DNA from: Neisseria polysaccharea ATCC 43768
GTDB lineage: Bacteria; Pseudomonadota; Gammaproteobacteria; Burkholderiales; Neisseriaceae
Assembly (NCBI GenBank): GCA_000176735.1
Contig: ADBE01000112.1
Location: forward strand, 62,001-126,000
Direction of reading: 5' to 3'
DNA length: 64,000 nt
This document shows positions 1-64,000 of the stretch, piece after piece. Within the stretch, counting starts at the first letter, position 1. Each line of letters opens with the position of its first letter. The notes under the pieces were generated by a model. It was not told the origin of the DNA, did not search any database, and saw only the letters and a program-made list of their open reading frames with translations. The translations under genes were made by a program, and so were the position numbers.

Positions 1-47
1 TCTGAAATAGCTTCTCGGGCATTCAGACGGCATTTGCCCCCATATGG

Positions 48-967
48 TCAGAGATATTTTTTATCCGGCAGTTGCGCAAAGAGGCAGTCATATTCTTTCT
101 TCAGTTCAGGGATATTTTTGACAATTCTGCCAATTTTATCGAATTCAATCAGTAGGATTTGACGGACAGTTTCTGCGTATCTTGAATCGGTCTGCCTTTC
201 CATCAGCGGTACGAGGTAGGTAAGCAGATTGTGAAGGTAATCGGTCAGCCTGTGGTCGGGTAGGGCGGTTGTCAGACTTCCTTTTCTGCGGTGGTAAATA
301 AAAAGGGAATGTCAACCTCCAAGACTTTTCCGCCTGCAATCAGAAATTCAGAGATGAAAACCATATCTTCCCCAAAACGCATACCGTTGCGATAGGTAAC
401 ACCCGTAGCGACAAGGTGGCGACGGTCAATCATAAAGCACATATTGTGTAGAGGCCAGTGATGAGGCAGACTCTGCATCAATATCCCCTGCATAGATGAG
501 ATTTTTCCATTGTGCTGTTCTTTAAATTGAAAAACGGGCTTACACCTCAACATATTTTTCCCCTCTTCATAAGGAGGACGGAGATATACGCCTTTAATCG
601 CTTGAAGTCCGTTATCTTGAGCAAGTCTTGCCCACAAACCGAAATCTATGGGGTAAAGTTCGTCATCAGGGTCTAAGAACATGATGAAATCCCCCGTTGC
701 AAGTTTTAATCCGGCATTGCGTGCCGCTGCCACGCCCCTGTTTTGGCTGCTGACAACGGTAATAAAGGGATATTGGTGCATATATTTCGCCAGGATTTCC
801 GCACTGCCATCTGTCGAACCGTCGTCTATCAAAATAATTTCTTTGCGTACCGTTTGAAGCAATATGCTTTCGAGCGCGCGGGGGATATAGGGTGCAACAT
901 TATAGACGGGCAGGATGAAGCTGATACTGGGTAGATTATCGGAGGTTGCTTTATCGTTGGAGTACAT
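48..967 (-). pseudogene. Family 2 glycosyltransferase, frameshifted
   Basis: The first 231 residues form a GT-A (GT2) domain: an N-terminal ILPVYN strand, DDGSTDGS, the NRGVAAARNAG motif and the DxD-type sequence FLDPDDE. The reading frame stops at 272. In the frame that takes over near 300, translation continues as YHRRKGSLTT and stays open to a TGA at 48-50, giving a C-terminal part of about 80 residues. The A5 run at 300-304 (plus strand) would restore one frame if it were A6. The substrate is unknown; this kind of enzyme usually modifies surface glycans. A Correia element lies just upstream of the start. It is either a recent pseudogene or a sequencing undercall. Confidence 0.75.
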
Positions 968-986
968 CTGAATCCTTAATTTGTTG

Positions 987-1093
987 TATAGTGGATTAAA
1001 TTTAAATCAGGACAAGGCGACGAAGCCGCAGACAGTACAAGATAGTACGGCAAGGCAAGGCAACGCTGTACTGGTTTTTGTTAATCCACTATA
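987..1093. repeat. Correia repeat-enclosed element (CREE/NEMIS), 107 bp
   Basis: The element is bounded by the inverted ends TATAGTGGATTAA and TTAATCCACTATA and has the usual core (caggacaaggcgacgaagcc). It is the internally deleted length class. It lies between the glycosyltransferase start and the 3' end of the adhesin gene. Transcribed copies can be cut by RNase III, and some carry promoters. Confidence 0.95.
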
Positions 1094-1147
1094 AAAGGCG
1101 AAGTATGCAGATGGGCAACTTTAGGATATGGCCTGCATACAAAATCC

Positions 1148-1181
1148 AAAATGCCGCACCTATCTGCAAGTGCGGCATTTT
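1148..1181 (-). terminator. Intrinsic terminator of the adhesin gene
   Basis: A 12-bp perfect inverted repeat (AAAATGCCGCAC / GTGCGGCATTTT) with a 10-base loop. It lies after the restored stop at 1222 but inside the frameshifted read-through ORF, which supports 1222 as the original gene end. Confidence 0.7.
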
Positions 1182-1221
1182 TACTATAGGCTGTGTTCCA
1201 ATAGGTATTAATGGCGGAAGA

Positions 1222-2018
1222 TCACCATTGATAGCCGACAGCCGCTCCAAATAACGGTTTTTGGTATTGTTGCCGGAGAAATTGAACGAAGCACCTGCCT
1301 TCAGGATTACTTTACCGTTGTCTGAGAGGCTGGAGTAACCGATTGCAAGAGCCTGTTCGCCGTTGTAGTGTGCCGTAGAAGCGGATACCATCGAGTGTCC
1401 TGCATAAGTCGGTTGAGGAAGGAGTGCGACCGCTCCTGCTTTGGCGATACCGCCGTTCACTGATTTATCCAACTTGTCGACTTTTTGCTCTATAGAGGAA
1501 ATCCGTTCAGAGGAGGACATATTGTTGATTTTCTTTTTCCCATTTTCGGAAAGGGTTAGAGTTAGTTTGTTATTTGAATATTCAATTTTAACGTCTGATC
1601 CATCCTGATTGAATTCATCCGGTAATCCTTGAATTAGATTCTCACGAAATTCCTCAAGCTTTTTATCAATCTTTTCAGGTACGTGGTTATACAGTTGATA
1701 CAGTTGATCTCCGGTAACCGCATCAGTCGAACCCGGACCAATCCCACCATTTGAAATGTTGGTAATCAGGGTGCCACTGCCGTCATAGCCGATGGTAATA
1801 TCCCCATATTTAATAACGTTCTCCGGATCGTGTGTATCTTCAACTGTTTGTTTATTGCTGTCATCATCTATTGGGTTTTTTATCATCAGCTTTCTGGCCG
1901 ACGTTGCCCCACTGCCGTCAGCCTGAGCGTATGGCACGGCGGATATGCCGATTCCTGTGGCTGCTGCTGTGAGGATGAGTTTGGATATTGCCGTATGTTT
2001 TTTGTCGGAGTGGGTCAT
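1222..2018 (-). pseudogene. YadA-type trimeric autotransporter adhesin, frameshifted in its membrane anchor
   Basis: A signal peptide (cut near AYA/AQA, about residue 33) is followed by a YadA-like head/neck segment (NISNGGIGPGSTDAVTGDQLY), a predicted coiled-coil stalk (EKIDKKLEEF; SSIEQKVDKLDKSV) and the start of the four-strand anchor (GGIAKAGAVALLPQP, QALAIGYSS, VILKAGASFNFSG). As given, the frame runs past the anchor into a non-homologous tail that stops at 1089. One extra A in the A5 run (T5 at 1258-1262 on plus) would give PLFGAAVGYQW and a stop at 1222, the normal ending with a terminal aromatic. The restored protein is about 265 residues. It resembles the third meningococcal Oca-family protein besides NadA and NhhA. 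Without the last strand it is unlikely to insert in the outer membrane. Confidence 0.8.
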
Positions 2019-2057
2019 GATTGTACCAATTAGAGTTAAAGTTAACGTAATCCTCCG

Positions 2058-2086
2058 ATTATATATTCAGACCCTTACTCTGTAAA
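2058..2086 (-). promoter_or_regulatory. Predicted sigma-70 promoter of the adhesin gene
   Basis: On the minus strand TTTACA (2081-2086) and TATAAT (2058-2063) are separated by 17 bp, about 40 bases upstream of the ATG. A GGAGG follows the -10, too far from the ATG to be an ordinary ribosome-binding site. Confidence 0.6.
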
Positions 2087-2110
2087 TAATACGTTGTATT
2101 ATTTTATCCA

Positions 2111-2124
2111 TTTTTTTTTTTTTT
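2111..2124. repeat. 14-base homopolymer (poly-T on plus, poly-A on the adhesin coding strand)
   Basis: Fourteen uninterrupted T residues lie about 25 bp upstream of the predicted -35 of the adhesin promoter. A tract this long is slippage-prone, so it could tune promoter strength as repeat tracts do for other Neisseria adhesins. Confidence 0.85.
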
Positions 2125-2147
2125 CTAATGGTTTATGTTGGTCATTG

Positions 2148-2216
2148 TATAGTGGGTTAACAAAAATCAGGACAAGGCGGGGGCAACGCCGTACCGGTTT
2201 TTGTTAATCCACTATA
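2148..2216. repeat. Short Correia element, 69 bp deletion derivative
   Basis: Both ends are present (TATAGTGGGTTAA with one substitution, and TTAATCCACTATA), but most of the core is missing. It is shorter than the common 104-108 bp and 154-156 bp classes. Confidence 0.85.
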
Positions 2217-2259
2217 TATTTGTGCGTTGTGGGGCTGCCTTTTATGCACGGGTATGAGA

Positions 2260-2289
2260 ATGCCGTCTGAAAAAGGTTTCAGACGGCAT
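2260..2289 (-). terminator. Paired-DUS terminator after znuA
   Basis: Two AT-DUS in inverted orientation form a 12-bp stem just beyond the znuA stop. Confidence 0.85.
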
Positions 2290-2303
2290 TGTGTGTTTAG
2301 GGT

Positions 2304-3233
2304 TTATTTTTTCATCGCTTCGCTCATTGCCTTGATGTTGTGGCGGTACATTCCGATGTAGGTGTCTGCGGGCGCGCTGCCGAGTGCGTCGGAATACAGT
2401 TTGCCGCTGACGTTGACGCCGGTTTCTTTGGCGATGCGGTCAACCATGCGGGTGTCTTTGATGTTTTCGGTAAAGACGGCTTTGATGCCTTCGCGTTTGA
2501 TTTGTCGGATGATGGCGGCGACTTGTTTGGCTGAAGGCTCGGCTTCGCTGCTCACGCCTTGCGGGGCGATGAATTCGATATGGTAACGTTTGCCCATATA
2601 GGAAAAGGCATCGTGACCGGTCAGGACTTTGCGTTTGGCGGCAGGGATGGCATTAAATGCGGCTTGTGCGTCGCTGTGCAGTTTTTTAAGCTGCATTTGG
2701 TAGTTGCCCAAGCGTTGTTGATAATAAACTTTGCCTTCGGGATCGGCCTTTATCAGGGCTTCGGCAACGTTTTGGGCATAGGCGGACATAAGGACGGGGT
2801 CGTTCCAGACGTGTGGGTCATATTCGCCGTGGTCGTGGTGGTGTCCTTCGTGGTCATGGTCGTGGTCATGATCGTGGTCGTGATGGTGTCCGCCTTCTTC
2901 TTCTTCGGCTTTGAGGGGTTGGATGCCTTTGGTCGCTTCGGCATAGGATACTTTGCTTTGTTTGACGGCACGTTGCACATCGGCAGCTTCAAGACCTAAA
3001 CCGTTAATCAGGACAAGTTTTGCACTGCGGATTTTTTTAATGTCGCCGCTGGTCATATGATAGGCGTGCGTATCTTGGTTGGCTCCGACCAAGTTTTGTA
3101 TGGATACGCGCTCTCCGCCGATTTGCTTGGCAACGTCGCCTAAAATGCTGAAGCTGGTTACAACCGGCAGGGGGGAGGCAGTTGCGGAGGCGGTCAGCAA
3201 TGCGGCAATAAGGGTGAGTTTGAGGTGTTTCAT
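2304..3233 (-). CDS. znuA: Zinc (manganese) ABC transporter, periplasmic binding protein
   Basis: This 309-residue cluster-9 solute-binding protein captures Zn2+ in the periplasm and passes it to ZnuBC. The signal peptide covers residues 1-20. Probable ligands are in THAYH (about 56-60), DPHVW (about 141) and later His/Asp residues. An acidic, histidine-rich loop at about 112-137 contains a run of HD dipeptides, typical of zinc rather than manganese members, although gonococcal homologues have been called MntC. The ATG at 3233 is chosen because it follows AGGAGA and begins the signal peptide; a longer frame exists upstream. It is last in znuCBA, 76 bp after znuB. Confidence 0.93.
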   Translation of the reverse strand: MKHLKLTLIAALLTASATASPLPVVTSFSILGDVAKQIGGERVSIQNLVGANQDTHAYHMTSGDIKKIRSAKLVLINGLGLEAADVQRAVKQSKVSYAEATKGIQPLKAEEEEGGHHHDHDHDHDHDHEGHHHDHGEYDPHVWNDPVLMSAYAQNVAEALIKADPEGKVYYQQRLGNYQMQLKKLHSDAQAAFNAIPAAKRKVLTGHDAFSYMGKRYHIEFIAPQGVSSEAEPSAKQVAAIIRQIKREGIKAVFTENIKDTRMVDRIAKETGVNVSGKLYSDALGSAPADTYIGMYRHNIKAMSEAMKK

Positions 3234-3246
3234 AACTGTTCTCCTG

Positions 3247-3261
3247 TGATATAACGTAACA
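3247..3261 (-). promoter_or_regulatory. Zur-like box before znuA
   Basis: TGATATAACGTAACA matches the meningococcal Zur motif as I recall it (TGTTATDNHATAACA) at 13 of 15 positions. It lies directly upstream of the znuA ribosome-binding site, between znuB and znuA. Confidence 0.45.
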
Positions 3262-3309
3262 TCTGTTATGGTAAAACAAGCCGCCTGTTTGTTCAAGCGG
3301 CTTGCGGGG

Positions 3310-4185
3310 TCAGGTGGTGTGGTGGCGGTGGTTTTTGAGCCATTTGGTCAGAATGCCGCCTTCTTTGCCGAGTATGACGGAAAAGAGATAAAGGATGCTG
3401 CAACAGAGGATGATGGCGGGTCCGGATGGGATTTCGATGTGGTAGGAAATGAGCAGTCCGCTCAAGCCGCACAGCAGGGCTGTCAGAACGGATAGGAGGA
3501 TGAGTGCGCCCATGTGCTTCGCCCATAGGCGGGCGGTAATGGCTGGCAGCATCATAAGTCCGACGGACATGAGTGTGCCGAGGGCTTGAAAGCCGGATAC
3601 GAGGTTCATGACGACCAGGACGAGAAAGAGGACGTGCCAAAGCCCGCCTTTGCCGCCGACGGATTTGAGGAACAGGGGGTCGATGCTTTCGAGTACGAGC
3701 GGGCGGTAGATGACGGCAAGGGTAAGCAGTGTGAGGGTGGATACGGCGGCGATGAGTTGCAGGGCAGGAATATCGACGGCAAGTACAGAGCCGAAAAGCA
3801 GATGCAGCAGATCGACGCTGCTACCGTTTTTGCTGACGAGGACTACGCCGATGGCGAGGCTGCTGAGATAAAAGGCGGCAAAGTTGGCATCTTCTTTCAG
3901 TGTGGTGAAGCGGCTGACGAGTCCGGCAAGCAGTGCCATCAGCATGCCTGCGGCTACGCCGCCCAAACCCATGGCGGGCAGGCTCAAGCCGGCAAACATG
4001 TAGCCGACGGCGGCACCGGGCAGGACGGCGTGGCTCAATGCGTCGCCTATCAGGCTCATACGGCGCATGACGAGGAATACGCCGACGGGTGCGGCACTGA
4101 GGGACAGGCAGAAGACGGATGCGAGGGCGTAGCGCATGAAGTCGAATTCTGCAAAGGGGGCAAGGAGCAGGTCGTAGAGGTTCAT
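3310..4185 (-). CDS. znuB: Zinc ABC transporter permease
   Basis: A 291-residue ABC-3 family membrane protein with about eight hydrophobic helices (for example ALASVFCLSLSAAPVGVFLVM near the N-terminus). The cytoplasmic stretch RRMSLIGDALSHAVLPGAAVG is the expected contact site for the ATPase. It starts 23 bp after the znuC stop and forms the inner-membrane channel for the zinc delivered by ZnuA. Confidence 0.92.
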   Translation of the reverse strand: MNLYDLLLAPFAEFDFMRYALASVFCLSLSAAPVGVFLVMRRMSLIGDALSHAVLPGAAVGYMFAGLSLPAMGLGGVAAGMLMALLAGLVSRFTTLKEDANFAAFYLSSLAIGVVLVSKNGSSVDLLHLLFGSVLAVDIPALQLIAAVSTLTLLTLAVIYRPLVLESIDPLFLKSVGGKGGLWHVLFLVLVVMNLVSGFQALGTLMSVGLMMLPAITARLWAKHMGALILLSVLTALLCGLSGLLISYHIEIPSGPAIILCCSILYLFSVILGKEGGILTKWLKNHRHHTT

Positions 4186-4208
4186 GGTTTTTCGGTTTCA
4201 GACGGCAT

Positions 4209-4934
4209 TTATGACGCGCACCACTCGGGGCTTTCCTGTTGCTGCATTTTGGCGTTGGCTTGGGCGAGGTAGGGTTCTGTCAGAATGGTCTCGGTTGCGC
4301 CTGCCGCAATTTTTTCTCGGGCGAGCAGCAGGGTATTGGGAAAGTAGGCACGAACCTGTTCGTAGTCGTGCAGTACGGCGATGATGGCGTGTCCGCCGCA
4401 ATGGCATTTTTGCAACACGTCGAGAAGCTCGTAGGTTGTCCGTGCATCAACAGCGTTGAAAGGTTCGTCCAGAAGTAGGAATTTGGCGTTTTGAACCAGC
4501 ATTCGGGCAAAAAGGACACGCTGGAATTGTCCGTTGGAAAGGTGGGCAATTTGGCGGCCGGCAAACTGCCGCATTCCTACACGCTCCAAGGCTTCGTGAA
4601 CGCGTTGTTTTTGAGCGGTATTTATCCCTTTGAAAAAACCGATTTCATACCACAGCCCCATTGCCGCCAAGTCGAAAACGGTCATAGGCTGCGAGCGGTC
4701 GATGTCGGACTGCTGGGGAAGGTAGGCGATGTCTTGGCGGCTCAATCCGTCCAGCCGGATGCTGCCTGTATCGATAGGCTGCAATCCCATCAAGGATTTG
4801 AGAAAGGTGGATTTCCCTGCGCCGTTGGGACCGAAAACCGCCCACATACTATGTTCTTCAAAAGTAATGTCCACATGGTGCACGGCAGGTCGGCGGCGGT
4901 AGCTGACCGTTAGGTTTTCAACGATGATGCTCAT
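4209..4934 (-). CDS. znuC: Zinc ABC transporter ATPase
   Basis: A 241-residue ABC ATPase: Walker A GPNGAGKS (about residues 38-45), Q-loop YLPQQS, signature LSNGQ (an N replaces the second G of LSGGQ), Walker B FLLLDEPF and H-loop VLHD. It powers zinc import with ZnuB. The ATG at 4934 is chosen because it begins the conserved strand; the open frame upstream has no family similarity. The ATG overlaps the stop of a small upstream ORF (ATGA), so translation may be coupled. No strong ribosome-binding site precedes it. Confidence 0.92.
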   Translation of the reverse strand: MSIIVENLTVSYRRRPAVHHVDITFEEHSMWAVFGPNGAGKSTFLKSLMGLQPIDTGSIRLDGLSRQDIAYLPQQSDIDRSQPMTVFDLAAMGLWYEIGFFKGINTAQKQRVHEALERVGMRQFAGRQIAHLSNGQFQRVLFARMLVQNAKFLLLDEPFNAVDARTTYELLDVLQKCHCGGHAIIAVLHDYEQVRAYFPNTLLLAREKIAAGATETILTEPYLAQANAKMQQQESPEWCAS

Positions 4935-5035
4935 GCGGATATTGCCCAAAAGTAAACGCCCCATAAAAGGGATACGGCAATCAGGGCAAGGACGAGGCGG
5001 AAAGTCAATCCTGATAGTAAAAGGGAAGGTGTCAT
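4931..5035 (-). CDS. Candidate 34-residue hydrophobic peptide coupled to znuC
   Basis: A short ORF beginning MTPSLLLSGLTFRLVLAL with one long hydrophobic helix and ending WAISA. Its TGA overlaps the znuC ATG. There is no clear ribosome-binding site. It could be a leader peptide, a small membrane subunit of the transporter, or chance. The overlap and the clean transmembrane pattern are the only support. Confidence 0.35.
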   Translation of the reverse strand: MTPSLLLSGLTFRLVLALIAVSLLWGVYFWAISA

Positions 5036-5093
5036 GATGATTTGCGGTTTTGAAAGGGAAGTTGGCAAAGCGGTTATCGTTATATGGCAGATA

Positions 5094-5108
5094 TGATACT
5101 GTATAACG
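5094..5108 (-). promoter_or_regulatory. Zur-like box upstream of znuC
   Basis: TGATACTGTATAACG matches the Zur motif I recall at 12 of 15 positions. It lies about 60 bp before the small ORF and 160 bp before znuC, where the operon promoter should be. Confidence 0.35.
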
Positions 5109-5212
5109 TTTGGTCTGTAAATTTTGTTCGGTTCGGACGGGGATTCGGGATGTGCCGGAAGGGGTGTGCTTTTTGGTGCTGTTCCGTTGCGGATGTTGCG
5201 GCAATAAGAAAT

Positions 5213-5236
5213 ACCGTCTGAAGGTTCAGACGGCAT
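5213..5236 (-). terminator. Paired-DUS terminator after rplS
   Basis: CCGTCTGAA and TTCAGACGG face each other with a 2-base loop just beyond the rplS stop. The left copy has an altered first base. Confidence 0.75.
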
Positions 5237-5254
5237 TGGGGAAAACGGTTTGAA

Positions 5255-5620
5255 TCAACCTTTGCGTGCAGGCAGTTTTTCTTTGATGCGTGCAGCTTTA
5301 CCGGTCAGGCCGCGCAGGTAGTACAGTTTGGCACGGCGTACGTCGCCACGGCGTTTGACTTCGATTTTCTCAACGGTAGGAGAGTACAGTTGGAAAGTAC
5401 GTTCAACACCTTCGCCGCTGGAGATTTTGCGGACGATGAAGTTGCTGTTCAGACCACGGTTGCGGCGTGCAATAACCACGCCTTCGTAGGCTTGCAGACG
5501 GCTGCGGGTACCCTCCACGACGCGTACGGATACGACTACGGTGTCGCCCGGTGCGAATTCGGGGATTTCTTTGTTCAGGCGGGCAATTTCTTCTTGCTCC
5601 AATTGTTGGATCAGGTTCAT
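5255..5620 (-). CDS. rplS: 50S ribosomal protein L19
   Basis: A 121-residue protein of normal L19 length, with the FAPGDTVVV start of the SH3-like barrel, the [22 protein letters not shown] core and a basic tail. It sits at the 30S-50S interface. It is the last gene of rpsP-rimM-trmD-rplS, 15 bp after trmD. Confidence 0.98.
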
Positions 5621-5635
5621 TGTTTTTTTCCTAAA

Positions 5636-6385
5636 TTATGATTGGATTTCCCGTTGCTCTTGCCGGATGGTTTCTAAGAGGCGGGATTCCTTTGGGATTA
5701 AACTGCGCTTTTCCAATAAGTCGGGTCTGCGCTCCAGGGTGCGGCGCAGCGATTGTTCCAACCGCCATTCCGCTATCAAGCCATGATTGCCGGAACGCAA
5801 TACTTCCGGAACAGCCATGCCTTGAAATTCTAAGGGTTTGGTGTAGTGGGGGCAGTCCAAAATGCCGCTTGAGAACGAATCCTGTTCGGCAGACTGCATA
5901 TCGCCCAATACGCCGGGTACGAGCCTCAATACTGCATCCATCAGCATCATGGCAGGAAGCTCTCCGCCGGAAACAACGAAGTCTCCGATGCTGATTTCTT
6001 CATCGACGCTGCTTTGCAGCAGCCTTTCGTCTATTCCCTCATAGCGTCCGCACAGCAGAATCAGATGCGGAAGTTCTGCCAGTTCTGCCGCTTTTTGGTG
6101 TGTCAGCGGTTTCCCTTGGGGGCTGAGGTAAATGACTTTTGCGGTTTGGGAAGATTGTGCTTTGGCGTGTTCTATCGCCGCATGAAGTGGCGGAGCCATC
6201 ATAATCATTCCCGGACCGCCGCCGAACGGGCGGTCGTCGATGTAGCCCAATCTGTTGTCGGCAAACTTTCGGGGATTGACTGCTTCAAACTGCCAGATTC
6301 CCTGTCTGTTCGCGCGTCCCGTTACGCCGTAGCGGGTAATGCTGTCGAACATTTCGGGGAAAATGGTAACTGCCTGGATAAGCAT
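5636..6385 (-). CDS. trmD: tRNA (guanine37-N1)-methyltransferase
   Basis: A 249-residue SPOUT methyltransferase that makes m1G37 in tRNAs with G36, including the proline tRNA in this window, and so prevents +1 frameshifting. The family start [20 protein letters not shown], the trefoil-knot segment [13 protein letters not shown] and [15 protein letters not shown] are all present. The start overlaps the rimM stop by one base (TGATG). Confidence 0.97.
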
Positions 6386-6894
6386 CAGTAGTCCAAACCC
6401 CAGTCGGCAGTAATGGTCTTGCTGCCGGTATCGACGGTTTCGATATATTGGGAAACGAACGGAATCAGAATCTGCCCGTGTTCTCCGTCAATCATTAATA
6501 CGTCGTTTGCGCCGGTTTCCATCAGGTTGCTTACCTTGCCTAAAACGGTATGGTCTTTGTTGACGACGGTCATGCCGACCAAGTCTGCCCAGTAGTATTC
6601 GTCTTCTTCTGTCGGGGCGAATGCTTCACGGGGTATTTCGATGGTGTAACCGCGCAATGAGAATGCTGAATCGCGGTCGTCTATGCCTTCGAATTTGACT
6701 TGGAGTTCGCTGTTGACGACTTTTCCGGCTTCAAGGGTAACGCTGACGGTTTTGCCGTCCTTGACCAAATGCCACTCGGGGTAGTCCAAAAGGCTGTCGG
6801 AATATTCGGTGTTGGCGGCAATTTTCAACCAGCCCTTTATGCCGAATACGCCTTTGATGTAGCCCATGGCTACCCTGTTTTGAGTGTTTGTCAT
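6385..6894 (-). CDS. rimM: Ribosome maturation factor RimM
   Basis: A 169-residue 30S assembly factor that binds S19 and the 16S head. The N-terminal barrel begins [16 protein letters not shown], and the C-terminal PRC barrel contains [14 protein letters not shown] and DVLMIDG. It lies 15 bp after rpsP and overlaps trmD by one base. Confidence 0.96.
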
Positions 6895-6909
6895 GGCGGC
6901 AAATGCGGA

Positions 6910-7155
6910 TTAGGCGGCTTTTTGTTCTTTAATCAGTTTTGCAACGGAGTCGCTGACTTGCGCGCCTTGTGCAATCCAGTGGTTCAGGCGGTCTGCATTG
7001 AGGCGGACGCGCTCTTGTTTTTCGTTGGCTACGGGGTTGTAGAAGCCTACGCGTTCGATGAAGCGGCCGTCGCGGCGGCTGCGTGAGTCAGTAACGATGA
7101 CGTTGTAGAAGGGGCGGTGTTTCGAGCCGCCGCGTGCCAAACGGATAACTACCAT
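6910..7155 (-). CDS. rpsP: 30S ribosomal protein S16
   Basis: An 81-residue S16 starting [19 protein letters not shown] with the [11 protein letters not shown] motif. An AAAGGACTC ribosome-binding site precedes it. It is first in the rpsP-rimM-trmD-rplS operon. Confidence 0.98.
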
Positions 7156-7199
7156 TTTGAGTCCTTTTGAGAAAATCGGATATATGGAAACTGCCGATT

Positions 7200-9626
7200 T
7201 TAGGTTATTTTGTGGTCGGTGTGCAAGTTTTTATTTGTTTTTTCTGTTGTTTTGTCTGCCGCAAGGTTCAGATATGCGCGGTACAGGTTTTTTTCGGTGT
7301 CCGATTCCTTGAGGGTAAATCCTGATTTTTCAGCAAGTTTGATCATAGGGGTATTGGTTTTGAGAATGTCGGCACTCATAGTCCGGTAGCCTTGTTGTGT
7401 TGCGGTATGGATGGCGAGGTTCATCATTTTCTGTGCCAGTCCGCTGCCGCGCATATGTTCCGCCAGTGTGATGCCGAATTCGCATTCGTTGCGGTTCAGG
7501 CGGCTGTGGCGGACGACGGCGACGATGTTGCTGTCGGCATCCTTTGCCGTCCATGCGGCTTCACAGTGGTAATCGGGGTTGCACAGGCGTGCCAACGTGG
7601 CTGCGGGCAGTTCGTTGGTGTGGGTCATGAAGCGTGTGTACCGTGCTTCGGGGCTGAGGCTGCGGACGAACTGCTGTTTGGCTTCTGCGTCTTCGGGTAA
7701 AAGGGGGGTAATGGTAACGGTCGTGTTGTTTTTTAGGGACAGTGTTTTGGGGTGTGCTGCGGGATAGGGGGTAAGTACGTTGGGTACGGCTGCTCCGGTT
7801 TCGGTTTTGCTGCCGAGCAGTTCTGCGGCGGCTTCGCTTGTGTGGCGGAGAAATTCGGCGGCTGTCGGGTTTTTGTGTTTCAGGTATGCGGCGGCACTCT
7901 GCATTTTTGCGGCGGCATGTTCGAGGGTTTGGGCGGCTTTGCCTGTGTTCTTGCGTTTGGGCGTGTCGTGTGTTTCGGGTGTCTTTAAGAGGAAATCGCT
8001 GCTGTATTGTCCGCCGTTGAGGTTGAGGGTGATGCCGAGAATGTGTTGGCGGTATTCGGGAATGACGGTCAGTGTGTGCAGGAATTGGTCGAGGGTTTGT
8101 GTGTCGTCGAGTTCGGTAAAGTGGGCAAGGTGGCGGCTGTCGAGCGTGGTAAACGGCGGGAGTACGGCAGTGGTTTGTCCGTTGCAGCGTGCGGTCAGGA
8201 TGTCGCCATAGAGGGGGTGGCTGCCGAATTGGAATTGGACGGCGTTATGGGTAGTGTGCCGGTAGGGGGGGAGGTGCAGGGCTTCGGCGAGCAGGGAGGG
8301 GTTTGCCGCTGCAAGGGCTTTTTTGATGTTTTGGGGTTGCGGTGTTTTCAGACGGCATGGCTGCGGCGGTGCAATGTCGAGCTGTGCCTGTTTCAGGGCG
8401 GCGGCGGTGTTGCGGTAGGAAAGGGTGCGGATTGCCTGAGTGGGGGTATCGAAATGTGTTATGCCGTCTGAAAAGGGGCTGCTGACGAGCAGGGGTTTGG
8501 CGGTCTGTTCGGACAGGCGGATAAGGGCGCGTGTTGTTTTTTTGTAATCCTCGTGTCCGGAGGGACTGAGGATGGTTAGGACGGCTTGGGTGTCGGGGCG
8601 GGCAAGCTGACGTGAGGCGATGTCGTGGCAGATTGAGGGTGTGGGTGTGCCGGTCAGGTGTCCGTTGCGGATGTGATGGGGAAGGTTGGGAAAGTGGAGG
8701 GCGAGGTTTTTTGGCGCGTGCGCGTTCAGCCATTCGGCAGGCGTGTCGGACAGGATGTCGAGTCGGGACAGGGGTGGAAGGTCGGACAGTTGGGCGCGCA
8801 GTGCGGCTTCGAGGTCGTCGGCGTTGAAACTGATGAGGAAGTTGCAGTGTCGGGCGAGGCAGTGCAGTACGGCACGGTCGGTTTCTGTCGTGCGGCAGGT
8901 GATGTGGAGAATCAGCGGCGTATGGTGGGTAAATTGGCGGATTGCGCTGAACAGTTTGCGCTGATCCTCTTCAGGGTTGTAGTGTAGGACGGCGGTTTTG
9001 GTGTGCAGGCTGTGTCCGAAGCGGTTGAGCCAATCGGCGGATGTGATGGGGCTTATGCCGGGATGCAGGCTGATGTGGCGGGATGTGCCTTGATGGAGTT
9101 TGTTCAGGATGTTGTCGATTTGGCGGCTGACGGCGGCATTGCCGGTCAGTATGGCGGTATGGCCTGCGGCGTACCCGTCTTGGGTACTGATGTTGAGTCC
9201 GAGTGAGGGCAGTTGGATGCCTGCGATGGTGCAGGCGGTGATGTTGAGTCCGTTGCCGTGGTGTTTGCGGATGGCAGTTTCGGCGGTGTGCAGTTCTGCG
9301 GTAGACAGGCTGTCCCAGTCCTGTATGAGGATGATGTGTCGGAGCTGCTTTTTGCGGCAGGTTTTGAGGAGGGTGTCGTAACTGTCGGGTGGGGTGACGG
9401 CAATAATCAGGTCTGCACTGCCGGGGATTTTGTTGAGGCTGGTGTAGGCGGGAAGCCCGGCTATGGTGTGGTGGCGCGGGTTTACGGGGGTGATTTTTCC
9501 TTGAAAGGGCGTACTCAGCAGGTTGCTGAGTACACGTTCGCCCAGGCTGTACGGTTGTTCGCTCGCGCCTATCAGGATAATGTGGTTGGGCATGAAGAAG
9601 TAGCCCGGATCGGTTTGTGCCGACAT
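7200..9626 (-). CDS. PatZ/Pka-like protein acetyltransferase (acyl-CoA-synthetase-like region plus GNAT domain)
   Basis: About 808 residues. The N-terminal CoA-binding Rossmann domain ([22 protein letters not shown]) and a succinyl-CoA-ligase-like region are followed by a shortened, degenerate ATP-grasp-like segment (around [16 protein letters not shown]). The last 160 residues are a GNAT domain with [10 protein letters not shown] and the acetyl-CoA loop [12 protein letters not shown]. Homologues acetylate lysines, classically of acetyl-CoA synthetase. The ATG at 9626 is chosen for its AAAGGAA site; the frame is open 28 codons further up only through DUS sequence. It is shorter than E. coli PatZ (886 residues). 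It may be co-transcribed into rpsP, 44 bp downstream. Confidence 0.8.
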
Positions 9627-9709
9627 GATATATTCCTTTGCGGACGGTATGTGCGTGATTGTTGGAGATGCACCCGCTGTGTGTTTGTTTTGGGGTAACT
9701 GTTTGTGCA

Positions 9710-9738
9710 ATGCCGTCTGAAGCCGGTTCAGACGGCAT
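9710..9738 (-). terminator. Paired-DUS terminator after misS
   Basis: Inverted AT-DUS with a short GCCGG-containing loop immediately downstream of the misS stop. Confidence 0.8.
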
Positions 9739-9743
9739 TATGG

Positions 9744-11150
9744 TCAGTTCGCACTTTTTTCTGTTTTGGAACCGGTTTTTTTCTTGGGCAGGATAAAGCG
9801 CATCCGCAGACCGTTCGGTTTGATGTTTTCGGCGATGATTTTGCCGCAGTGCTGCTCGATGATGTGTTGTGTCAGGGCAAGTCCAAGCCCTGTTCCGGGT
9901 TTGTTGGCACTGGAGTCTGCACGGTAGAAAGCGGTGAAGATGTGCGGGAGCTGCATTTCGTCCACGCCGGGACCGTTGTCGGTAACGTCGATTATCCAGT
10001 GTTTGTGGTCTTGTCCGATGTTGATCAGGATGGTGCTGCCTTCGGGACTGTAGTTGACGGCGTTGCGGATGACGTTGTCGAAGGCGCGGTACAGGTAGCT
10101 TTCGTTGGCAAGGATGGTTGTATTTTTGGGGATTTTTCCGTCGACGGACAGGGCGACCGTCTGTCCGTTCTTTTGGGCGATACTTTGGTTGTCTTCTACC
10201 AGGTTGCCTAGAAAGGGCAGGAGTTTCAGGCTTTCTTTTTCCAAAGCCATATTGGAGGTTTCGAGGCGGGACAGGGTTAACAGTTCCCCGACCAGCGTAT
10301 CCATGCGGGTCAGTTCGCCTTCCAGCCGTTTGAGATATTGTTCCTGTTTTTGGGGCTGTGCCTGAATCAGTCCGACAATTGCCTGCATACGGGCAAGCGG
10401 GGAGCGCATTTCGTGGGAAACGTGGTGGAGCAGGTGGCGTTCTTTGGCAACAAGTTTTTCGAGTTTTTCCGCCATTTTGTCGAATTGGATGGCAAGATGG
10501 GACAATTCGTCGTCGCGGTCGTCGACCTGTTGGGAGATGCGGGTTTCAAGTTCTCCGTTTGCCACCCTGTCCATGCCGTTGCCTAAGATTCTGATGGGTT
10601 TGGCAATGTTGCCGGCAAGGATATATGCCATCAGCAGTCCGACGATGATGATGAAGGAGAGGATGATGAATTCGTGCCAAATCGGGGCAAGCGGCAGGCC
10701 CGGGATAAGCAGCGGGCTGGGCAGGCGTTGTGCCTGGCGGTTGTCCCAGCCTTTAATGAAGAACAGGTATTCTTCGCCGAAACGGTCGTATTCGATGCGG
10801 ACAAGGTTGGAGTGGGGGTTGTTGGCGGCAAACAGCCGGGCGCGTTCTATGGTGTAATTGTCGATATAGCGGTTTAAGATGTCTTTTTTCTCGTCGCCCT
10901 GTATGACGTAAACGGCGGATGAGACGGGGCTGTCTTTCCATTCGGTCAGGATTTCGCGCGCGCCGTTGTCGCCCCGTGTCTTGAATGCGGAAATAATGCT
11001 GCCCATCAATGTGGTTTCGATGGTGCGGCGTTGGTTGAACTGGTTTTCGGCAAGGGTGTTCTGCACCAGCCAAAAAGAAAAACTCGCCACAAAGATTGCG
11101 CAGACGATAACCGCGCAAAATGTGGCGAAAATGCGTTGGAACAGTTTCAT
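9744..11150 (-). CDS. misS: Sensor histidine kinase MisS (CpxA/PhoQ-like)
   Basis: A 468-residue inner-membrane kinase: TM1 about 8-30, a periplasmic sensor of about 125 residues, TM2 about 161-180, HAMP (NIAKPIRILGNGMDRVANGELE), a HisKA domain with phospho-acceptor His246 in HHVSHEMRSPLARM, and a HATPase with N-box DNVIRNAVNYSP, G1 DVTDNGPGV and G2 GTGLGLAL. With MisR it forms the best-studied meningococcal two-component system, reported to control envelope and lipooligosaccharide modification. It starts 12 bp after misR. Confidence 0.93.
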   Translation of the reverse strand: MKLFQRIFATFCAVIVCAIFVASFSFWLVQNTLAENQFNQRRTIETTLMGSIISAFKTRGDNGAREILTEWKDSPVSSAVYVIQGDEKKDILNRYIDNYTIERARLFAANNPHSNLVRIEYDRFGEEYLFFIKGWDNRQAQRLPSPLLIPGLPLAPIWHEFIILSFIIIVGLLMAYILAGNIAKPIRILGNGMDRVANGELETRISQQVDDRDDELSHLAIQFDKMAEKLEKLVAKERHLLHHVSHEMRSPLARMQAIVGLIQAQPQKQEQYLKRLEGELTRMDTLVGELLTLSRLETSNMALEKESLKLLPFLGNLVEDNQSIAQKNGQTVALSVDGKIPKNTTILANESYLYRAFDNVIRNAVNYSPEGSTILINIGQDHKHWIIDVTDNGPGVDEMQLPHIFTAFYRADSSANKPGTGLGLALTQHIIEQHCGKIIAENIKPNGLRMRFILPKKKTGSKTEKSAN

Positions 11151-11162
11151 TTGCCCGCTGCT

Positions 11163-11840
11163 TCAGTTTTTGACAAACAGGTAGCCCAAGCCGCGTACGG
11201 TTTGAATCAGGGAGGCATCGCCCAACTTGTGGCGGATGCTGGAGATGTGTACGTCGATACTGCGGTCGAATTTTGCCAGCTTGCGGTCGAGTGCTTCGAC
11301 GGACAGGGTTTCTTTGCTGACTACCTGTCCGGCATGGCGCATCAGGACTTCGAGCAGGTTGAATTCGGTGCTGGTCAGTTCGAGCGGAGTGTCTTTGACG
11401 GATGCCTGGCGTTTGGCGGGGTACAGGACGACATCGCTGACGGAGATGCTGTTGGGTGCGTTGTTCTGTTCGCCGCTGTGTTGTGCGCGACGCAGGATGG
11501 CATTGATGCGTGCCAGGAGTTCGCGTGGTGTGCAGGGTTTGGGGACATAGTCGTCCGCACCCATTTCCAAGCCGATGATTCGGTCGATGTCGTCGCCTTT
11601 GGCGGTCAGCATGATGATGGGGACGGTGCTTTGGGCGCGTACGTTTTTCAAGACATCCAAGCCGTTCATTTTGGGCATCATGGAATCCAATACGACTACA
11701 TCGTATTGCCCGCTCAGGATTTCCTGTACGCCTGCTTCCCCGTCGGGAACGCTGTGGACGTTCAGACCTTCGGCGTTCAGGTATTCGGTCAGCAGTTCGG
11801 TCAGCAGTGCGTCGTCGTCTACGAGTAATACGCGGCTCAT
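11163..11840 (-). CDS. misR: Response regulator MisR (OmpR family)
   Basis: A 225-residue regulator. The receiver domain has the acidic pocket VDDD (about 8-10), phospho-acceptor Asp52 in VVLDSMMPKMNG and Lys in MLTAKGDD. The C-terminal winged helix contains LTSTEFNLLEVLMRHAGQVVS and the wing VRGLGYLF. The ATG at 11840 follows AAGGAAA; the frame open upstream lacks similarity. It is first in misR-misS. Confidence 0.95.
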   Translation of the reverse strand: MSRVLLVDDDALLTELLTEYLNAEGLNVHSVPDGEAGVQEILSGQYDVVVLDSMMPKMNGLDVLKNVRAQSTVPIIMLTAKGDDIDRIIGLEMGADDYVPKPCTPRELLARINAILRRAQHSGEQNNAPNSISVSDVVLYPAKRQASVKDTPLELTSTEFNLLEVLMRHAGQVVSKETLSVEALDRKLAKFDRSIDVHISSIRHKLGDASLIQTVRGLGYLFVKN

Positions 11841-12029
11841 GGTGTTTCCTTTTCCGTGGTGGTATGCGCCCGCCGGGTTTGGGACGGGCATGAAACAAGT
11901 GTTTAACGGTTTATCTTAACACGGCTGCAATGTTTTTTGATAGCGTATTTTTCTGCGTGTTTGCTGTTTTTTGCAATGCTTTGCAAGGGTCTTTATATTC
12001 CAGACGGCATGCGCATCCGCCGGCGCGGG

Positions 12030-13844
12030 TCATTTGCAGGGTTTTGCTTCCGGATGACCGGGCGCGGCGGCGAAGGCTTTGCAGTCTTTGAGCAGTTCGG
12101 GCAACAGCGGCGCCCATACGGGCAGTTTGCGGATTTCGTCGGCGTATCGGGGCATCAGGTAGGGGTAATAGGACTGCGTCGCCCGCATCCATTGTTTTGC
12201 TTCTGCAACTTTGCCTTGCCGCATCAGGTAGAGGGCGATGCGGTAGGTGGCGGAGTAGGGGCGGTATTTTAGTGCTTTGAGGGTTGCTTCTTCCGCCCAA
12301 GTCTGGGTTTCGGGGTATTCCGGCAGGGCGAAGTTTACGAGGGAGAAGTCGGCATAAAAGGACAGCATCGGACTGTTTGCGGAAATATAGCGCAGTTCGT
12401 TGATTTTCCGGTTGAGGGTTTTGGCACTGTCGTCAGTGGCGGGGGAAAAGGCGTTAACCATCCGGGTGTATGTCCAGTCCAAGTGCAGCAATCCTGCGAA
12501 TATGGCGGCGGAGGCGGTCAGTATGCCGAGATTGGCGGCTTTTTTGAAGGCGATGCCGTCTGAAGCCTCTGCGGGGGACAGAAAGAGCATCAGTCCGAAG
12601 GGGATGAGGAAATAGACATACCACAAAGGATATTCGAGCATACTGTGGCACATACTGACGGCAAGTGTGCAGATCAGGAAAAGCGATGCGGGGGTCAGGG
12701 GGCGTTTCAGCAGCCCGGCAATGCCCGTCAGCAGGGTTGCGGCAACCAGAAGCGTGCCGCTGATCCCCATCTCTGCAAGGAGTTGGAGAACGATGTTGTG
12801 GGAATGGGTGAACAAGTTGCTGAGGAGGTTGTCGTGTATGTTGTGCTGTTCGGCATTGATGAGGAAGGTTTGTTGGGCAAAACTGTTCCAGCCGTGCCCG
12901 AATATCGGGGCGGACTGGAAGGCGGCAAGGGCTTTATTCCATTCGATTTGGCGCGGCAAGTCTGTGAAACCGCCGTTGGCGACGCGTTCGACGGCAGTTT
13001 CGTAGCGGATGCCGGTAAAGGTTTCCAGAATGGTGTTCATGGAAAATTGGAACAGCGCGGTAAGGAATACGGCTGCGGCTATGCCGAGCATCGTCCGCCT
13101 GTTGGATTTGTCCGAACGGAAATACCAGAAGGGAAGGATGAGGGCGATGGCGGCTATGTAGGTCAAGATGGTGCGCGAATTGACCAAACCTAAAACGGCG
13201 GTCTGCATAATCAGGCAGATTGTGCCGAGGGCGGCGGGGATTTTTCGTTGTCCGTTGAGGTAGGCGGCGGCGAGTATGCCCCACATCAGGTAGTGTCCGA
13301 GGTTGTTGCGCTGCCCGATGTGTCCGATTACGCCTTGCCCGCTGTAAACAATGATGTTTTGAAGCAGGGGGGTATTTTCCCAGCCGGCAAACTGGATGAC
13401 GACGATGCAGGATTGAAGCAGGGAGCCGATAAGCAGGGACCAGGCAAACAGGGTAACGATGCGTTCTTGTCCGAAGTGTGCGACCAAGCTCCGGCAGGCC
13501 CACGCGCTGACGGCGAGCAAGATGAAAATCCAAGAGACGATGTCGTTCATTCCGGGGTAAATCAGGTTCATCAGGCGAGCCTGAAGATACCAAAACGCCG
13601 CCATTGCAAACAGAAGGAAGCTGATGGGTGGGATTTTGACATCAAACAGCTTTTTTCCTGCCGTGAGGAACAACAGGACAATCAGGCCGGCTGCGGCTGC
13701 GGCATCGTGGTAAAAGTCGGGCGACGGTTGCAGCCTGAGCGCGAAGGTAAAGGGGACGATGCCTATCCAAAGGAAGCAGGGCAGGATGTAAATCGGCAGT
13801 TTGGCGGCGGGGCGCGCGCCGGATACGGTCGTTTCAGCGGGCAT
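12030..13844 (-). CDS. pglL: Pilin O-linked oligosaccharyltransferase PglL
   Basis: A 604-residue inner-membrane protein with about ten or more helices. It transfers undecaprenyl-linked glycans to serine of PilE and other periplasmic proteins. It shows the Wzy_C/PglL features: the periplasmic loop with GQRNNLGHYLMWG, VNSRTIL, and the segment FGHGWNSFAQQTFL followed by THSHNIVLQLLAEMG, whose histidine is required in the family. The C-terminal periplasmic tail has TPR-like helices. The start at 13844 (MPAETTVSG) overlaps the upstream gene by 11 bp. The internal SPAEASDGIAF is coding DUS sequence. It acts in the same pathway as pglE at 37.6 kb. Confidence 0.9.
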   Translation of the reverse strand: MPAETTVSGARPAAKLPIYILPCFLWIGIVPFTFALRLQPSPDFYHDAAAAAGLIVLLFLTAGKKLFDVKIPPISFLLFAMAAFWYLQARLMNLIYPGMNDIVSWIFILLAVSAWACRSLVAHFGQERIVTLFAWSLLIGSLLQSCIVVIQFAGWENTPLLQNIIVYSGQGVIGHIGQRNNLGHYLMWGILAAAYLNGQRKIPAALGTICLIMQTAVLGLVNSRTILTYIAAIALILPFWYFRSDKSNRRTMLGIAAAVFLTALFQFSMNTILETFTGIRYETAVERVANGGFTDLPRQIEWNKALAAFQSAPIFGHGWNSFAQQTFLINAEQHNIHDNLLSNLFTHSHNIVLQLLAEMGISGTLLVAATLLTGIAGLLKRPLTPASLFLICTLAVSMCHSMLEYPLWYVYFLIPFGLMLFLSPAEASDGIAFKKAANLGILTASAAIFAGLLHLDWTYTRMVNAFSPATDDSAKTLNRKINELRYISANSPMLSFYADFSLVNFALPEYPETQTWAEEATLKALKYRPYSATYRIALYLMRQGKVAEAKQWMRATQSYYPYLMPRYADEIRKLPVWAPLLPELLKDCKAFAAAPGHPEAKPCK

Positions 13845-14187
13845 TGTTTGTTTCCTTGTATTGTTTGACGAACGACAGGCAGGATATGAAGAAGATGATG
13901 CTGAATACTGCGGAAAGCGCGGCGCAAATTTGTTCTGCCGGATAGGCGTCGAACAGGCGCATGACGGCTTCGGCAAAATAAATCAGAATCAACATGGAGC
14001 TGTATTGGTAGGTGTAGATGTTCTTTTTGAGAATACCCGAAAGCGGCAGGCAGAGGGGCAGGGTTTTGAGCGCAAGCCACGAGCCGCCCGGGCGCAACGG
14101 TGCAATCCACAGTTCCCAGGAAAGGGACAGGATTATCAGTGCGATCAGGCTGAAAGAGGCAAGGAGGTAAGCGGTTTGTCTGTTCAC
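13834..14187 (-). CDS. DUF2069-type small membrane protein
   Basis: A 117-residue integral membrane protein with four predicted helices (residues about 5-27, 38-55, 60-80, 88-108), consistent with the DUF2069 family of unknown function. It lies between maf and pglL and overlaps the pglL start by 11 bp, so the three genes are probably one transcript. Confidence 0.7.
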   Translation of the reverse strand: MNRQTAYLLASFSLIALIILSLSWELWIAPLRPGGSWLALKTLPLCLPLSGILKKNIYTYQYSSMLILIYFAEAVMRLFDAYPAEQICAALSAVFSIIFFISCLSFVKQYKETNNAR

Positions 14188-14195
14188 GGCGGTCT

Positions 14196-14803
14196 TTACG
14201 GTTTAAGGGCGGACAAGGGGGAGCGGTATCCCAAATCCTGCAACATCGAAACGGTTTCATAAACGGGCAGTCCCATAATGCCGCTGAAGCTGCCTTCGAT
14301 AGATTGGATAAAGATGCCGCCTATGCCTTGTACGGCGTAGGCACCGGCTTTGTCCATCGGTTCGCCGCTTTGCACATAGGCGGAAATTTCTTCCGAACTC
14401 AGGGGCTTGAAAACGACGCGGTTGGTTTGGACGCGGTTTTCCGCATTGCCGCGATAACGGATGCAGACGGCAGTCAGGACGGTATGTTGTTTGCCGGACA
14501 ATCGGTTTAAAAATTCGATTGCTTCGGCTTGGGAGTGGGGTTTGCCCAATATAATGCCGTCTGAAACGACGCAGGTGTCGGCGGTAATCAGGGGGAAATC
14601 GGGCATTGTGCCGTTGGTTTCGCAAAAGAGGGTCAGGGCGGTTCGGTTTTTTCTTCTGCCATCCTTTGAACGTAACGGGCAGGGTCTTCGTTCTGTCTGA
14701 CCGTTTCATCGATGTCGGCAGGCAGCTTGACGACCCGATAGCCCAACTGCGTCAGGATTTCCATTCTGCGTGGGCTGTTTGAACCTAAATAGAGGGTATT
14801 CAA
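14196..14803 (-). pseudogene. maf: Maf-like nucleotide pyrophosphatase, frameshifted
   Basis: From the TTG at 14803 (AAGGAA five bases upstream) translation gives NTLYLGSNSPRRMEILTQLG, the Maf signature, then DIDETV and YVQRMAEEK, and stops near 14639. The second frame resumes as RTALTLFCETN, then LITADTCVV, NRLSGKQHTV and GAYAVQGIGG to the stop at 14196. One extra T in the T6 run at 14647-14652 (plus strand) would restore a 202-residue protein of normal Maf length. Maf enzymes hydrolyse non-canonical or modified nucleotides (dTTP/UTP, m7GTP). As it stands the gene is broken, unless the base is a sequencing undercall. Confidence 0.8.
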
Positions 14804-14838
14804 AGGTATTCCTTAATCTGTGGCGGTATGAGGTGGGG

Positions 14839-14851
14839 TTTCAGACGGCAT
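14839..14851. other. Single DUS after tatC
   Basis: An unpaired AT-DUS (TTCAGACGGCAT on plus) lies 5 bp beyond the tatC stop. Confidence 0.9.
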
Positions 14852-14855
14852 AAGG

Positions 14856-15626
14856 TCAGGCTTCTGCCGGAGGCTGTATGTCGCCATCCTGTTCTGAGCG
14901 TGGCGTGAAAAAGCGTCCGAACCAAATACCTGCTTCGTATAAGAGAATCAGCGGAATGGCAAGCAGGGTTTGTGAAATCACATCGGGCGGTGTGATGACT
15001 GCGGCAATGACAAACGCACCGACAATCACATAGGGTCGGGCGTGTTTGAGCTGTCCGGTTGTTACCACGCCGATTTTGGTTAACAGGATAACGACGATGG
15101 GAACTTCAAAGGTTGTGCCGAACGCAACGAACATGCCTAAGATAAAAGACAGGTATTTGTCGATGTCTGTCGCCATATTGACGCCGACAGGGGTAACGCC
15201 GGCAAGGAATTTGAAAATGACGGGGAAAACCAGAAAGTAGGCAAATGCCATGCCGATGAAAAACAGGCTGACGCTGGAGAGGACGAGCGGCGTAATCAGG
15301 CGTTTTTCGTTTTGGTAGAGTGCGGGCGCGACGAATGCCCAGATTTGGTAGAGCGTATGCGGCAGTGAAACCAAAAACGCCGCCATCAGGGTAACTTTGA
15401 CCGGAACGAAAAACGGTGCGATGACATCGGTCGCAATCATGCTGGTGTCTTTTGGCAGGTTTGCCATCAGCGGGTCGGCGATAAAAGTATAGAGTTGTTG
15501 GGCAAACGGCATCATGCCGAAAAAGCAGACGAGAATGCCGACAACCATCCACATCAGGCGGCGGCGCAGCTCGATGAGATGCTCGACAAGCGGTTGGACG
15601 GTTTGTTCGTTTTGTGTTTCGGACAC
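14856..15626 (-). CDS. tatC: Twin-arginine translocase subunit TatC
   Basis: A 256-residue six-helix inner-membrane protein that recognises twin-arginine signals of folded exported proteins. It has the cytoplasmic start LVEHLIELRRRL, then QIWAFVAPALYQNEK and FGTTFEVPIVVI, all family hallmarks. It is the last gene of tatA-tatB-tatC, 14 bp after tatB. Confidence 0.96.
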   Translation of the reverse strand: MSETQNEQTVQPLVEHLIELRRRLMWMVVGILVCFFGMMPFAQQLYTFIADPLMANLPKDTSMIATDVIAPFFVPVKVTLMAAFLVSLPHTLYQIWAFVAPALYQNEKRLITPLVLSSVSLFFIGMAFAYFLVFPVIFKFLAGVTPVGVNMATDIDKYLSFILGMFVAFGTTFEVPIVVILLTKIGVVTTGQLKHARPYVIVGAFVIAAVITPPDVISQTLLAIPLILLYEAGIWFGRFFTPRSEQDGDIQPPAEA

Positions 15627-15640
15627 CGGATTTGCCCTCT

Positions 15641-16327
15641 TTATGATTTACGGACGCGCAATTTAGGTTTGGCGCGGGATTTAGGACGCAAATCGCGTTT
15701 GCGGCTTATTGCCTGTTTGCGCAGCGAAGTGGTGTGCGGAACAGGCGTTTCAACAGCAGTATCGATATAGCTGACTTCGACGGTCTGTACGACGGGTGCG
15801 GCGGCAGAAGCAGTCAGGTATTCCCGCCATGCGCGGTCTTTGTCGGTTTCCGCGGGTTCGGCTGTACTGCCGGTTTGCCTGTCGTCTCCAAGGGTTTCGG
15901 CGGAAGTATCGGAACGTTCAGACGGCATAACGTCGGAAATGCCGTCTGATAGGGTGTTTGCCGCATCGGGAAGCGGATTGCCGTTTTCATCGACACCGAA
16001 ATCGGCAGGCGTGCGCTGTTCGGGCAGTTTTTCCCAAGGCTTCAGACCGTCGGAAATGTCGTGCAGATTGCCTTCCATATCCGTACCGGTTTCTTTGAGG
16101 CTGTCTCGAACCTGAGCGGCGGCAGCTTCAAATTCCTGCTTTGCCTTGCGCAGTTCTTCCAGTTCGATTTGCGTGTCAAACTCTTGTTTGACGCTGCCGA
16201 CAAAGCGTTGCAATCTGCCGATGAGCCGTCCGGCGGTGCGGGCGGCCTCGGGCAGGCGTTCGGGGCCGAGGACAATCAGGGCGATAATGCCGACCAAAAT
16301 CAGCTCGCCCAAACCGAAATCAAACAT
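15641..16327 (-). CDS. tatB: Twin-arginine translocase subunit TatB
   Basis: A 228-residue protein: an N-terminal helix (MFDFGLGELILVGIIALIVL), a GPERLP hinge and an amphipathic helix, then a long acidic and basic tail of low complexity. The tail encodes two DUS in frame as SDGISDVMPSERSD. It works with TatC as the substrate receptor. It is 3 bp after tatA. Confidence 0.93.
   Translation of the reverse strand: MFDFGLGELILVGIIALIVLGPERLPEAARTAGRLIGRLQRFVGSVKQEFDTQIELEELRKAKQEFEAAAAQVRDSLKETGTDMEGNLHDISDGLKPWEKLPEQRTPADFGVDENGNPLPDAANTLSDGISDVMPSERSDTSAETLGDDRQTGSTAEPAETDKDRAWREYLTASAAAPVVQTVEVSYIDTAVETPVPHTTSLRKQAISRKRDLRPKSRAKPKLRVRKS
15917..15949. repeat. Inverted DUS pair inside tatB
   Basis: TTCAGACGGCAT and ATGCCGTCTGA face each other across 10 bases within the coding sequence. 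The pair looks like the DUS terminators elsewhere in the window but has no U-tract. Confidence 0.85.
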
Positions 16328-16330
16328 AAG

Positions 16331-16534
16331 TTATGCTTTGTCTTCGTCTTTTTTATGTTCGATTACGTCGTCTTTTCCGGCATCTTTGCCATCGGTGCCT
16401 TCGTTCAGCCCCTGTTTGAAGTCATGAACTGCGCCGCCGAGGTCTTTGCCGACGTTGCGCAGTTTTTTGGTGCCGAATATCAAAACGACGATAATCAGTA
16501 CGATAATCCAGTGCGTAAGAGAAAAACTGCCCAT
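16331..16534 (-). CDS. tatA: Twin-arginine translocase subunit TatA
   Basis: A 67-residue protein with one helix ([16 protein letters not shown]), the [17 protein letters not shown] amphipathic segment and a charged tail. It oligomerises to form the Tat conduit. It is first in tatABC. Confidence 0.95.
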
Positions 16535-16580
16535 GATGTATCCTTAAGTAAGTATTAGGGGTTGATTGTGAAATAACGGT

Positions 16581-16904
16581 TTATACGGGTGTGCCCATGA
16601 TGTGTATATGCAGGTGGAAGACCTCTTGTCCGCCGCCTTTGCCAGTATTGATAAGGGTTTTGAAGCCGTCTGCCAGTCCTGCCGCTTTGGCGATTTCGGG
16701 AACTTTCAGCATCATTTTTCCCAAAAGGGGCTGATGTTCGGGAGCGGCGTGTGCCAACGAATCGAAATGGACTTTGGGAATCAGCAGCAGATGAACCGGA
16801 GCGGCGGGGTTGATGTCTTTGAAACAAACCATCTCCCCGTCTTCATAGACGGTTTGCGCCGGAATCTCTTTGGCAGCGATTTTGCAGAAAATACAGTTGT
16901 CCAT
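16581..16904 (-). CDS. hinT: HIT-family nucleotide hydrolase (HinT)
   Basis: A 107-residue histidine-triad protein that hydrolyses purine nucleoside phosphoramidates such as AMP-lysine. The catalytic triad HLHIHI is at residues 97-102, and CIFCKIAAKEIPA marks the N-terminus. The ATG at 16904 begins the family sequence; the upstream frame is intergenic. Confidence 0.93.
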   Translation of the reverse strand: MDNCIFCKIAAKEIPAQTVYEDGEMVCFKDINPAAPVHLLLIPKVHFDSLAHAAPEHQPLLGKMMLKVPEIAKAAGLADGFKTLINTGKGGGQEVFHLHIHIMGTPV

Positions 16905-16914
16905 AACGGCTCCG

Positions 16915-16942
16915 ATGCCGTCTGAAAAGCGGTCAGACGGAT
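16915..16942 (-). terminator. Imperfect paired-DUS terminator between hisE and hinT
   Basis: ATGCCGTCTGA faces TCAGACGGATT; the last bases of the second copy are altered. Confidence 0.5.
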
Positions 16943-16975
16943 TGAATGTGGGAAAGTGCGGATTGTAATATAAAT

Positions 16976-17299
16976 TCAAGATTCTGTGCGAGCGGCTTTT
17001 TCGGCCAAGCCCGACAAACCTTGACGGCGCGCAAGTTCGTCCAGTACGTCTTCCGCCTTCAGGTCGTGGTGTGTCAGAAGAATCATGGTGTGAAACCATA
17101 AGTCAGCAACTTCGTAAACCAGGTGGGACGGGTCTTTGTCTTTGGATGCCATCAACACTTCGCCCGTCTCTTCAATCACTTTTTTTAGGATTTTGTCTTC
17201 GCCCTTATGCAGGAGCTGTGCGACGTAAGATTCGGACGGATCGGCAGATTTGCGCTGTATAATGGTTTGTTGGATGGCGGATAGTACGGAATCTCCCAT
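16976..17299 (-). CDS. hisE: Phosphoribosyl-ATP pyrophosphatase
   Basis: A 107-residue all-helical enzyme, histidine synthesis step 2 (PR-ATP to PR-AMP). It has the MazG-like acidic motif KKVIEETGEVLMA and EVADLWFHTMILL. HisI, which does the next step, is encoded separately at 42.3 kb rather than fused as in enterobacteria. The start at 17299 follows AGGAAA; the upstream frame is DUS and intergenic sequence. Confidence 0.94.
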   Translation of the reverse strand: MGDSVLSAIQQTIIQRKSADPSESYVAQLLHKGEDKILKKVIEETGEVLMASKDKDPSHLVYEVADLWFHTMILLTHHDLKAEDVLDELARRQGLSGLAEKAARTES

Positions 17300-17387
17300 G
17301 ATTTTCCTTCTGTTTGTTTCTGTTCGTTCGGAATGATAGGCTAAACGGCTGCTCTCGGGCAATACGCCTGTTGCGTTTCGTTGGAAA

Positions 17388-17414
17388 ATGCCGTCTGAGC
17401 GTTTCAGACGGCAT
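17388..17414 (-). terminator. Paired-DUS terminator after the butanediol dehydrogenase gene
   Basis: A perfect inverted AT-DUS pair with a 3-base loop, between the dehydrogenase stop and hisE. Confidence 0.85.
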
Positions 17415-17439
17415 TTGTGCTGTTGCAAATGTAATTTGC

Positions 17440-18504
17440 TTACAGGTTTGGATTCACAATAATTTTAACGGCGGATTCGTTGTTGTGGATCAGACGCTCG
17501 AAGCCTTCGGAAACCAGTTCGTCCAGCTTGATGCGCTGGGTGATGAAAGGCTCGAGGTTGATTTTGCCTTCTTCGACCAGTTTGATGGTTTCGGCGTGGT
17601 CGTTGCAGTAGGCGATGGTGCCGCGCACGTCCAGCTCTTTCATCACGACGCTGTGGACGTTGACGGTGGCGGGGTGACTCCAGATGGATACGATAACCAA
17701 GTTGGCGGCAGGTTTGCAGGCTTCGACCAAAGTATCCAACACTTTGTTCACGCTGGTACATTCGAATGCCACGTCCACGCCTTCGCCGTTGGTCAGTTTT
17801 TTCACCTCTTCGACAACATCGACTTCGGACGGGTCGAGGATGTAGTCGGCAACGCCGGATTCGCGCGCTTTGTCTTTGCGTGCTTTACTCAACTCGGTGA
17901 TGATGACTTTGATGCCTTTGGCTTTCAGCACGGCAGCCAACAGCAAACCGATCGGGCCTGCACCGCCGACCAATGCGACATCGCCTTCTTTCGCGCCGCT
18001 GCGTACATAGGCGTGGTGTCCGACAGACAGCGGTTCGATCAAAGCGGCTTGATCCAACGGGATTTTGTCGGAAATCGGATGCACCCAACGGCGTTTGACG
18101 GCGATTTTTTCGGACAGACCGCCGCCGCAGCCGCCCAAGCCGATAAAGTTCATGTCTTTGGAGAGGTGGTAGTTGCTGCCCGGGCCGGTCGGTACGTCGT
18201 CGTGTACGATGTAAGGCTCGACAACGACGTGTTGACCGACTTTGATGTCGTCCACGCCTTCGCCGACGGCATAGACCACGCCGGAGAACTCGTGTCCCAT
18301 CGTTACGGGAGCGGACTCGCCGGAAATCGGGTGCGGATGACCGCAGGGCGGGATGAAAATCGGGCCTTCCATAAATTCGTGCAGGTCGGTGCCGCAGATG
18401 CCGCACCACGCGACATTGATGCCGACGGTGCCGGGGGCGACGGTCGGTTCGGGGATGTCTTCGATGCGGATATCGCCTTTATCGTAAAAACGTGCTGCTT
18501 TCAT
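17440..18504 (-). CDS. 2,3-butanediol dehydrogenase-like zinc alcohol dehydrogenase
   Basis: A 354-residue medium-chain dehydrogenase. The catalytic zinc site is seen in CGICGTDLHEF, GHEFSG and VVEPYI; the NAD-binding fold has GGAGPIGLLLAAV. The extra PIFIPPCGHPHPISG loop and the GLGGCGGGLSEKIAV stretch match bacterial (R,R)-butanediol/acetoin dehydrogenases. It probably interconverts acetoin and 2,3-butanediol. The ATG at 18504 follows AAGGAG. Confidence 0.8.
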   Translation of the reverse strand: MKAARFYDKGDIRIEDIPEPTVAPGTVGINVAWCGICGTDLHEFMEGPIFIPPCGHPHPISGESAPVTMGHEFSGVVYAVGEGVDDIKVGQHVVVEPYIVHDDVPTGPGSNYHLSKDMNFIGLGGCGGGLSEKIAVKRRWVHPISDKIPLDQAALIEPLSVGHHAYVRSGAKEGDVALVGGAGPIGLLLAAVLKAKGIKVIITELSKARKDKARESGVADYILDPSEVDVVEEVKKLTNGEGVDVAFECTSVNKVLDTLVEACKPAANLVIVSIWSHPATVNVHSVVMKELDVRGTIAYCNDHAETIKLVEEGKINLEPFITQRIKLDELVSEGFERLIHNNESAVKIIVNPNL

Positions 18505-18683
18505 TGTAACGCTCCTTGTTTTCAAGTAGGAATGCCGTCTGAAAAATGTCGGACGGCGGTTGAAATGGGAATGGCGTGAAGAAGCCTGACCGTTTCCGGT
18601 TGAATCTGTTTAGATGTTATTTTACTACAAGAGATGTGTTTAAGCACGCGGAAGGCTTTCTGTTTGCGTCAGGTCAAATAATG

Positions 18684-18719
18684 ATGCCGTCTGAAAACCG
18701 AATCGGCTTCAGACGGCAT
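18684..18719 (-). terminator. Paired-DUS terminator overlapping the end of the deacetylase gene
   Basis: Two inverted AT-DUS with an 11-12 base loop. One copy supplies the last codons (Asn-Ala-Val) and the TGA stop of the gene. Confidence 0.85.
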
Positions 18720-19827
18720 TTATATCGTAACGGTCGGATTGGGTAGGTTGGCGCACCTGTCCGGTTTTCGGTTTGGCAAACCGTTTTTTTGTTGGATACA
18801 GTGTTTTCTGATAGGCGGTTGCGGCATCGGATTTGCACAGCCCTGCCAGCACGCGGATATGCTCGGCAGCAGATTGTGCCAGAGGTTCAAGGGTGTAGCC
18901 GCCTTCGAGTACGGATACGATTTTGCCGGAGCAGCTGGATGCCGTCTGAATGATTTTGTGTGTCAGCCAGGCAAAATCCGCCTCGTGCAGGTTGAGCCTG
19001 CCCGATTCGTCCAGACGGTGTGCGTCGAATCCTGCCGACAGCAGCACCAGTTCGGGTTTGAATGCGGCAAGCCGGGGCAGCCACTGTCTGCGGACGGCTT
19101 CGCGGAATGCGCGGCTGCCCGTTCCCGGCGGCAAGGGCAGGTGCACCATATTGCCGCCGTCGGGCATATCGTTGTTTTCGGGGAAGGGGAAAAGGTCGGT
19201 TTCAAACAGGTTGAAAAACAGGATGCGCGGATCGTCTTTGAATATTTCTGCCGTACCGTCGCCGTAGTGGACATCGAAATCGATGACGGCAATGCGTTTC
19301 AGGCGGTATTCGGCAATGGCATGCATGACGCCGGCGGCAACGTTGTTCAGCAGGCAGAATCCGCCGGCTTTGCCGCTGCCTGCATGGTGTCCGGGCGGGC
19401 GGGCGGCGCAAAAGGCATGCCATGCTTTGCGGTTCATGACCATGTCGACTGCCTGAACTGCCGAACCGGCGGCAAAGCGTGCGGCAGACAGCGAGCCTGT
19501 GCTGATTGCAGTGTCGTCATCCAGGCGGAAAATCTTGCCTTTTTGGGGCAGGCAAGATTCCAAACGGTTCAGATATTTGCTCGAGTGGACAAGTGCAAGG
19601 CGCGTATCGCTGATTTCTTCCGCCTCTACGGTTTGGAGGTGCTGCCAAATACCGGCGCGGCGCAATGCCTGCTCGATGCAGAGGATGCGGTCGGGCGAAT
19701 CGGGATGGTTTACTCCGGGTTCGTGTCCGGTGCAGGCGGGGTGGAAAAGCCAGGCGGTCTGGGCGTTTTTGCCCAAAAAAAGGCGCAGCAGGGCGTAGAG
19801 TTTCAGGAACAGGCGGGTTAGCGGCAT
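18709..19827 (-). CDS. Histone deacetylase family protein (AcuC/HDAH-like)
   Basis: A 372-residue arginase/deacetylase-fold enzyme. The catalytic elements are visible: RPPGHHA (His pair), GFCLLNNVA, the zinc ligands DFDVHYGDGT and later SAGFDAH, and EGGY. Bacterial members deacetylate small molecules such as polyamines, or acetyl-lysine. A polyamine role would suit the pot genes nearby, but that is inference. A roughly 20-residue hydrophobic/basic N-terminus precedes the domain. Confidence 0.85.
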   Translation of the reverse strand: MPLTRLFLKLYALLRLFLGKNAQTAWLFHPACTGHEPGVNHPDSPDRILCIEQALRRAGIWQHLQTVEAEEISDTRLALVHSSKYLNRLESCLPQKGKIFRLDDDTAISTGSLSAARFAAGSAVQAVDMVMNRKAWHAFCAARPPGHHAGSGKAGGFCLLNNVAAGVMHAIAEYRLKRIAVIDFDVHYGDGTAEIFKDDPRILFFNLFETDLFPFPENNDMPDGGNMVHLPLPPGTGSRAFREAVRRQWLPRLAAFKPELVLLSAGFDAHRLDESGRLNLHEADFAWLTHKIIQTASSCSGKIVSVLEGGYTLEPLAQSAAEHIRVLAGLCKSDAATAYQKTLYPTKKRFAKPKTGQVRQPTQSDRYDINAV

Positions 19828-19956
19828 GGGTTCGGGAAAGGGGTTGCAGACGGCATACGGTTGGGTATGGGCAGCAAACCCGATATATTGTTTACGGTCT
19901 TATGCTATTATATACCCCGCTCGATTTTCAACCATATTAGAAAGAACGGATAAATT

Positions 19957-20223
19957 ATGAATCAAGCTGTTGCACAATTTGCTCCTTTGGTGTTGATTAT
20001 GGTGGTGTTCTACTTCCTGATCATGCGCCCCCAACAAAAGAAATTCAAAGCACACCAAGCGATGCTGGCTGCTTTGAAGATCGGCGACAAAGTTGTTTTG
20101 GCTGCCGGTTTTAAAGGACGTGTAACCAAAGTAGGCGAGCAATTCTATACTGTCGATATCGGCCAAGGTGCGAAAATTGAAGTGGAAGTTGAGCGCAACG
20201 CGATTGCCGCAAAAGCCGAATAA
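19957..20223 (+). CDS. yajC: Preprotein translocase subunit YajC
   Basis: An 88-residue protein with one N-terminal helix (APLVLIMVVFYFLIM), the RPQQKKFK motif and a small cytoplasmic domain (IGDKVVLAAGF). It associates with SecDF. It is first of yajC-secD-secF, 75 bp before secD. Confidence 0.96.
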   Translation: MNQAVAQFAPLVLIMVVFYFLIMRPQQKKFKAHQAMLAALKIGDKVVLAAGFKGRVTKVGEQFYTVDIGQGAKIEVEVERNAIAAKAE

Positions 20224-20298
20224 TCCCGTTTTTTTAGGAAAGCCGCCTCATTTTCCGAGTGCGGCTGTTTGCCTTTATAAATAAAGCAAAGGTTTATC

Positions 20299-22152
20299 AT
20301 GAACCGTTATCCTTTATGGAAATACCTGCTGATTGCGTTTACGATTGTGGTTGCGGCTGTTTATTCGCTGCCCAACCTTTTTGGTGAAACGCCTGCTGTA
20401 CAGGTATCGACCAACCGACAAGCTATTGTTATCAATGATCAAACCCAGTCTAAAGTAGATGCCGCACTGAAACAGGCAGGTATTCAGACAGATGGGATGT
20501 TTGTCGTCGACAATTCGTTGAAAGTGCGTTTCAAAGACACTGAAACGCAATTGAAAGCACGCGACATCATCGAAAACACTTTGGGCGAAGGGTATATTAC
20601 CGCGCTCAACCTGTTGGCGGACAGCCCCGAATGGATGGCGAAAATCAAAGCCAATCCGATGTTTTTGGGTTTGGACCTGCGCGGCGGCGTGCATTTCACC
20701 ATGCAGGTCGATATGAAAGCGGCGATGCAGAAAACATTTGAACGTTATTCGGGCGACATCCGCCGCGAACTGCGCCGCGAAAAAATCCGCAGCGGTACGG
20801 TACGCCAGACTGAAAACAGTTTGACCATCCCTTTGCAGGATGCAGGTGATGTGCAAAAGGCACTGCCGCAGTTGCGCAGGCTGTTTCCTGAAGCAACGCT
20901 GAATTCAGACGGCAGCAATATCGTCTTGACGCTTTCGGAAGAGGCGGTGAATAAAGTACGTTCCGATGCGGTCAAACAGAACATCACTACCCTGCACAAC
21001 CGTGTGAACGAGTTGGGCGTGGCCGAACCCGTCATCCAGCAGTCCGGTGCCGACCGCATCGTCGTGCAGCTTCCCGGTGTGCAAGACACTGCCAAGGCAA
21101 AAGACATCATCGGCCGTACCGCGACTTTGGAAGTCCGCATGGTGGAGGACGATCCTGCCAAGTTGCGCGAGGCATTGGAAGGCAACGTGCTGAGCGGTTA
21201 TGAGTTGCTTTCAAGCGGCGGAGATCGTCCCGAAACTCTGCTAATCAGCAAACAGGTCGAGCTGACGGGCGACAACATCAACGATGCGCAACCGAGTTTC
21301 GACCAAATGGGCGCACCTGCCGTCAGTCTGAGCTTGGACAGCGCGGGTGGCAGCATTTTTGGCGAACTGACTGCCGCAAATGTCGGCAAACGCATGGCGA
21401 TGGTTTTGATCGACCAAGGAAAATCCGAGGTTGTAACCGCGCCGGTTATCCGTACTGCCATTACCGGCGGACGCGTGGAAATTTCCGGAAGCATGACGAC
21501 AGCCGAAGCCAACGATACGTCTTTGCTGTTGCGTGCCGGTTCTCTTGCCGCACCGATGCAGATTGTCGAAGAACGTACCATCGGTCCGTCTTTGGGTAAG
21601 GAGAACATCGAAAAAGGCTTCCATTCGACTTTATGGGGTTTTGCCATCGTTGCTGCATTCATGGTGGTTTACTATCGTCTGATGGGTTTCTTTTCTACCA
21701 TTGCATTGAGTACCAACATACTGTTTCTAATCGGTATTTTGTCTGCCATGCAGGCAACGTTGACGTTACCGGGTATTGCCGCGCTGGCGTTGACTTTAGG
21801 TATGGCAATCGACTCCAACGTCTTGATTAACGAACGTATCCGAGAGGAACTGCGTGCCGGTGTGCCGCCGCAGCAGGCAATCAATCTCGGTTTCCAACAC
21901 GCATGGGCGACCATTGTCGATTCGAACCTGACTTCGCTGATTGCCGGTATCGCGCTTTTGGTATTCGGTTCCGGTCCGGTACGCGGTTTTGCGGTCGTAC
22001 ACTGCTTGGGTATTCTGACTTCGATGTATTCGTCTGTCGTCGTATTCCGTGCGTTGGTCAATTTGTGGTACGGACGCAGACGCAAATTGCAGAACATTTC
22101 CATCGGTGCGGTATGGAAACCTGAAGCCGAAACTGCGGCAGGTAAGGAGTAA
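20299..22152 (+). CDS. secD: Protein translocase subunit SecD
   Basis: A 617-residue RND-type protein: an N-terminal helix, a large periplasmic P1 domain with LGLDLRGGVHF, then LPGVQDTAKAKDIIGRTATLEVRMV, and six C-terminal helices with the TM4 motif ALTLGMAIDSNVLINERIR, whose Asp carries protons. It uses the proton motive force to pull exported proteins to the periplasmic side. Confidence 0.97.
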   Translation: MNRYPLWKYLLIAFTIVVAAVYSLPNLFGETPAVQVSTNRQAIVINDQTQSKVDAALKQAGIQTDGMFVVDNSLKVRFKDTETQLKARDIIENTLGEGYITALNLLADSPEWMAKIKANPMFLGLDLRGGVHFTMQVDMKAAMQKTFERYSGDIRRELRREKIRSGTVRQTENSLTIPLQDAGDVQKALPQLRRLFPEATLNSDGSNIVLTLSEEAVNKVRSDAVKQNITTLHNRVNELGVAEPVIQQSGADRIVVQLPGVQDTAKAKDIIGRTATLEVRMVEDDPAKLREALEGNVLSGYELLSSGGDRPETLLISKQVELTGDNINDAQPSFDQMGAPAVSLSLDSAGGSIFGELTAANVGKRMAMVLIDQGKSEVVTAPVIRTAITGGRVEISGSMTTAEANDTSLLLRAGSLAAPMQIVEERTIGPSLGKENIEKGFHSTLWGFAIVAAFMVVYYRLMGFFSTIALSTNILFLIGILSAMQATLTLPGIAALALTLGMAIDSNVLINERIREELRAGVPPQQAINLGFQHAWATIVDSNLTSLIAGIALLVFGSGPVRGFAVVHCLGILTSMYSSVVVFRALVNLWYGRRRKLQNISIGAVWKPEAETAAGKE

Positions 22153-22155
22153 GCT

Positions 22156-23091
22156 ATGGAACTCTTTAAAATCAAACGCGATATTCCGTTTATGAGCTAC
22201 GGCAAACTGACAACCTTCATTTCGTTGGTTACGTTTATCGCTGCCGTGTTCTTCTTGGTGACCAAAGGTCTGAATTTCTCTGTCGAATTTACCGGTGGTA
22301 CGGTAATGGAAGTCCAATATCAGCAGGGTGCGGATGTCAATAAGATGCGCGAACGCCTCGATACGCTGAAAATGGGTGATGTACAGGTTCAGGCATTGGG
22401 TACGAACAAACACATTATGATCCGCCTGCCGAACAAAGAAGGTGTTACTTCCGCACAGTTGTCCAATCAGGTTATAGATTTGCTGAAAAAAGACAGTCCC
22501 GATGTTACTTTGCGCCAAGTCGAATTTATCGGCCCGCAAGTCGGTGAGGAATTGGTAAGTAATGGATTGATGGCTTTAGGTTTTGTCGTTATCGGCATCA
22601 TTATTTACCTGTCGATGCGTTTTGAGTGGCGTTTTGCCGTATCTGCCATTATCGCCAATATGCACGACATCGTGATTATTCTCGGCTGCTTTGCCTTCTT
22701 CCAATGGGAATTTTCGCTGACCGTCTTGGCGGGTATTCTTGCCGTATTGGGCTATTCTGTGAACGAATCCGTCGTCGTCTTCGACCGTATCCGTGAAAAC
22801 TTCCGCAAGCCGGCGATGCGCGGACATACCGTGCCGGAAGTCATCGACAACGCGATTACCGCAACGATGAGCCGCACCATCATTACCCACGGTTCGACCG
22901 AGGCGATGGTTGTTTCTATGCTGGTGTTCGGCGGTGCGGCCTTGCACGGCTTTTCTATGGCGTTGACCATCGGCATCGTGTTCGGCATTTATTCTTCCGT
23001 ATTGGTTGCCAGCCCGCTCTTGCTGATGTTCGGTTTGAGCCGCGACAATATCGCCAAGGAAGCGAAACAGAAGGAAGAAATTGTGGTCTGA
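22156..23091 (+). CDS. secF: Protein translocase subunit SecF
   Basis: A 311-residue partner of SecD with the NFSVEFTGGTVMEV motif, the TM4 signature VLGYSVNESVVVFDRIREN and six helices. It starts 3 bp after the secD stop. Confidence 0.97.
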   Translation: MELFKIKRDIPFMSYGKLTTFISLVTFIAAVFFLVTKGLNFSVEFTGGTVMEVQYQQGADVNKMRERLDTLKMGDVQVQALGTNKHIMIRLPNKEGVTSAQLSNQVIDLLKKDSPDVTLRQVEFIGPQVGEELVSNGLMALGFVVIGIIIYLSMRFEWRFAVSAIIANMHDIVIILGCFAFFQWEFSLTVLAGILAVLGYSVNESVVVFDRIRENFRKPAMRGHTVPEVIDNAITATMSRTIITHGSTEAMVVSMLVFGGAALHGFSMALTIGIVFGIYSSVLVASPLLLMFGLSRDNIAKEAKQKEEIVV

Positions 23092-23097
23092 TGTCAA

Positions 23098-23140
23098 ATG
23101 CCGTCTGAAACCGGAAGATGTCTCCGTTTTCAGACGGCAT
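23098..23140 (+). terminator. Paired-DUS terminator after secF
   Basis: Inverted AT-DUS 7 bp beyond the secF stop. Confidence 0.85.
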
Positions 23141-23219
23141 TTCGCCGACATCGCAAAATATCGTGCAGAACAGCAAAAATTGTGTGATAATGCGCCGTTC
23201 CTGTTTCAGGAATAGGGAG

Positions 23220-23271
23220 TTTGCCGTTGTCTTCAGGCTTGGCAAACTTGTCTGAATCCCTATGGGGATTC
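23220..23271 (+). promoter_or_regulatory. Two hairpins in the rpsO leader
   Basis: TTTGCC/GGCAAA pair across 15 bases, then a perfect 7-bp hairpin GAATCCC-TATG-GGGATTC, ending 22 bp before the rpsO ATG. S15 represses its own mRNA through leader structure in several bacteria, so this may be an autoregulatory site. Confidence 0.4.
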
Positions 23272-23293
23272 TTATATTTTTGGAGTTTTCATT

Positions 23294-23563
23294 ATGGCAC
23301 TGACCGTAGAACAAAAAGCACAAATCGTTAAAGATTTCCAACGCAAAGAAGGTGATACCGGCTCTTCTGAAGTGCAAGTCGCCCTGTTGACTTTCCGCAT
23401 CAACGACCTGACCCCCCACTTCAAAGCCAACCCCAAAGACCACCACAGTCGTCGTGGTCTGCTGAAAATGGTTAGCCAACGCCGCCGTTTGTTGGCCTAC
23501 TTGCGCCGTACCCAACCCGATACTTATCGTGCGTTGATTACCCGCTTGGGTCTGCGTAAATAA
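23294..23563 (+). CDS. rpsO: 30S ribosomal protein S15
   Basis: An 89-residue S15 with the signature [17 protein letters not shown] and the [21 protein letters not shown] helix that binds the 16S three-way junction. A GGAG ribosome-binding site precedes it. It is a single gene between secF and potA. Confidence 0.98.
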
Positions 23564-23643
23564 TTGCGCTTTCCGACACCGCCCAGAAAAATGGGCGGTG
23601 TTTTCTTTTCTGTTGCTTTCCGACAAGTTCAAATCCATATTTA

Positions 23644-23673
23644 TTGCCCGAAAACCGCATAAACTAATATAAT
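23644..23673 (+). promoter_or_regulatory. Predicted sigma-70 promoter of potABC
   Basis: TTGCCC and TATAAT with an 18-bp spacer, about 165 bp upstream of potA. A DUS-like TTCAGACGGCAT sits between the promoter and the gene. Confidence 0.5.
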
Positions 23674-23839
23674 ACAAAGTTCTTTGGAATCCTGTTCCAT
23701 TTCATGCTGCCCGTGCGCTTCACAAGAGTTTCAGACGGCATCAGACGTTGCGACTCCCGCCAGCAATCAAACAGCTTTTTATCACCCATTCGAAAATCCG
23801 TTTTGCCGGTACTCGTCTTTTTATTGGAGTATTGCCATT

Positions 23840-24964
23840 ATGACCGCAACCACTGCGTCTTCAGCCAAACCTTATCTCAAAATCCAAGGCTTGGTGAAAA
23901 AGTTTGGTGACAATTACGCTGTCGATAACATCGACTTGGACATTTATCAACATGAAATCTTTGCCCTTTTGGGCAGTTCCGGCAGCGGAAAATCTACGCT
24001 GCTGCGTATGCTGGCGGGTATGGAAAGCCCCAATCAGGGCAAAATCATCCTTGACGGTCAGGATATTACCAAGCTTGCACCCTATGACCGCCCCATCAAT
24101 ATGATGTTCCAAAGTTACGCGCTTTTTCCGCATATGACGGTGGAGCAGAACATTGCCTTCGGATTGAAGCAGGACAAAATGCCTAAGGACGAAATCGCCG
24201 CACGTGTGGAAGAAATGCTGCGCCTGGTTCAGATGACCAAATTTGCCAAACGCAAGCCGCACCAGCTTTCTGGCGGTCAGCAGCAGCGCATCGCATTGGC
24301 GCGCAGTTTGGCAAAACGCCCGAAAATCCTGCTGTTGGACGAACCCCTCGGCGCGTTGGACAAAAAATTGCGCCAACAAACCCAGCTTGAGTTGGTCAAT
24401 ACGCTGGAACAAGTCGGCGTAACCTGTATTATGGTTACGCACGACCAAGAAGAGGCGATGACGATGGCGACCCGCATCGCCATTATGTCCGACGGTCAGT
24501 TGCAGCAGGTCGGTACACCCAGCGATGTGTATGACTATCCCAACAGCCGCTTTACTGCCGAGTTTATCGGCGAAACCAATATTTTTGACGGTGTCGTGAT
24601 TGAAGATCATGCGGATTATGCCGTCATCGAATGCGAAGGTTTAGAAAACCACGTCCGTATCGATCATGGTTTGGGCGGCCCGAGCGAGCAGGATCTTTGG
24701 GTTAGTATTCGACCAGAGGATATTGATTTATATAAGGAAAAACCTGATCATTTGGGCGATTATAACTGGGCGAAAGGTACGGTAAAAGAAATTGCCTATT
24801 TGGGCAGCTTCGCCATATACCATATCAAACTCGCCAATGGCCGTGTCGTCAAAAGCCAAGTTCCTGCACCTTACTGGTATGTGCGCAACATTACACCGCC
24901 AACTTGGGACGAAACCGTGTATATCAGCTGGCCGGAAAACCAACCGACTCCGTTGTTCCGTTGA
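23840..24964 (+). CDS. potA: Spermidine/putrescine ABC transporter ATPase
   Basis: A 374-residue ATPase: Walker A GSSGSGKST, Q-loop FQSYALFPHMTV, signature [13 protein letters not shown], Walker B ILLLDEPLGALD, H-loop VTHDQEEA, and a C-terminal TOBE domain (WVSIRPEDIDLY) typical of the polyamine and maltose subfamily. The ATG at 23840 is chosen because it follows TTGGAG and gives the family length. It is first in potABC; the binding protein potD lies apart at 36.4 kb. Confidence 0.94.
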   Translation: MTATTASSAKPYLKIQGLVKKFGDNYAVDNIDLDIYQHEIFALLGSSGSGKSTLLRMLAGMESPNQGKIILDGQDITKLAPYDRPINMMFQSYALFPHMTVEQNIAFGLKQDKMPKDEIAARVEEMLRLVQMTKFAKRKPHQLSGGQQQRIALARSLAKRPKILLLDEPLGALDKKLRQQTQLELVNTLEQVGVTCIMVTHDQEEAMTMATRIAIMSDGQLQQVGTPSDVYDYPNSRFTAEFIGETNIFDGVVIEDHADYAVIECEGLENHVRIDHGLGGPSEQDLWVSIRPEDIDLYKEKPDHLGDYNWAKGTVKEIAYLGSFAIYHIKLANGRVVKSQVPAPYWYVRNITPPTWDETVYISWPENQPTPLFR

Positions 24965-24979
24965 TTTAAGGGGAGTGAG

Positions 24980-25945
24980 ATGAACCTTAAAAAACTGAAA
25001 AACAAACTGTTCCGCCGCCCGGGGCAGCGTGCGGTGATTGCCGTGCCGTATATTTGGCTTTTGGTGCTGTTTCTGATTCCGTTCGCCATCGTGCTGAAAA
25101 TCAGCTTTGCCGAACAAGAAATCGCCATTCCGCCGTTTACGCCGTTGACCAGCATCGATGAAGATTTAGGTCGTCTGAATATCGCCATCAGTTATCAAAA
25201 CTATGCCGATATTTTCCAAAATTTCTGGAATACCCTGAATCCCTTCGGCGACGGTGAAAACAGCAATATCTATCTGATGACTTATTGGTCTTCAATAAAA
25301 ACTGCACTGACTACGACGGTAATTTGTCTGTTGGTCGGTTACCCGACTGCCTATGCGATTTCCCGCGCCAATCCTTCTGTCCGTAATGGTTTGCTGCTTG
25401 CCATTATGCTGCCCTTTTGGACATCGTTCCTGCTGCGTGTCTATGCGTGGATGGGTCTGCTCGGGCATAACGGCATTGTAAACAACCTGTTGATTAAAAT
25501 GGGTATTATCAGCGAGCCTTTGGATTTGTTCTACAATGCCTTTTCGCTCAATTTGGTGATGGTTTACGCCTATCTGCCGTTTATGATTCTGCCGCTTTAC
25601 ACGCAGCTGGTGAAACTGGACAGCCGCCTGCTCGAAGCGGCTTCCGATTTGGGTGCGGGACCGGTCAAGTCGTTCTTGACGATTACACTGCCTCTGTCTA
25701 AAACCGGCATTATTGCAGGTTCGATGCTGGTTTTCGTCCCCGCTGTCGGCGAGTTCGTTATTCCCGAGCTGGTCGGAGGTTCGGAAAACTTGATGATTGG
25801 TAAAGTCTTGTGGCAGGCATTCTTTGATCAAAACAACTGGCCGTTGGCTTCCGCCGTCGCCGTTGTGATGGTCGCGCTGCTGGTCGTGCCGATTGCGCTG
25901 TTCCAGCATTATGAAAACCGCGAATTGGAAGAAGGAGCCAAATAA
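24980..25945 (+). CDS. potB: Spermidine/putrescine ABC transporter permease
   Basis: A 321-residue permease with six helices and the EAA loop LDSRLLEAASDLGAGPVKSFLTITLPLS that docks on PotA. A GGGGAG site precedes the ATG. The stop overlaps the potC start (TAATG). Confidence 0.94.
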   Translation: MNLKKLKNKLFRRPGQRAVIAVPYIWLLVLFLIPFAIVLKISFAEQEIAIPPFTPLTSIDEDLGRLNIAISYQNYADIFQNFWNTLNPFGDGENSNIYLMTYWSSIKTALTTTVICLLVGYPTAYAISRANPSVRNGLLLAIMLPFWTSFLLRVYAWMGLLGHNGIVNNLLIKMGIISEPLDLFYNAFSLNLVMVYAYLPFMILPLYTQLVKLDSRLLEAASDLGAGPVKSFLTITLPLSKTGIIAGSMLVFVPAVGEFVIPELVGGSENLMIGKVLWQAFFDQNNWPLASAVAVVMVALLVVPIALFQHYENRELEEGAK

Positions 25946-26832
25946 TGCAGAAATCCAAATTATCTTGGTTCTTGAAACTGATGTTGGCACTGTCACTGGC
26001 GTTTCTGTATATCCCGCTAGTCGTTTTGGTTGTCTATTCGTTTAACGAATCCAAGCTCGTTACCGTTTGGGGCGGCTTTTCGACCAAGTGGTACGGCGCA
26101 TTGCTGGAAAACGACACCATCTTGGAAGCTGCTTGGTTATCGCTGCGTATTGCCGTTGTGTCTTCGCTTGCCGCCGTCGTTTTGGGTACGCTGGCGGGCT
26201 ATGCGATGGCGCGTATCAAACGTTTCCGCGGCAGTACCTTGTTTGCCGGTATGATTTCCGCGCCTATGGTGATGCCCGACGTGATTACCGGTCTGTCTAT
26301 GCTGCTGCTGATTATTCAGGTGCAGATGTTCCTGCAAGGTAGCGAATTGCTGCAATCGCTTTATTTTGATCGAGGCTTTTTCACTATTTTCTTAGGACAT
26401 ACCACGCTTTGCATGGCATACATTACCGTTGTCATCCGTTCGCGTCTGGTTGAGCTTGACCAATCGCTCGAAGAAGCTGCAATGGATTTGGGTGCGCGTC
26501 CGCTGAAAATCTTTTTTGTCATCACTTTGCCTTTGATTGCCCCTGCCATCGCTTCAGGCTTTCTGCTCGGCATTACCCTGTCTTTGGATGATTTGGTGAT
26601 TACCTCCTTCCTGTCCGGCCCCGGTTCTTCTACATTGCCGCAGGTGATTTTCTCCAAAATTAAGCTGGGTCTTGATCCTCAGATGAATGTCTTGGCAACC
26701 ATCCTGATCGGCATCATCGGAACATTGGTCATCATCGTTAATTATTGGATGATGAGGCAGGCAACCAAGCGCGACCGCGAGGCGGCAGAAGCCTACCGCC
26801 AGGAAAAACTGGCTGCCGAGAAAGCGCATTGA
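25945..26832 (+). CDS. potC: Spermidine/putrescine ABC transporter permease
   Basis: A 295-residue second permease with six helices and the EAA loop SLEEAAMDLGARPLKIFFVITLPL. It overlaps potB by one base and pairs with it in the membrane. Confidence 0.94.
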   Translation: MQKSKLSWFLKLMLALSLAFLYIPLVVLVVYSFNESKLVTVWGGFSTKWYGALLENDTILEAAWLSLRIAVVSSLAAVVLGTLAGYAMARIKRFRGSTLFAGMISAPMVMPDVITGLSMLLLIIQVQMFLQGSELLQSLYFDRGFFTIFLGHTTLCMAYITVVIRSRLVELDQSLEEAAMDLGARPLKIFFVITLPLIAPAIASGFLLGITLSLDDLVITSFLSGPGSSTLPQVIFSKIKLGLDPQMNVLATILIGIIGTLVIIVNYWMMRQATKRDREAAEAYRQEKLAAEKAH

Positions 26833-26891
26833 CCGACAGGGCAGGCTGACCGCATTATCAGGTCAGCCTGTTTTCTTGAAGTAATTTCCCG

Positions 26892-26933
26892 TTCAGACGG
26901 CATGGTACGGCAAACCATATCATGCCGTCTGAA
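26892..26933 (+). terminator. Paired DUS after potC
   Basis: TTCAGACGGCAT and ATGCCGTCTGAA face each other across 18 bases, in the reverse order from most pairs here. A separate short inverted repeat (gtcagcctg) at about 26840-26872 also follows potC. Confidence 0.6.
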
Positions 26934-26957
26934 AATATACCTGATAAAGTAAACATA

Positions 26958-28253
26958 ATGATTCGTCCTGATTTTCAAGAATATCTACCTTCTTATTATT
27001 TTAGTTCGGTTAATCCTCATACTGTTTATCCGAAACTTCAATGCCGTCTGAAAACCGAAACCTGCATTATCGGCGGCGGTTTGAGCGGTTTGTGTACCGC
27101 ATTGCCGCTGGCGGAACACGGACATGAAGCCGTCGTTTTGGAAGCCGCGCGTATCGGTTTCGGCGCATCCGGCAGGAGCGGCGGGCAGGTCATCAGCGAC
27201 TACGCCTGCGGTATGGAGGAAATTGAAAAACAGGTCGGCTTGGAGCAGGCGCAATGGTTTTGGCAACAGTCTTTGCAGGCGGTCGAACTGGTGGACGAAC
27301 GCGTCCGCAAACATGCCATCGATTGCGATTGGCAGCGCGGTTATGCCACGGTTGCCGTTCGTCCGCAGCATTGGGAAGAGTTGCAGCAGTGGCATGAACA
27401 CGCCCAACGGTATTACGGTGCGAGTCATTATCAACTTTGGGATAAAGCCGAGTTGAAACAGCAGCTTGACAGCGATATGTACCAAGGGGCGCAATTCGAC
27501 CCCCTGTCCGGACACCTTCATCCGCTCAATTACACGTTGGGTGTTGCCGGTGCCGCTGCCGAAGCCGGGGCGCAGATTTTTGAGCATTCTCCTATGATAC
27601 GCATTGAACCTTATCAAAACGGTTGGTTGGTTTACACTCCGGAAGGCAGTGTCGAATGCAAAAATGTGGTCTATGCCGTTAATACCTATGCAGGTTTGAA
27701 CCCGATATTCCGGCCTTTGGAACGCAAGGCGATTGCCGTCAGCACCTTTATTATTGCCACCGAACCCTTGGGCGCGCGCGCAAAAGAGCTTATCCGCAAC
27801 AATATGGCAGTATGCGACAACCGCCATATTTTGGACTATTACCGCCTCAGCGCGGACGGCAGGCTGCTTTTCGGCGGTAAGGATAACGAGTTTATCGACG
27901 ATCCCGCGCGTATGACCGAGCTTGTCCGCCAAGATATGCTTAAAGTTTTTCCGCAGCTTGGCGATGTCGGAATCGAATATTCATGGGGCGGGGAGTGCGA
28001 TATTACCGCCAACCTTGTCCCGCATTTCGGACGTTTGGCCGCGAATGTTTTTTATGCGCAAGGTTATTCCGGCCATGGTATGGCAATAACGGGTATTGCA
28101 GGTTTGGCGGTTGCAGAAGCAATTTTAGGGGACGAATGCCGTCTGAAGCCGTTTGAGCAGTTGCGCCAGCCGAATATCATCCTCCAACCGTTTTTGAGAA
28201 AGCTCGGTTCTTTCCTCGGCTCGAAATATTATCAGTGGAAAGACAGCCGTTGA
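26958..28253 (+). CDS. FAD-dependent amine oxidase, PuuB/DAO family
   Basis: A 431-residue flavoprotein. The FAD-binding motif is ETCIIGGGLSGLCTALPLAEHG, then the family stretch GFGASGRSGGQ and a C-terminal YAQGYSGHGM. This architecture fits gamma-glutamylputrescine oxidase and related DAO-type oxidases. Its place after potABC suggests that imported polyamines are substrates. The ATG at 26958 is chosen because the frame upstream is DUS sequence; the ribosome-binding site is weak. A DUS is read in frame near the N-terminus as CRLK. Confidence 0.75.
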   Translation: MIRPDFQEYLPSYYFSSVNPHTVYPKLQCRLKTETCIIGGGLSGLCTALPLAEHGHEAVVLEAARIGFGASGRSGGQVISDYACGMEEIEKQVGLEQAQWFWQQSLQAVELVDERVRKHAIDCDWQRGYATVAVRPQHWEELQQWHEHAQRYYGASHYQLWDKAELKQQLDSDMYQGAQFDPLSGHLHPLNYTLGVAGAAAEAGAQIFEHSPMIRIEPYQNGWLVYTPEGSVECKNVVYAVNTYAGLNPIFRPLERKAIAVSTFIIATEPLGARAKELIRNNMAVCDNRHILDYYRLSADGRLLFGGKDNEFIDDPARMTELVRQDMLKVFPQLGDVGIEYSWGGECDITANLVPHFGRLAANVFYAQGYSGHGMAITGIAGLAVAEAILGDECRLKPFEQLRQPNIILQPFLRKLGSFLGSKYYQWKDSR

Positions 28254-28280
28254 GTATTAGGGAACGGCAAATGCATAAAA

Positions 28281-28319
28281 ATGCCGTCTGAAGCCTGCTT
28301 TCCAAGTTTCAGACGGCAT
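28281..28319. terminator. Bidirectional paired-DUS terminator
   Basis: Inverted AT-DUS followed by T6 on plus. It serves the oxidase from the left and rho from the right. Confidence 0.85.
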
Positions 28320-28342
28320 TTTTTGAATGCCGTACGGTGTGT

Positions 28343-29602
28343 TTATTTTCCGCGCATCAGTTCAAAGAAATCATCATTGTTTTTAGAGGCTTTGATTTTT
28401 CCGATTAAAAATTCGGCTGCCTCGATTTCGTCCATCGGGTGCAGGAATTTGCGTAAGAGCCACATACGTTGTAACTGGTCGTTCGGCACAAGCAGCTCTT
28501 CGCGGCGCGTGCCGGATTTGTTGATGTTGATGGCGGGGAAGAGACGTTTTTCCGCCATACGGCGGTCAAGGTGCAATTCCATATTGCCGGTGCCTTTGAA
28601 TTCTTCGTAAATCACATCGTCCATACGGCTGCCGGTTTCAACCAATGCTGTGGCGATGATGGTCAGCGAACCGCCTTCTTCCACGTTGCGCGCCGCACCG
28701 AAGAAACGTTTGGGGCGGTGCAGCGCGTTGGCATCGACACCGCCGGTCAGGATTTTGCCCGAGGTGGGGACGACGGTATTGTAGGCGCGGGCAAGGCGGG
28801 TAATCGAATCCAGTAGGATGACCACGTCTTTTTTGTGTTCCACCATACGCTTGGCTTTTTCAAGCACCATTTCGGCAACTTGGACGTGGCGTTGAGCCGG
28901 CTCGTCAAAGGTGGAGGAAACTACTTCGCCACGGACGGAGCGGCTCATTTCGGTAACTTCTTCGGGACGCTCGTCAATCAAGAGGACGATGAGCTCGACT
29001 TCAGGATAGTTTGCGGTAATGGCATGGGCAATATTTTGCAGCATCACGGTTTTACCGCTTTTGGGCGGGGCAACCAAGAGAGCGCGCTGACCTTTACCGA
29101 TGGGCGAAATCAGGTCGATGGCGCGTCCGGTAAGGTTTTCTTCGGACTTTAAGTCGCGTTCCAGCTTCAACTGTTCGGTCGGAAACAGCGGGGTCAGGTT
29201 TTCAAACAGGATTTTATGGCGGCATACTTCCGGGTGGTCGCCGTTGATGGTATCAAGCCTGACTAGGGCAAAATAGCGTTCGTTGTCTTTGGGGACGCGG
29301 ACGCTTCCTTCGATGGTGTCGCCCGTATGCAGGTTGAAGCGGCGGATTTGGGTGGGCGAGACATAGATGTCGTCGGGTCCGGCAAGATAGGAGGTGTCCG
29401 CGCTGCGGAGGAAGCCGAAACCGTCGGGCAGGATTTCAAGCGTGCCGGAGCAGGTGAAACCCTCGCCTTTTTTCATCATCTGGCGGACGATGGCAAATAC
29501 GAGGTCTTGTTTGCGGAATCGGTTGGCGTTTTCGATGCCGTGTTCTTCCGCCAATTCTAAGAGTTTGGAAATGTGCAGGGTTTGTAATTCGGAGACGTGC
29601 AT
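28343..29602 (-). CDS. rho: Transcription termination factor Rho
   Basis: A 419-residue hexameric RNA helicase. The RNA-binding domain has [22 protein letters not shown], Walker A is APPKSGKT, and the Q/R-loops are in [22 protein letters not shown] and the ESGGS-like EEGGSLTII. It is full length. The gene is convergent with the oxidase. Confidence 0.98.
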
Positions 29603-29774
29603 AATAATGATGTATTTTGAAGAGGAAAAAGACAGGCAGATGCCGTCTGAAAGAAGAAGCTGACCGTTGCCGGTTGCTCGGAGAAGGGGGAATTGTAGGC
29701 AGTCGGCGCGTGGGTGTCAAATATTATCGCGGACGGGGCATCGGCAGGAAATGCCGTCTGAACGGAGCTGCTTG

Positions 29775-29812
29775 GAAAAAAATACCCCCGCGCTTTTCAG
29801 GCTCGGGGGTAT
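29775..29812 (-). terminator. Intrinsic terminator of ppsA
   Basis: A 9-bp GC-rich stem (ATACCCCCG / CGGGGGTAT) followed on the minus strand by T6-7, a classic Rho-independent terminator without DUS. Confidence 0.9.
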
Positions 29813-29821
29813 GGGCATTGA

Positions 29822-32206
29822 TTATTTGTTCAATTCATTCGCCAAATACAGCCAAGTTTCGATGACGGTATCCGGGTTCAGGGAAATGCTTTCGATACCT
29901 TCCTCAACCAGCCATTTGGCAAAGTCCGGATGGTCGGACGGACCTTGACCGCAGATGCCGACATATTTGTTCTGCTTGCGGCAGGCGGAGATGGCAAGGT
30001 GCAGCATCACTTTGACGGCAGGGTTGCGTTCGTCAAACGATTCGGACACCAAGCCGCTGTCGCGGTCGAGACCGAGGGTCAGTTGGGTCATGTCGTTCGA
30101 GCCGATGGAGAAGCCGTCGAAGTATTGCAGGAATTGTTCCGCCAATACCGCGTTGCTCGGCAGCTCGCACATCATGATCAGGCGCAGACCGTTTTTGCCG
30201 CGTTCCAAACCGTTTTCTTTCAGGGCTTTGACAACGGCTTCGGCTTCGCCCAAGGTGCGGACGAACGGAATCATGATTTCAACGTTGGTCAAGCCCATTT
30301 CATCGCGGACGCGTTTTAATGCTTTGCATTCCAAGGCGAAACAGTCTTTGAAGCTCTCGGCGACATAACGCGCCGCACCACGGAAGCCCAACATCGGGTT
30401 TTCTTCATGCGGTTCGTAGATGCTGCCGCCGACCAGGTTGGCGTATTCGTTGGATTTGAAGTCGGACATACGGACGATGGTTTTACGCGGATAAACCGAT
30501 GCGGCCAATGTCGCCACGCCTTCTGCGATTTTATCGACGTAGAAGTCGACAGGGGATGCATAGCCGGCGATGCGGCGGGTAATTTCCGCTTTCAATTCGT
30601 CATCTTGTTTGTCAAATTCCAACAAGGCTTTCGGGTGGATGCCGATTTGGCGGTTGATGATAAATTCCATACGCGCCAAGCCGATGCCTTCGCTGGGCAG
30701 GTTGGCGAAGCTGAATGCGAGTTCGGGATTGCCGACGTTCATCATGACTTTAACCGGTGCTTTGGGCATATTGTCTAAGGCAACATCGGTAATCTGTACG
30801 TCCAGCAGGCCGGAGTAGATGAAGCCGGTATCGCCTTCGGCACAGGATACGGTAACTTCTTGACCGTTTTTCAGCAATTCGGTTGCATTGCCGCAGCCGA
30901 CAACGGCAGGAATGCCCAGTTCGCGCGCGATAATCGCCGCGTGGCAGGTGCGGCCGCCGCGGTTGGTAACGATGGCGGAAGCACGTTTCATCACGGGTTC
31001 CCAATCCGGATCGGTCATGTCGGTAACCAGTACGTCGCCGGCTTCGACGGAATCCATCTCGGAAGCATCTTTAATCAGACGTACTTTACCCTGTCCAACT
31101 TTTTGACCGATGGCACGACCTTCGCATAATACGGTTTTATCGCCGTTGATGGCGAAGCGGCGCAGGTTGCGGCTGCCTTCTTCTTGGGATTTTACGGTTT
31201 CGGGACGGGCTTGCAGGATGTAGAGTTTGCCGTCCAAGCCGTCGCGACCCCATTCGATATCCATCGGGCGGCCGTAGTGTTTTTCGATGGTCAGTGCGTA
31301 ATGCGCCAACTCGGTAATTTCTTCGTCGGTAATGGAGAAGCGGTTGCGGTCTTCCTCGGGGACATCGACGTTGGTTACGGATTTACCGGCTTCTGCTTTG
31401 TCGGTAAAAATCATTTTGATGTGTTTCGAACCCATGGTCTTGCGCAGGATGGCAGGTTTGCCCGCTTTCAGTGTGGGTTTGAACACATAAAATTCGTCCG
31501 GGTTGACCGCGCCTTGTACGACGTTTTCGCCCAGACCGTAAGAGGAGGTAACAAAGACGACTTGATCGTAGCCGGATTCGGTGTCGAGGGTGAACATCAC
31601 ACCTGATGCGCCACTGTCGGAACGCACCATGCGTTGAACGCCGGCGGAAAGGGCGACGATGTCGTGTTCGAAGCCTTTGTGGACGCGGTAGGAAATGGCG
31701 CGGTCGTTGTACAGGGAGGCGAATACATGGCGCATCGCTTCTTTAACGTTTTCCAAGCCGTTGATGTTTAAGAAGGTTTCCTGTTGGCCGGCAAATGAAG
31801 CGTCCGGCAGGTCTTCGGCGGTTGCGGAAGAGCGTACGGCAACGGAAATGTCCGCGCCGCTGGCATCGGCAACCATTTTGTTCCATGCCGCTTCGATTTC
31901 GGCATCGAGCTGTTCGGGGAAAGGCGTGTCCAAAATCCATTGGCGGATTTCTTTGCCGACGCGTGCCAGTTCGGCAACGTCTTCGACATCCAATTTTGCC
32001 AGTGCGGCGGAAATGCGTTCGCTCAGACCGTTGTGTGCGAGGAATGCGCGGTAGGCATCGGCTGTGGTGGCAAAGCCGCCGGGGACGCGAACGCCTTTTT
32101 CGGTCAGCTGACTGATCATTTCGCCCAGCGAGGCGTTTTTACCGCCCACGCGTTCAACATCTGTCATACGCAGGTTTTCAAACCAGATTACGTAGTTGTC
32201 GGCCAT
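29822..32206 (-). CDS. ppsA: Phosphoenolpyruvate synthase
   Basis: A 794-residue enzyme making PEP from pyruvate and ATP. The N-terminal ATP-grasp part has [11 protein letters not shown] and [20 protein letters not shown]. The phosphohistidine domain has [21 protein letters not shown], with the Thr that PSRP modifies next to the catalytic His. The C-terminal TIM barrel ends [19 protein letters not shown]. The ATG at 32206 begins the family sequence; a TTG lies 4 codons upstream. It is divergent from its regulator ppsR. Confidence 0.96.
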
Positions 32207-32617
32207 TTGTGTGTCCAATCCAAAATATGTTAAAAAAGAAACAAATCCGCGTGCTTATTTTAAGCGATTCGTTCCGCCGCTGTCATGTGTTTTATCCGTT
32301 TTAAAATCATGATGCCGTCTGAAAAATTGCGGTTTCGGCGTGTGTAGCGGTTTGAAACTTGCAGCCGGTATGTTTCTTTTTTTGGGTATTTTCTTTGTAA
32401 AACAGATGGTTTGAATAGGTTAATGTTTTTTCTGTTTGATTTTTTGTTTATTTTTTTAAAATTTTATGCCAAAAAACACTTTATCTAAATAATTTTATTT
32501 CAAAATAATATTGTGTCTGTTTGGGTGTAATCCGAGGTAGGTGTGCTGCGGGTGCTTTCCTTGTGTCTGCTGCTGCTGTTATGATGGGATTTTAAACCTG
32601 TGTTTTAAGGATGGAAG
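32207..32617. other. AT-rich divergent intergenic region between ppsA and ppsR
   Basis: 411 bp with no convincing gene. One DUS lies at about 32311-32322. The stretch 32371-32520 is unusually rich in T and A runs for this genome and should hold the promoters of both divergent genes, but no single promoter stands out. Confidence 0.6.
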
Positions 32618-33439
32618 ATGAGCAGTCCGCGCCATGTGTTTTACATTTCCGACCGTACCGGTCTGACTGCCGAGAATATCGGCGAGGCTTTGCTGAACCA
32701 GTTTGGCAATCTGTCGTTTAAACGCCATACGCATCCGTTTGTCGATACGCCGGAAAAGGCGCGCGCGGTGGTGGAGAAGGTCAATCGGAGCCGGCAGGAA
32801 AACGGTCAGCGTCCGATTGCGTTTGTCAGCGTGGTCAATGACGAAATCCGTGAAGTCATCAAACAGGCAGACGCTTTCCACATCAATTTTTTTGAAACCT
32901 TCCTCGGGCTTTTGGAAAAGGAACTCAACACCGAGGCGGTTGCCGCCGAACAGGGACACCACAGTATCGGTAATACGAAGCGTTACGATGCGCGTATGGA
33001 GGCGGTCAATTTTTCTTTGAACCACGACGACGGGGTCAGCGATAAGAACCTTCAGGAAGCGGATGTGATTCTGATGGGCGTGTCCCGTTCGGGTAAAACG
33101 CCGACCTGCCTTTACCTCGCCCTGCAATACGGCATCCGTGCGGCAAACTATCCGCTGATTCCCGACGATTTGGAATCGGCCGATCTGCCGCGTATGGTCA
33201 AGCCGTATAAAGACAAGCTGTTCGGGTTGACTATCCAGCCGGAACGTTTGCAGACCATCCGTCAGGAACGCCGCCCGAATTCGACTTATGCGCGCATCGA
33301 CACCTGCCGCAGCGAGGTGGCGGACGCGCAGAGTATGTTCAGACGGCATGGCATTCCGTTTGCGAATACGACGGATAAATCGGTGGAAGAGCTTGCCGTG
33401 CACATCCTTCAGGCGTGCAAGCTCAAACGCAGGTTTTGA
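32618..33439 (+). CDS. ppsR: PEP synthase regulatory protein (bifunctional kinase/phosphotransferase)
   Basis: A 273-residue DUF299 protein that switches PpsA off and on by ADP-dependent phosphorylation and Pi-dependent dephosphorylation of a threonine. It has the N-terminal YISDRTGLTAENIGEALL motif and the P-loop GVSRSGKTPTCLYLA. An AAGGA site precedes the ATG. The divergent arrangement with ppsA supports the call. Confidence 0.93.
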   Translation: MSSPRHVFYISDRTGLTAENIGEALLNQFGNLSFKRHTHPFVDTPEKARAVVEKVNRSRQENGQRPIAFVSVVNDEIREVIKQADAFHINFFETFLGLLEKELNTEAVAAEQGHHSIGNTKRYDARMEAVNFSLNHDDGVSDKNLQEADVILMGVSRSGKTPTCLYLALQYGIRAANYPLIPDDLESADLPRMVKPYKDKLFGLTIQPERLQTIRQERRPNSTYARIDTCRSEVADAQSMFRRHGIPFANTTDKSVEELAVHILQACKLKRRF

Positions 33440-33466
33440 CGGGCTTTGATTCGGTTTGAAGGTGGA

Positions 33467-33496
33467 AATGCCGTCTGAAATCAGGTTTCAGACGGC
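33467..33496. terminator. Bidirectional paired-DUS terminator between ppsR and gph
   Basis: Inverted DUS with a 6-base loop between convergent genes. Confidence 0.85.
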
Positions 33497-33524
33497 AGTT
33501 TTATGTTTGTGGGGCGGATATTTT

Positions 33525-34187
33525 TCAGGACTGTATTTTGTCCAGACATTCGAGCAGATCGAGCGGCGTTCGGATGTGGAAATCCGCCTGCCATGAGCCG
33601 GTATCGTCTTCGGGAGCGATGTAGCCCCATTCGGCGAGGACGGTTTTCATGCCGGCGTTGCGGCCTGCTTGGATGTCGCGTTCGGCATCGCCGACGTAGA
33701 GTGTGTGTTGCGGGTCGGCGTGGATTTGTCCGCACGCATACAGCATGGGTTTGATGCTGGGCTTGGGTTCGCCGAAGGTGTCGCCGCTGACGACGACGGC
33801 GGGTGGGATGATGAAGCCGAGTTTGGGGACGAGTTTGTCGGTGAAGCGCATGGGTTTGTTGGTGATGATGCCCCATTTGATGCCTCGTCTGTCGAGTTCG
33901 GCGATGAGTTCATTCACGCCGTCGAAGAGGGTGGTGTCTTGGGCGTAGCGGCGGTCGTATTCCTCCAGATATTCGGTGCGCCATCGGGCATAGTCGGGAT
34001 GGTCGGGGGTGATGCCTGCGCCGAGCTTGAGCAGTCCTGCTGCGCCGTGGCTGGCTTGGTTGCGGATTTCGTCCATGCTTTTTTCGGGCAGTCCGTGGCG
34101 GGCGAGCAGGGTGTTGAGTGCGCCGCCGAGGTCTAGGGCGGTGTCGGCGAGCGTGCCATCGAGGTCGAAGAGTACGGCGTGTATCAT
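33525..34187 (-). CDS. gph: Phosphoglycolate phosphatase
   Basis: A 220-residue HAD hydrolase: motif I LFDLDGTLADTA with nucleophile and acid Asp, motif II ITNKP, motif IV VGDAERDIQAGRNAGM. The small helical cap fits the Gph group, which removes phosphate from 2-phosphoglycolate made during DNA repair. The substrate is assigned by family only. Confidence 0.82.
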   Translation of the reverse strand: MIHAVLFDLDGTLADTALDLGGALNTLLARHGLPEKSMDEIRNQASHGAAGLLKLGAGITPDHPDYARWRTEYLEEYDRRYAQDTTLFDGVNELIAELDRRGIKWGIITNKPMRFTDKLVPKLGFIIPPAVVVSGDTFGEPKPSIKPMLYACGQIHADPQHTLYVGDAERDIQAGRNAGMKTVLAEWGYIAPEDDTGSWQADFHIRTPLDLLECLDKIQS

Positions 34188-34199
34188 GTGTGTTCCTTT

Positions 34200-35027
34200 T
34201 CAGACGGTATTTTTGTTCTGTTTCAAACCCTGCTCGAAATCTTCCAGCATATCCAATTCAAAGCGGCTGAAGCCCGCTTTTTCGCGCGCTTCGATGTTCA
34301 CATAGCCGCGGAAGATAAACATATCGTAACGGGCAATCAGGCTGCGGAACAGGGTAATCGGTTCCAAACCGCGTTCGCGGCAGAGATGTTGATACCAATG
34401 GTTGCCGATAGCGACGTGTCCTACTTCGTCGCGGTAAATGATGTCCAATACGCCGCAGGTTGCCGAATCGCCGCGCTGCTTCACCTTCGCTCGTATGCCG
34501 GGCGTAACGTCCAGCCCGCGCGCTTCCAATACGCGCGGCACTAAAGCCATACGCAACAAAGGATCGTAGGCGGTTTTGTATGCCATATCCCATAAATGAT
34601 TGTGCGCCTCGAAACTGCCGTAATCGAAGCCGAAAGCGCGCAATCTGTCGCGCATCAGGCGGAAATGGTACACCTCTTCCTTCGCCACTTTCACCCAATC
34701 GCGCACAAACTGAAACGGCAGCGTGCGGAAACGGTATGCCGCGTCCAAAGCCAGATTAATGGCGTTGAACTCGATATGCGCAATCGCGTGCAGCATCGCC
34801 GCATAACCTTCGGTTGTGTTCATTTTGCGCGGGGTCAGTTGCGACGGCGCGACCAAAACAGGCTTGTCCGGCCGTCCCGCGCGGGGGACATCTGCCGGCG
34901 GCGCGTTTGTTTCCGCCCCGTCCGCATTTTGAACGGCGGCAAACGCCTCATCCGTCAGCCGTCCTTTTTCATCTGGGTCGCCCGAAAGCAGGGCGCGTTC
35001 CAGCAAAGCATAAATATCGGGTTTCAT
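34200..35027 (-). CDS. DUF455 ferritin-like protein
   Basis: A 275-residue protein whose core has the di-iron-type motifs of DUF455: HAIAHIEFNAINLALDA, KEEVYHFRLM and DIIYRDEVGHVAIGNHWY, with repeated E and ExxH residues. Related ferritin-like proteins include the tRNA hydroxylase MiaE. The actual substrate is unknown. The start at 35027 (MKPDIYALLE) fits the family; a GTG/ATG frame opens 9 codons upstream. It ends 12 bp before gph and probably shares its transcript. Confidence 0.75.
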   Translation of the reverse strand: MKPDIYALLERALLSGDPDEKGRLTDEAFAAVQNADGAETNAPPADVPRAGRPDKPVLVAPSQLTPRKMNTTEGYAAMLHAIAHIEFNAINLALDAAYRFRTLPFQFVRDWVKVAKEEVYHFRLMRDRLRAFGFDYGSFEAHNHLWDMAYKTAYDPLLRMALVPRVLEARGLDVTPGIRAKVKQRGDSATCGVLDIIYRDEVGHVAIGNHWYQHLCRERGLEPITLFRSLIARYDMFIFRGYVNIEAREKAGFSRFELDMLEDFEQGLKQNKNTV

Positions 35028-35130
35028 TTCAAGTCCGCCGTGTTCGGAAAACAAATATTATAGCGTTTAAAAAAAACAAGATGAGGCATATAATCTCCGC
35101 GATTCGGCATTCCGCGCCCAAACCGTCAAA

Positions 35131-35285
35131 TATAGTGGATTAACAAAAACCAGTACAGCGTTGCCTCGCCTTAGCTCAAAGAGAACGATTCTCTAAGGTG
35201 CTGAAGCACCAAGTGAATCGGTTCCGTACTATTTGTACTGTCTGCGGCTTCATCGCCTTGTCCTGATTTTTGTTAATCCACTATA
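35131..35285. repeat. Full-length Correia element, 155 bp
   Basis: The ends are TATAGTGGATTAA and TTAATCCACTATA. It has the long core with the acgattctctaaggtgctga segment, which carries the IHF-site region in this size class. It lies between the divergent DUF455 gene and lolA, 170 bp before the lolA start, and could affect either promoter. Confidence 0.97.
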
Positions 35286-35455
35286 ACGCGGCACACATTA
35301 AAGAGCAGCGTGGCGCGCCTGCCTTTTCCGAGCGGTCAAAAAATCAGCCCTCGGAAAACGCGGTTTGCAAAATGCAAACCGCCCGTAACGCCGCCCGTAT
35401 GATTGTTTTGCCGCGCCGATACTTTACGCCACACCCATCCCGACAAGGAAAAATA

Positions 35456-36079
35456 ATGATGAAACCGCACAACCTGTTCCAATTCCTCGCCGTTTGCTCC
35501 CTGACCGTCTCCGTCGCTTCCGCACAGGCGGGCGCGGTGGACGCGCTCAAGCAATTCAACAACGATGCCGACGGTATCAGCGGCAGCTTCACCCAAACCG
35601 TCCAAAGCAAAAAGAAAACCCAAACCGCGCACGGCACGTTCAAAATCCTGCGCCCGGGCCTCTTCAAATGGGAATACACTTCGCCCTACAAACAGACTAT
35701 TGTCGGCGACGGTCAAACCGTTTGGCTCTACGATGTTGATTTGGCACAAGTGACCAAGTCGTCCCAAGACCAGGCCATAGGCGGCAGCCCCGCCGCCATC
35801 CTGTCAAACAAAACCGCCCTCGAAAGCAGCTACACGCTGAAAGAGGACGGTTCGTCCAACGGCATCGATTATGTGCTGGCAACGCCCAAACGCAACAACG
35901 CCGGCTACCAATACATCCGCATCGGCTTCAAAGGCGGCAACCTCGCCGCCATGCAGTTGAAAGACAGCTTTGGCAACCAAACCTCCATCAGTTTCGGCGG
36001 TTTGAATACCAATCCCCAACTCTCGCGCGGCGTGTTCAAGTTTACCCCGCCCAAAGGCGTGGACGTGTTGAGCAACTGA
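35456..36079 (+). CDS. lolA: Outer-membrane lipoprotein carrier protein LolA
   Basis: A 207-residue periplasmic chaperone that carries lipoproteins from LolCDE to LolB. The signal peptide runs to about residue 25 (SVASAQA) with no lipobox. The half-barrel motifs SGSFTQTV, GTFKILRPGLFKWEY and YKQTIVGDGQTVWLYD are present. The ATG at 35456 follows AAGGAA; the next ATG codon is in frame and equally possible. Confidence 0.93.
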   Translation: MMKPHNLFQFLAVCSLTVSVASAQAGAVDALKQFNNDADGISGSFTQTVQSKKKTQTAHGTFKILRPGLFKWEYTSPYKQTIVGDGQTVWLYDVDLAQVTKSSQDQAIGGSPAAILSNKTALESSYTLKEDGSSNGIDYVLATPKRNNAGYQYIRIGFKGGNLAAMQLKDSFGNQTSISFGGLNTNPQLSRGVFKFTPPKGVDVLSN

Positions 36080-36093
36080 TGCCGTCCGCCCCG

Positions 36094-36130
36094 ATGCCGT
36101 CTGAAAGCCGCCGAGGCTTCAGACGGCATT
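36094..36130 (+). terminator. Paired-DUS terminator after lolA
   Basis: Inverted AT-DUS followed by TTTTTA. Confidence 0.85.
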
Positions 36131-36351
36131 TTTACGCAGGCGGAACAATGTCCCGCATTACCGCCCGATCGGGCAACGGAACGGCAAACCGGTGAAAATT
36201 AACGGTTGCGCCCCGGCTGTTTTTGCCGTTTAATGCAAACCTTGCTGCACCAAGGGCCAAGAAAGCCGACCGGCCGCCCCCACAGCTTCCGATGCAGGCG
36301 GTCCTGCCGTCCCTGCAATGTTTTTTATTTTTGAACGAAAGGTCGAAAACC

Positions 36352-37491
36352 ATGAAAAAAACACTGGTGGCGGCGGCAATCCTGAGCCTCGCCTTGACTG
36401 CATGCGGCGGCGGAAGCGATACCGCCGCCCAAACCTCCTCCGCCAAGCCCGAAGCCGGACAATCAGGCAAACTCAACATCTACAACTGGTCGGATTATGT
36501 CGATCCCGAAACCGTTGCCGACTTTGAAAAAGAAACCGGCATCAAGACGCGTTCCGACTATTACGACAGCAACGAAACACTGGAGGCAAAAGTCCTGACC
36601 GGCAAATCCGGCTACGACCTGACCGCGCCGTCTATCGCCAACGTCGGCCGGCAAATCAAAGCGGGCGCGTATCAGAAAATCGACAAGGCGCAAATCCCCC
36701 ATTACGGCAACATCGATAAAGATTTGCTGAAAATGATGGAAGCCGTCGATCCGGGCAACGAATATGCCGTCCCTTATTTCTGGGGCATCAACACCTTGGC
36801 AATCAATACGCAGCAGGTGAAAAAGGCATTGGGTACGGACAAGCTGCCCGAAAACGAGTGGGATTTGGTGTTCAAACCCGAATACACCGCCAAACTCAAA
36901 TCCTGCGGCATCAGCTATTTCGACAGCGCAATCGAACAGATTCCTTTGGCGTTGCACTATTTGGGCAAAGACCCCAACAGTGAGAATCCCGAAGACATCA
37001 AAGCCGCCGTCGATATGATGAAAGCCGTCCGGGGCGACGTGAAACGCTTCAGCTCTTCCGGCTATATCGACGATATGGCGGCGGGCAACCTGTGTGCCGC
37101 CATTGGTTACGGCGGCGATTTGAATATTGCCAAAACCCGTGCCGAAGAAGCCGCAAACGGCGTGGAAATCAAAGTATTGACCCCGAAAACCGGCGTGGGC
37201 GTGTGGGTGGATTCCTTTATGATTCCGCGCGACGCGCAAAACGTTGCCAACGCCCACCGCTATATCGACTACACGCTCCGGCCCGATGTGGCGGCGAAAA
37301 ACGGCAGCTTCGTCACTTACGCGCCCGCCAGCCGCCCCGCGCGCGAGCTGATGGATGAAAAATACACCTCCGACGCATCGATTTTCCCGAACAAAGAACT
37401 GATGGAAAAAAGTTTCATCGTATCGCCCAAATCCGCAGAATCCGCCAAACTGGGCGTGAAGCTGTGGCAAGGTCTCAAAGCGGGCAAATAA
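36352..37491 (+). CDS. potD: Polyamine-binding lipoprotein PotD
   Basis: A 379-residue periplasmic binding protein for spermidine/putrescine. A lipoprotein signal ends ALTAC (Cys at about 19). The mature part begins LNIYNWSDYVDPETVADFEKETG, typical of PotD/PotF. Polyamine-coordinating acidic and aromatic residues are expected in YYDSNE and IDDMAAG. It probably feeds PotABC, encoded 10 kb upstream. An AAAGG site precedes the ATG. Confidence 0.9.
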   Translation: MKKTLVAAAILSLALTACGGGSDTAAQTSSAKPEAGQSGKLNIYNWSDYVDPETVADFEKETGIKTRSDYYDSNETLEAKVLTGKSGYDLTAPSIANVGRQIKAGAYQKIDKAQIPHYGNIDKDLLKMMEAVDPGNEYAVPYFWGINTLAINTQQVKKALGTDKLPENEWDLVFKPEYTAKLKSCGISYFDSAIEQIPLALHYLGKDPNSENPEDIKAAVDMMKAVRGDVKRFSSSGYIDDMAAGNLCAAIGYGGDLNIAKTRAEEAANGVEIKVLTPKTGVGVWVDSFMIPRDAQNVANAHRYIDYTLRPDVAAKNGSFVTYAPASRPARELMDEKYTSDASIFPNKELMEKSFIVSPKSAESAKLGVKLWQGLKAGK

Positions 37492-37500
37492 CCGGAATCC

Positions 37501-37527
37501 CTGCCGTCTGAAACCTTCGGGCGGCAG
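37501..37527 (+). terminator. Degenerate DUS hairpin after potD
   Basis: CTGCCG and CGGCAG-type arms around a changed DUS, 10 bp beyond the potD stop. Confidence 0.45.
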
Positions 37528-37578
37528 GAAACGGCGCGTCCGCATTAAGTCAGGATTAGAATTATTGAGGATAATAAT

Positions 37579-38694
37579 ATGGATATGAATTTAAGTATCG
37601 TTGTTCCTATTTATAATGTCGAAAGTTATTTGGAAGCGTGTTTAAGTTCCATAGAACCTATATTAAGTAATGAAAATGTCGAACTTATCCTTGTGAATGA
37701 CGGGTCAAAAGACGGAAGTGAAGATATATGTTATAAATATATAGATAAAATATCAAACAACAAACAACAAACAACAAACAACAAACAACAAACAACAAAC
37801 AACAAACAACAAACAACAAACAACAAACAACAAACAACAAACAACAAACAACAAACAACAAACAACAAACAACAAACAACAAACAACAAACACCGGACAC
37901 CAAATATCAAATATATATATCAGGATAACCAAGGGTTGTCGGAGGCGAGAAATACCGGAATAAAAAATTCAAACGGAAAATATATAGTCTTTATTGATTC
38001 GGATGATTTTATTAATTGTCAGGTCTTGCTGGATTTTCTTAGTAAAGATGATATTGATATGCCGGATGTGTTTTTTTTAAATGCAGTTAAATATGATAAG
38101 GGAAGTGTTTCATATTTTGGCGAAGATTATCAGCCTGAAAAAATACTCAATCAATCCAAAGTCGAAGTTTTGAAAGGATTATGCCGATTTAGAAAATTTC
38201 CGGGTTCGGCGTGGAATAAGATTATAAAAAGAGAATTGATTATTAGAGAAAAACTGTTTTTTGAAAAGGGAATTTATTCTGAAGATATCGAATGGTCAAT
38301 GAGGTTATTTAATGCGGCAACAACTTTTTCTTATTTGGACGGTTGTTATTACTATTATCGGCAGGGAAGAAAAGATTCTATTACGGGAACTGTTTCGGAA
38401 AAAAGTATAAAGTCATTATTATATATTTTGGAGAAAAATGCGGAAATGGAATTTAATAGGGATATATCAAGTTATCTTTATTCCTTTCTTTCCTACGAAT
38501 ATCTCGTTTTGCTTTTTATAATGACGAGTAAAAATATAGGGTGCGATGCTGATATAAAAAGAAGGGCGTATCATTTAAGGTTTATGCTGTTAAAGTCCAA
38601 TAAGTTGATATATAAGCTGATATTCCCGATAATCACATTATTCGGGGTCGATATTACAGGCAGGATTTTAAAAGCAATCAGGGGGAATGTTTAA
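37579..38694 (+). CDS. pglE: Phase-variable pilin glycosyltransferase PglE, in the ON frame
   Basis: A 371-residue GT2 enzyme: VVPIYNVESYLEACL, VNDGSKDGSEDIC, then a low-complexity NNKQQTT insert encoded by the repeat tract, then NQGLSEARNTGIKNSNGKYIVFIDSDD (DxD). In meningococci PglE adds the second galactose to the pilin O-glycan that PglL transfers. The repeat number (19) keeps the frame open. A GAGG site lies 8 bases upstream of the ATG. The gene is clearly more AT-rich than its neighbours, which suggests acquisition. Its 3' end is duplicated in inverted orientation at 39.7 kb. Confidence 0.88.
   Translation: MDMNLSIVVPIYNVESYLEACLSSIEPILSNENVELILVNDGSKDGSEDICYKYIDKISNNKQQTTNNKQQTTNNKQQTTNNKQQTTNNKQQTTNNKQQTTNNKHRTPNIKYIYQDNQGLSEARNTGIKNSNGKYIVFIDSDDFINCQVLLDFLSKDDIDMPDVFFLNAVKYDKGSVSYFGEDYQPEKILNQSKVEVLKGLCRFRKFPGSAWNKIIKRELIIREKLFFEKGIYSEDIEWSMRLFNAATTFSYLDGCYYYYRQGRKDSITGTVSEKSIKSLLYILEKNAEMEFNRDISSYLYSFLSYEYLVLLFIMTSKNIGCDADIKRRAYHLRFMLLKSNKLIYKLIFPIITLFGVDITGRILKAIRGNV
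37758..37890 (+). repeat. CAACAAA heptanucleotide repeat, 19 copies, inside pglE
   Basis: A perfect tract of 19 units, with partial units on each side (37754-37892 in all). Seven is not a multiple of three, so a gain or loss of one unit shifts the frame; with 19 the gene is ON. Three units encode the heptapeptide NNKQQTT. Confidence 0.97.
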
Positions 38695-38734
38695 TAAATC
38701 CTTTAACAATATACATCTTACCGAAGGAGGAAAA

Positions 38735-39271
38735 ATGAACGCAATCCGAACTTTCCAAAACCGCACGCCCGAAATCCACGAAAGCTGTATGATAGACGAA
38801 GCGTGCGTCGTCATCGGCGAAGTGTCGCTTGCCGAAGATGTTTCCGTGTGGCCGTGCGCCGTGTTGCGCGGCGATGTGAACAGCATCACCGTCGGCGCGC
38901 GCAGCAATATACAGGACGGCAGCGTCCTGCACGTTTCCCACAAAACCGCCGCCAAACCCGAAGGGTCGCCGCTGGTTATCGGCGAAGACGTTACCGTGGG
39001 GCACAAAGTGATGCTGCACGGCTGCCGAATCGGCAACCGCGTCTTGGTCGGTATGGGCAGCACCGTTTTGGACGATGCCGTGATTGAGGACGAAGTGATG
39101 ATCGGTGCGGGCAGCCTCGTTCCGCCACGCAAACACTTGGCAGGCGGCTATCTTTATGTCGGTTCTCCGGTCAGACAGGTGCGCGTGCTGACCGATGAGG
39201 AAAAAGCCTTTTTGAAGTATTCCGCCGCGCATTATGTGAAGCTGTCGAAACAATACCGACAAGCGGAATAA
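38735..39271 (+). CDS. Gamma-carbonic-anhydrase-like hexapeptide-repeat protein (YrdA/PaaY family)
   Basis: A 178-residue left-handed beta-helix protein. The hexapeptide turns are seen from VVIGEVSLAEDVSVWPCAVLRGD to the end. The three zinc-site histidines are in VLHVSHK and TVGHKVMLHGC, and NIQDGSVLHV is conserved. The start follows a strong GAAGGAGG. The physiological reaction is uncertain, since YrdA-type members often lack strong carbonic anhydrase activity. A copy of its first 63 codons lies inverted at 39443-39628. Confidence 0.85.
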   Translation: MNAIRTFQNRTPEIHESCMIDEACVVIGEVSLAEDVSVWPCAVLRGDVNSITVGARSNIQDGSVLHVSHKTAAKPEGSPLVIGEDVTVGHKVMLHGCRIGNRVLVGMGSTVLDDAVIEDEVMIGAGSLVPPRKHLAGGYLYVGSPVRQVRVLTDEEKAFLKYSAAHYVKLSKQYRQAE

Positions 39272-39291
39272 GATTTCCGGGTTAAATAAAC

Positions 39292-39324
39292 ATGCCGTCT
39301 GAAATTTTGGGTTTCAGACGGCAT
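39292..39324 (+). terminator. Paired-DUS terminator after the carbonic-anhydrase-like gene
   Basis: A perfect inverted AT-DUS pair 20 bp beyond the stop. Confidence 0.85.
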
Positions 39325-39340
39325 GTTTGTTTTCTGTTAC

Positions 39341-39442
39341 TTTACAGTTTCACCGAGTGCTCGCGTGTTTCGTGGAACACGATGTCTGCCGGCGTTCTTG
39401 CGTCAGATTCAGGTTGACGCGGTTAGGAGCGAGGTAGGCGAG
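39341..39442 (-). pseudogene. Duplicated 3' remnant of prfC
   Basis: About 100 bp match the last 33 codons of prfC (40630-40735), in the same orientation, with several substitutions and a one-base deletion that ruins the final residues. The match ends abruptly at GAGGTAGGCGAG, where carbonic-anhydrase sequence begins. Confidence 0.85.
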
Positions 39443-39788
39443 GCCGTCCTGTATATTGCTGCGCGCGCCGACGGTAATGCTGTTCACATCGCCGCGCAAC
39501 ACGGCGCACGGCCACACGGAAACATCTTCGGCAAGCGACACTTCGCCGATGACGACGCAGGCTTCGTCTATCATACAGGTTTCATGGATTTCGGGCGTGC
39601 GGTTTTGGAAAGTTCGGATTGCGTTCATTTTTCCTCCTTCGGTAAGATATATATTGTTAAAGGATTTATTAAACATTCCCTCTGATTGCTTTTAAAATCC
39701 TGCCTGTAATATCGACTCTGAATAATGTGATTATCGGGAATATCAGCTTATATATCAACTTATTGGACCTTAACAGCATAAACCTTAT
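39443..39788 (-). repeat. Inverted copy of the pglE 3' end and the 5' end of the carbonic-anhydrase-like gene
   Basis: About 345 bp repeat 38577-38927 in reverse orientation with few differences, including the GAAGGAGG site and the first 63 codons. Because it is fused to the prfC remnant, a 92-codon chimeric ORF (39350-39628) is formed; it is probably non-functional. Confidence 0.9.
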
Positions 39789-39979
39789 TAGATAATAGCG
39801 CGATGGAAAGCTTCTTTGGACGATTAAAAATGGAATGTTATTACGGTAAATGATTTGAGACGTTCTAACAACTGGAAAAAACGATTCATGAGTACATTCA
39901 TTATTACAACCATGAGCGCATTCAGGGGAAACTAAAAGGACTGAGCTCTGTGAATTACAGAACTCAGTCCTTGAACTAA
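39788..39979 (+). pseudogene. IS3-family (IS150-like) transposase C-terminal remnant
   Basis: Translation reads NSAMESFFGRLKMECYYGK, with the last Glu of the DDE triad, then after in-frame stops at two points HEYIHYYNHERIQGKLKG and a terminal stop. Only about 64 codons of orfB remain. Just beyond, CTAACTTTTGGGGTCAGATC (39986-40005) looks like the element's end. Confidence 0.85.
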
Positions 39980-40003
39980 ATCAGTCTAACTTTTGGGGTC
40001 AGA

Positions 40004-40387
40004 TCATTTTACGGAGCTTTTTTTGTTGTGTGCTTTAAGCCATTTTTGCATTTGTTCAATTTCCGCTTGTTGTGCGTTAATAATATCCTCAGCAAGCTTA
40101 CGCATCTCAGGATCCTTTCCGTATTTTAATTCAACTTCCGCCATTTTTACTGCGCCAATATGGTGTGGCAGCATACCTGCTGCAAAAGCAACATCAGGAT
40201 CTTTATATTGCGCAGCTGCCATCATGTCTTGATGCATTTGATTCATACCTTGCATTAATTCTTGTTGCATTGCAGAACCTGTCGACATTTGCATATTCAT
40301 GTGTGCTTGATGCGGTTGTTCATTAGCGTGGGCATGAATTGAAACTGCAGCAGCACTAAGTGTGATAAAAGTCATAAGTTTTTTCAT
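40004..40387 (-). CDS. DUF305 periplasmic protein, Met/His-rich, probably copper-binding
   Basis: A 127-residue protein with a Sec signal peptide (cut near HAHA, about residue 21). A Met/His-rich segment (QAHMNMQMSTGSAMQQ; GMNQMHQDM) leads into the DUF305 core MLPHHIGAVKMAEVELKYG and a C-terminal helix. DUF305 proteins such as CopM of Synechocystis bind copper. The gene is AT-rich and has no DUS, so it looks transferred. The stop codon touches the IS3 remnant's end, so the last residues may be altered. The upstream promoter has MerR-type geometry. Copper binding is inferred. Confidence 0.8.
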   Translation of the reverse strand: MKKLMTFITLSAAAVSIHAHANEQPHQAHMNMQMSTGSAMQQELMQGMNQMHQDMMAAAQYKDPDVAFAAGMLPHHIGAVKMAEVELKYGKDPEMRKLAEDIINAQQAEIEQMQKWLKAHNKKSSVK

Positions 40388-40421
40388 GTTTTTCGCCTAT
40401 GTAATAGCTGAATAAGTACAA

Positions 40422-40452
40422 ATTATAAACCTTGACCTAAGGTTAAAGTCAA
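40422..40452 (-). promoter_or_regulatory. MerR-family (CueR-like) operator-promoter of the DUF305 gene
   Basis: On the minus strand TTGACT (40447-40452) and TATAAT (40422-40427) are separated by exactly 19 bp. The spacer holds an inverted repeat AACCTT-N5-AAGGTT. The long spacer with a dyad between -35 and -10 is the hallmark of promoters that MerR, CueR or ZntR activate by untwisting DNA. Confidence 0.8.
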
Positions 40453-40595
40453 CATTTGTTCCGAAAATGTTTGGTGAGGTGCTAAAAGCTAAAATAAGAC
40501 AATATTTGAGCTGCGTTACGGATTTATGTTGCTGCTGTGCCTGACCATTGGAAAGTTTGCTTGGGATTTATTGGGTTGATATCGAATGAAAAAAA

Positions 40596-40622
40596 AGGCC
40601 GTCTGAATGTTTCAGACGGCCT
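40596..40622 (-). terminator. AG-type paired-DUS terminator after prfC
   Basis: AGGCCGTCTGAA and its reverse complement, 3-base loop, followed on the minus strand by T8. Both 12-mers are the AG dialect of commensal Neisseria, not the AT dialect used elsewhere in the window. Confidence 0.9.
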
Positions 40623-40629
40623 TTGTGTT

Positions 40630-42225
40630 TTACAGTTTAACCGAATGTTCGCGCGTTTCGTGGAACACGATGTCCGGCCAGCGTTCTTGCGTGAGTCCCA
40701 AATTCACGCGGTTGGGGGCGAGGTAGGCGAGGTTGCCGCCCGCGTCGATGGCGAGATTGCCCGCGTTGGCTTTTTCAAACTCCGCCAGTTTTTTCTTGTC
40801 GTCGCACGATACCCAGCGCGCCGACCAGATGGATGCGCTGTCGAACACGGCTTCCACGCCGTATTCGTTGGCGAGGCGCGAGGTTACGACTTCAAACTGC
40901 AACACGCCGACCGCGCCCAAAATCAAATCCGCGCCGCTCATCGGTTTGAACACCTGTACCGCGCCTTCTTCGCCGAGCTGTTGCAAACCTTTTTGCAGTT
41001 GCTTGATTTTCAGAGGGTTTTTGATGCGGACACTGCGGAACAGTTCGGGCGCGAAGAAGGGGATGCCGGTAAACGCCAGTTGTTCGCCTTCGGAGAAGCT
41101 GTCGCCGATTTGGATGTTGCCGTGGTTCGGGATGCCGATGATGTCGCCGGCGTAGGCTTCTTCCACCAGCTCGCGGTCGTGCGACATAAAGGTTACCACG
41201 CTGGAGGCGGCGATTTCGCGGTTGATGCGAAGGTGTTTCATCTTCATACCGCGCTCGAATCTGCCGGAGCAGACGCGCAAGAAGGCGATGCGGTCGCGGT
41301 GTTTCGGGTCCATATTGGCTTGGATTTTAAAGATAAATCCGGAAAACTTAGCCTCGTCCGGCTCGACCATGCGCACGGTCGCGTCGCGCGGTTTCGGTGC
41401 GGGTGCCCAGTCAATCAATGAATTGAGGATTTCCTGAATACCGAAGTTGTTAATCGCGGAGCCGAAGAACACGGGCGTGAGTTCTCCGGCGAGAAATTCG
41501 TCAAGATTAAATTCGTTGGAAGCCGCCTGCACCAATTCGATTTCGTCGCGCAACTGTTGGATTTCTAACGGAAAGCGTTGTTCCAATTCGGGATTGTCTA
41601 TGCCTTTGATGATGTCGAATTCGTGCGGCAGACGTTCGCCGCCGGCTTCAAAGAGATAGATTTCGTCGTTCAGGATGTGGTACACGCCCTTGAAGTTTTT
41701 GCCCATACCGATCGGCCAGGTAACGGGCGCGCAGCGGATTTTTAAAATGTTTTCCACTTCGTCCAAAAGTTCCAGCGAATCGCGCACTTCGCGGTCGTAT
41801 TTGTTCATAAAGGTAACAATCGGCGTATTGCGCAGGCGGCAGACGTTCAACAGTTTGATGGTTTGCGCTTCCACGCCTTTTGCCGCGTCGATGACCATCA
41901 AGGCGCTGTCAACGGCGGTCAATACGCGGTAGGTATCTTCGGAGAAGTCTTGGTGTCCCGGCGTGTCCAAGAGGTTGACGGTGTGGTCTTTGTAGTCGAA
42001 CTGCATTACGCTTGATGCCACGGAAATGCCGCGCTGCTTCTCGATTTCCATCCAGTCGGAAGTGGCGAATTTGCCGGTTTTCTTGCCTTTTACCGTACCC
42101 GCGCTCTGAATCGCGCCTGAAAACAGCAAGAGTTTTTCGGTCAGCGTGGTTTTACCCGCGTCAGGGTGGGAGATGATGGCAAACGTGCGGCGGCGGCGCA
42201 CTTGGTCGAGGATTTCTTGGGACAT
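40630..42225 (-). CDS. prfC: Peptide chain release factor 3
   Basis: A 531-residue translational GTPase that recycles RF1/RF2 after termination. It has G1 [15 protein letters not shown], the Switch I region with [13 protein letters not shown]3 DTPGHQDF and G4 NKYD. It is full length. A GGCCGTCTGAA-type site lies 5' of it and AG-DUS lie 3', so this copy was probably imported from a commensal species. Confidence 0.97.
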
Positions 42226-42256
42226 GGTTTTCTTTGCAAAAAGGTTCAGGCCGCTT

Positions 42257-42267
42257 TTCAGACGGCC
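42257..42267. other. Non-AT DUS upstream of prfC
   Basis: The minus strand reads GGGCCGTCTGAA: the 10-mer core is intact, but GG replaces AT at the start. Confidence 0.8.
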
Positions 42268-42331
42268 CGGACAGTGTTTGAGACGGCGAGATTGTACAAA
42301 AAAATGCCTGATAATTCAATGTTGGAGGCGG

Positions 42332-42727
42332 TCAGTGCGTGCTGCCGTAAATCTCTTTTTCGTCTTTCAGGACGGCATCGGCGGTTTCCCACGCGCCGCC
42401 GCGCCAGACTTTGTAAAAGCAGCTTTCGCGCCCGGTGTGGCAGGCGATGCCGCCGTTTTGGGCGATGAGCATCACAATGGCGTCGCCGTCGCAGTCGAGG
42501 CGCAGTTCGCGGACTTTTTGCGTGTGTCCCGACTCTTCGCCCTTCATCCATTGTTTTTGGCGCGAACGGCTGTAATAGTGGGCAAAGCCGGTTTCGACGG
42601 TTTTTTGCAGGGCTTCGGCGTTCATCCACGCTACCATTAAAACACGTTTGGTTTCGGCATCTTGGGCGATGGCGCAAACCAAACCTTTTTCGTCAAATTT
42701 GACGGCTTCAAGCAGGTTTTTATCCAT
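42332..42727 (-). CDS. hisI: Phosphoribosyl-AMP cyclohydrolase
   Basis: A 131-residue monofunctional enzyme, histidine step 3. It has [23 protein letters not shown], the [21 protein letters not shown] motif and zinc-ligand cysteines ([19 protein letters not shown]). It is last of the hisH-hisA-hisF-hisI group. Confidence 0.96.
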
Positions 42728-42757
42728 ATTTCCTTTCAGACGGCATAGTCGGGGCGG

Positions 42758-43525
42758 TCAGAGGCGCACTTCAATGCCGGCTTCGCGCATAGCGCGTTTG
42801 GCTTCGCGGATGGCGATTTCCCCGAAATGGAAAATGCCGGCGGCAAGTACGGCATCGGCTTTGCCTTCGGTTATGCCTTCAATCAGGTGCCGGACATTGC
42901 CGACCCCGCCGGAGGCGATGACGGGGATGTCGACGGCTTCGGCAACGGCGCGGGTCAGCGGCAGGTTGAAACCCTGTTTCGTACCGTCCCTGTCCATACC
43001 GGTGAGCAGGATTTCGCCCGCGCCGCGTTTTTGCATTTCGACCGCCCATTCCACCGCATCCAAACCGGTCGGATTTCGCCCGCCGTGGGTAAAGATTTCC
43101 CAGCGTGTGTTTTCGGGGTTGGCGGCTTTGGCATCGACGGCGGCGATGATGGCTTGCGAACCGAAAAATCCGGCGGCTTCGTCAATTAAATCGGGACGGG
43201 TAACGGCGGCGGTGTTGATGCTGACTTTGTCCGCGCCGGCATTGAGCAGGCGGCGGATGTCGGCAACGGTGCGTACGCCGCCGCCGACGGTCAGCGGGAT
43301 GAAGACTTGTCCGGCAACCTCTTCGATGATGTGCAGGATGGTGTCGCGGTTGTCGGATGAGGCGGTGATGTCGAGGAAGGTCAATTCGTCCGCGCCTTCG
43401 CCGTTGTAGCGTTTGGCGGCTTCGACGGGGTCGCCCGCGTCGCGCAAACCGATGAAGTTCACGCCTTTGACGACGCGCCCGTCTTTTACGTCGAGACAGG
43501 GGATGATGCGTTTTGCCAGTGCCAT
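42758..43525 (-). CDS. hisF: Imidazole glycerol phosphate synthase, cyclase subunit
   Basis: A 255-residue TIM barrel with catalytic Asp in [13 protein letters not shown] and in the second half-barrel [13 protein letters not shown]. It uses ammonia from HisH to make IGP and AICAR. It is 12 bp after hisA. Confidence 0.97.
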
Positions 43526-43537
43526 AATCGGATGCCT

Positions 43538-44275
43538 TTAGTCGAGGGAATCTGCCAGTTGCTGCGCTTGGGCAAAATCGATGCTGCCCTCGTAAATCGC
43601 GCGGCCGGTAATCGCACCTGCTACGCCACGTTTTTCGGCGGCACACAGGGCGCGGATGTCGTCCAAACCGGTCAGTCCGCCGGAGGCGATGACGGGAATA
43701 CGGACGGCTTGGGCGAGTCTGACTGTCGCGTCGATGTTCACGCCGCTCATCATACCGTCGCGCCCGATGTCGGTGTAGATGATGCTGTTGACACCGTCGT
43801 CTTCAAAGCGTTTTGCCAAATCAATTACATGATGCCCGGTTACGGTTGCCCAGCCGTCGATGGCGGCCATACCGTCTTTGGCATCCAGCCCGACGATAAT
43901 CCTGCCGGGGAAGGCTTTGCACGCCTCGCGCACGAAGTCGGGGTTTTTGACTGCCGCCGTGCCGATAATCACGTCGTTTAAGCCCAAATCCAAATATTGT
44001 CCGATGGTTTTCAAATCGCGTATGCCGCCGCCGAGCTGTACGGGGATGTCTCGGGCGACGGCGGCAAGGATGTCTTTGATGGCGGGCAGGTTTTGCGGAA
44101 CGCCGGCAAACGCGCCGTTCAAATCTACCAGATGCAGGCGGCGCGCGCCTTGTTTGAACCAGTGCAGCGCGGTTTCGGCGGGCGAATCGGAAAAGACGGT
44201 CGCCTCTTCCATCAGCCCTTGTTTCAGGCGGACGCAGCGTCCTTCTTTCAAATCGATGGCGGGTATCAGCAGCAT
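43538..44275 (-). CDS. hisA: ProFAR isomerase
   Basis: A 245-residue TIM barrel, histidine step 4. It has [16 protein letters not shown] (general base Asp) and [14 protein letters not shown] (general acid). It lies between hisH and hisF. Confidence 0.97.
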
Positions 44276-44307
44276 AATTTTTCTCCTTGTGCGGGGCCGT
44301 GTCCGGC

Positions 44308-44946
44308 TTACCAGTTTAAAAAGTTTTTCAACATCGTCAGTCCGGCATCGTGGCTTTTTTCGGTGTGAAATTGCGTGGCGAATACGTTGTCTTTGCCGAC
44401 GATGCAGGCAAACGGGGACGGGTAGTCGCTTTCGCCCAATATGGTTTCGGGATTTTCGGGGGCGAAATAGTAGCTGTGGACGAAGTAAAAACGCGTGTCT
44501 TGGGGAATATCTTTAAACAGCGGGTGGTTTTGGGTTTGGCGCACGGTGTTCCAGCCCATATGCGGGACTTTCAGACGGCATCCCTGCGGGTCGAGGAGGT
44601 CGCGCTCAAAGCGTCTGACTTTGCCGCCGAACCAGCCCAAGCCGTCGGTGTTTCCTTCTTCGCTGTGGTCGAATAAAAGTTGCGCGCCGACGCAAATTCC
44701 GAAAAAGGGTTTGTTTTTTAAGGCATCTTTTACTGCCTCGTCCAAGCCGCCGCGCGTCAGTGCCGCCATACAGTCGGGCATCGCGCCCTGACCGGGAAAA
44801 ATGACTTTGTCGGCGCGGGACACGCGGTCGGGGTCGCCGCTTAAAAAGATTTCGGTATTTTTTCCGGCAAGCTGCCCCGCCGTCCGGACGGATTTCAATA
44901 CGGAATGCAGGTTGCCCATACCGTAATCGATAATGGCGGTTTGCAT
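44308..44946 (-). CDS. hisH: Imidazole glycerol phosphate synthase, glutaminase subunit
   Basis: A 212-residue class I glutamine amidotransferase. The nucleophile elbow is [11 protein letters not shown], and the His/Glu pair lies in [13 protein letters not shown]. It supplies ammonia to HisF. The first gene of hisHAFI. A DUS is read in frame as CRLK. Confidence 0.97.
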
Positions 44947-45012
44947 GGCTTCCTCCTCTTTTTTTGCAATATGGCTGCGATTTTAACAAACAAATGTGCC
45001 GGGCTGATAAAA

Positions 45013-45050
45013 ATGCCGTCTGAAAACGGGAATCTGTCTTCAGACGGCAT
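45013..45050 (-). terminator. Paired-DUS terminator after pta
   Basis: Inverted AT-DUS about 27 bp beyond the pta stop. Confidence 0.85.
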
Positions 45051-45076
45051 AGGGTTCAAACCCGGAAAGCCGTTTG

Positions 45077-46579
45077 TCAGCCTTCCATTTGTTTTGCCTG
45101 AACGGCAGTCAGGGCAATGGTGAACACGATGTCTTCCACCAGCGCGCCGCGCGACAGGTCGTTGACCGGTTTGCGCAGGCCTTGCAGCAGCGGGCCGACG
45201 CTTAAGACGTTGGCGTTGCGTTGGACGGCTTTATAGGTGCAGTTGCCGGTGTTCAGGTCTGGGAAGACCAAAACGGTTGCCTGTCCTGCGACCGGGCTGC
45301 CCGGGGCTTTCGATTTGCCCACGCCCGGCACGGTTGCCGCATCATATTGCAGCGGGCCGTCGATAGCGAGGTCGGGGCGTTTTTCTTGGGCAAGTTTGGT
45401 TGCTTCGATAACGGTATCGACATCGGGACCGCTGCCGGAGTTGACCGTAGAGTAGGAAATCATGGCCACTTTCGGGTCGATGCCGAAGGCTTTTGCGGAA
45501 TCGGCAGACTGGATGGCGATGTCGGCAAGCTGTTGCGCAGTCGGGTTCGGATTAACCGCGCAGTCGCCGAACACCAGAACCTGATTCGGCAGCAGCATAA
45601 AGAATACGCTGGATACGAGGCTTGCACCCGGTGCGGTTTTAATCAGTTGCAAAGCGGGGCGGATGGTGTTGGCGGTGGTGTGAACCGCGCCGGATACCAA
45701 GCCGTCCACATCGTTTTGCGCCATCATCATCGTACCGAGTACCACGGTGTCTTGCAGTTGTTTGCGCGCGTCTTCGGGTGTCAGGCCTTTGGATTTGCGC
45801 AGTTCGCACATCGGCTCGACGTATTGTTCGACCAATGAGGCGGGATCGACGATTTCCAAAGAGTCCGGCAGGTTGATGCCGCGTTCTTTGGCAACGGCTT
45901 CAACTTCTTCGCGTTTGGCAAGCAGGACGCAGCGGGCAATGCCTTTTTCGTGACAGATGGCGGCGGCTTGGACGGTACGCGGCTCGGCACCTTCCGGCAG
46001 GACGATGCGTTTGTCGGCTTTGCGTGCGAAGTCAATCAGGTTGTAGCGGAATTGGGCGGGCGAAAGGCGTTTGGTTTGTCGGTTTGCCAATACGGATACG
46101 TCTTTCAGCGCGCTGCTTGAGCCGAAGAACGTCAAACCGGTTTTTTCGGCAGCCGCTTCGGCAACGGAGGCTGCCGCGCCGTCGACAATAAAACCTTCCA
46201 ATACGCCCGGCGCAGTGGCAAAGAACTGTTTGGCAAGGTTCAGCCGGTGTGCCAGTTCGTCTGCATCGGCGTTGTCGGAACGGACGGCAAATACGGCGGC
46301 GGCATCCAAAGAGAGCGCCAGTTCGACGTTTTTGCCTGCAAGGTAGATTTTGTCGGCATCGGGTGCGATGCCTTCGATAATGAGGTTGTCGGCATCGAGT
46401 GCGGCAACTTTACCGACCGTCGCGTCAAACCAGTCGTCGCTTTTGCCTTGCGCCAACAGGGCTTCTGCTTGTGCGTCAAAGGCTTGGAAAATTTGTGCGT
46501 TCAAGGCTTTTGCAAATGATCGGGCGGCGGCGGATGTGTCAAGTCCGGCAGATACGGGTACGATGAGTACTTTTGCCAT
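45077..46579 (-). CDS. pta: Phosphate acetyltransferase
   Basis: A 500-residue enzyme converting acetyl-CoA and acetyl phosphate. The N-terminal P-loop-like/DRTGG region (residues 1 to about 180) is followed by the catalytic PTA_PTB domain with [41 protein letters not shown] and [12 protein letters not shown]. The start codon opens [15 protein letters not shown]. It is a single gene between hisH and fbpC. Confidence 0.95.
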
Positions 46580-46793
46580 GATATATCCTTTCGTATGCTG
46601 CGGTGTGCGGCATGTATGTTGGAAGTGTTGTGATTTGAGGGGAAATGTCGGGATAGGCTATTTCCCGTCCGGTTTGCGGAAACAGGTATTTTCTGTTTTT
46701 GGGCGGCAGTCGGTCTTACGCTGCCGCGTGTTTCTATATTAACAAATAAATTATGTTTTCAACAAGATGAATATCGCCAGACATTGGCACGCC

Positions 46794-46806
46794 TTTCAGA
46801 CGGCAT
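46794..46806. other. Single DUS between fbpC and pta
   Basis: An unpaired TTCAGACGGCAT 14 bp beyond the fbpC stop. Confidence 0.9.
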
Positions 46807-46819
46807 GGTGTTTCCAAAC

Positions 46820-47905
<1,086 letters not shown>

Positions 47906-49423
47906 TTATTTGAAGGCGTATTTTTTCAGTAGGAATACGGGCAGGCCTGAAAACAGTACCAGCATAAGGGCATACGGGGTGGCGGCGGCATATTGTGCGT
48001 CTGACGTGTATTCCCAAACGGCGGTGGAGAGCGTGTGGACATCATCTGCGGTCAGCAGCAGGGTGGCGGTCAGCTCTTTCATCAGGTTGAGGAAGACGAG
48101 TGCGAATGCGGCGGTAATGCCGGGCAGGATGGACGGCAGCACCAACGTCCTGAAAATAAAGAAGTGTCCGCGCCCCAATGTTGCGCCGACCTGTTCCATG
48201 CCTTTGGGGAATTGTTCCAAGGAAGTCCTCAGGGTGGTTTGCGCCATCGGCAGGTAAAGCATGAAATAGGCAAGGACGACGACGATAAAGGTTTGGTAAA
48301 CGGATGGTGCATAGTTGATGCTGAAATAAATCAGCGACAAGGCGATCACCAGGCCGGGTACGGCGTGCAGCAGGAAGGGCAGCCTGTCTATCCATACGGT
48401 CAGCAGGTTGCGGTAGCGTATGGATGCCCAAACGAGCGGCAGTGCACACAATATGGTCAATAATGCGCCGGCGGCGGATACGCCCATCGATCGGGCAAAT
48501 GCATCGAATACGGATACGAGTTCAAATGTGCCGGACGAGCCGACCATCATCCAGCGGATAAGGATGCCGAATGGGATGACGATGCTTAAAACCAGCAGCG
48601 AGCCAAGAAAAAATACTGTGCAGATTTGCGCGGGCAGCTTCATCGTTTTGACCGGGTAGGGGCGGGCAACGCCTTTGCCGCTGTGATAGAGCTTGGTTTT
48701 TCCACGGAAAATGCTTTCTCCAAATACGACGATGCCGCACACTGCCATTAAAACGGCGGACAGCAGCGCGGCGGTGTTATTGTCGAACGACATTTCGTAT
48801 TCTTGGAAAATGGCGGTGGTAAAGGTCGGATAGTTGAGTATCGATACTGCACCGAATTCAATCAGCATGTGCAGTGCAATCAGCAGGATGCTGCTGCCGA
48901 TGGCAGGTTTGAGTTGGGGAAGTATGGCGGAAAAGAAAGTTTGCAGGCGGCTTTTACCCAAGGAAAGGCTGACTTCTTCAAACGACAGGCTGATGCGTTT
49001 GAGGGCTGCCTCGACCGGTAGGTAGGCGAGGGGAAAAGACGACAGGCTCATAATCATAACGGTTCCCCAAAATCCCTCCACGCGGAAAGTCAGGCTGATC
49101 CATGTAAAGCAGCTGACAAATGCAGGTATGCATAAGGGCAGAGTAATTGCCGTCTGAAAAAAGGTTTTGCCGAAAAAGCGGTAACGTTGGAACAGGACGG
49201 CGCAGGTAATGCCCAAAACGATAGAAATCAGGGTAACGCCGAACATCAGCATCAGGGTGTTTCCCAGCAAATCAAACATGCGTGGGCGGAACAGCAGTTC
49301 GTAGGCGCGTGTTGCACCAACCTGCCACGAACGCATGGCGACATAAAGGAAAGGAAGGGTCAGCGGCAAGGCGATAAGCAGGATGAGGGCGGTCAGCCAT
49401 GAGGGTATTTTGTTGCGGGACAT
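47906..49423 (-). CDS. fbpB: Ferric iron ABC transporter permease
   Basis: A 505-residue fused double permease. Two halves each carry six helices and an EAA loop: EAALKRISLSFEEVSLSLGKS, and in the second half RTSLEQFPKGMEQVGATLGR. It moves the iron released by FbpA across the inner membrane. Confidence 0.95.
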   Translation of the reverse strand: MSRNKIPSWLTALILLIALPLTLPFLYVAMRSWQVGATRAYELLFRPRMFDLLGNTLMLMFGVTLISIVLGITCAVLFQRYRFFGKTFFQTAITLPLCIPAFVSCFTWISLTFRVEGFWGTVMIMSLSSFPLAYLPVEAALKRISLSFEEVSLSLGKSRLQTFFSAILPQLKPAIGSSILLIALHMLIEFGAVSILNYPTFTTAIFQEYEMSFDNNTAALLSAVLMAVCGIVVFGESIFRGKTKLYHSGKGVARPYPVKTMKLPAQICTVFFLGSLLVLSIVIPFGILIRWMMVGSSGTFELVSVFDAFARSMGVSAAGALLTILCALPLVWASIRYRNLLTVWIDRLPFLLHAVPGLVIALSLIYFSINYAPSVYQTFIVVVLAYFMLYLPMAQTTLRTSLEQFPKGMEQVGATLGRGHFFIFRTLVLPSILPGITAAFALVFLNLMKELTATLLLTADDVHTLSTAVWEYTSDAQYAAATPYALMLVLFSGLPVFLLKKYAFK

Positions 49424-49441
49424 AAATCGGATTCGGATAGA

Positions 49442-49474
49442 AAACGGTCGGACAGCAGGGTTGTCCGACCGTTT
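49442..49474 (-). terminator. Attenuator hairpin between fbpA and fbpB
   Basis: A perfect 13-bp stem (AAACGGTCGGACA / TGTCCGACCGTTT) with a 7-base loop and a short U-run on the minus strand. It is well placed to lower fbpBC expression relative to fbpA. Confidence 0.8.
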
Positions 49475-49487
49475 GAACGGAAAGAGT

Positions 49488-50495
<1,008 letters not shown>

Positions 50496-50558
50496 CTAAT
50501 GAATGAGGGTGTATATCTTGTTAAGACATAACGGGGTGTAGTGTATTCCTTCTTTTTT

Positions 50559-50582
50559 ATAAATGCAAATAATTATTTTTTA
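50559..50582 (-). promoter_or_regulatory. Fur box at the fbpA promoter
   Basis: On the minus strand the AT-rich ATAATTATTTGCATTTAT resembles the Fur 19-mer with hexamer-like arms and lies about 80-95 bp upstream of the fbpA ATG. The rest of the 50484-50778 gap holds no gene I can support. Confidence 0.6.
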
Positions 50583-50778
50583 AATTTGTTGTTGTCCGAT
50601 CCGGTTATGGTTTGTTCTGACTTGTATTTTTTTCGTGCATCGCGCCCGTAAGGCGGAAGCAGCGGGTAATGCGTGTCGGAACGGGCAAAAACCGGGCTGT
50701 TTCATATTGCCGTACGGGCGGCGGAATGCGGGCAAAGGCGGCATCTTGATTTGCCGGAATACTTGAGAACCCTTCCCT

Positions 50779-51249
50779 TTAAAATGCCGTCTGAACAGGG
50801 TTGCCGGAATAGTATTGCCATCCCAGCAGATACAGTTTGTCGGGGTCTTGCCAATATTGTTCATCCAGACTGTTCAGCAGTGAGGCGGTTTTGTTGTCGA
50901 GATGTTTTGTTATATCCCACATTTCTTTTAGGGTTTTACCTTCCGATTGGAGGTGGCGGATTTCTTTGTCCAATGCGTCTGCCGCCAGATGGATCAGCAT
51001 TGCGCTGTGTACCGCGCCGATTTTTTTCAGAACGGAACAAGTCTTTTCGGCGGCGGGAAAACCCCAGTTGCAGACAAATTGCAGTATGCCGCCGTTGCCG
51101 ATATCGGCTTCCGCCCGCCAAATCAAAACCAGCTCCTGTTCCCGTCCGTCCATGCTTTCAAGTTTGCCGTCATGCTGTTTAAAAAGTTTGTCCACCGCCT
51201 GCCACATCATCTGTTCGAAGCGGTCGGCTTGGGTATCCGTATCGGTCAT
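50779..51249 (-). CDS. DUF4375 family protein, DMP19-like
   Basis: A 156-residue acidic protein with the DUF4375 core ADIGNGGILQFVCNWG followed by AEKTCSVLKKIGA. The family includes the meningococcal DNA-mimic DMP19, which blocks a repressor; whether this is that gene or a paralogue I cannot tell. The C-terminus VQTAF is encoded by a DUS. No operon partner is evident; argH lies 57 bp beyond, downstream of a terminator. Confidence 0.65.
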   Translation of the reverse strand: MTDTDTQADRFEQMMWQAVDKLFKQHDGKLESMDGREQELVLIWRAEADIGNGGILQFVCNWGFPAAEKTCSVLKKIGAVHSAMLIHLAADALDKEIRHLQSEGKTLKEMWDITKHLDNKTASLLNSLDEQYWQDPDKLYLLGWQYYSGNPVQTAF

Positions 51250-51269
51250 CGTGTTCTTGCCTTTTAAAA

Positions 51270-51299
51270 ATGCCGTCTGAACATTTCTTCAGACGGCAT
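51270..51299 (-). terminator. Paired-DUS terminator after argH
   Basis: Inverted AT-DUS with a 6-base loop, between the DUF4375 start and the argH stop. Confidence 0.85.
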
Positions 51300-51305
51300 C
51301 GGGGG

Positions 51306-52682
51306 TTAAGCCAACACTTCACGCCAGCGTTTGACTTGGCGGCGCACTTGTTCCGGCGCGGTACCGCCCAAGTGGTTGCGGGCGTTTAAGCTGCCTTCGG
51401 GTGTCAGCACGCTGTAAACGTCGTCGGCAATCAAATCGCTGAAACCTTGTAAGACTTCGAGCGGCAGTTCGCTCAAATCGACGCCCGCTTGGTCGGCGTG
51501 GCGCACGGCTTGGGCGACGACTTCGTGGGCATCGCGGAAGGGCATACCTTTTTTGACCAGATAATCCGCCAAGTCGGTGGCGGTGGCAAAACCCTGCATT
51601 ACGGCGGCGCGCATATTGTCGGGTTTGACGGTTACGCCGCGCATCATATCGGCGTAAATCCGCAACGTGTCGATAAGCGTGTCGGCGGTGTCAAACAGCG
51701 GTTCTTTGTCTTCCTGATTGTCTTTGTTGTACGCCAAGGGCTGCGATTTCATCAGAGTAATCAGGCCGATAAGGTGTCCGATGACGCGGCCGGATTTGCC
51801 GCGCACGAGTTCGGGTACGTCGGGATTTTTCTTCTGCGGCATAATGGACGAGCCCGTACAGAAGCGGTCGGCGATGTCGATAAAGCCGAAACGCGGACTC
51901 ATCCACAAAATCAATTCTTCGGACAGGCGGCTCAAGTGAACCATAACCAGCGAGGCGGCAGCTGTGAACTCAATGGCGAAATCGCGGTCGGATACGGCAT
52001 CGAGCGAGTTCTGGCAAATTTGTTCAAAGCCCAATAGCTCGGCGGTGATTTCGCGCCGAATCGGGTAGGTCGTCCCGGCAAGGGCGGCTGCGCCGAGCGG
52101 CATACGGTTGACGCGGCGGCGGCAGTCCGCCATCCGTTCGTTATCGCGTCCGAGCATTTCGACGTAGGCGAGCATATGGTGTCCGAAGCTGACGGGCTGG
52201 GCGACTTGCAGGTGGGTAAAGCCGGGCATAACGGTTTCGGCGTTTTGTTCCGCCAAATCCAGCAATGCCGTCTGAAGGTTTTGAATCAGGCTTCGGATGA
52301 CGGTAATTTGGTCGCGCAGCCACAGGCGGATGTCGGTGGCGACTTGGTCGTTGCGGCTGCGGCCGGTGTGCAGGCGTTTGCCCGCGTCGCCGATTTTGTC
52401 GGTCAGGCGGCGTTCGATGTTCATATGGACATCTTCCAAATCGGACGACCATTCGATTTTGCCACTGCGGATTTCTTCGAGGATTTCCGCCATACCCCGG
52501 CGGATATCCGCCAAATCGCCTTCGTCCAACACGCCGGTTTCTTTCAACATTTGCGCGTGTGCCAGCGAGCCTTGGATGTCCCATTCGGCAAGCCGTCGGT
52601 CGAAACCGATGGAGGCAGTGTATTGTTTGACGAGTTCGGAAACGGGTTCGTTGAAACGTCCCGACCAGGTTTTGTCGTGCAT
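51306..52682 (-). CDS. argH: Argininosuccinate lyase
   Basis: A 458-residue tetrameric lyase giving arginine and fumarate, the last step of arginine synthesis. It has [36 protein letters not shown] and the fumarase signature [12 protein letters not shown] with the catalytic Ser. It lies 18 bp after galU. Confidence 0.97.
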
Positions 52683-52700
52683 AAGGATTCCTTGATGGGG

Positions 52701-53573
52701 TTATTCGGTGCGGTATTTTTCCAAAAGGCGGCGGAAGGGTTCGCCGGTTTCGGGGTGTTTTAAACCGTAGGCGACGGTGGCTTCGAGGTAGCCCAGTTTG
52801 CTGCCGCACGTCGTACCGCGTGTGCCTTCAAAGGGGTGCGCCAGGACAAATTCGTGATCGAGCAGCTTGGCGATGCCGTCTGTAAGCTGGATTTCGTTGC
52901 CCGCGCCGCGCGGAAGATTGGTTAAGAGGTCGAAAATGCGCGGCGTGAGAATGTAGCGTCCGACGACGGCAAGGTTGGAGGGCGCGTCTTCGGGCTTGGG
53001 TTTTTCGACAATGCCGGTAATGCGTTGGAACTGTTTGAGCTGTTCGGTTTCGACGATGCCGTATGAGCCGGTTTGCGACGGTTCGACGGTTTCTACGCCC
53101 AAAATGCTGTTGCCGCTGCGTTCGTACACTTCGACCATTTGTTTGAGCGCGCCTTTTGGAGCATCAATTAAATCGTCAGCCAGAATCACGGCAAAGGGTT
53201 CGTCGCCGATGGCGGCGCGGGCGCACAAGACGGCGTGTCCCAAGCCCAGTGCTTCGGCCTGGCGGATGTAGAGGCAGGTAATGTTCGGCGGCAGGATGTT
53301 GCGGACGTGTTCCAACAATTTGTCTTTATGGCGCATTTCCAACTCGGTTTCGAGTTCGTATGCCTTGTCGAAATGGTCTTCGATGCTGCGTTTGTTGCGT
53401 CCGGTTACAAACACCATTTCCGTGCAGCCGGCTTCCACGGCTTCTTCTACGGCGTATTGGATCAGCGGCTTGTCGACGATGGGCAGCATTTCTTTCGGGC
53501 TGGCCTTGGTGGCGGGCAGGAAGCGGGTTCCCATCCCTGCGACGGGGAAGACGGCTTTTTTTATCGGTTTCAT
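52701..53573 (-). CDS. galU: UTP-glucose-1-phosphate uridylyltransferase
   Basis: A 290-residue nucleotidyltransferase making UDP-glucose for LOS and pilin glycans. It has [21 protein letters not shown] (GxGTRxxPxTK) and [10 protein letters not shown]. It starts 27 bp after rdgB and probably shares a transcript with argH. Confidence 0.96.
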
Positions 53574-53600
53574 TCTTTTTCCTTTGTATTGTTTTGATGT

Positions 53601-54200
53601 TTAAAGGGCGAGTTTGCGGATTAAATCGGCGAGTGCCTGCGCGCGGTGGCTTTCGCGGTTTTTGACCTCCGAATCCAATTCGGCGGCAGTTTTGCCGTGT
53701 TCGGGCAGATAAAAATACGGGTCGTAACCGAAACCGTTTTGCCCGAGCGGCGTGTCGTTCCATTGTCCGTGCCATACGCCTTCGGCGATAATCGGGCGCG
53801 GGTCGTCTTGATGGCGGACAAAAACCAATACGCAGACATAAGAACAACTTTTGTCGGCTTTGCCGGCAAGTTCGGCGGCAAGTTTCAGGTTGTTGGCGGT
53901 ATCGGATTTGGGATTGCTGCCGGCGTAACGTGCGGAATGTATGCCCGGCGCGCCGTTTAGGGCGGCGGCACAGATGCCGCTGTCGTCGGCGAGTGCGGGC
54001 AGCCCGCTGTATTTGGCGGCGTGCCGGGCTTTTGCCAGCGCGTTTTCGACAAAGGTGGAATAGGGTTCCGGACATTCGGGTATGACGAATTCGGATTGCG
54101 GCAATACGGTGATGCCGTAAGGCTTGAATAAGTTGCCGAATTCTTTGAGCTTGCCGGCATTGCCGCTTGCCAAAACGATTTTTTCCGGTTTTTCAGACAT
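53601..54200 (-). CDS. rdgB: dITP/XTP pyrophosphatase (RdgB/HAM1)
   Basis: A 199-residue enzyme that removes deaminated purine triphosphates. It has IVLASGNAGKLKEF, the LADDSGICAAALNGAPGIHSARYAG core and GFGYDPYFYLPEHGKT. It overlaps the small membrane-protein gene upstream by 8 bp. Confidence 0.95.
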   Translation of the reverse strand: MSEKPEKIVLASGNAGKLKEFGNLFKPYGITVLPQSEFVIPECPEPYSTFVENALAKARHAAKYSGLPALADDSGICAAALNGAPGIHSARYAGSNPKSDTANNLKLAAELAGKADKSCSYVCVLVFVRHQDDPRPIIAEGVWHGQWNDTPLGQNGFGYDPYFYLPEHGKTAAELDSEVKNRESHRAQALADLIRKLAL

Positions 54201-54426
54201 AGCGGTTTTCCTTTGTGGCGGATTGGGCGGCGTGTAGGGATTTGTGCCGCAGGTAGAGGGCGAGTGCGCCGATTTGCCCGAACAGCGCGCCGAATGCGAA
54301 AAGGAAGGACGCGACGGCGAAGGCTTTGCTGCCGGTGGTCAGCAGATAAGCACCCAAGAGGACGAGCAGCATAAATGCCAGTGTGAACAGGGCAACAGAC
54401 AACAGATAGATTTTTCGGCGGTTCAT
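54193..54426 (-). CDS. Small two-helix membrane protein of unknown function
   Basis: A 77-residue protein with two long hydrophobic helices (about 7-30 and 36-58) and a basic C-terminus. No family is recognised. Its end overlaps the rdgB start by 8 bp, suggesting one transcript. Confidence 0.65.
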   Translation of the reverse strand: MNRRKIYLLSVALFTLAFMLLVLLGAYLLTTGSKAFAVASFLFAFGALFGQIGALALYLRHKSLHAAQSATKENRYV

Positions 54427-54495
54427 GGCGTTCGGTCGGAAACGGTATGTTCGGATTATAGCCGATTAGGACGGCATTCCCTAGAGGCTGGAAAA

Positions 54496-54525
54496 ATGCC
54501 GTCTGAAGAGGCCTTCAGACGGCAT
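54496..54525 (-). terminator. Paired-DUS terminator after ppa
   Basis: Inverted AT-DUS about 14 bp beyond the ppa stop. Confidence 0.85.
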
Positions 54526-54538
54526 GGGAAGGCGGATG

Positions 54539-55072
54539 TTATGCCTGTTTGTTCCAGCGTTCGATGGATTCTTTGATGACTTTTTTTGCTTCTTCCACAT
54601 CGCCCCAGGATTCGACTTTGGTCGTACCCGCTTTTTTCAGGTCTTTGTAGTGGTTGAAGTGGAACTCGATTTGTTTGATGAGCTGTTGCGGCAAATCGGA
54701 CAAAGTTTTGTAGGCGTTGCCGTTGTTGCGGTCGTCGGCAGGGACGCAGACGATTTTGTCGTCTACTTCGCCGTCGTCAACGAATTTCATCACGCCGATA
54801 ACGCGCGCTTCCAAGAATACGCCGGTTGCCAAAGGTTGTTCGGTAACGAGCAGCACGTCCAATTCGTCGCCGTCTTCGTCTAATGTTTGGGGAATAAAGC
54901 CGTAGTTGGTCGGTTTGGCGAAGATGGCGGGTTCGACGCGGTCGAGTTGGAATGCGGCGAGTTTGCGGTTCCACTCGATTTTGTGGTTGCTGCCGGCGGG
55001 GATTTCGTTGACAACGTTGATGATGCCGCCATCCACGTCGCCCGGGGTCAGAATTTGGTTGAAGTCTGCCAT
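54539..55072 (-). CDS. ppa: Inorganic pyrophosphatase
   Basis: A 177-residue family I pyrophosphatase. It has NEIPAGSNHKIEWN, the YGFIPQTLDEDGDELDVLL signature with the metal-binding aspartates, and VVPADDRNN-type CVPADDRNNG. It is a single gene. Confidence 0.97.
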   Translation of the reverse strand: MADFNQILTPGDVDGGIINVVNEIPAGSNHKIEWNRKLAAFQLDRVEPAIFAKPTNYGFIPQTLDEDGDELDVLLVTEQPLATGVFLEARVIGVMKFVDDGEVDDKIVCVPADDRNNGNAYKTLSDLPQQLIKQIEFHFNHYKDLKKAGTTKVESWGDVEEAKKVIKESIERWNKQA

Positions 55073-55143
55073 TTGGTTTCCTTTGTTTCTGAGGATTTGA
55101 ACGGCAGGAGTATAGCAAACAAAAAGTTTGATGGAAACGCCGC

Positions 55144-55183
55144 CATGCCGTCTGAAAAGGGTTCCGGATATTTTCAGACGGCA
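55144..55183 (-). terminator. Paired-DUS terminator after nudB
   Basis: Inverted AT-DUS followed by a T-run on plus; the stem ends 5 bp beyond the nudB stop. Confidence 0.8.
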
Positions 55184-55187
55184 TTTT

Positions 55188-55640
55188 TCAAAGCCTGCCC
55201 AAGCGTCTGCCTAATTCCAAAATCGCGCGCCTGTTGGACGGGGAAAATACTTTTCCCGCCGCTTCTTCCATATCGAACCAACCGTAGGAGACGTGTTCTT
55301 CGGGTTGCAGGGCGATGGGCGTATCACGCGGGATTTCGGCAGAGAAGAGGTGTTCGCGGTTTTCAAACACGCCTTTTGGATAGCGGTGCCGCCAGTGGTG
55401 GTAGATTTCGTAAACCGTGCTGTCGTGCCAGTCTTGAAGCTGTCCTTCCGCCAGCAGTATGCCGGTTTCTTCCCAAACTTCGCGCCTTGCCGTTTGGGCA
55501 ACGGTTTCCCCGGTTTCGAGGCTGCCGGTTACCGACTGCCAAAATCCTTTCGGATGCGTGCGTTCGATGAGGAGGATACTGCCGTCCCCGTCATGGAGTA
55601 CGACCAGTGCGGAGACGGGATATTTGAGCGGTTTTGCCAT
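55188..55640 (-). CDS. nudB: Dihydroneopterin triphosphate diphosphatase (Nudix)
   Basis: A 150-residue Nudix hydrolase with GSLETGETVAQTARREVWEETGI (the Nudix box), flanked by FWQSVTG and YEIYHHWRHRYPKGV. It matches the NudB group, which starts folate synthesis. The ATG at 55640 follows AAAGGA; the frame stays open 87 codons upstream without similarity. Confidence 0.87.
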   Translation of the reverse strand: MAKPLKYPVSALVVLHDGDGSILLIERTHPKGFWQSVTGSLETGETVAQTARREVWEETGILLAEGQLQDWHDSTVYEIYHHWRHRYPKGVFENREHLFSAEIPRDTPIALQPEEHVSYGWFDMEEAAGKVFSPSNRRAILELGRRLGRL

Positions 55641-55982
55641 CAATGTCCTTTGGCGGTTTGATTGGGGATTCGGGCTTTTTGTTGTTTCCGTCGAAGATTG
55701 GGTTATACCGTTGCTGAAACCGGTCGGTACCTTTATCGGTGCAGGTTTCCCAATATATTTACACAGTTGTATTTTCCGTATCTTTATTGTTTCGGGCGAA
55801 TCGTCAAATGCCCGACGTTGGGACGGATTATGAGAAATATCCGTCTGTTCCGTTTTGATAAGAATGAGGAAGCGATTATAGCAGCCTGCGACACCTGCCA
55901 TAAATGCCGTCTGAACATTTGTTCCGATTCCGATAAATATCCCTCTGTGTCAAAAAGATAGGGAGCGGTATCATCTTAAGGC
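55641..55982. other. Intergenic region before tRNA-Pro
   Basis: About 340 bp with one DUS (about 55905-55916). Open frames here have no recognisable domain or ribosome-binding site. I see no gene. Confidence 0.6.
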
Positions 55983-56011
55983 TTGCCAAAGGGCACGGCT
56001 AAAATTATAAT
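55983..56011 (+). promoter_or_regulatory. tRNA-Pro promoter
   Basis: TTGCCA (55983-55988) and TATAAT (56006-56011) with a 17-bp spacer, 16 bp before the mature tRNA. Confidence 0.75.
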
Positions 56012-56027
56012 TCGAGACTTATCGAGT

Positions 56028-56104
56028 CGGAGTGTGGCGCAGTCTGGTAGCGCACTTGCATGGGGTGCAAGGGGTCGAAGGTTCGAATCCTTTCACTCCG
56101 ACCA
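56028..56104 (+). tRNA. tRNA-Pro (anticodon GGG)
   Basis: A 77-nt cloverleaf: acceptor CGGAGTG/CACTCCG, anticodon stem CTTGC/GCAAG with loop ATGGGGT (anticodon GGG at 56062-56064), T arm with GTTCGAATC, and encoded CCA. It reads CCC and CCU; G36/G37 makes it a TrmD substrate. Confidence 0.97.
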
Positions 56105-56114
56105 AAAATATAAG

Positions 56115-56143
56115 GCAGCCGTTTTTGAAACGGCTGCTTTTTT
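56115..56143 (+). terminator. Intrinsic terminator of tRNA-Pro
   Basis: GCAGCCGTTT and AAACGGCTGC around a 3-base loop, then T6. Confidence 0.92.
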
Positions 56144-56320
56144 GTCTGTATAAAGAAAGGTCGTTTGAAACCGTATTTATTGTTTAAGACAACCTCTTAG
56201 CTCAAACTTTGAGAACCGCATGTGTGCGTTCCGCATACATGCTACTTGTTGAGTTTAGATTTCATATGGGCTATGGTTTGCTAGTTGCACAGGCTGTGCT
56301 TGTTAATACTTATTCACCAG

Positions 56321-56769
56321 CTATTTATACTCCACGGCATTAGGTAATAGTGGTGCTTTGCACTCGGTGCAATAATCTTTATTAAATGGAGAAATTCCTC
56401 TTGAATAAGTTAAATTATTGGCATCAATCTCAAATGATTTGCCATTAAATTTTTGAGAAGAATGGCAATATGGACATATGTCGGCAATCGGAATATAAAT
56501 AATACAAAAAAGTAATCCAACAACCCAATATATAGTAAATATAATAAAAAAAATATCTTTCTTTAAGAAATTATTGTTTGTAACAATTTCTTGGAGGGTT
56601 GCCGCACCAGATATACAGGCTACGGAAATAAAAAAATCTTAGGAATTAACATTCTTTTTTGAAATTTTTTCGCAATATACATTGCTTGTTCTTTGTCATC
56701 TAATTTTTTCATATCTCTTACTTCTTCCGTTCCAATCCGCCCGTGCCGCCCAATATCCCATTTCAACAT
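56321..56769 (-). pseudogene. AT-rich membrane protein with CxxC motifs, frameshifted
   Basis: The first frame (from ATG 56769 after AGGTGG) gives MLKWDIGRHGRIGTEEVRD and a basic helix ending at a stop at 56620. The other frame continues from there as ISVACISGAATLQEI, two hydrophobic stretches (FFIIFTIYWVVGLL) and a C-terminal part with CPYCH and CTEC pairs, a zinc-ribbon pattern, to a TAG at 56321. One extra A in the A7 run at 56630-56636 would join them into about 149 residues. No family is recognised. Its AT content is far above that of its neighbours, so it is probably acquired. Confidence 0.65.
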
Positions 56770-56803
56770 ACCACCTATTTCCACATGTACAAACTTTCTT
56801 GAA

Positions 56804-56832
56804 ATGCCGTCTGAAGAGTTTTCAGACGGCAT
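56804..56832 (-). terminator. Paired-DUS terminator after trkH
   Basis: Inverted AT-DUS with a 5-base loop and T6 on plus, immediately beyond the trkH stop. Confidence 0.85.
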
Positions 56833-56835
56833 TTT

Positions 56836-58293
56836 TTATTTCTTCCAGTAGGCGGGGGTGAAGAGGATGAAGACGGTGAAGATTTCCAGCCTGCCCAAGA
56901 GCATGGCGGTAACGCAGATCCATTTCTGTATTACGTCCAAACCGGCGTAATTGCCGGCGGGCCCGACTTCGCCCAGTCCGGGTCCGGCGTTGGTAATGCA
57001 GGCGATGACGGCGGTGAAGGCGGTGGTAAATTCCATACCGCTCGCCATCAGCAGGAAGCTGAAGAGGACGACGGTCATAAAGTAGATGAAGATGAAGGAC
57101 ATAACGGTCAGCGCGAGGCGGTCGGGTATGGCCTTGCCGCTGATTTTGACGGTGCGGACGGCTTTGGGGTGTAGCAGCACCATCATTTCGCGCAGGCTGA
57201 ATTTGAACAGGACGAGGGCTCGTATGGTTTTGATGCCGCCGCCGGTCGAGCCGGAGTTGGCGAGGATGTTGGCGAGGAAAAACATCCATAGGGAAATCAG
57301 GAGCGGCCATTGTGCGAAGTCGGTGTTGGACAGCCCGTTTGCCAATCCGATGGAGACGAAGTTGAAGGCGGTGTAGCGCAGGGATTCTATGAAGCCGGCG
57401 TAATGGCCGGTGTGCCACAGGTATAGGGTGGCGGCAAGGATGCTGCCGGAGAGCAGCAGCAGCATCGTCCGGCATTCTTCGTCTTTCCAATAGGTTTTGA
57501 GGCTGCGGCTGTTGAGGGCGGCGAAATGGCTGGCAAAATTGATGCCGCCGAAAATGGTGAAAACGATGATGACTGCTTCGATGAGGGGGGAGTTGTAATA
57601 AGCTATGCTGGCATCGTGGGTGGAAAACCCGCCCAGCGAGAGGGTCGCCATTGCGTGACAGACGGCATCGAACCAGCCCATTCCGGCAAAATGCAGGCAG
57701 GCTGCCGCGAGGATGGTGATCAGGGTGTAGCCGAACCAGAGTTTTTTCGCCACTTGGGAAATGCGCGGCGACATTTTGCTTTCTTTATCCAAACCGGGGA
57801 TTTCGGCTTTGAATAACTGCGTGCCGCCTACGCCGAGCATAGGCAGGATGGCGACGGCAAGGACGATGATGCCCATCCCGCCCAGCCAGTTGAGCATATG
57901 CCGCCAAAAGTTGACGGAGGGGGCGAGTCCGTCGACGTGGGGGATGACGGTCGCGCCGGTGGTGGTCAGTCCCGACATCGATTCAAAAAATGCGTCGGTA
58001 AAGCCCATATTCGGGAAATACAGGTACATCGGCATCGCAGCCATAGCGGCAAACGCCAGCCAAAGCATCAGGACGAGGGTGAAGCCGTCGCGCGGGCGCA
58101 GTTCGCGCCTGAATCGGAGGGTGGCGAGCCGGACGATGCACGAGCCGGAAAGGGTAACGGTCGCGGTGGTGGCGAAGGCGGTGTACGCGCCGTCCGAAAA
58201 GGCGTAGGAGAGGGCGGCGGGTATCAGCAGGATAAAGGAAAACAGCATACCCAGTCGGGAGAGGACGTGGGCGATGGGCAGGATTTTGTGCAT
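56836..58293 (-). CDS. trkH: Potassium uptake protein TrkH
   Basis: A 485-residue K+ translocating subunit with four M1-P-M2 repeats. The selectivity-filter turns are seen at GLTTTGAT, TLSLGGFSTHD, NSGSTGGGIKT and CITNAGPGLG. It needs cytoplasmic TrkA, which is not in this window. The ATG at 58293 (MHKILPIAHVLSRLG) is the conserved start; the upstream frame lies over apaH. Confidence 0.94.
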   Translation of the reverse strand: MHKILPIAHVLSRLGMLFSFILLIPAALSYAFSDGAYTAFATTATVTLSGSCIVRLATLRFRRELRPRDGFTLVLMLWLAFAAMAAMPMYLYFPNMGFTDAFFESMSGLTTTGATVIPHVDGLAPSVNFWRHMLNWLGGMGIIVLAVAILPMLGVGGTQLFKAEIPGLDKESKMSPRISQVAKKLWFGYTLITILAAACLHFAGMGWFDAVCHAMATLSLGGFSTHDASIAYYNSPLIEAVIIVFTIFGGINFASHFAALNSRSLKTYWKDEECRTMLLLLSGSILAATLYLWHTGHYAGFIESLRYTAFNFVSIGLANGLSNTDFAQWPLLISLWMFFLANILANSGSTGGGIKTIRALVLFKFSLREMMVLLHPKAVRTVKISGKAIPDRLALTVMSFIFIYFMTVVLFSFLLMASGMEFTTAFTAVIACITNAGPGLGEVGPAGNYAGLDVIQKWICVTAMLLGRLEIFTVFILFTPAYWKK

Positions 58294-58307
58294 AGTGGGG
58301 CGGTCCG

Positions 58308-59138
58308 TTATTTTGCGAAGCTTTTCCAGTCTATGCCGTTGGCGGCTTGGACTTGGGTAATTTCTTCCGTTTCGAGGTTGACGGCGGTCAGCTGTCCGCC
58401 CCACAGCGCGCCGGTGTCCAGCGAGATGACGTTGTCGGCATTCGTGTAGCCCAGCGAGGACCAGTGTCCGAAGATGATGGTGTGGTCGAGGTTTTGCCGG
58501 TCGGGGGCTTTGAACCACGGGCGCAGGTAAAGCGGCATTTTTTTCACTGTGGATTTGTAGTCGAAATCCAGTTCGTTTTTAAAGGTCAGGGCGCGCATCC
58601 GCGTGAAGGCGTTGACGATGAAGCGAAGGCGGGCATAGCCTTCCAAACCATCGTCCCACGCGGCCGGTTTGTTGCCGTACATTTTGGAGAAGAATTTGAC
58701 GTATTTTTTGCCGCGCAGTTCGGCTTCGGCTTCTCCGGCGAGCGATTCGGCTTTGGCTATGCGCCATTGCGGCAGGATGCCGGCGTGTACCATCACGCGG
58801 CTGCCCTCGCGTATCAAAAGCGGTTGCGCGCGCAGCCAGTCGAGCATTTTTCTGCCGTCGGGGTGTTTGAGTATGGGTTCGATTGTGTCGCTGCGTTTGG
58901 GCGCGCCTTCGCCGCAGCCGACGGCGAGCAGGTGCAGGTCGTGGTTGCCGAGGACGATTTGCACGCTGTTTTCGTGCCGGATGCAGAATTGCAGCGTTTC
59001 GAGGGATTTTGGGCCGCGGTTGACGATGTCGCCCGTCAGCCAGAGGGTATCCGTGCCGTGGTTGAAACCGATTTTGCCGAGCAGTGAGGTCAGTTCGTCG
59101 AAGCAGCCTTGGATGTCGCCGATTGCGTAATGTGCCAT
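58308..59138 (-). CDS. apaH: Diadenosine tetraphosphatase, symmetrical
   Basis: A 276-residue metallophosphatase that splits Ap4A into two ADP and decaps Np4-RNA. It has GDIQGCFDELTSLL, LTGDIVNRGP and VLGNHDLHLLA, all metal-site motifs. It lies 14 bp upstream of trkH. Confidence 0.95.
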   Translation of the reverse strand: MAHYAIGDIQGCFDELTSLLGKIGFNHGTDTLWLTGDIVNRGPKSLETLQFCIRHENSVQIVLGNHDLHLLAVGCGEGAPKRSDTIEPILKHPDGRKMLDWLRAQPLLIREGSRVMVHAGILPQWRIAKAESLAGEAEAELRGKKYVKFFSKMYGNKPAAWDDGLEGYARLRFIVNAFTRMRALTFKNELDFDYKSTVKKMPLYLRPWFKAPDRQNLDHTIIFGHWSSLGYTNADNVISLDTGALWGGQLTAVNLETEEITQVQAANGIDWKSFAK

Positions 59139-59170
59139 TGCGGGTGTTGTGAAGTGGGAAAGTGTTGCGG

Positions 59171-59207
59171 TTCAGACGGCACGGTTGGAAATCTTATGCC
59201 GTCCGAA
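59171..59207 (-). terminator. Degenerate DUS pair after ridA
   Basis: TTCAGACGGCAC and ATGCCGTCCGAA face each other; both have one substitution. Confidence 0.4.
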
Positions 59208-59214
59208 CGTGGAA

Positions 59215-59604
59215 TTATGCGTTCAAAACGAGGACGGCTTCGGCTTCGACCTGCACGCCTTTGGGCAGCGAGGCAACGCCGACGGCGGCGCGGGCGGGAA
59301 ACGGTTCGGCGATAAATTCCGCCATCACTTCGTTGAAGACGGCGAAGTTGCCCAAGTCGGTCAGATAGGCGTTGAGTTTGACGATGTCGTCCAGCGAACC
59401 GCCTGCCGCTTCGGCGACGGCTTGCAGGTTTTTAAAGACCCGGCGGGCTTCGGCGCGGAAGTCGCCGTTGCCGACGACGGTCATCGTGGCGGGATCAAGG
59501 GGAATCTGACCGCTCATGTAAACGGTGTCGCCCGCGCGCACGGCTTGGCTGTACGCGCCGATGGCGGCGGGGGCTTTATCGGTGTGGATGATGGTTTTGG
59601 ACAT
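59215..59604 (-). CDS. ridA: RidA family reactive enamine/imine deaminase
   Basis: A 129-residue YjgF/RidA protein that hydrolyses 2-aminoacrylate and similar imines. It has [24 protein letters not shown] and [16 protein letters not shown], and ends [14 protein letters not shown]. The normal Arg of the C-terminal CxPRxxVE motif is replaced by Lys (LPKGVQVE), which may matter for activity. The start at 59604 follows GAGGAA. Confidence 0.85.
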
Positions 59605-59740
59605 TTCGGATTCCTCAAAAAATAGGGCGGCAGAAGCCGCAGCATTCGGGATTATCGTACAAAACCGCCGGCTTGTGTAGTTGCGGCGGCGGAAAACAAA
59701 ACCGCCGAAAGGCTCGGCGGTTTGCGGAATAACGCGTATA

Positions 59741-60268
59741 TCAGAATTTGACGCGTACGCCGGCGGACAGTTCGCCGGTACGGACGTTTTTGACGTTGTT
59801 GACTTTGCCGATGTAGTTGTAGCGGTAGCCGGCATCCAAATCGACATTGGGGGTAACGGCATAGCTTACGCCCGCCAATACGCCGAGACCGGTGGAGATT
59901 TGGCTGAAGCTGTCGCTGCCGCCCAAGTCGACGGAGGCGCGGTTGAGGCTCAAGCGCGCGCCGAGATACGGTTTGACGGGCGATTGGGTGTCGAAGTCGT
60001 AAATGGCGGACGCGCCGATGCTGTAAAGTTTGAAATCGGTGGATGGAACTTGTTTATAGTTTTTGTAGCGCGTGTAATCGACGGCGAAGCGGAGGTCGTT
60101 GATGCGGTAGCCTGCGGAGATGCGCGGGCTGAAGCCTTTGGCAGAACCTAAAGAGCTTGAGGCTTTGGCGTGTGCGGCATCGGCTTGGACGTAAAAGCCG
60201 GATGCGCCTTCCGCCAGTGCGGCGGCCGGGAGGGCGAGGGCAATCAGTGCGGCAAGTGCTTTTTTCAT
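59741..60268 (-). CDS. nspA: Neisserial surface protein A (NspA)
   Basis: A 175-residue eight-stranded outer-membrane barrel with a signal peptide ending ALA (about 19) and a C-terminal Phe (VRVKF). The sequence is close to meningococcal NspA, a conserved antigen that binds factor H. An AAAGGAACT site precedes the ATG. Confidence 0.97.
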
Positions 60269-60329
60269 ATCTTAGTTCCTTTATGATCGGGAGAAAAATG
60301 GTTAAGAATCCGTTAAAGAATCCTATCGT

Positions 60330-60335
60330 ATTATA
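60330..60335 (-). promoter_or_regulatory. nspA -10 box
   Basis: A TATAAT 60 bp before the nspA ATG. The best -35 candidate is TTACAA with a 19-bp spacer, so the assignment is tentative. Confidence 0.45.
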
Positions 60336-60339
60336 CTGA

Positions 60340-60764
60340 AATTTTCTTTTTGCATTGTAATATTTTCAATGCCTCAAGATGCGGGACGGCGTACCTGGCA
60401 TTGTCCCGCGCCCTGCCTTTAAACGGGGCGGCATCACGCGGCGGATGGGCGGAACTTGCAAACGGTTTGGGAAAACCAGCAAAGGCGGGACGGTGTGGAT
60501 GACGGAATTTGCGCGCGTGCAGGCATACGGTTTTTTGTGCACGGCGATGCCGTCTGAAACACCCGGCGAGGACGCGGCTGCCGCCGGCTTTTTTCACGGC
60601 GGCAAGGATAAGCTCCACATCTTCTGCACATCCCCGTACCGAAAACCACCGGTATCCGCCGCCTGCCGGTTCCATCCTTGTCGCCGCCGCCGTTGCCGCG
60701 CGTCATTTTTGAGAATGTCCGTTGTTGGAATTTGCCGTTTTTGAATCCTTGTATTTGTTAGCGC
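60340..60764. other. Non-coding region between nspA and hemW
   Basis: About 425 bp. It holds one DUS (about 60547-60558) and short open frames in several frames, none with a ribosome-binding site or recognisable domain. No repeat or gene is evident. Confidence 0.55.
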
Positions 60765-61940
60765 TTATAAAAAACACTGCAATAAATCGTTTAAAAACAA
60801 TCGTCCACGTTCGGTCGGGCGGAATACGGCGGGGTTGGTTTCCAATAAACCTTTTTGCCTTGCCGTTTCGATTTGCGCCATGATTTTGGCACTCGGTACG
60901 CCCGTGCGCTCCTGCAACATCGCGGCGGGTACGCCGTCGGTCAGGCGCAGGGCGTTCATCATGAACTCAAACGGCAAATCTTCGGCGGCGACGGTTTTGC
61001 GTTCGACGGCTTCGCTCGGTCGGTTTTGCATTAAGGCGAGGTAGTCGTTGGGGTGGCGGCGGCGGACGGTGCGCTCGATGCGGTCGGGATAGGAAATTTT
61101 GCCGTGCGCGCCCGCGCCTATGCCTAAATAATCGCCGAACTGCCAGTAGTTCAAATTGTGGCGGCACTGCATGGCTGGTTTCGCAAAAGCCGATGTTTCG
61201 TAGTGGACAAAACCCGCGCTTTCCAGCGCGCCGTGTACCGCGTCTTCGATGTCGAGGGCGGCTTCGTCTTGCGGCAAACCTTTCGGCGGCGTATGACCGA
61301 ACGGCGTGTTCGGTTCCATCGTCAGATGATACGCGCTGATGTGGGTCGCGCCCGTAGCGATAGCGGTTTGTACGTCGTCCAATGCCGTCTGAACGGTTTG
61401 GTTCGGCAGGGCATACATCAAGTCGATATTGACTTTATCAAATAATTTCAAGGCGGTATCGATAGCGGTTAAGGCTTCCTTGCCGTTGTGGACGCGCCCC
61501 AGCCTTGAGAGCATATCGTCGTTGAAACTCTGTACACCAATAGAAAGCCGCGTGATGCCTGCGTCTTTAAATCCTTGAAACTTCTCGATTTCAAATGTCC
61601 CCGGATTGGCTTCCAAGGTAATTTCCGCTTCCGGCTGCAAGCGCAACAGCGAACGCACGCCGCTCAATAAACGGTCAATCGATTCCGCCTGAAACAGGCT
61701 GGGCGTACCGCCGCCGAAAAAGATCGTTTCCACCGGCCTGCCCCAAATATTGGGCAATTCGAGCTGCAAGTCGGTCAGCAGCGCGTCGATATAGGCGGCT
61801 TCGGGCAATCCGTTTTTCAGGCTGTGGGAATTAAAGTCGCAATACGGGCATTTTTTGATGCACCACGGGATGTGGATGTAAAGCGACAGGGGCGGCAGGG
61901 CGGTGAGTCGGGTGCGGTTTGGAAAGGAAATGGTGTGCAT
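60765..61940 (-). CDS. hemW: Heme chaperone HemW (radical SAM, HemN-like)
   Basis: A 391-residue radical-SAM protein. The [4Fe-4S] motif is WCIKKCPYCDFNSH (CxxxCxxC), followed by FFGGGTPSLF, TLEANPGTFE and LSIGVQSFND, and a C-terminal HemN-type domain. The motif CNLC of true HemN is absent from the N-terminus, which fits HemW rather than coproporphyrinogen oxidase. The ATG at 61940 is preferred to a TTG 8 codons upstream. Confidence 0.88.
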   Translation of the reverse strand: MHTISFPNRTRLTALPPLSLYIHIPWCIKKCPYCDFNSHSLKNGLPEAAYIDALLTDLQLELPNIWGRPVETIFFGGGTPSLFQAESIDRLLSGVRSLLRLQPEAEITLEANPGTFEIEKFQGFKDAGITRLSIGVQSFNDDMLSRLGRVHNGKEALTAIDTALKLFDKVNIDLMYALPNQTVQTALDDVQTAIATGATHISAYHLTMEPNTPFGHTPPKGLPQDEAALDIEDAVHGALESAGFVHYETSAFAKPAMQCRHNLNYWQFGDYLGIGAGAHGKISYPDRIERTVRRRHPNDYLALMQNRPSEAVERKTVAAEDLPFEFMMNALRLTDGVPAAMLQERTGVPSAKIMAQIETARQKGLLETNPAVFRPTERGRLFLNDLLQCFL

Positions 61941-61963
61941 GGTGTGGTTCGGAAAAGTGGACA

Positions 61964-61992
61964 ATGCCGTCTGAAGGCGGTTCAGACGGCAT
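61964..61992 (-). terminator. Paired-DUS terminator after ligA
   Basis: Inverted AT-DUS with a 5-base loop, just beyond the ligA stop. Confidence 0.85.
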
Positions 61993-61996
61993 AGGT

Positions 61997-64000
<2,004 letters not shown>

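Follow-up and report, generated by a model that had tools for sequence, protein, structure and literature searches.

A Haemophilus-type copM gene behind a CueR-type promoter in a Neisseria genome in which no CueR was detected

The window analysed here, a 64,000-nucleotide stretch of the Neisseria polysaccharea ATCC 43768 genome, contains at the prfC locus a short copM-type gene, preceded by a promoter of the CueR type and abutted at its 3' end by part of an IS3-family element (Table 1). The gene opens with an ATG codon and encodes a protein that contains 15 Met and 8 His residues but lacks Cys, and whose N-terminus resembles a signal peptide as judged by eye. The protein contains a DUF305 domain (PF03713, E 4.4e-20, 72.7 bits against a cut-off of 27) and is assigned to the CopM family by the NCBIfam model NF049983 (E 4.9e-36, 122.6 bits against a cut-off of 90), as were all seven related-locus proteins run against the NCBIfam library. 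Its sequence matches in the PDB include the DUF305 protein 7vw1 (E 1.5e-31) and Synechocystis CopM 5fej (E 2.6e-20). Across 72 distinct CopM-like proteins (derived from 81 sequences, the query and 80 fetched loci), residues M48, M51, M55, M72, H75 and M82 are invariant, while H76 is kept in 71, M113 in 70 and M95 in 69. The product is probably a copper-binding, periplasmic protein of the CopM family; copper specificity is assigned because of family membership, and both Cu(I) binding and export are predicted properties.

Table 1. Features of the copM locus, numbered from the first position of the window
Feature	Coordinates	Strand	Basis
copM-type gene, DUF305/CopM protein, 127 aa, probably exported	40004..40387	-	ORF, Pfam, NCBIfam, alignment
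-10 box TATAAT	40422..40427	-	letters checked
19-bp spacer TTAACCTTAGGTCAAGGTT, contains most of the CueR-type operator	40428..40446	-	letters checked; compared with the box described in PMC10187127 (available text)
Operator ACTTTAACCTTAGGTCAAGGT, of the form ACTTTAA-N7-TCAAGGT	40449-40429	-	letters checked
-35 box TTGACT	40447..40452	-	letters and coordinates checked
Residual similarity to the Haemophilus stretch between copM and rdgB, possible donor footprint	40488..40515	-	alignment; limits approximate, by eye
IS3-family element end, Haemophilus type, abuts copM 3' end	39788..40003	+	sequence matches
Terminator-like stem-loop in IS end, downstream of copM	39936..39972	-	consensus match only
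Terminator-like stem-loop after prfC, upstream of copM	40594..40624	-	consensus match only

One characterised relative is CopM of Synechocystis sp. PCC 6803, a copper-protective protein that is periplasmic and partly extracellular and binds Cu(I) with a KD of ∼3e-16, according to the available text of PMC4335983. The two proteins are alike in family, in their richness in Met and His and in the absence of Cys, and the MxxHH motif of Synechocystis CopM, the subject of a peptide study (PMC11836926, as far as its available text goes), corresponds to M72-x-x-H75-H76 in the window's CopM. They differ in domain number and in control: the Synechocystis protein has two DUF305 domains and is governed by the CopRS two-component system, whereas the window's protein has one and its gene stands behind a CueR-type promoter. 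Salmonella CueP, according to the available text of PMC4335983 a copper protein of the periplasm that is controlled by CueR, offers a likeness in location and in regulator; it was compared by description only, the window's CopM being a DUF305 protein.

By eye, five of the seven bases agree between the two half-sites of the copM operator, which form an imperfect dyad, and each half-site lies one base away from the Haemophilus half-site ACCTTAA. The spacer of 19 bp and the dyad between the -35 and -10 boxes give copM the architecture of a CueR-type promoter, which a generic sigma-70 scan omits, as it allows spacers of 16-18 bp only. An earlier note on this DNA had described an exported Met/His-rich DUF305 protein behind a 19-bp-spaced promoter of the MerR family with a central dyad; the family models and the checked letters bear out both halves of that description, with export judged by eye only. 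A characterised counterpart is the H. influenzae CueR system, in which the box ACCTTaA-N7-TaAAGGT lies in a 19-bp-spaced promoter (PMC10187127, available text). Promoter architecture, spacer length and operator type are shared by the two; the H. influenzae promoter serves copZ-copA, which encode a chaperone and a P-type ATPase and adjoin cueR, whereas that of the window drives an unlinked copM in a genome where no cueR was found. The two terminator-like stem-loops that flank the gene suggest that copM may be read as a short single-gene transcript. The stem-loop after prfC contains what we take to be paired uptake sequences.

Expressed as a 15-position motif (TTGACYTT-N11-AAGG-N2-TA-N3-T), the CueR-type promoter has a single exact match in the 2.03-Mb genome, at copM, and the reversed control has no match in the same 2.03 Mb even with one mismatch. 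A longer pattern drawn from the copM site was absent from all 100 shuffled versions of the window. The match at the copM promoter is more than chance. A looser dyad pattern with up to three mismatches was set aside as non-discriminating, since it gave 13 matches genome-wide against 37 for its reversed control. With one mismatch allowed, the 15-position motif has one other match in the window's genome (C72:64669), a site that recurs in two copM-bearing genomes (N. bergeri, G005, and G007) and in three without copM (G015, G020 and G039); no copA, copZ or cueR lies in the 3 kb examined around it.

The GC content is 0.396 in copM and 0.327 upstream of it, against 0.55 in prfC and 0.529 in the window. 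The DNA of the window is identical to that of the Actinobacillus plasmid pAg1-3216 at 443 of 469 bp and shows 93.4-93.6% identity over 469-481 bp to three Haemophilus loci (L034, L035 and L036). Judged from its composition and these near-identical copies, copM is a horizontally acquired gene, as the earlier note held. A phage origin finds no support, the upstream DNA (40390-40640) having no match in the phage collection that was searched. On the plasmid pAg1-3216, copM spans the start of the record (L025:1-357 plus the record end) and is absent from the gene table.

Sequence of Haemophilus type occurs on both sides of the window's copM. The gene is flanked by rdgB or an rdgB remnant and by ispH in seven Haemophilus loci (L034, L036-L040 and L042), with rdgB reduced to a 55-residue 5' remnant in L034 and L038; H. 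sputorum (L035) carries a 24-residue rdgB remnant only, and ispH was not found in that locus. A trace of the sequence that precedes rdgB is present in the copies of the window's genome, N. bergeri, G009, G007 and G022, and was not found by alignment in N. elongata (L033) or G037. On the other side, the IS3 end abuts copM in the window's genome, N. bergeri and G009, with one occurrence per genome; it has eight matches of 94-95% in H. haemolyticus (G050), a full-length match of 88% in H. seminalis (G046) and two short matches of 85% in G015. In G015, G020 and G039, the prfC locus is present but contains no copM. Because of these footprints and the low GC, the transfer would have run from Haemophilus to Neisseria. 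The window's genome matches both N. bergeri and G009 at 99.5% in the IS end; for copM with its promoter the identities are 98.2% (N. bergeri) and 96.8% (G009), and for the part of prfC they are 96.4% and 93.5%, respectively. The insert is thus closer than prfC, as expected if it spread between species once these had parted. The window's genome and N. bergeri have identical promoters and differ at a single place, downstream of the -10 box and ahead of the start codon; the operator is the same as in the Haemophilus copies L034, L039 and L042. The -10 box is TATGAT in the eight Haemophilus copies and the Actinobacillus plasmid, against TATAAT in the window; an adaptation of this box to the loss of CueR was considered and dropped, as the CueR-bearing genome G009 has TATAAT too.

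Of 46 Neisseria genomes, 24 have a CueR above the model cut-off of 147.4 bits. The short copM is present in seven Neisseria genomes, five of which have CueR (G007, G009, G013, G022 and G037); no CueR was found in the remaining two, the window's genome and N. bergeri (40.6 bits in the latter). Five further Neisseria genomes above the DUF305 cut-off have a longer frame. With at most one mismatch, the motif is found at copM in all eight Haemophilus and all seven copM-bearing Neisseria genomes, and beside cueR in all nine Pasteurellaceae genomes and in G007, G009, G013 and G037, while G022 has a site before copA and none beside cueR. These searches gave 45 matches in total over 19 genomes, against 14 for the reversed control. 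The copM site of Rodentibacter has two mismatches and hence lies outside this set. In the Haemophilus genomes examined, copM and copZ-copA, the latter divergent from cueR, have nearly identical promoters; two of the Haemophilus CueR proteins fall slightly below the cut-off (146.4 and 145.4 bits), yet adjoin copZ-copA. The copA genes behind cueR in G007, G009, G013 and G037 encode proteins 93-95% identical to that of the window's genome (over 347 residues), and copZ was read between cueR and copA in G007, G009 and G037.

More widely, the motif matches at 12 or more of its 15 positions upstream of 39 of 78 copM loci, compared with 16 of 1560 shuffles (80 loci were fetched and two left out for short flanks). 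Eleven of the 39 are the nearest relatives of the window's gene (L032-L042, 70-96% protein identity); at L049, the best-scoring match is out of register. The other 39 loci score below 12 of 15 and come chiefly from further Enterobacterales (Kosakonia, Klebsiella, Kluyvera, Pantoea, Chimaeribacter and others), along with Psychrobacter and Orbaceae. It is likely that copM belongs to the CueR regulon of Pasteurellaceae, where operator and CueR are both present, and CueR would be expected to control copM in the Haemophilus donors; judged from the promoter motif by itself, copM is also likely to belong to the CueR regulon of several Enterobacterales and of Pseudomonas. In Rodentibacter myodis, a MerR-family gene (L041:5600-5968) adjoins copM and is 39% identical to Haemophilus CueR over ∼75 residues. 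In the H. haemolyticus genome that contains L038, four tandem copZ-like ORFs lie between cueR and copA (L124:1955-3025); tandem copZ has been described in H. influenzae (title of PMC10187127).

Two MerR models found a single MerR-family protein in the window's genome, on another contig, in agreement with the earlier note, which saw no MerR regulator in the window. This protein is NmlR-like and is encoded divergently from an adhC-like gene (the labels AdhC and NmlR come from inspection by eye and from the gene order given in PMC4776306). Within Neisseria, the nmlR-adhC arrangement is confined to meningococcus-related species, as stated in the available text of PMC4776306, and it is present in the window's genome. 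The best score of the CueR model is 41.2 bits, for the NmlR-like protein, against the cut-off of 147.4; CueR, the protein that would make this a CueR-activated promoter, was thus not found in the draft assembly searched (139 contigs, estimated 99.99% complete), and it is unlikely that a cueR gene was missed. The copA gene is divergent from a trxB-like gene (named by eye) and has no CueR operator: within 500 bp the motif is matched at no more than 10 of its 15 positions, whereas the copM site matches all 15. The available texts of PMC10903467 and PMC9280163 describe N. gonorrhoeae as lacking CueR, and that of PMC9280163 gives N. meningitidis a putative CueR entry.

The earlier note had proposed that a resident CueR-type protein acts on copM in trans, and had named the copA promoter of the same genome as the place to look for a matching operator. 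As no such operator is found at copA, the proposed membership in a CueR regulon fails for the window's genome. Activation of copM in trans by a resident CueR-type protein in response to copper would agree with the intact operator, and CueR and operator do occur together in Haemophilus and in the five Neisseria genomes named above; since the assembly yielded neither a CueR nor, at copA, a CueR operator, we regard it as very improbable in this strain.

We consider it fairly probable that copM derives from Haemophilus, that its CueR-type promoter is now stranded, because no CueR was found in the window's genome, and that its expression is steady and independent of copper. A short segment, comprising the rdgB-side trace, the CueR-type promoter, copM and the IS3 end, would have come from a Haemophilus-type bacterium; it now resides at the prfC locus in three of the Neisseria genomes examined. 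In the donors, CueR would bind the operator and, when cytoplasmic Cu(I) is high, the 19-bp-spaced promoter would be remodelled; copM would be transcribed together with copZ-copA, and CopM would capture Cu(I) in the periplasm. In the window's genome, the promoter would be neither repressed nor activated by CueR, copM would be expressed at a low to moderate steady level, and CopM would act as a constitutive periplasmic copper buffer. Both the predicted level and the predicted lack of a copper response draw on H. influenzae, in which a Pcop reporter is raised ∼12-fold by copper in a CueR-dependent manner and is ∼3.7-fold higher in a cueR mutant when copper is absent (PMC10187127, available text). 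The cueR-mutant data suggest a copM level between the uninduced and the induced state.

A less favourable fate for the gene would be that of a silent passenger, a recent and undecayed arrival whose CueR-less promoter is too weak to matter. Promoters of the MerR family with a 19-bp spacer are poor without their activator, and no CueR was found here. Few differences have accumulated since arrival, and dN/dS is uninformative on selection for function: comparisons of the window's copM with four Haemophilus copies, which involve 11-16 differences apiece, give values of 0.21-0.60, while values above 1 occur in several pairs that include N. bergeri or G009. The higher activity of Pcop without CueR than with uninduced CueR (∼3.7-fold, PMC10187127, available text), however, means that CueR-less activity need not be nil; the -10 box is a perfect consensus, and the copM frame is uninterrupted in the window's genome, N. 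bergeri and G009. A silent copM is on balance unlikely. In G009, the DUF305 search gave an odd match with an internal stop, but the copM of this genome reads as an intact 127-aa frame.

The operator may also have been taken over by NmlR, the sole MerR-family protein found, in which case copM, in concert with copA, trxB and adhC, would be switched on by nitrosative or carbonyl/thiol stress. The adhC promoter likewise has a 19-bp spacer (TTGCTT-19-TAAACT, by eye) and matches 11 of 15 positions of the CueR motif, and copA of N. gonorrhoeae is placed under NmlR in a review (PMC10903467, available text). The dyad between adhC and nmlR, CTTTAGAGTTAACTCTAAAG, nevertheless has an even centre and half-sites unlike those of the copM operator, and by eye it is absent at copM; moreover, the operator, shared letter for letter with Haemophilus loci, shows no shift towards NmlR. 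We hold a takeover by NmlR to be unlikely, and we give little credence to the broader proposition that an NmlR circuit has captured a CueR promoter and so wired a periplasmic copper protein to nitrosative/carbonyl stress. A resident regulator outside the MerR family might confer a copper response on copM, for example the response regulator MisR, which resembles P. aeruginosa CopR and is discussed as a possible copper regulator in the available text of PMC9280163; the conserved promoter is of the CueR type, and such control seems highly unlikely.

The CopM/DUF305 family and the CueR-type promoter were each already known. A literature search by titles and the beginnings of abstracts, with a coverage that included few subscription papers, returned no report of copM from Haemophilus or Neisseria and none of its control by CueR. 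What is new is the pairing of copM with a CueR-type promoter, together with the likely stranding of this promoter where no CueR was detected. The reading that this strain switches copM on with copper through CueR is thereby corrected. Promoter and gene are nearly unchanged across seven Neisseria genomes, of which five have CueR and two do not; this set provides a natural test of what becomes of a metal-responsive promoter that has moved without its regulator.

Beside the copM insert, a 352-nt inverted repeat, 97% complementary, occupies 38569-38920 and 39443-39794 and represents a partial inverted copy of a carbonic-anhydrase-like gene (38687-39271, named by eye); the 3' end of prfC is present in a second copy at 39341-39443. 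The aligned stretches of N. bergeri and G009 have only one copy of the first repeat (38569-38920). Further away, ∼20 perfect units of the 7-base sequence CAAACAA lie at 37754-37892 within a glycosyltransferase-like ORF (37579-38694, named by eye), which is likely to be phase-variable.
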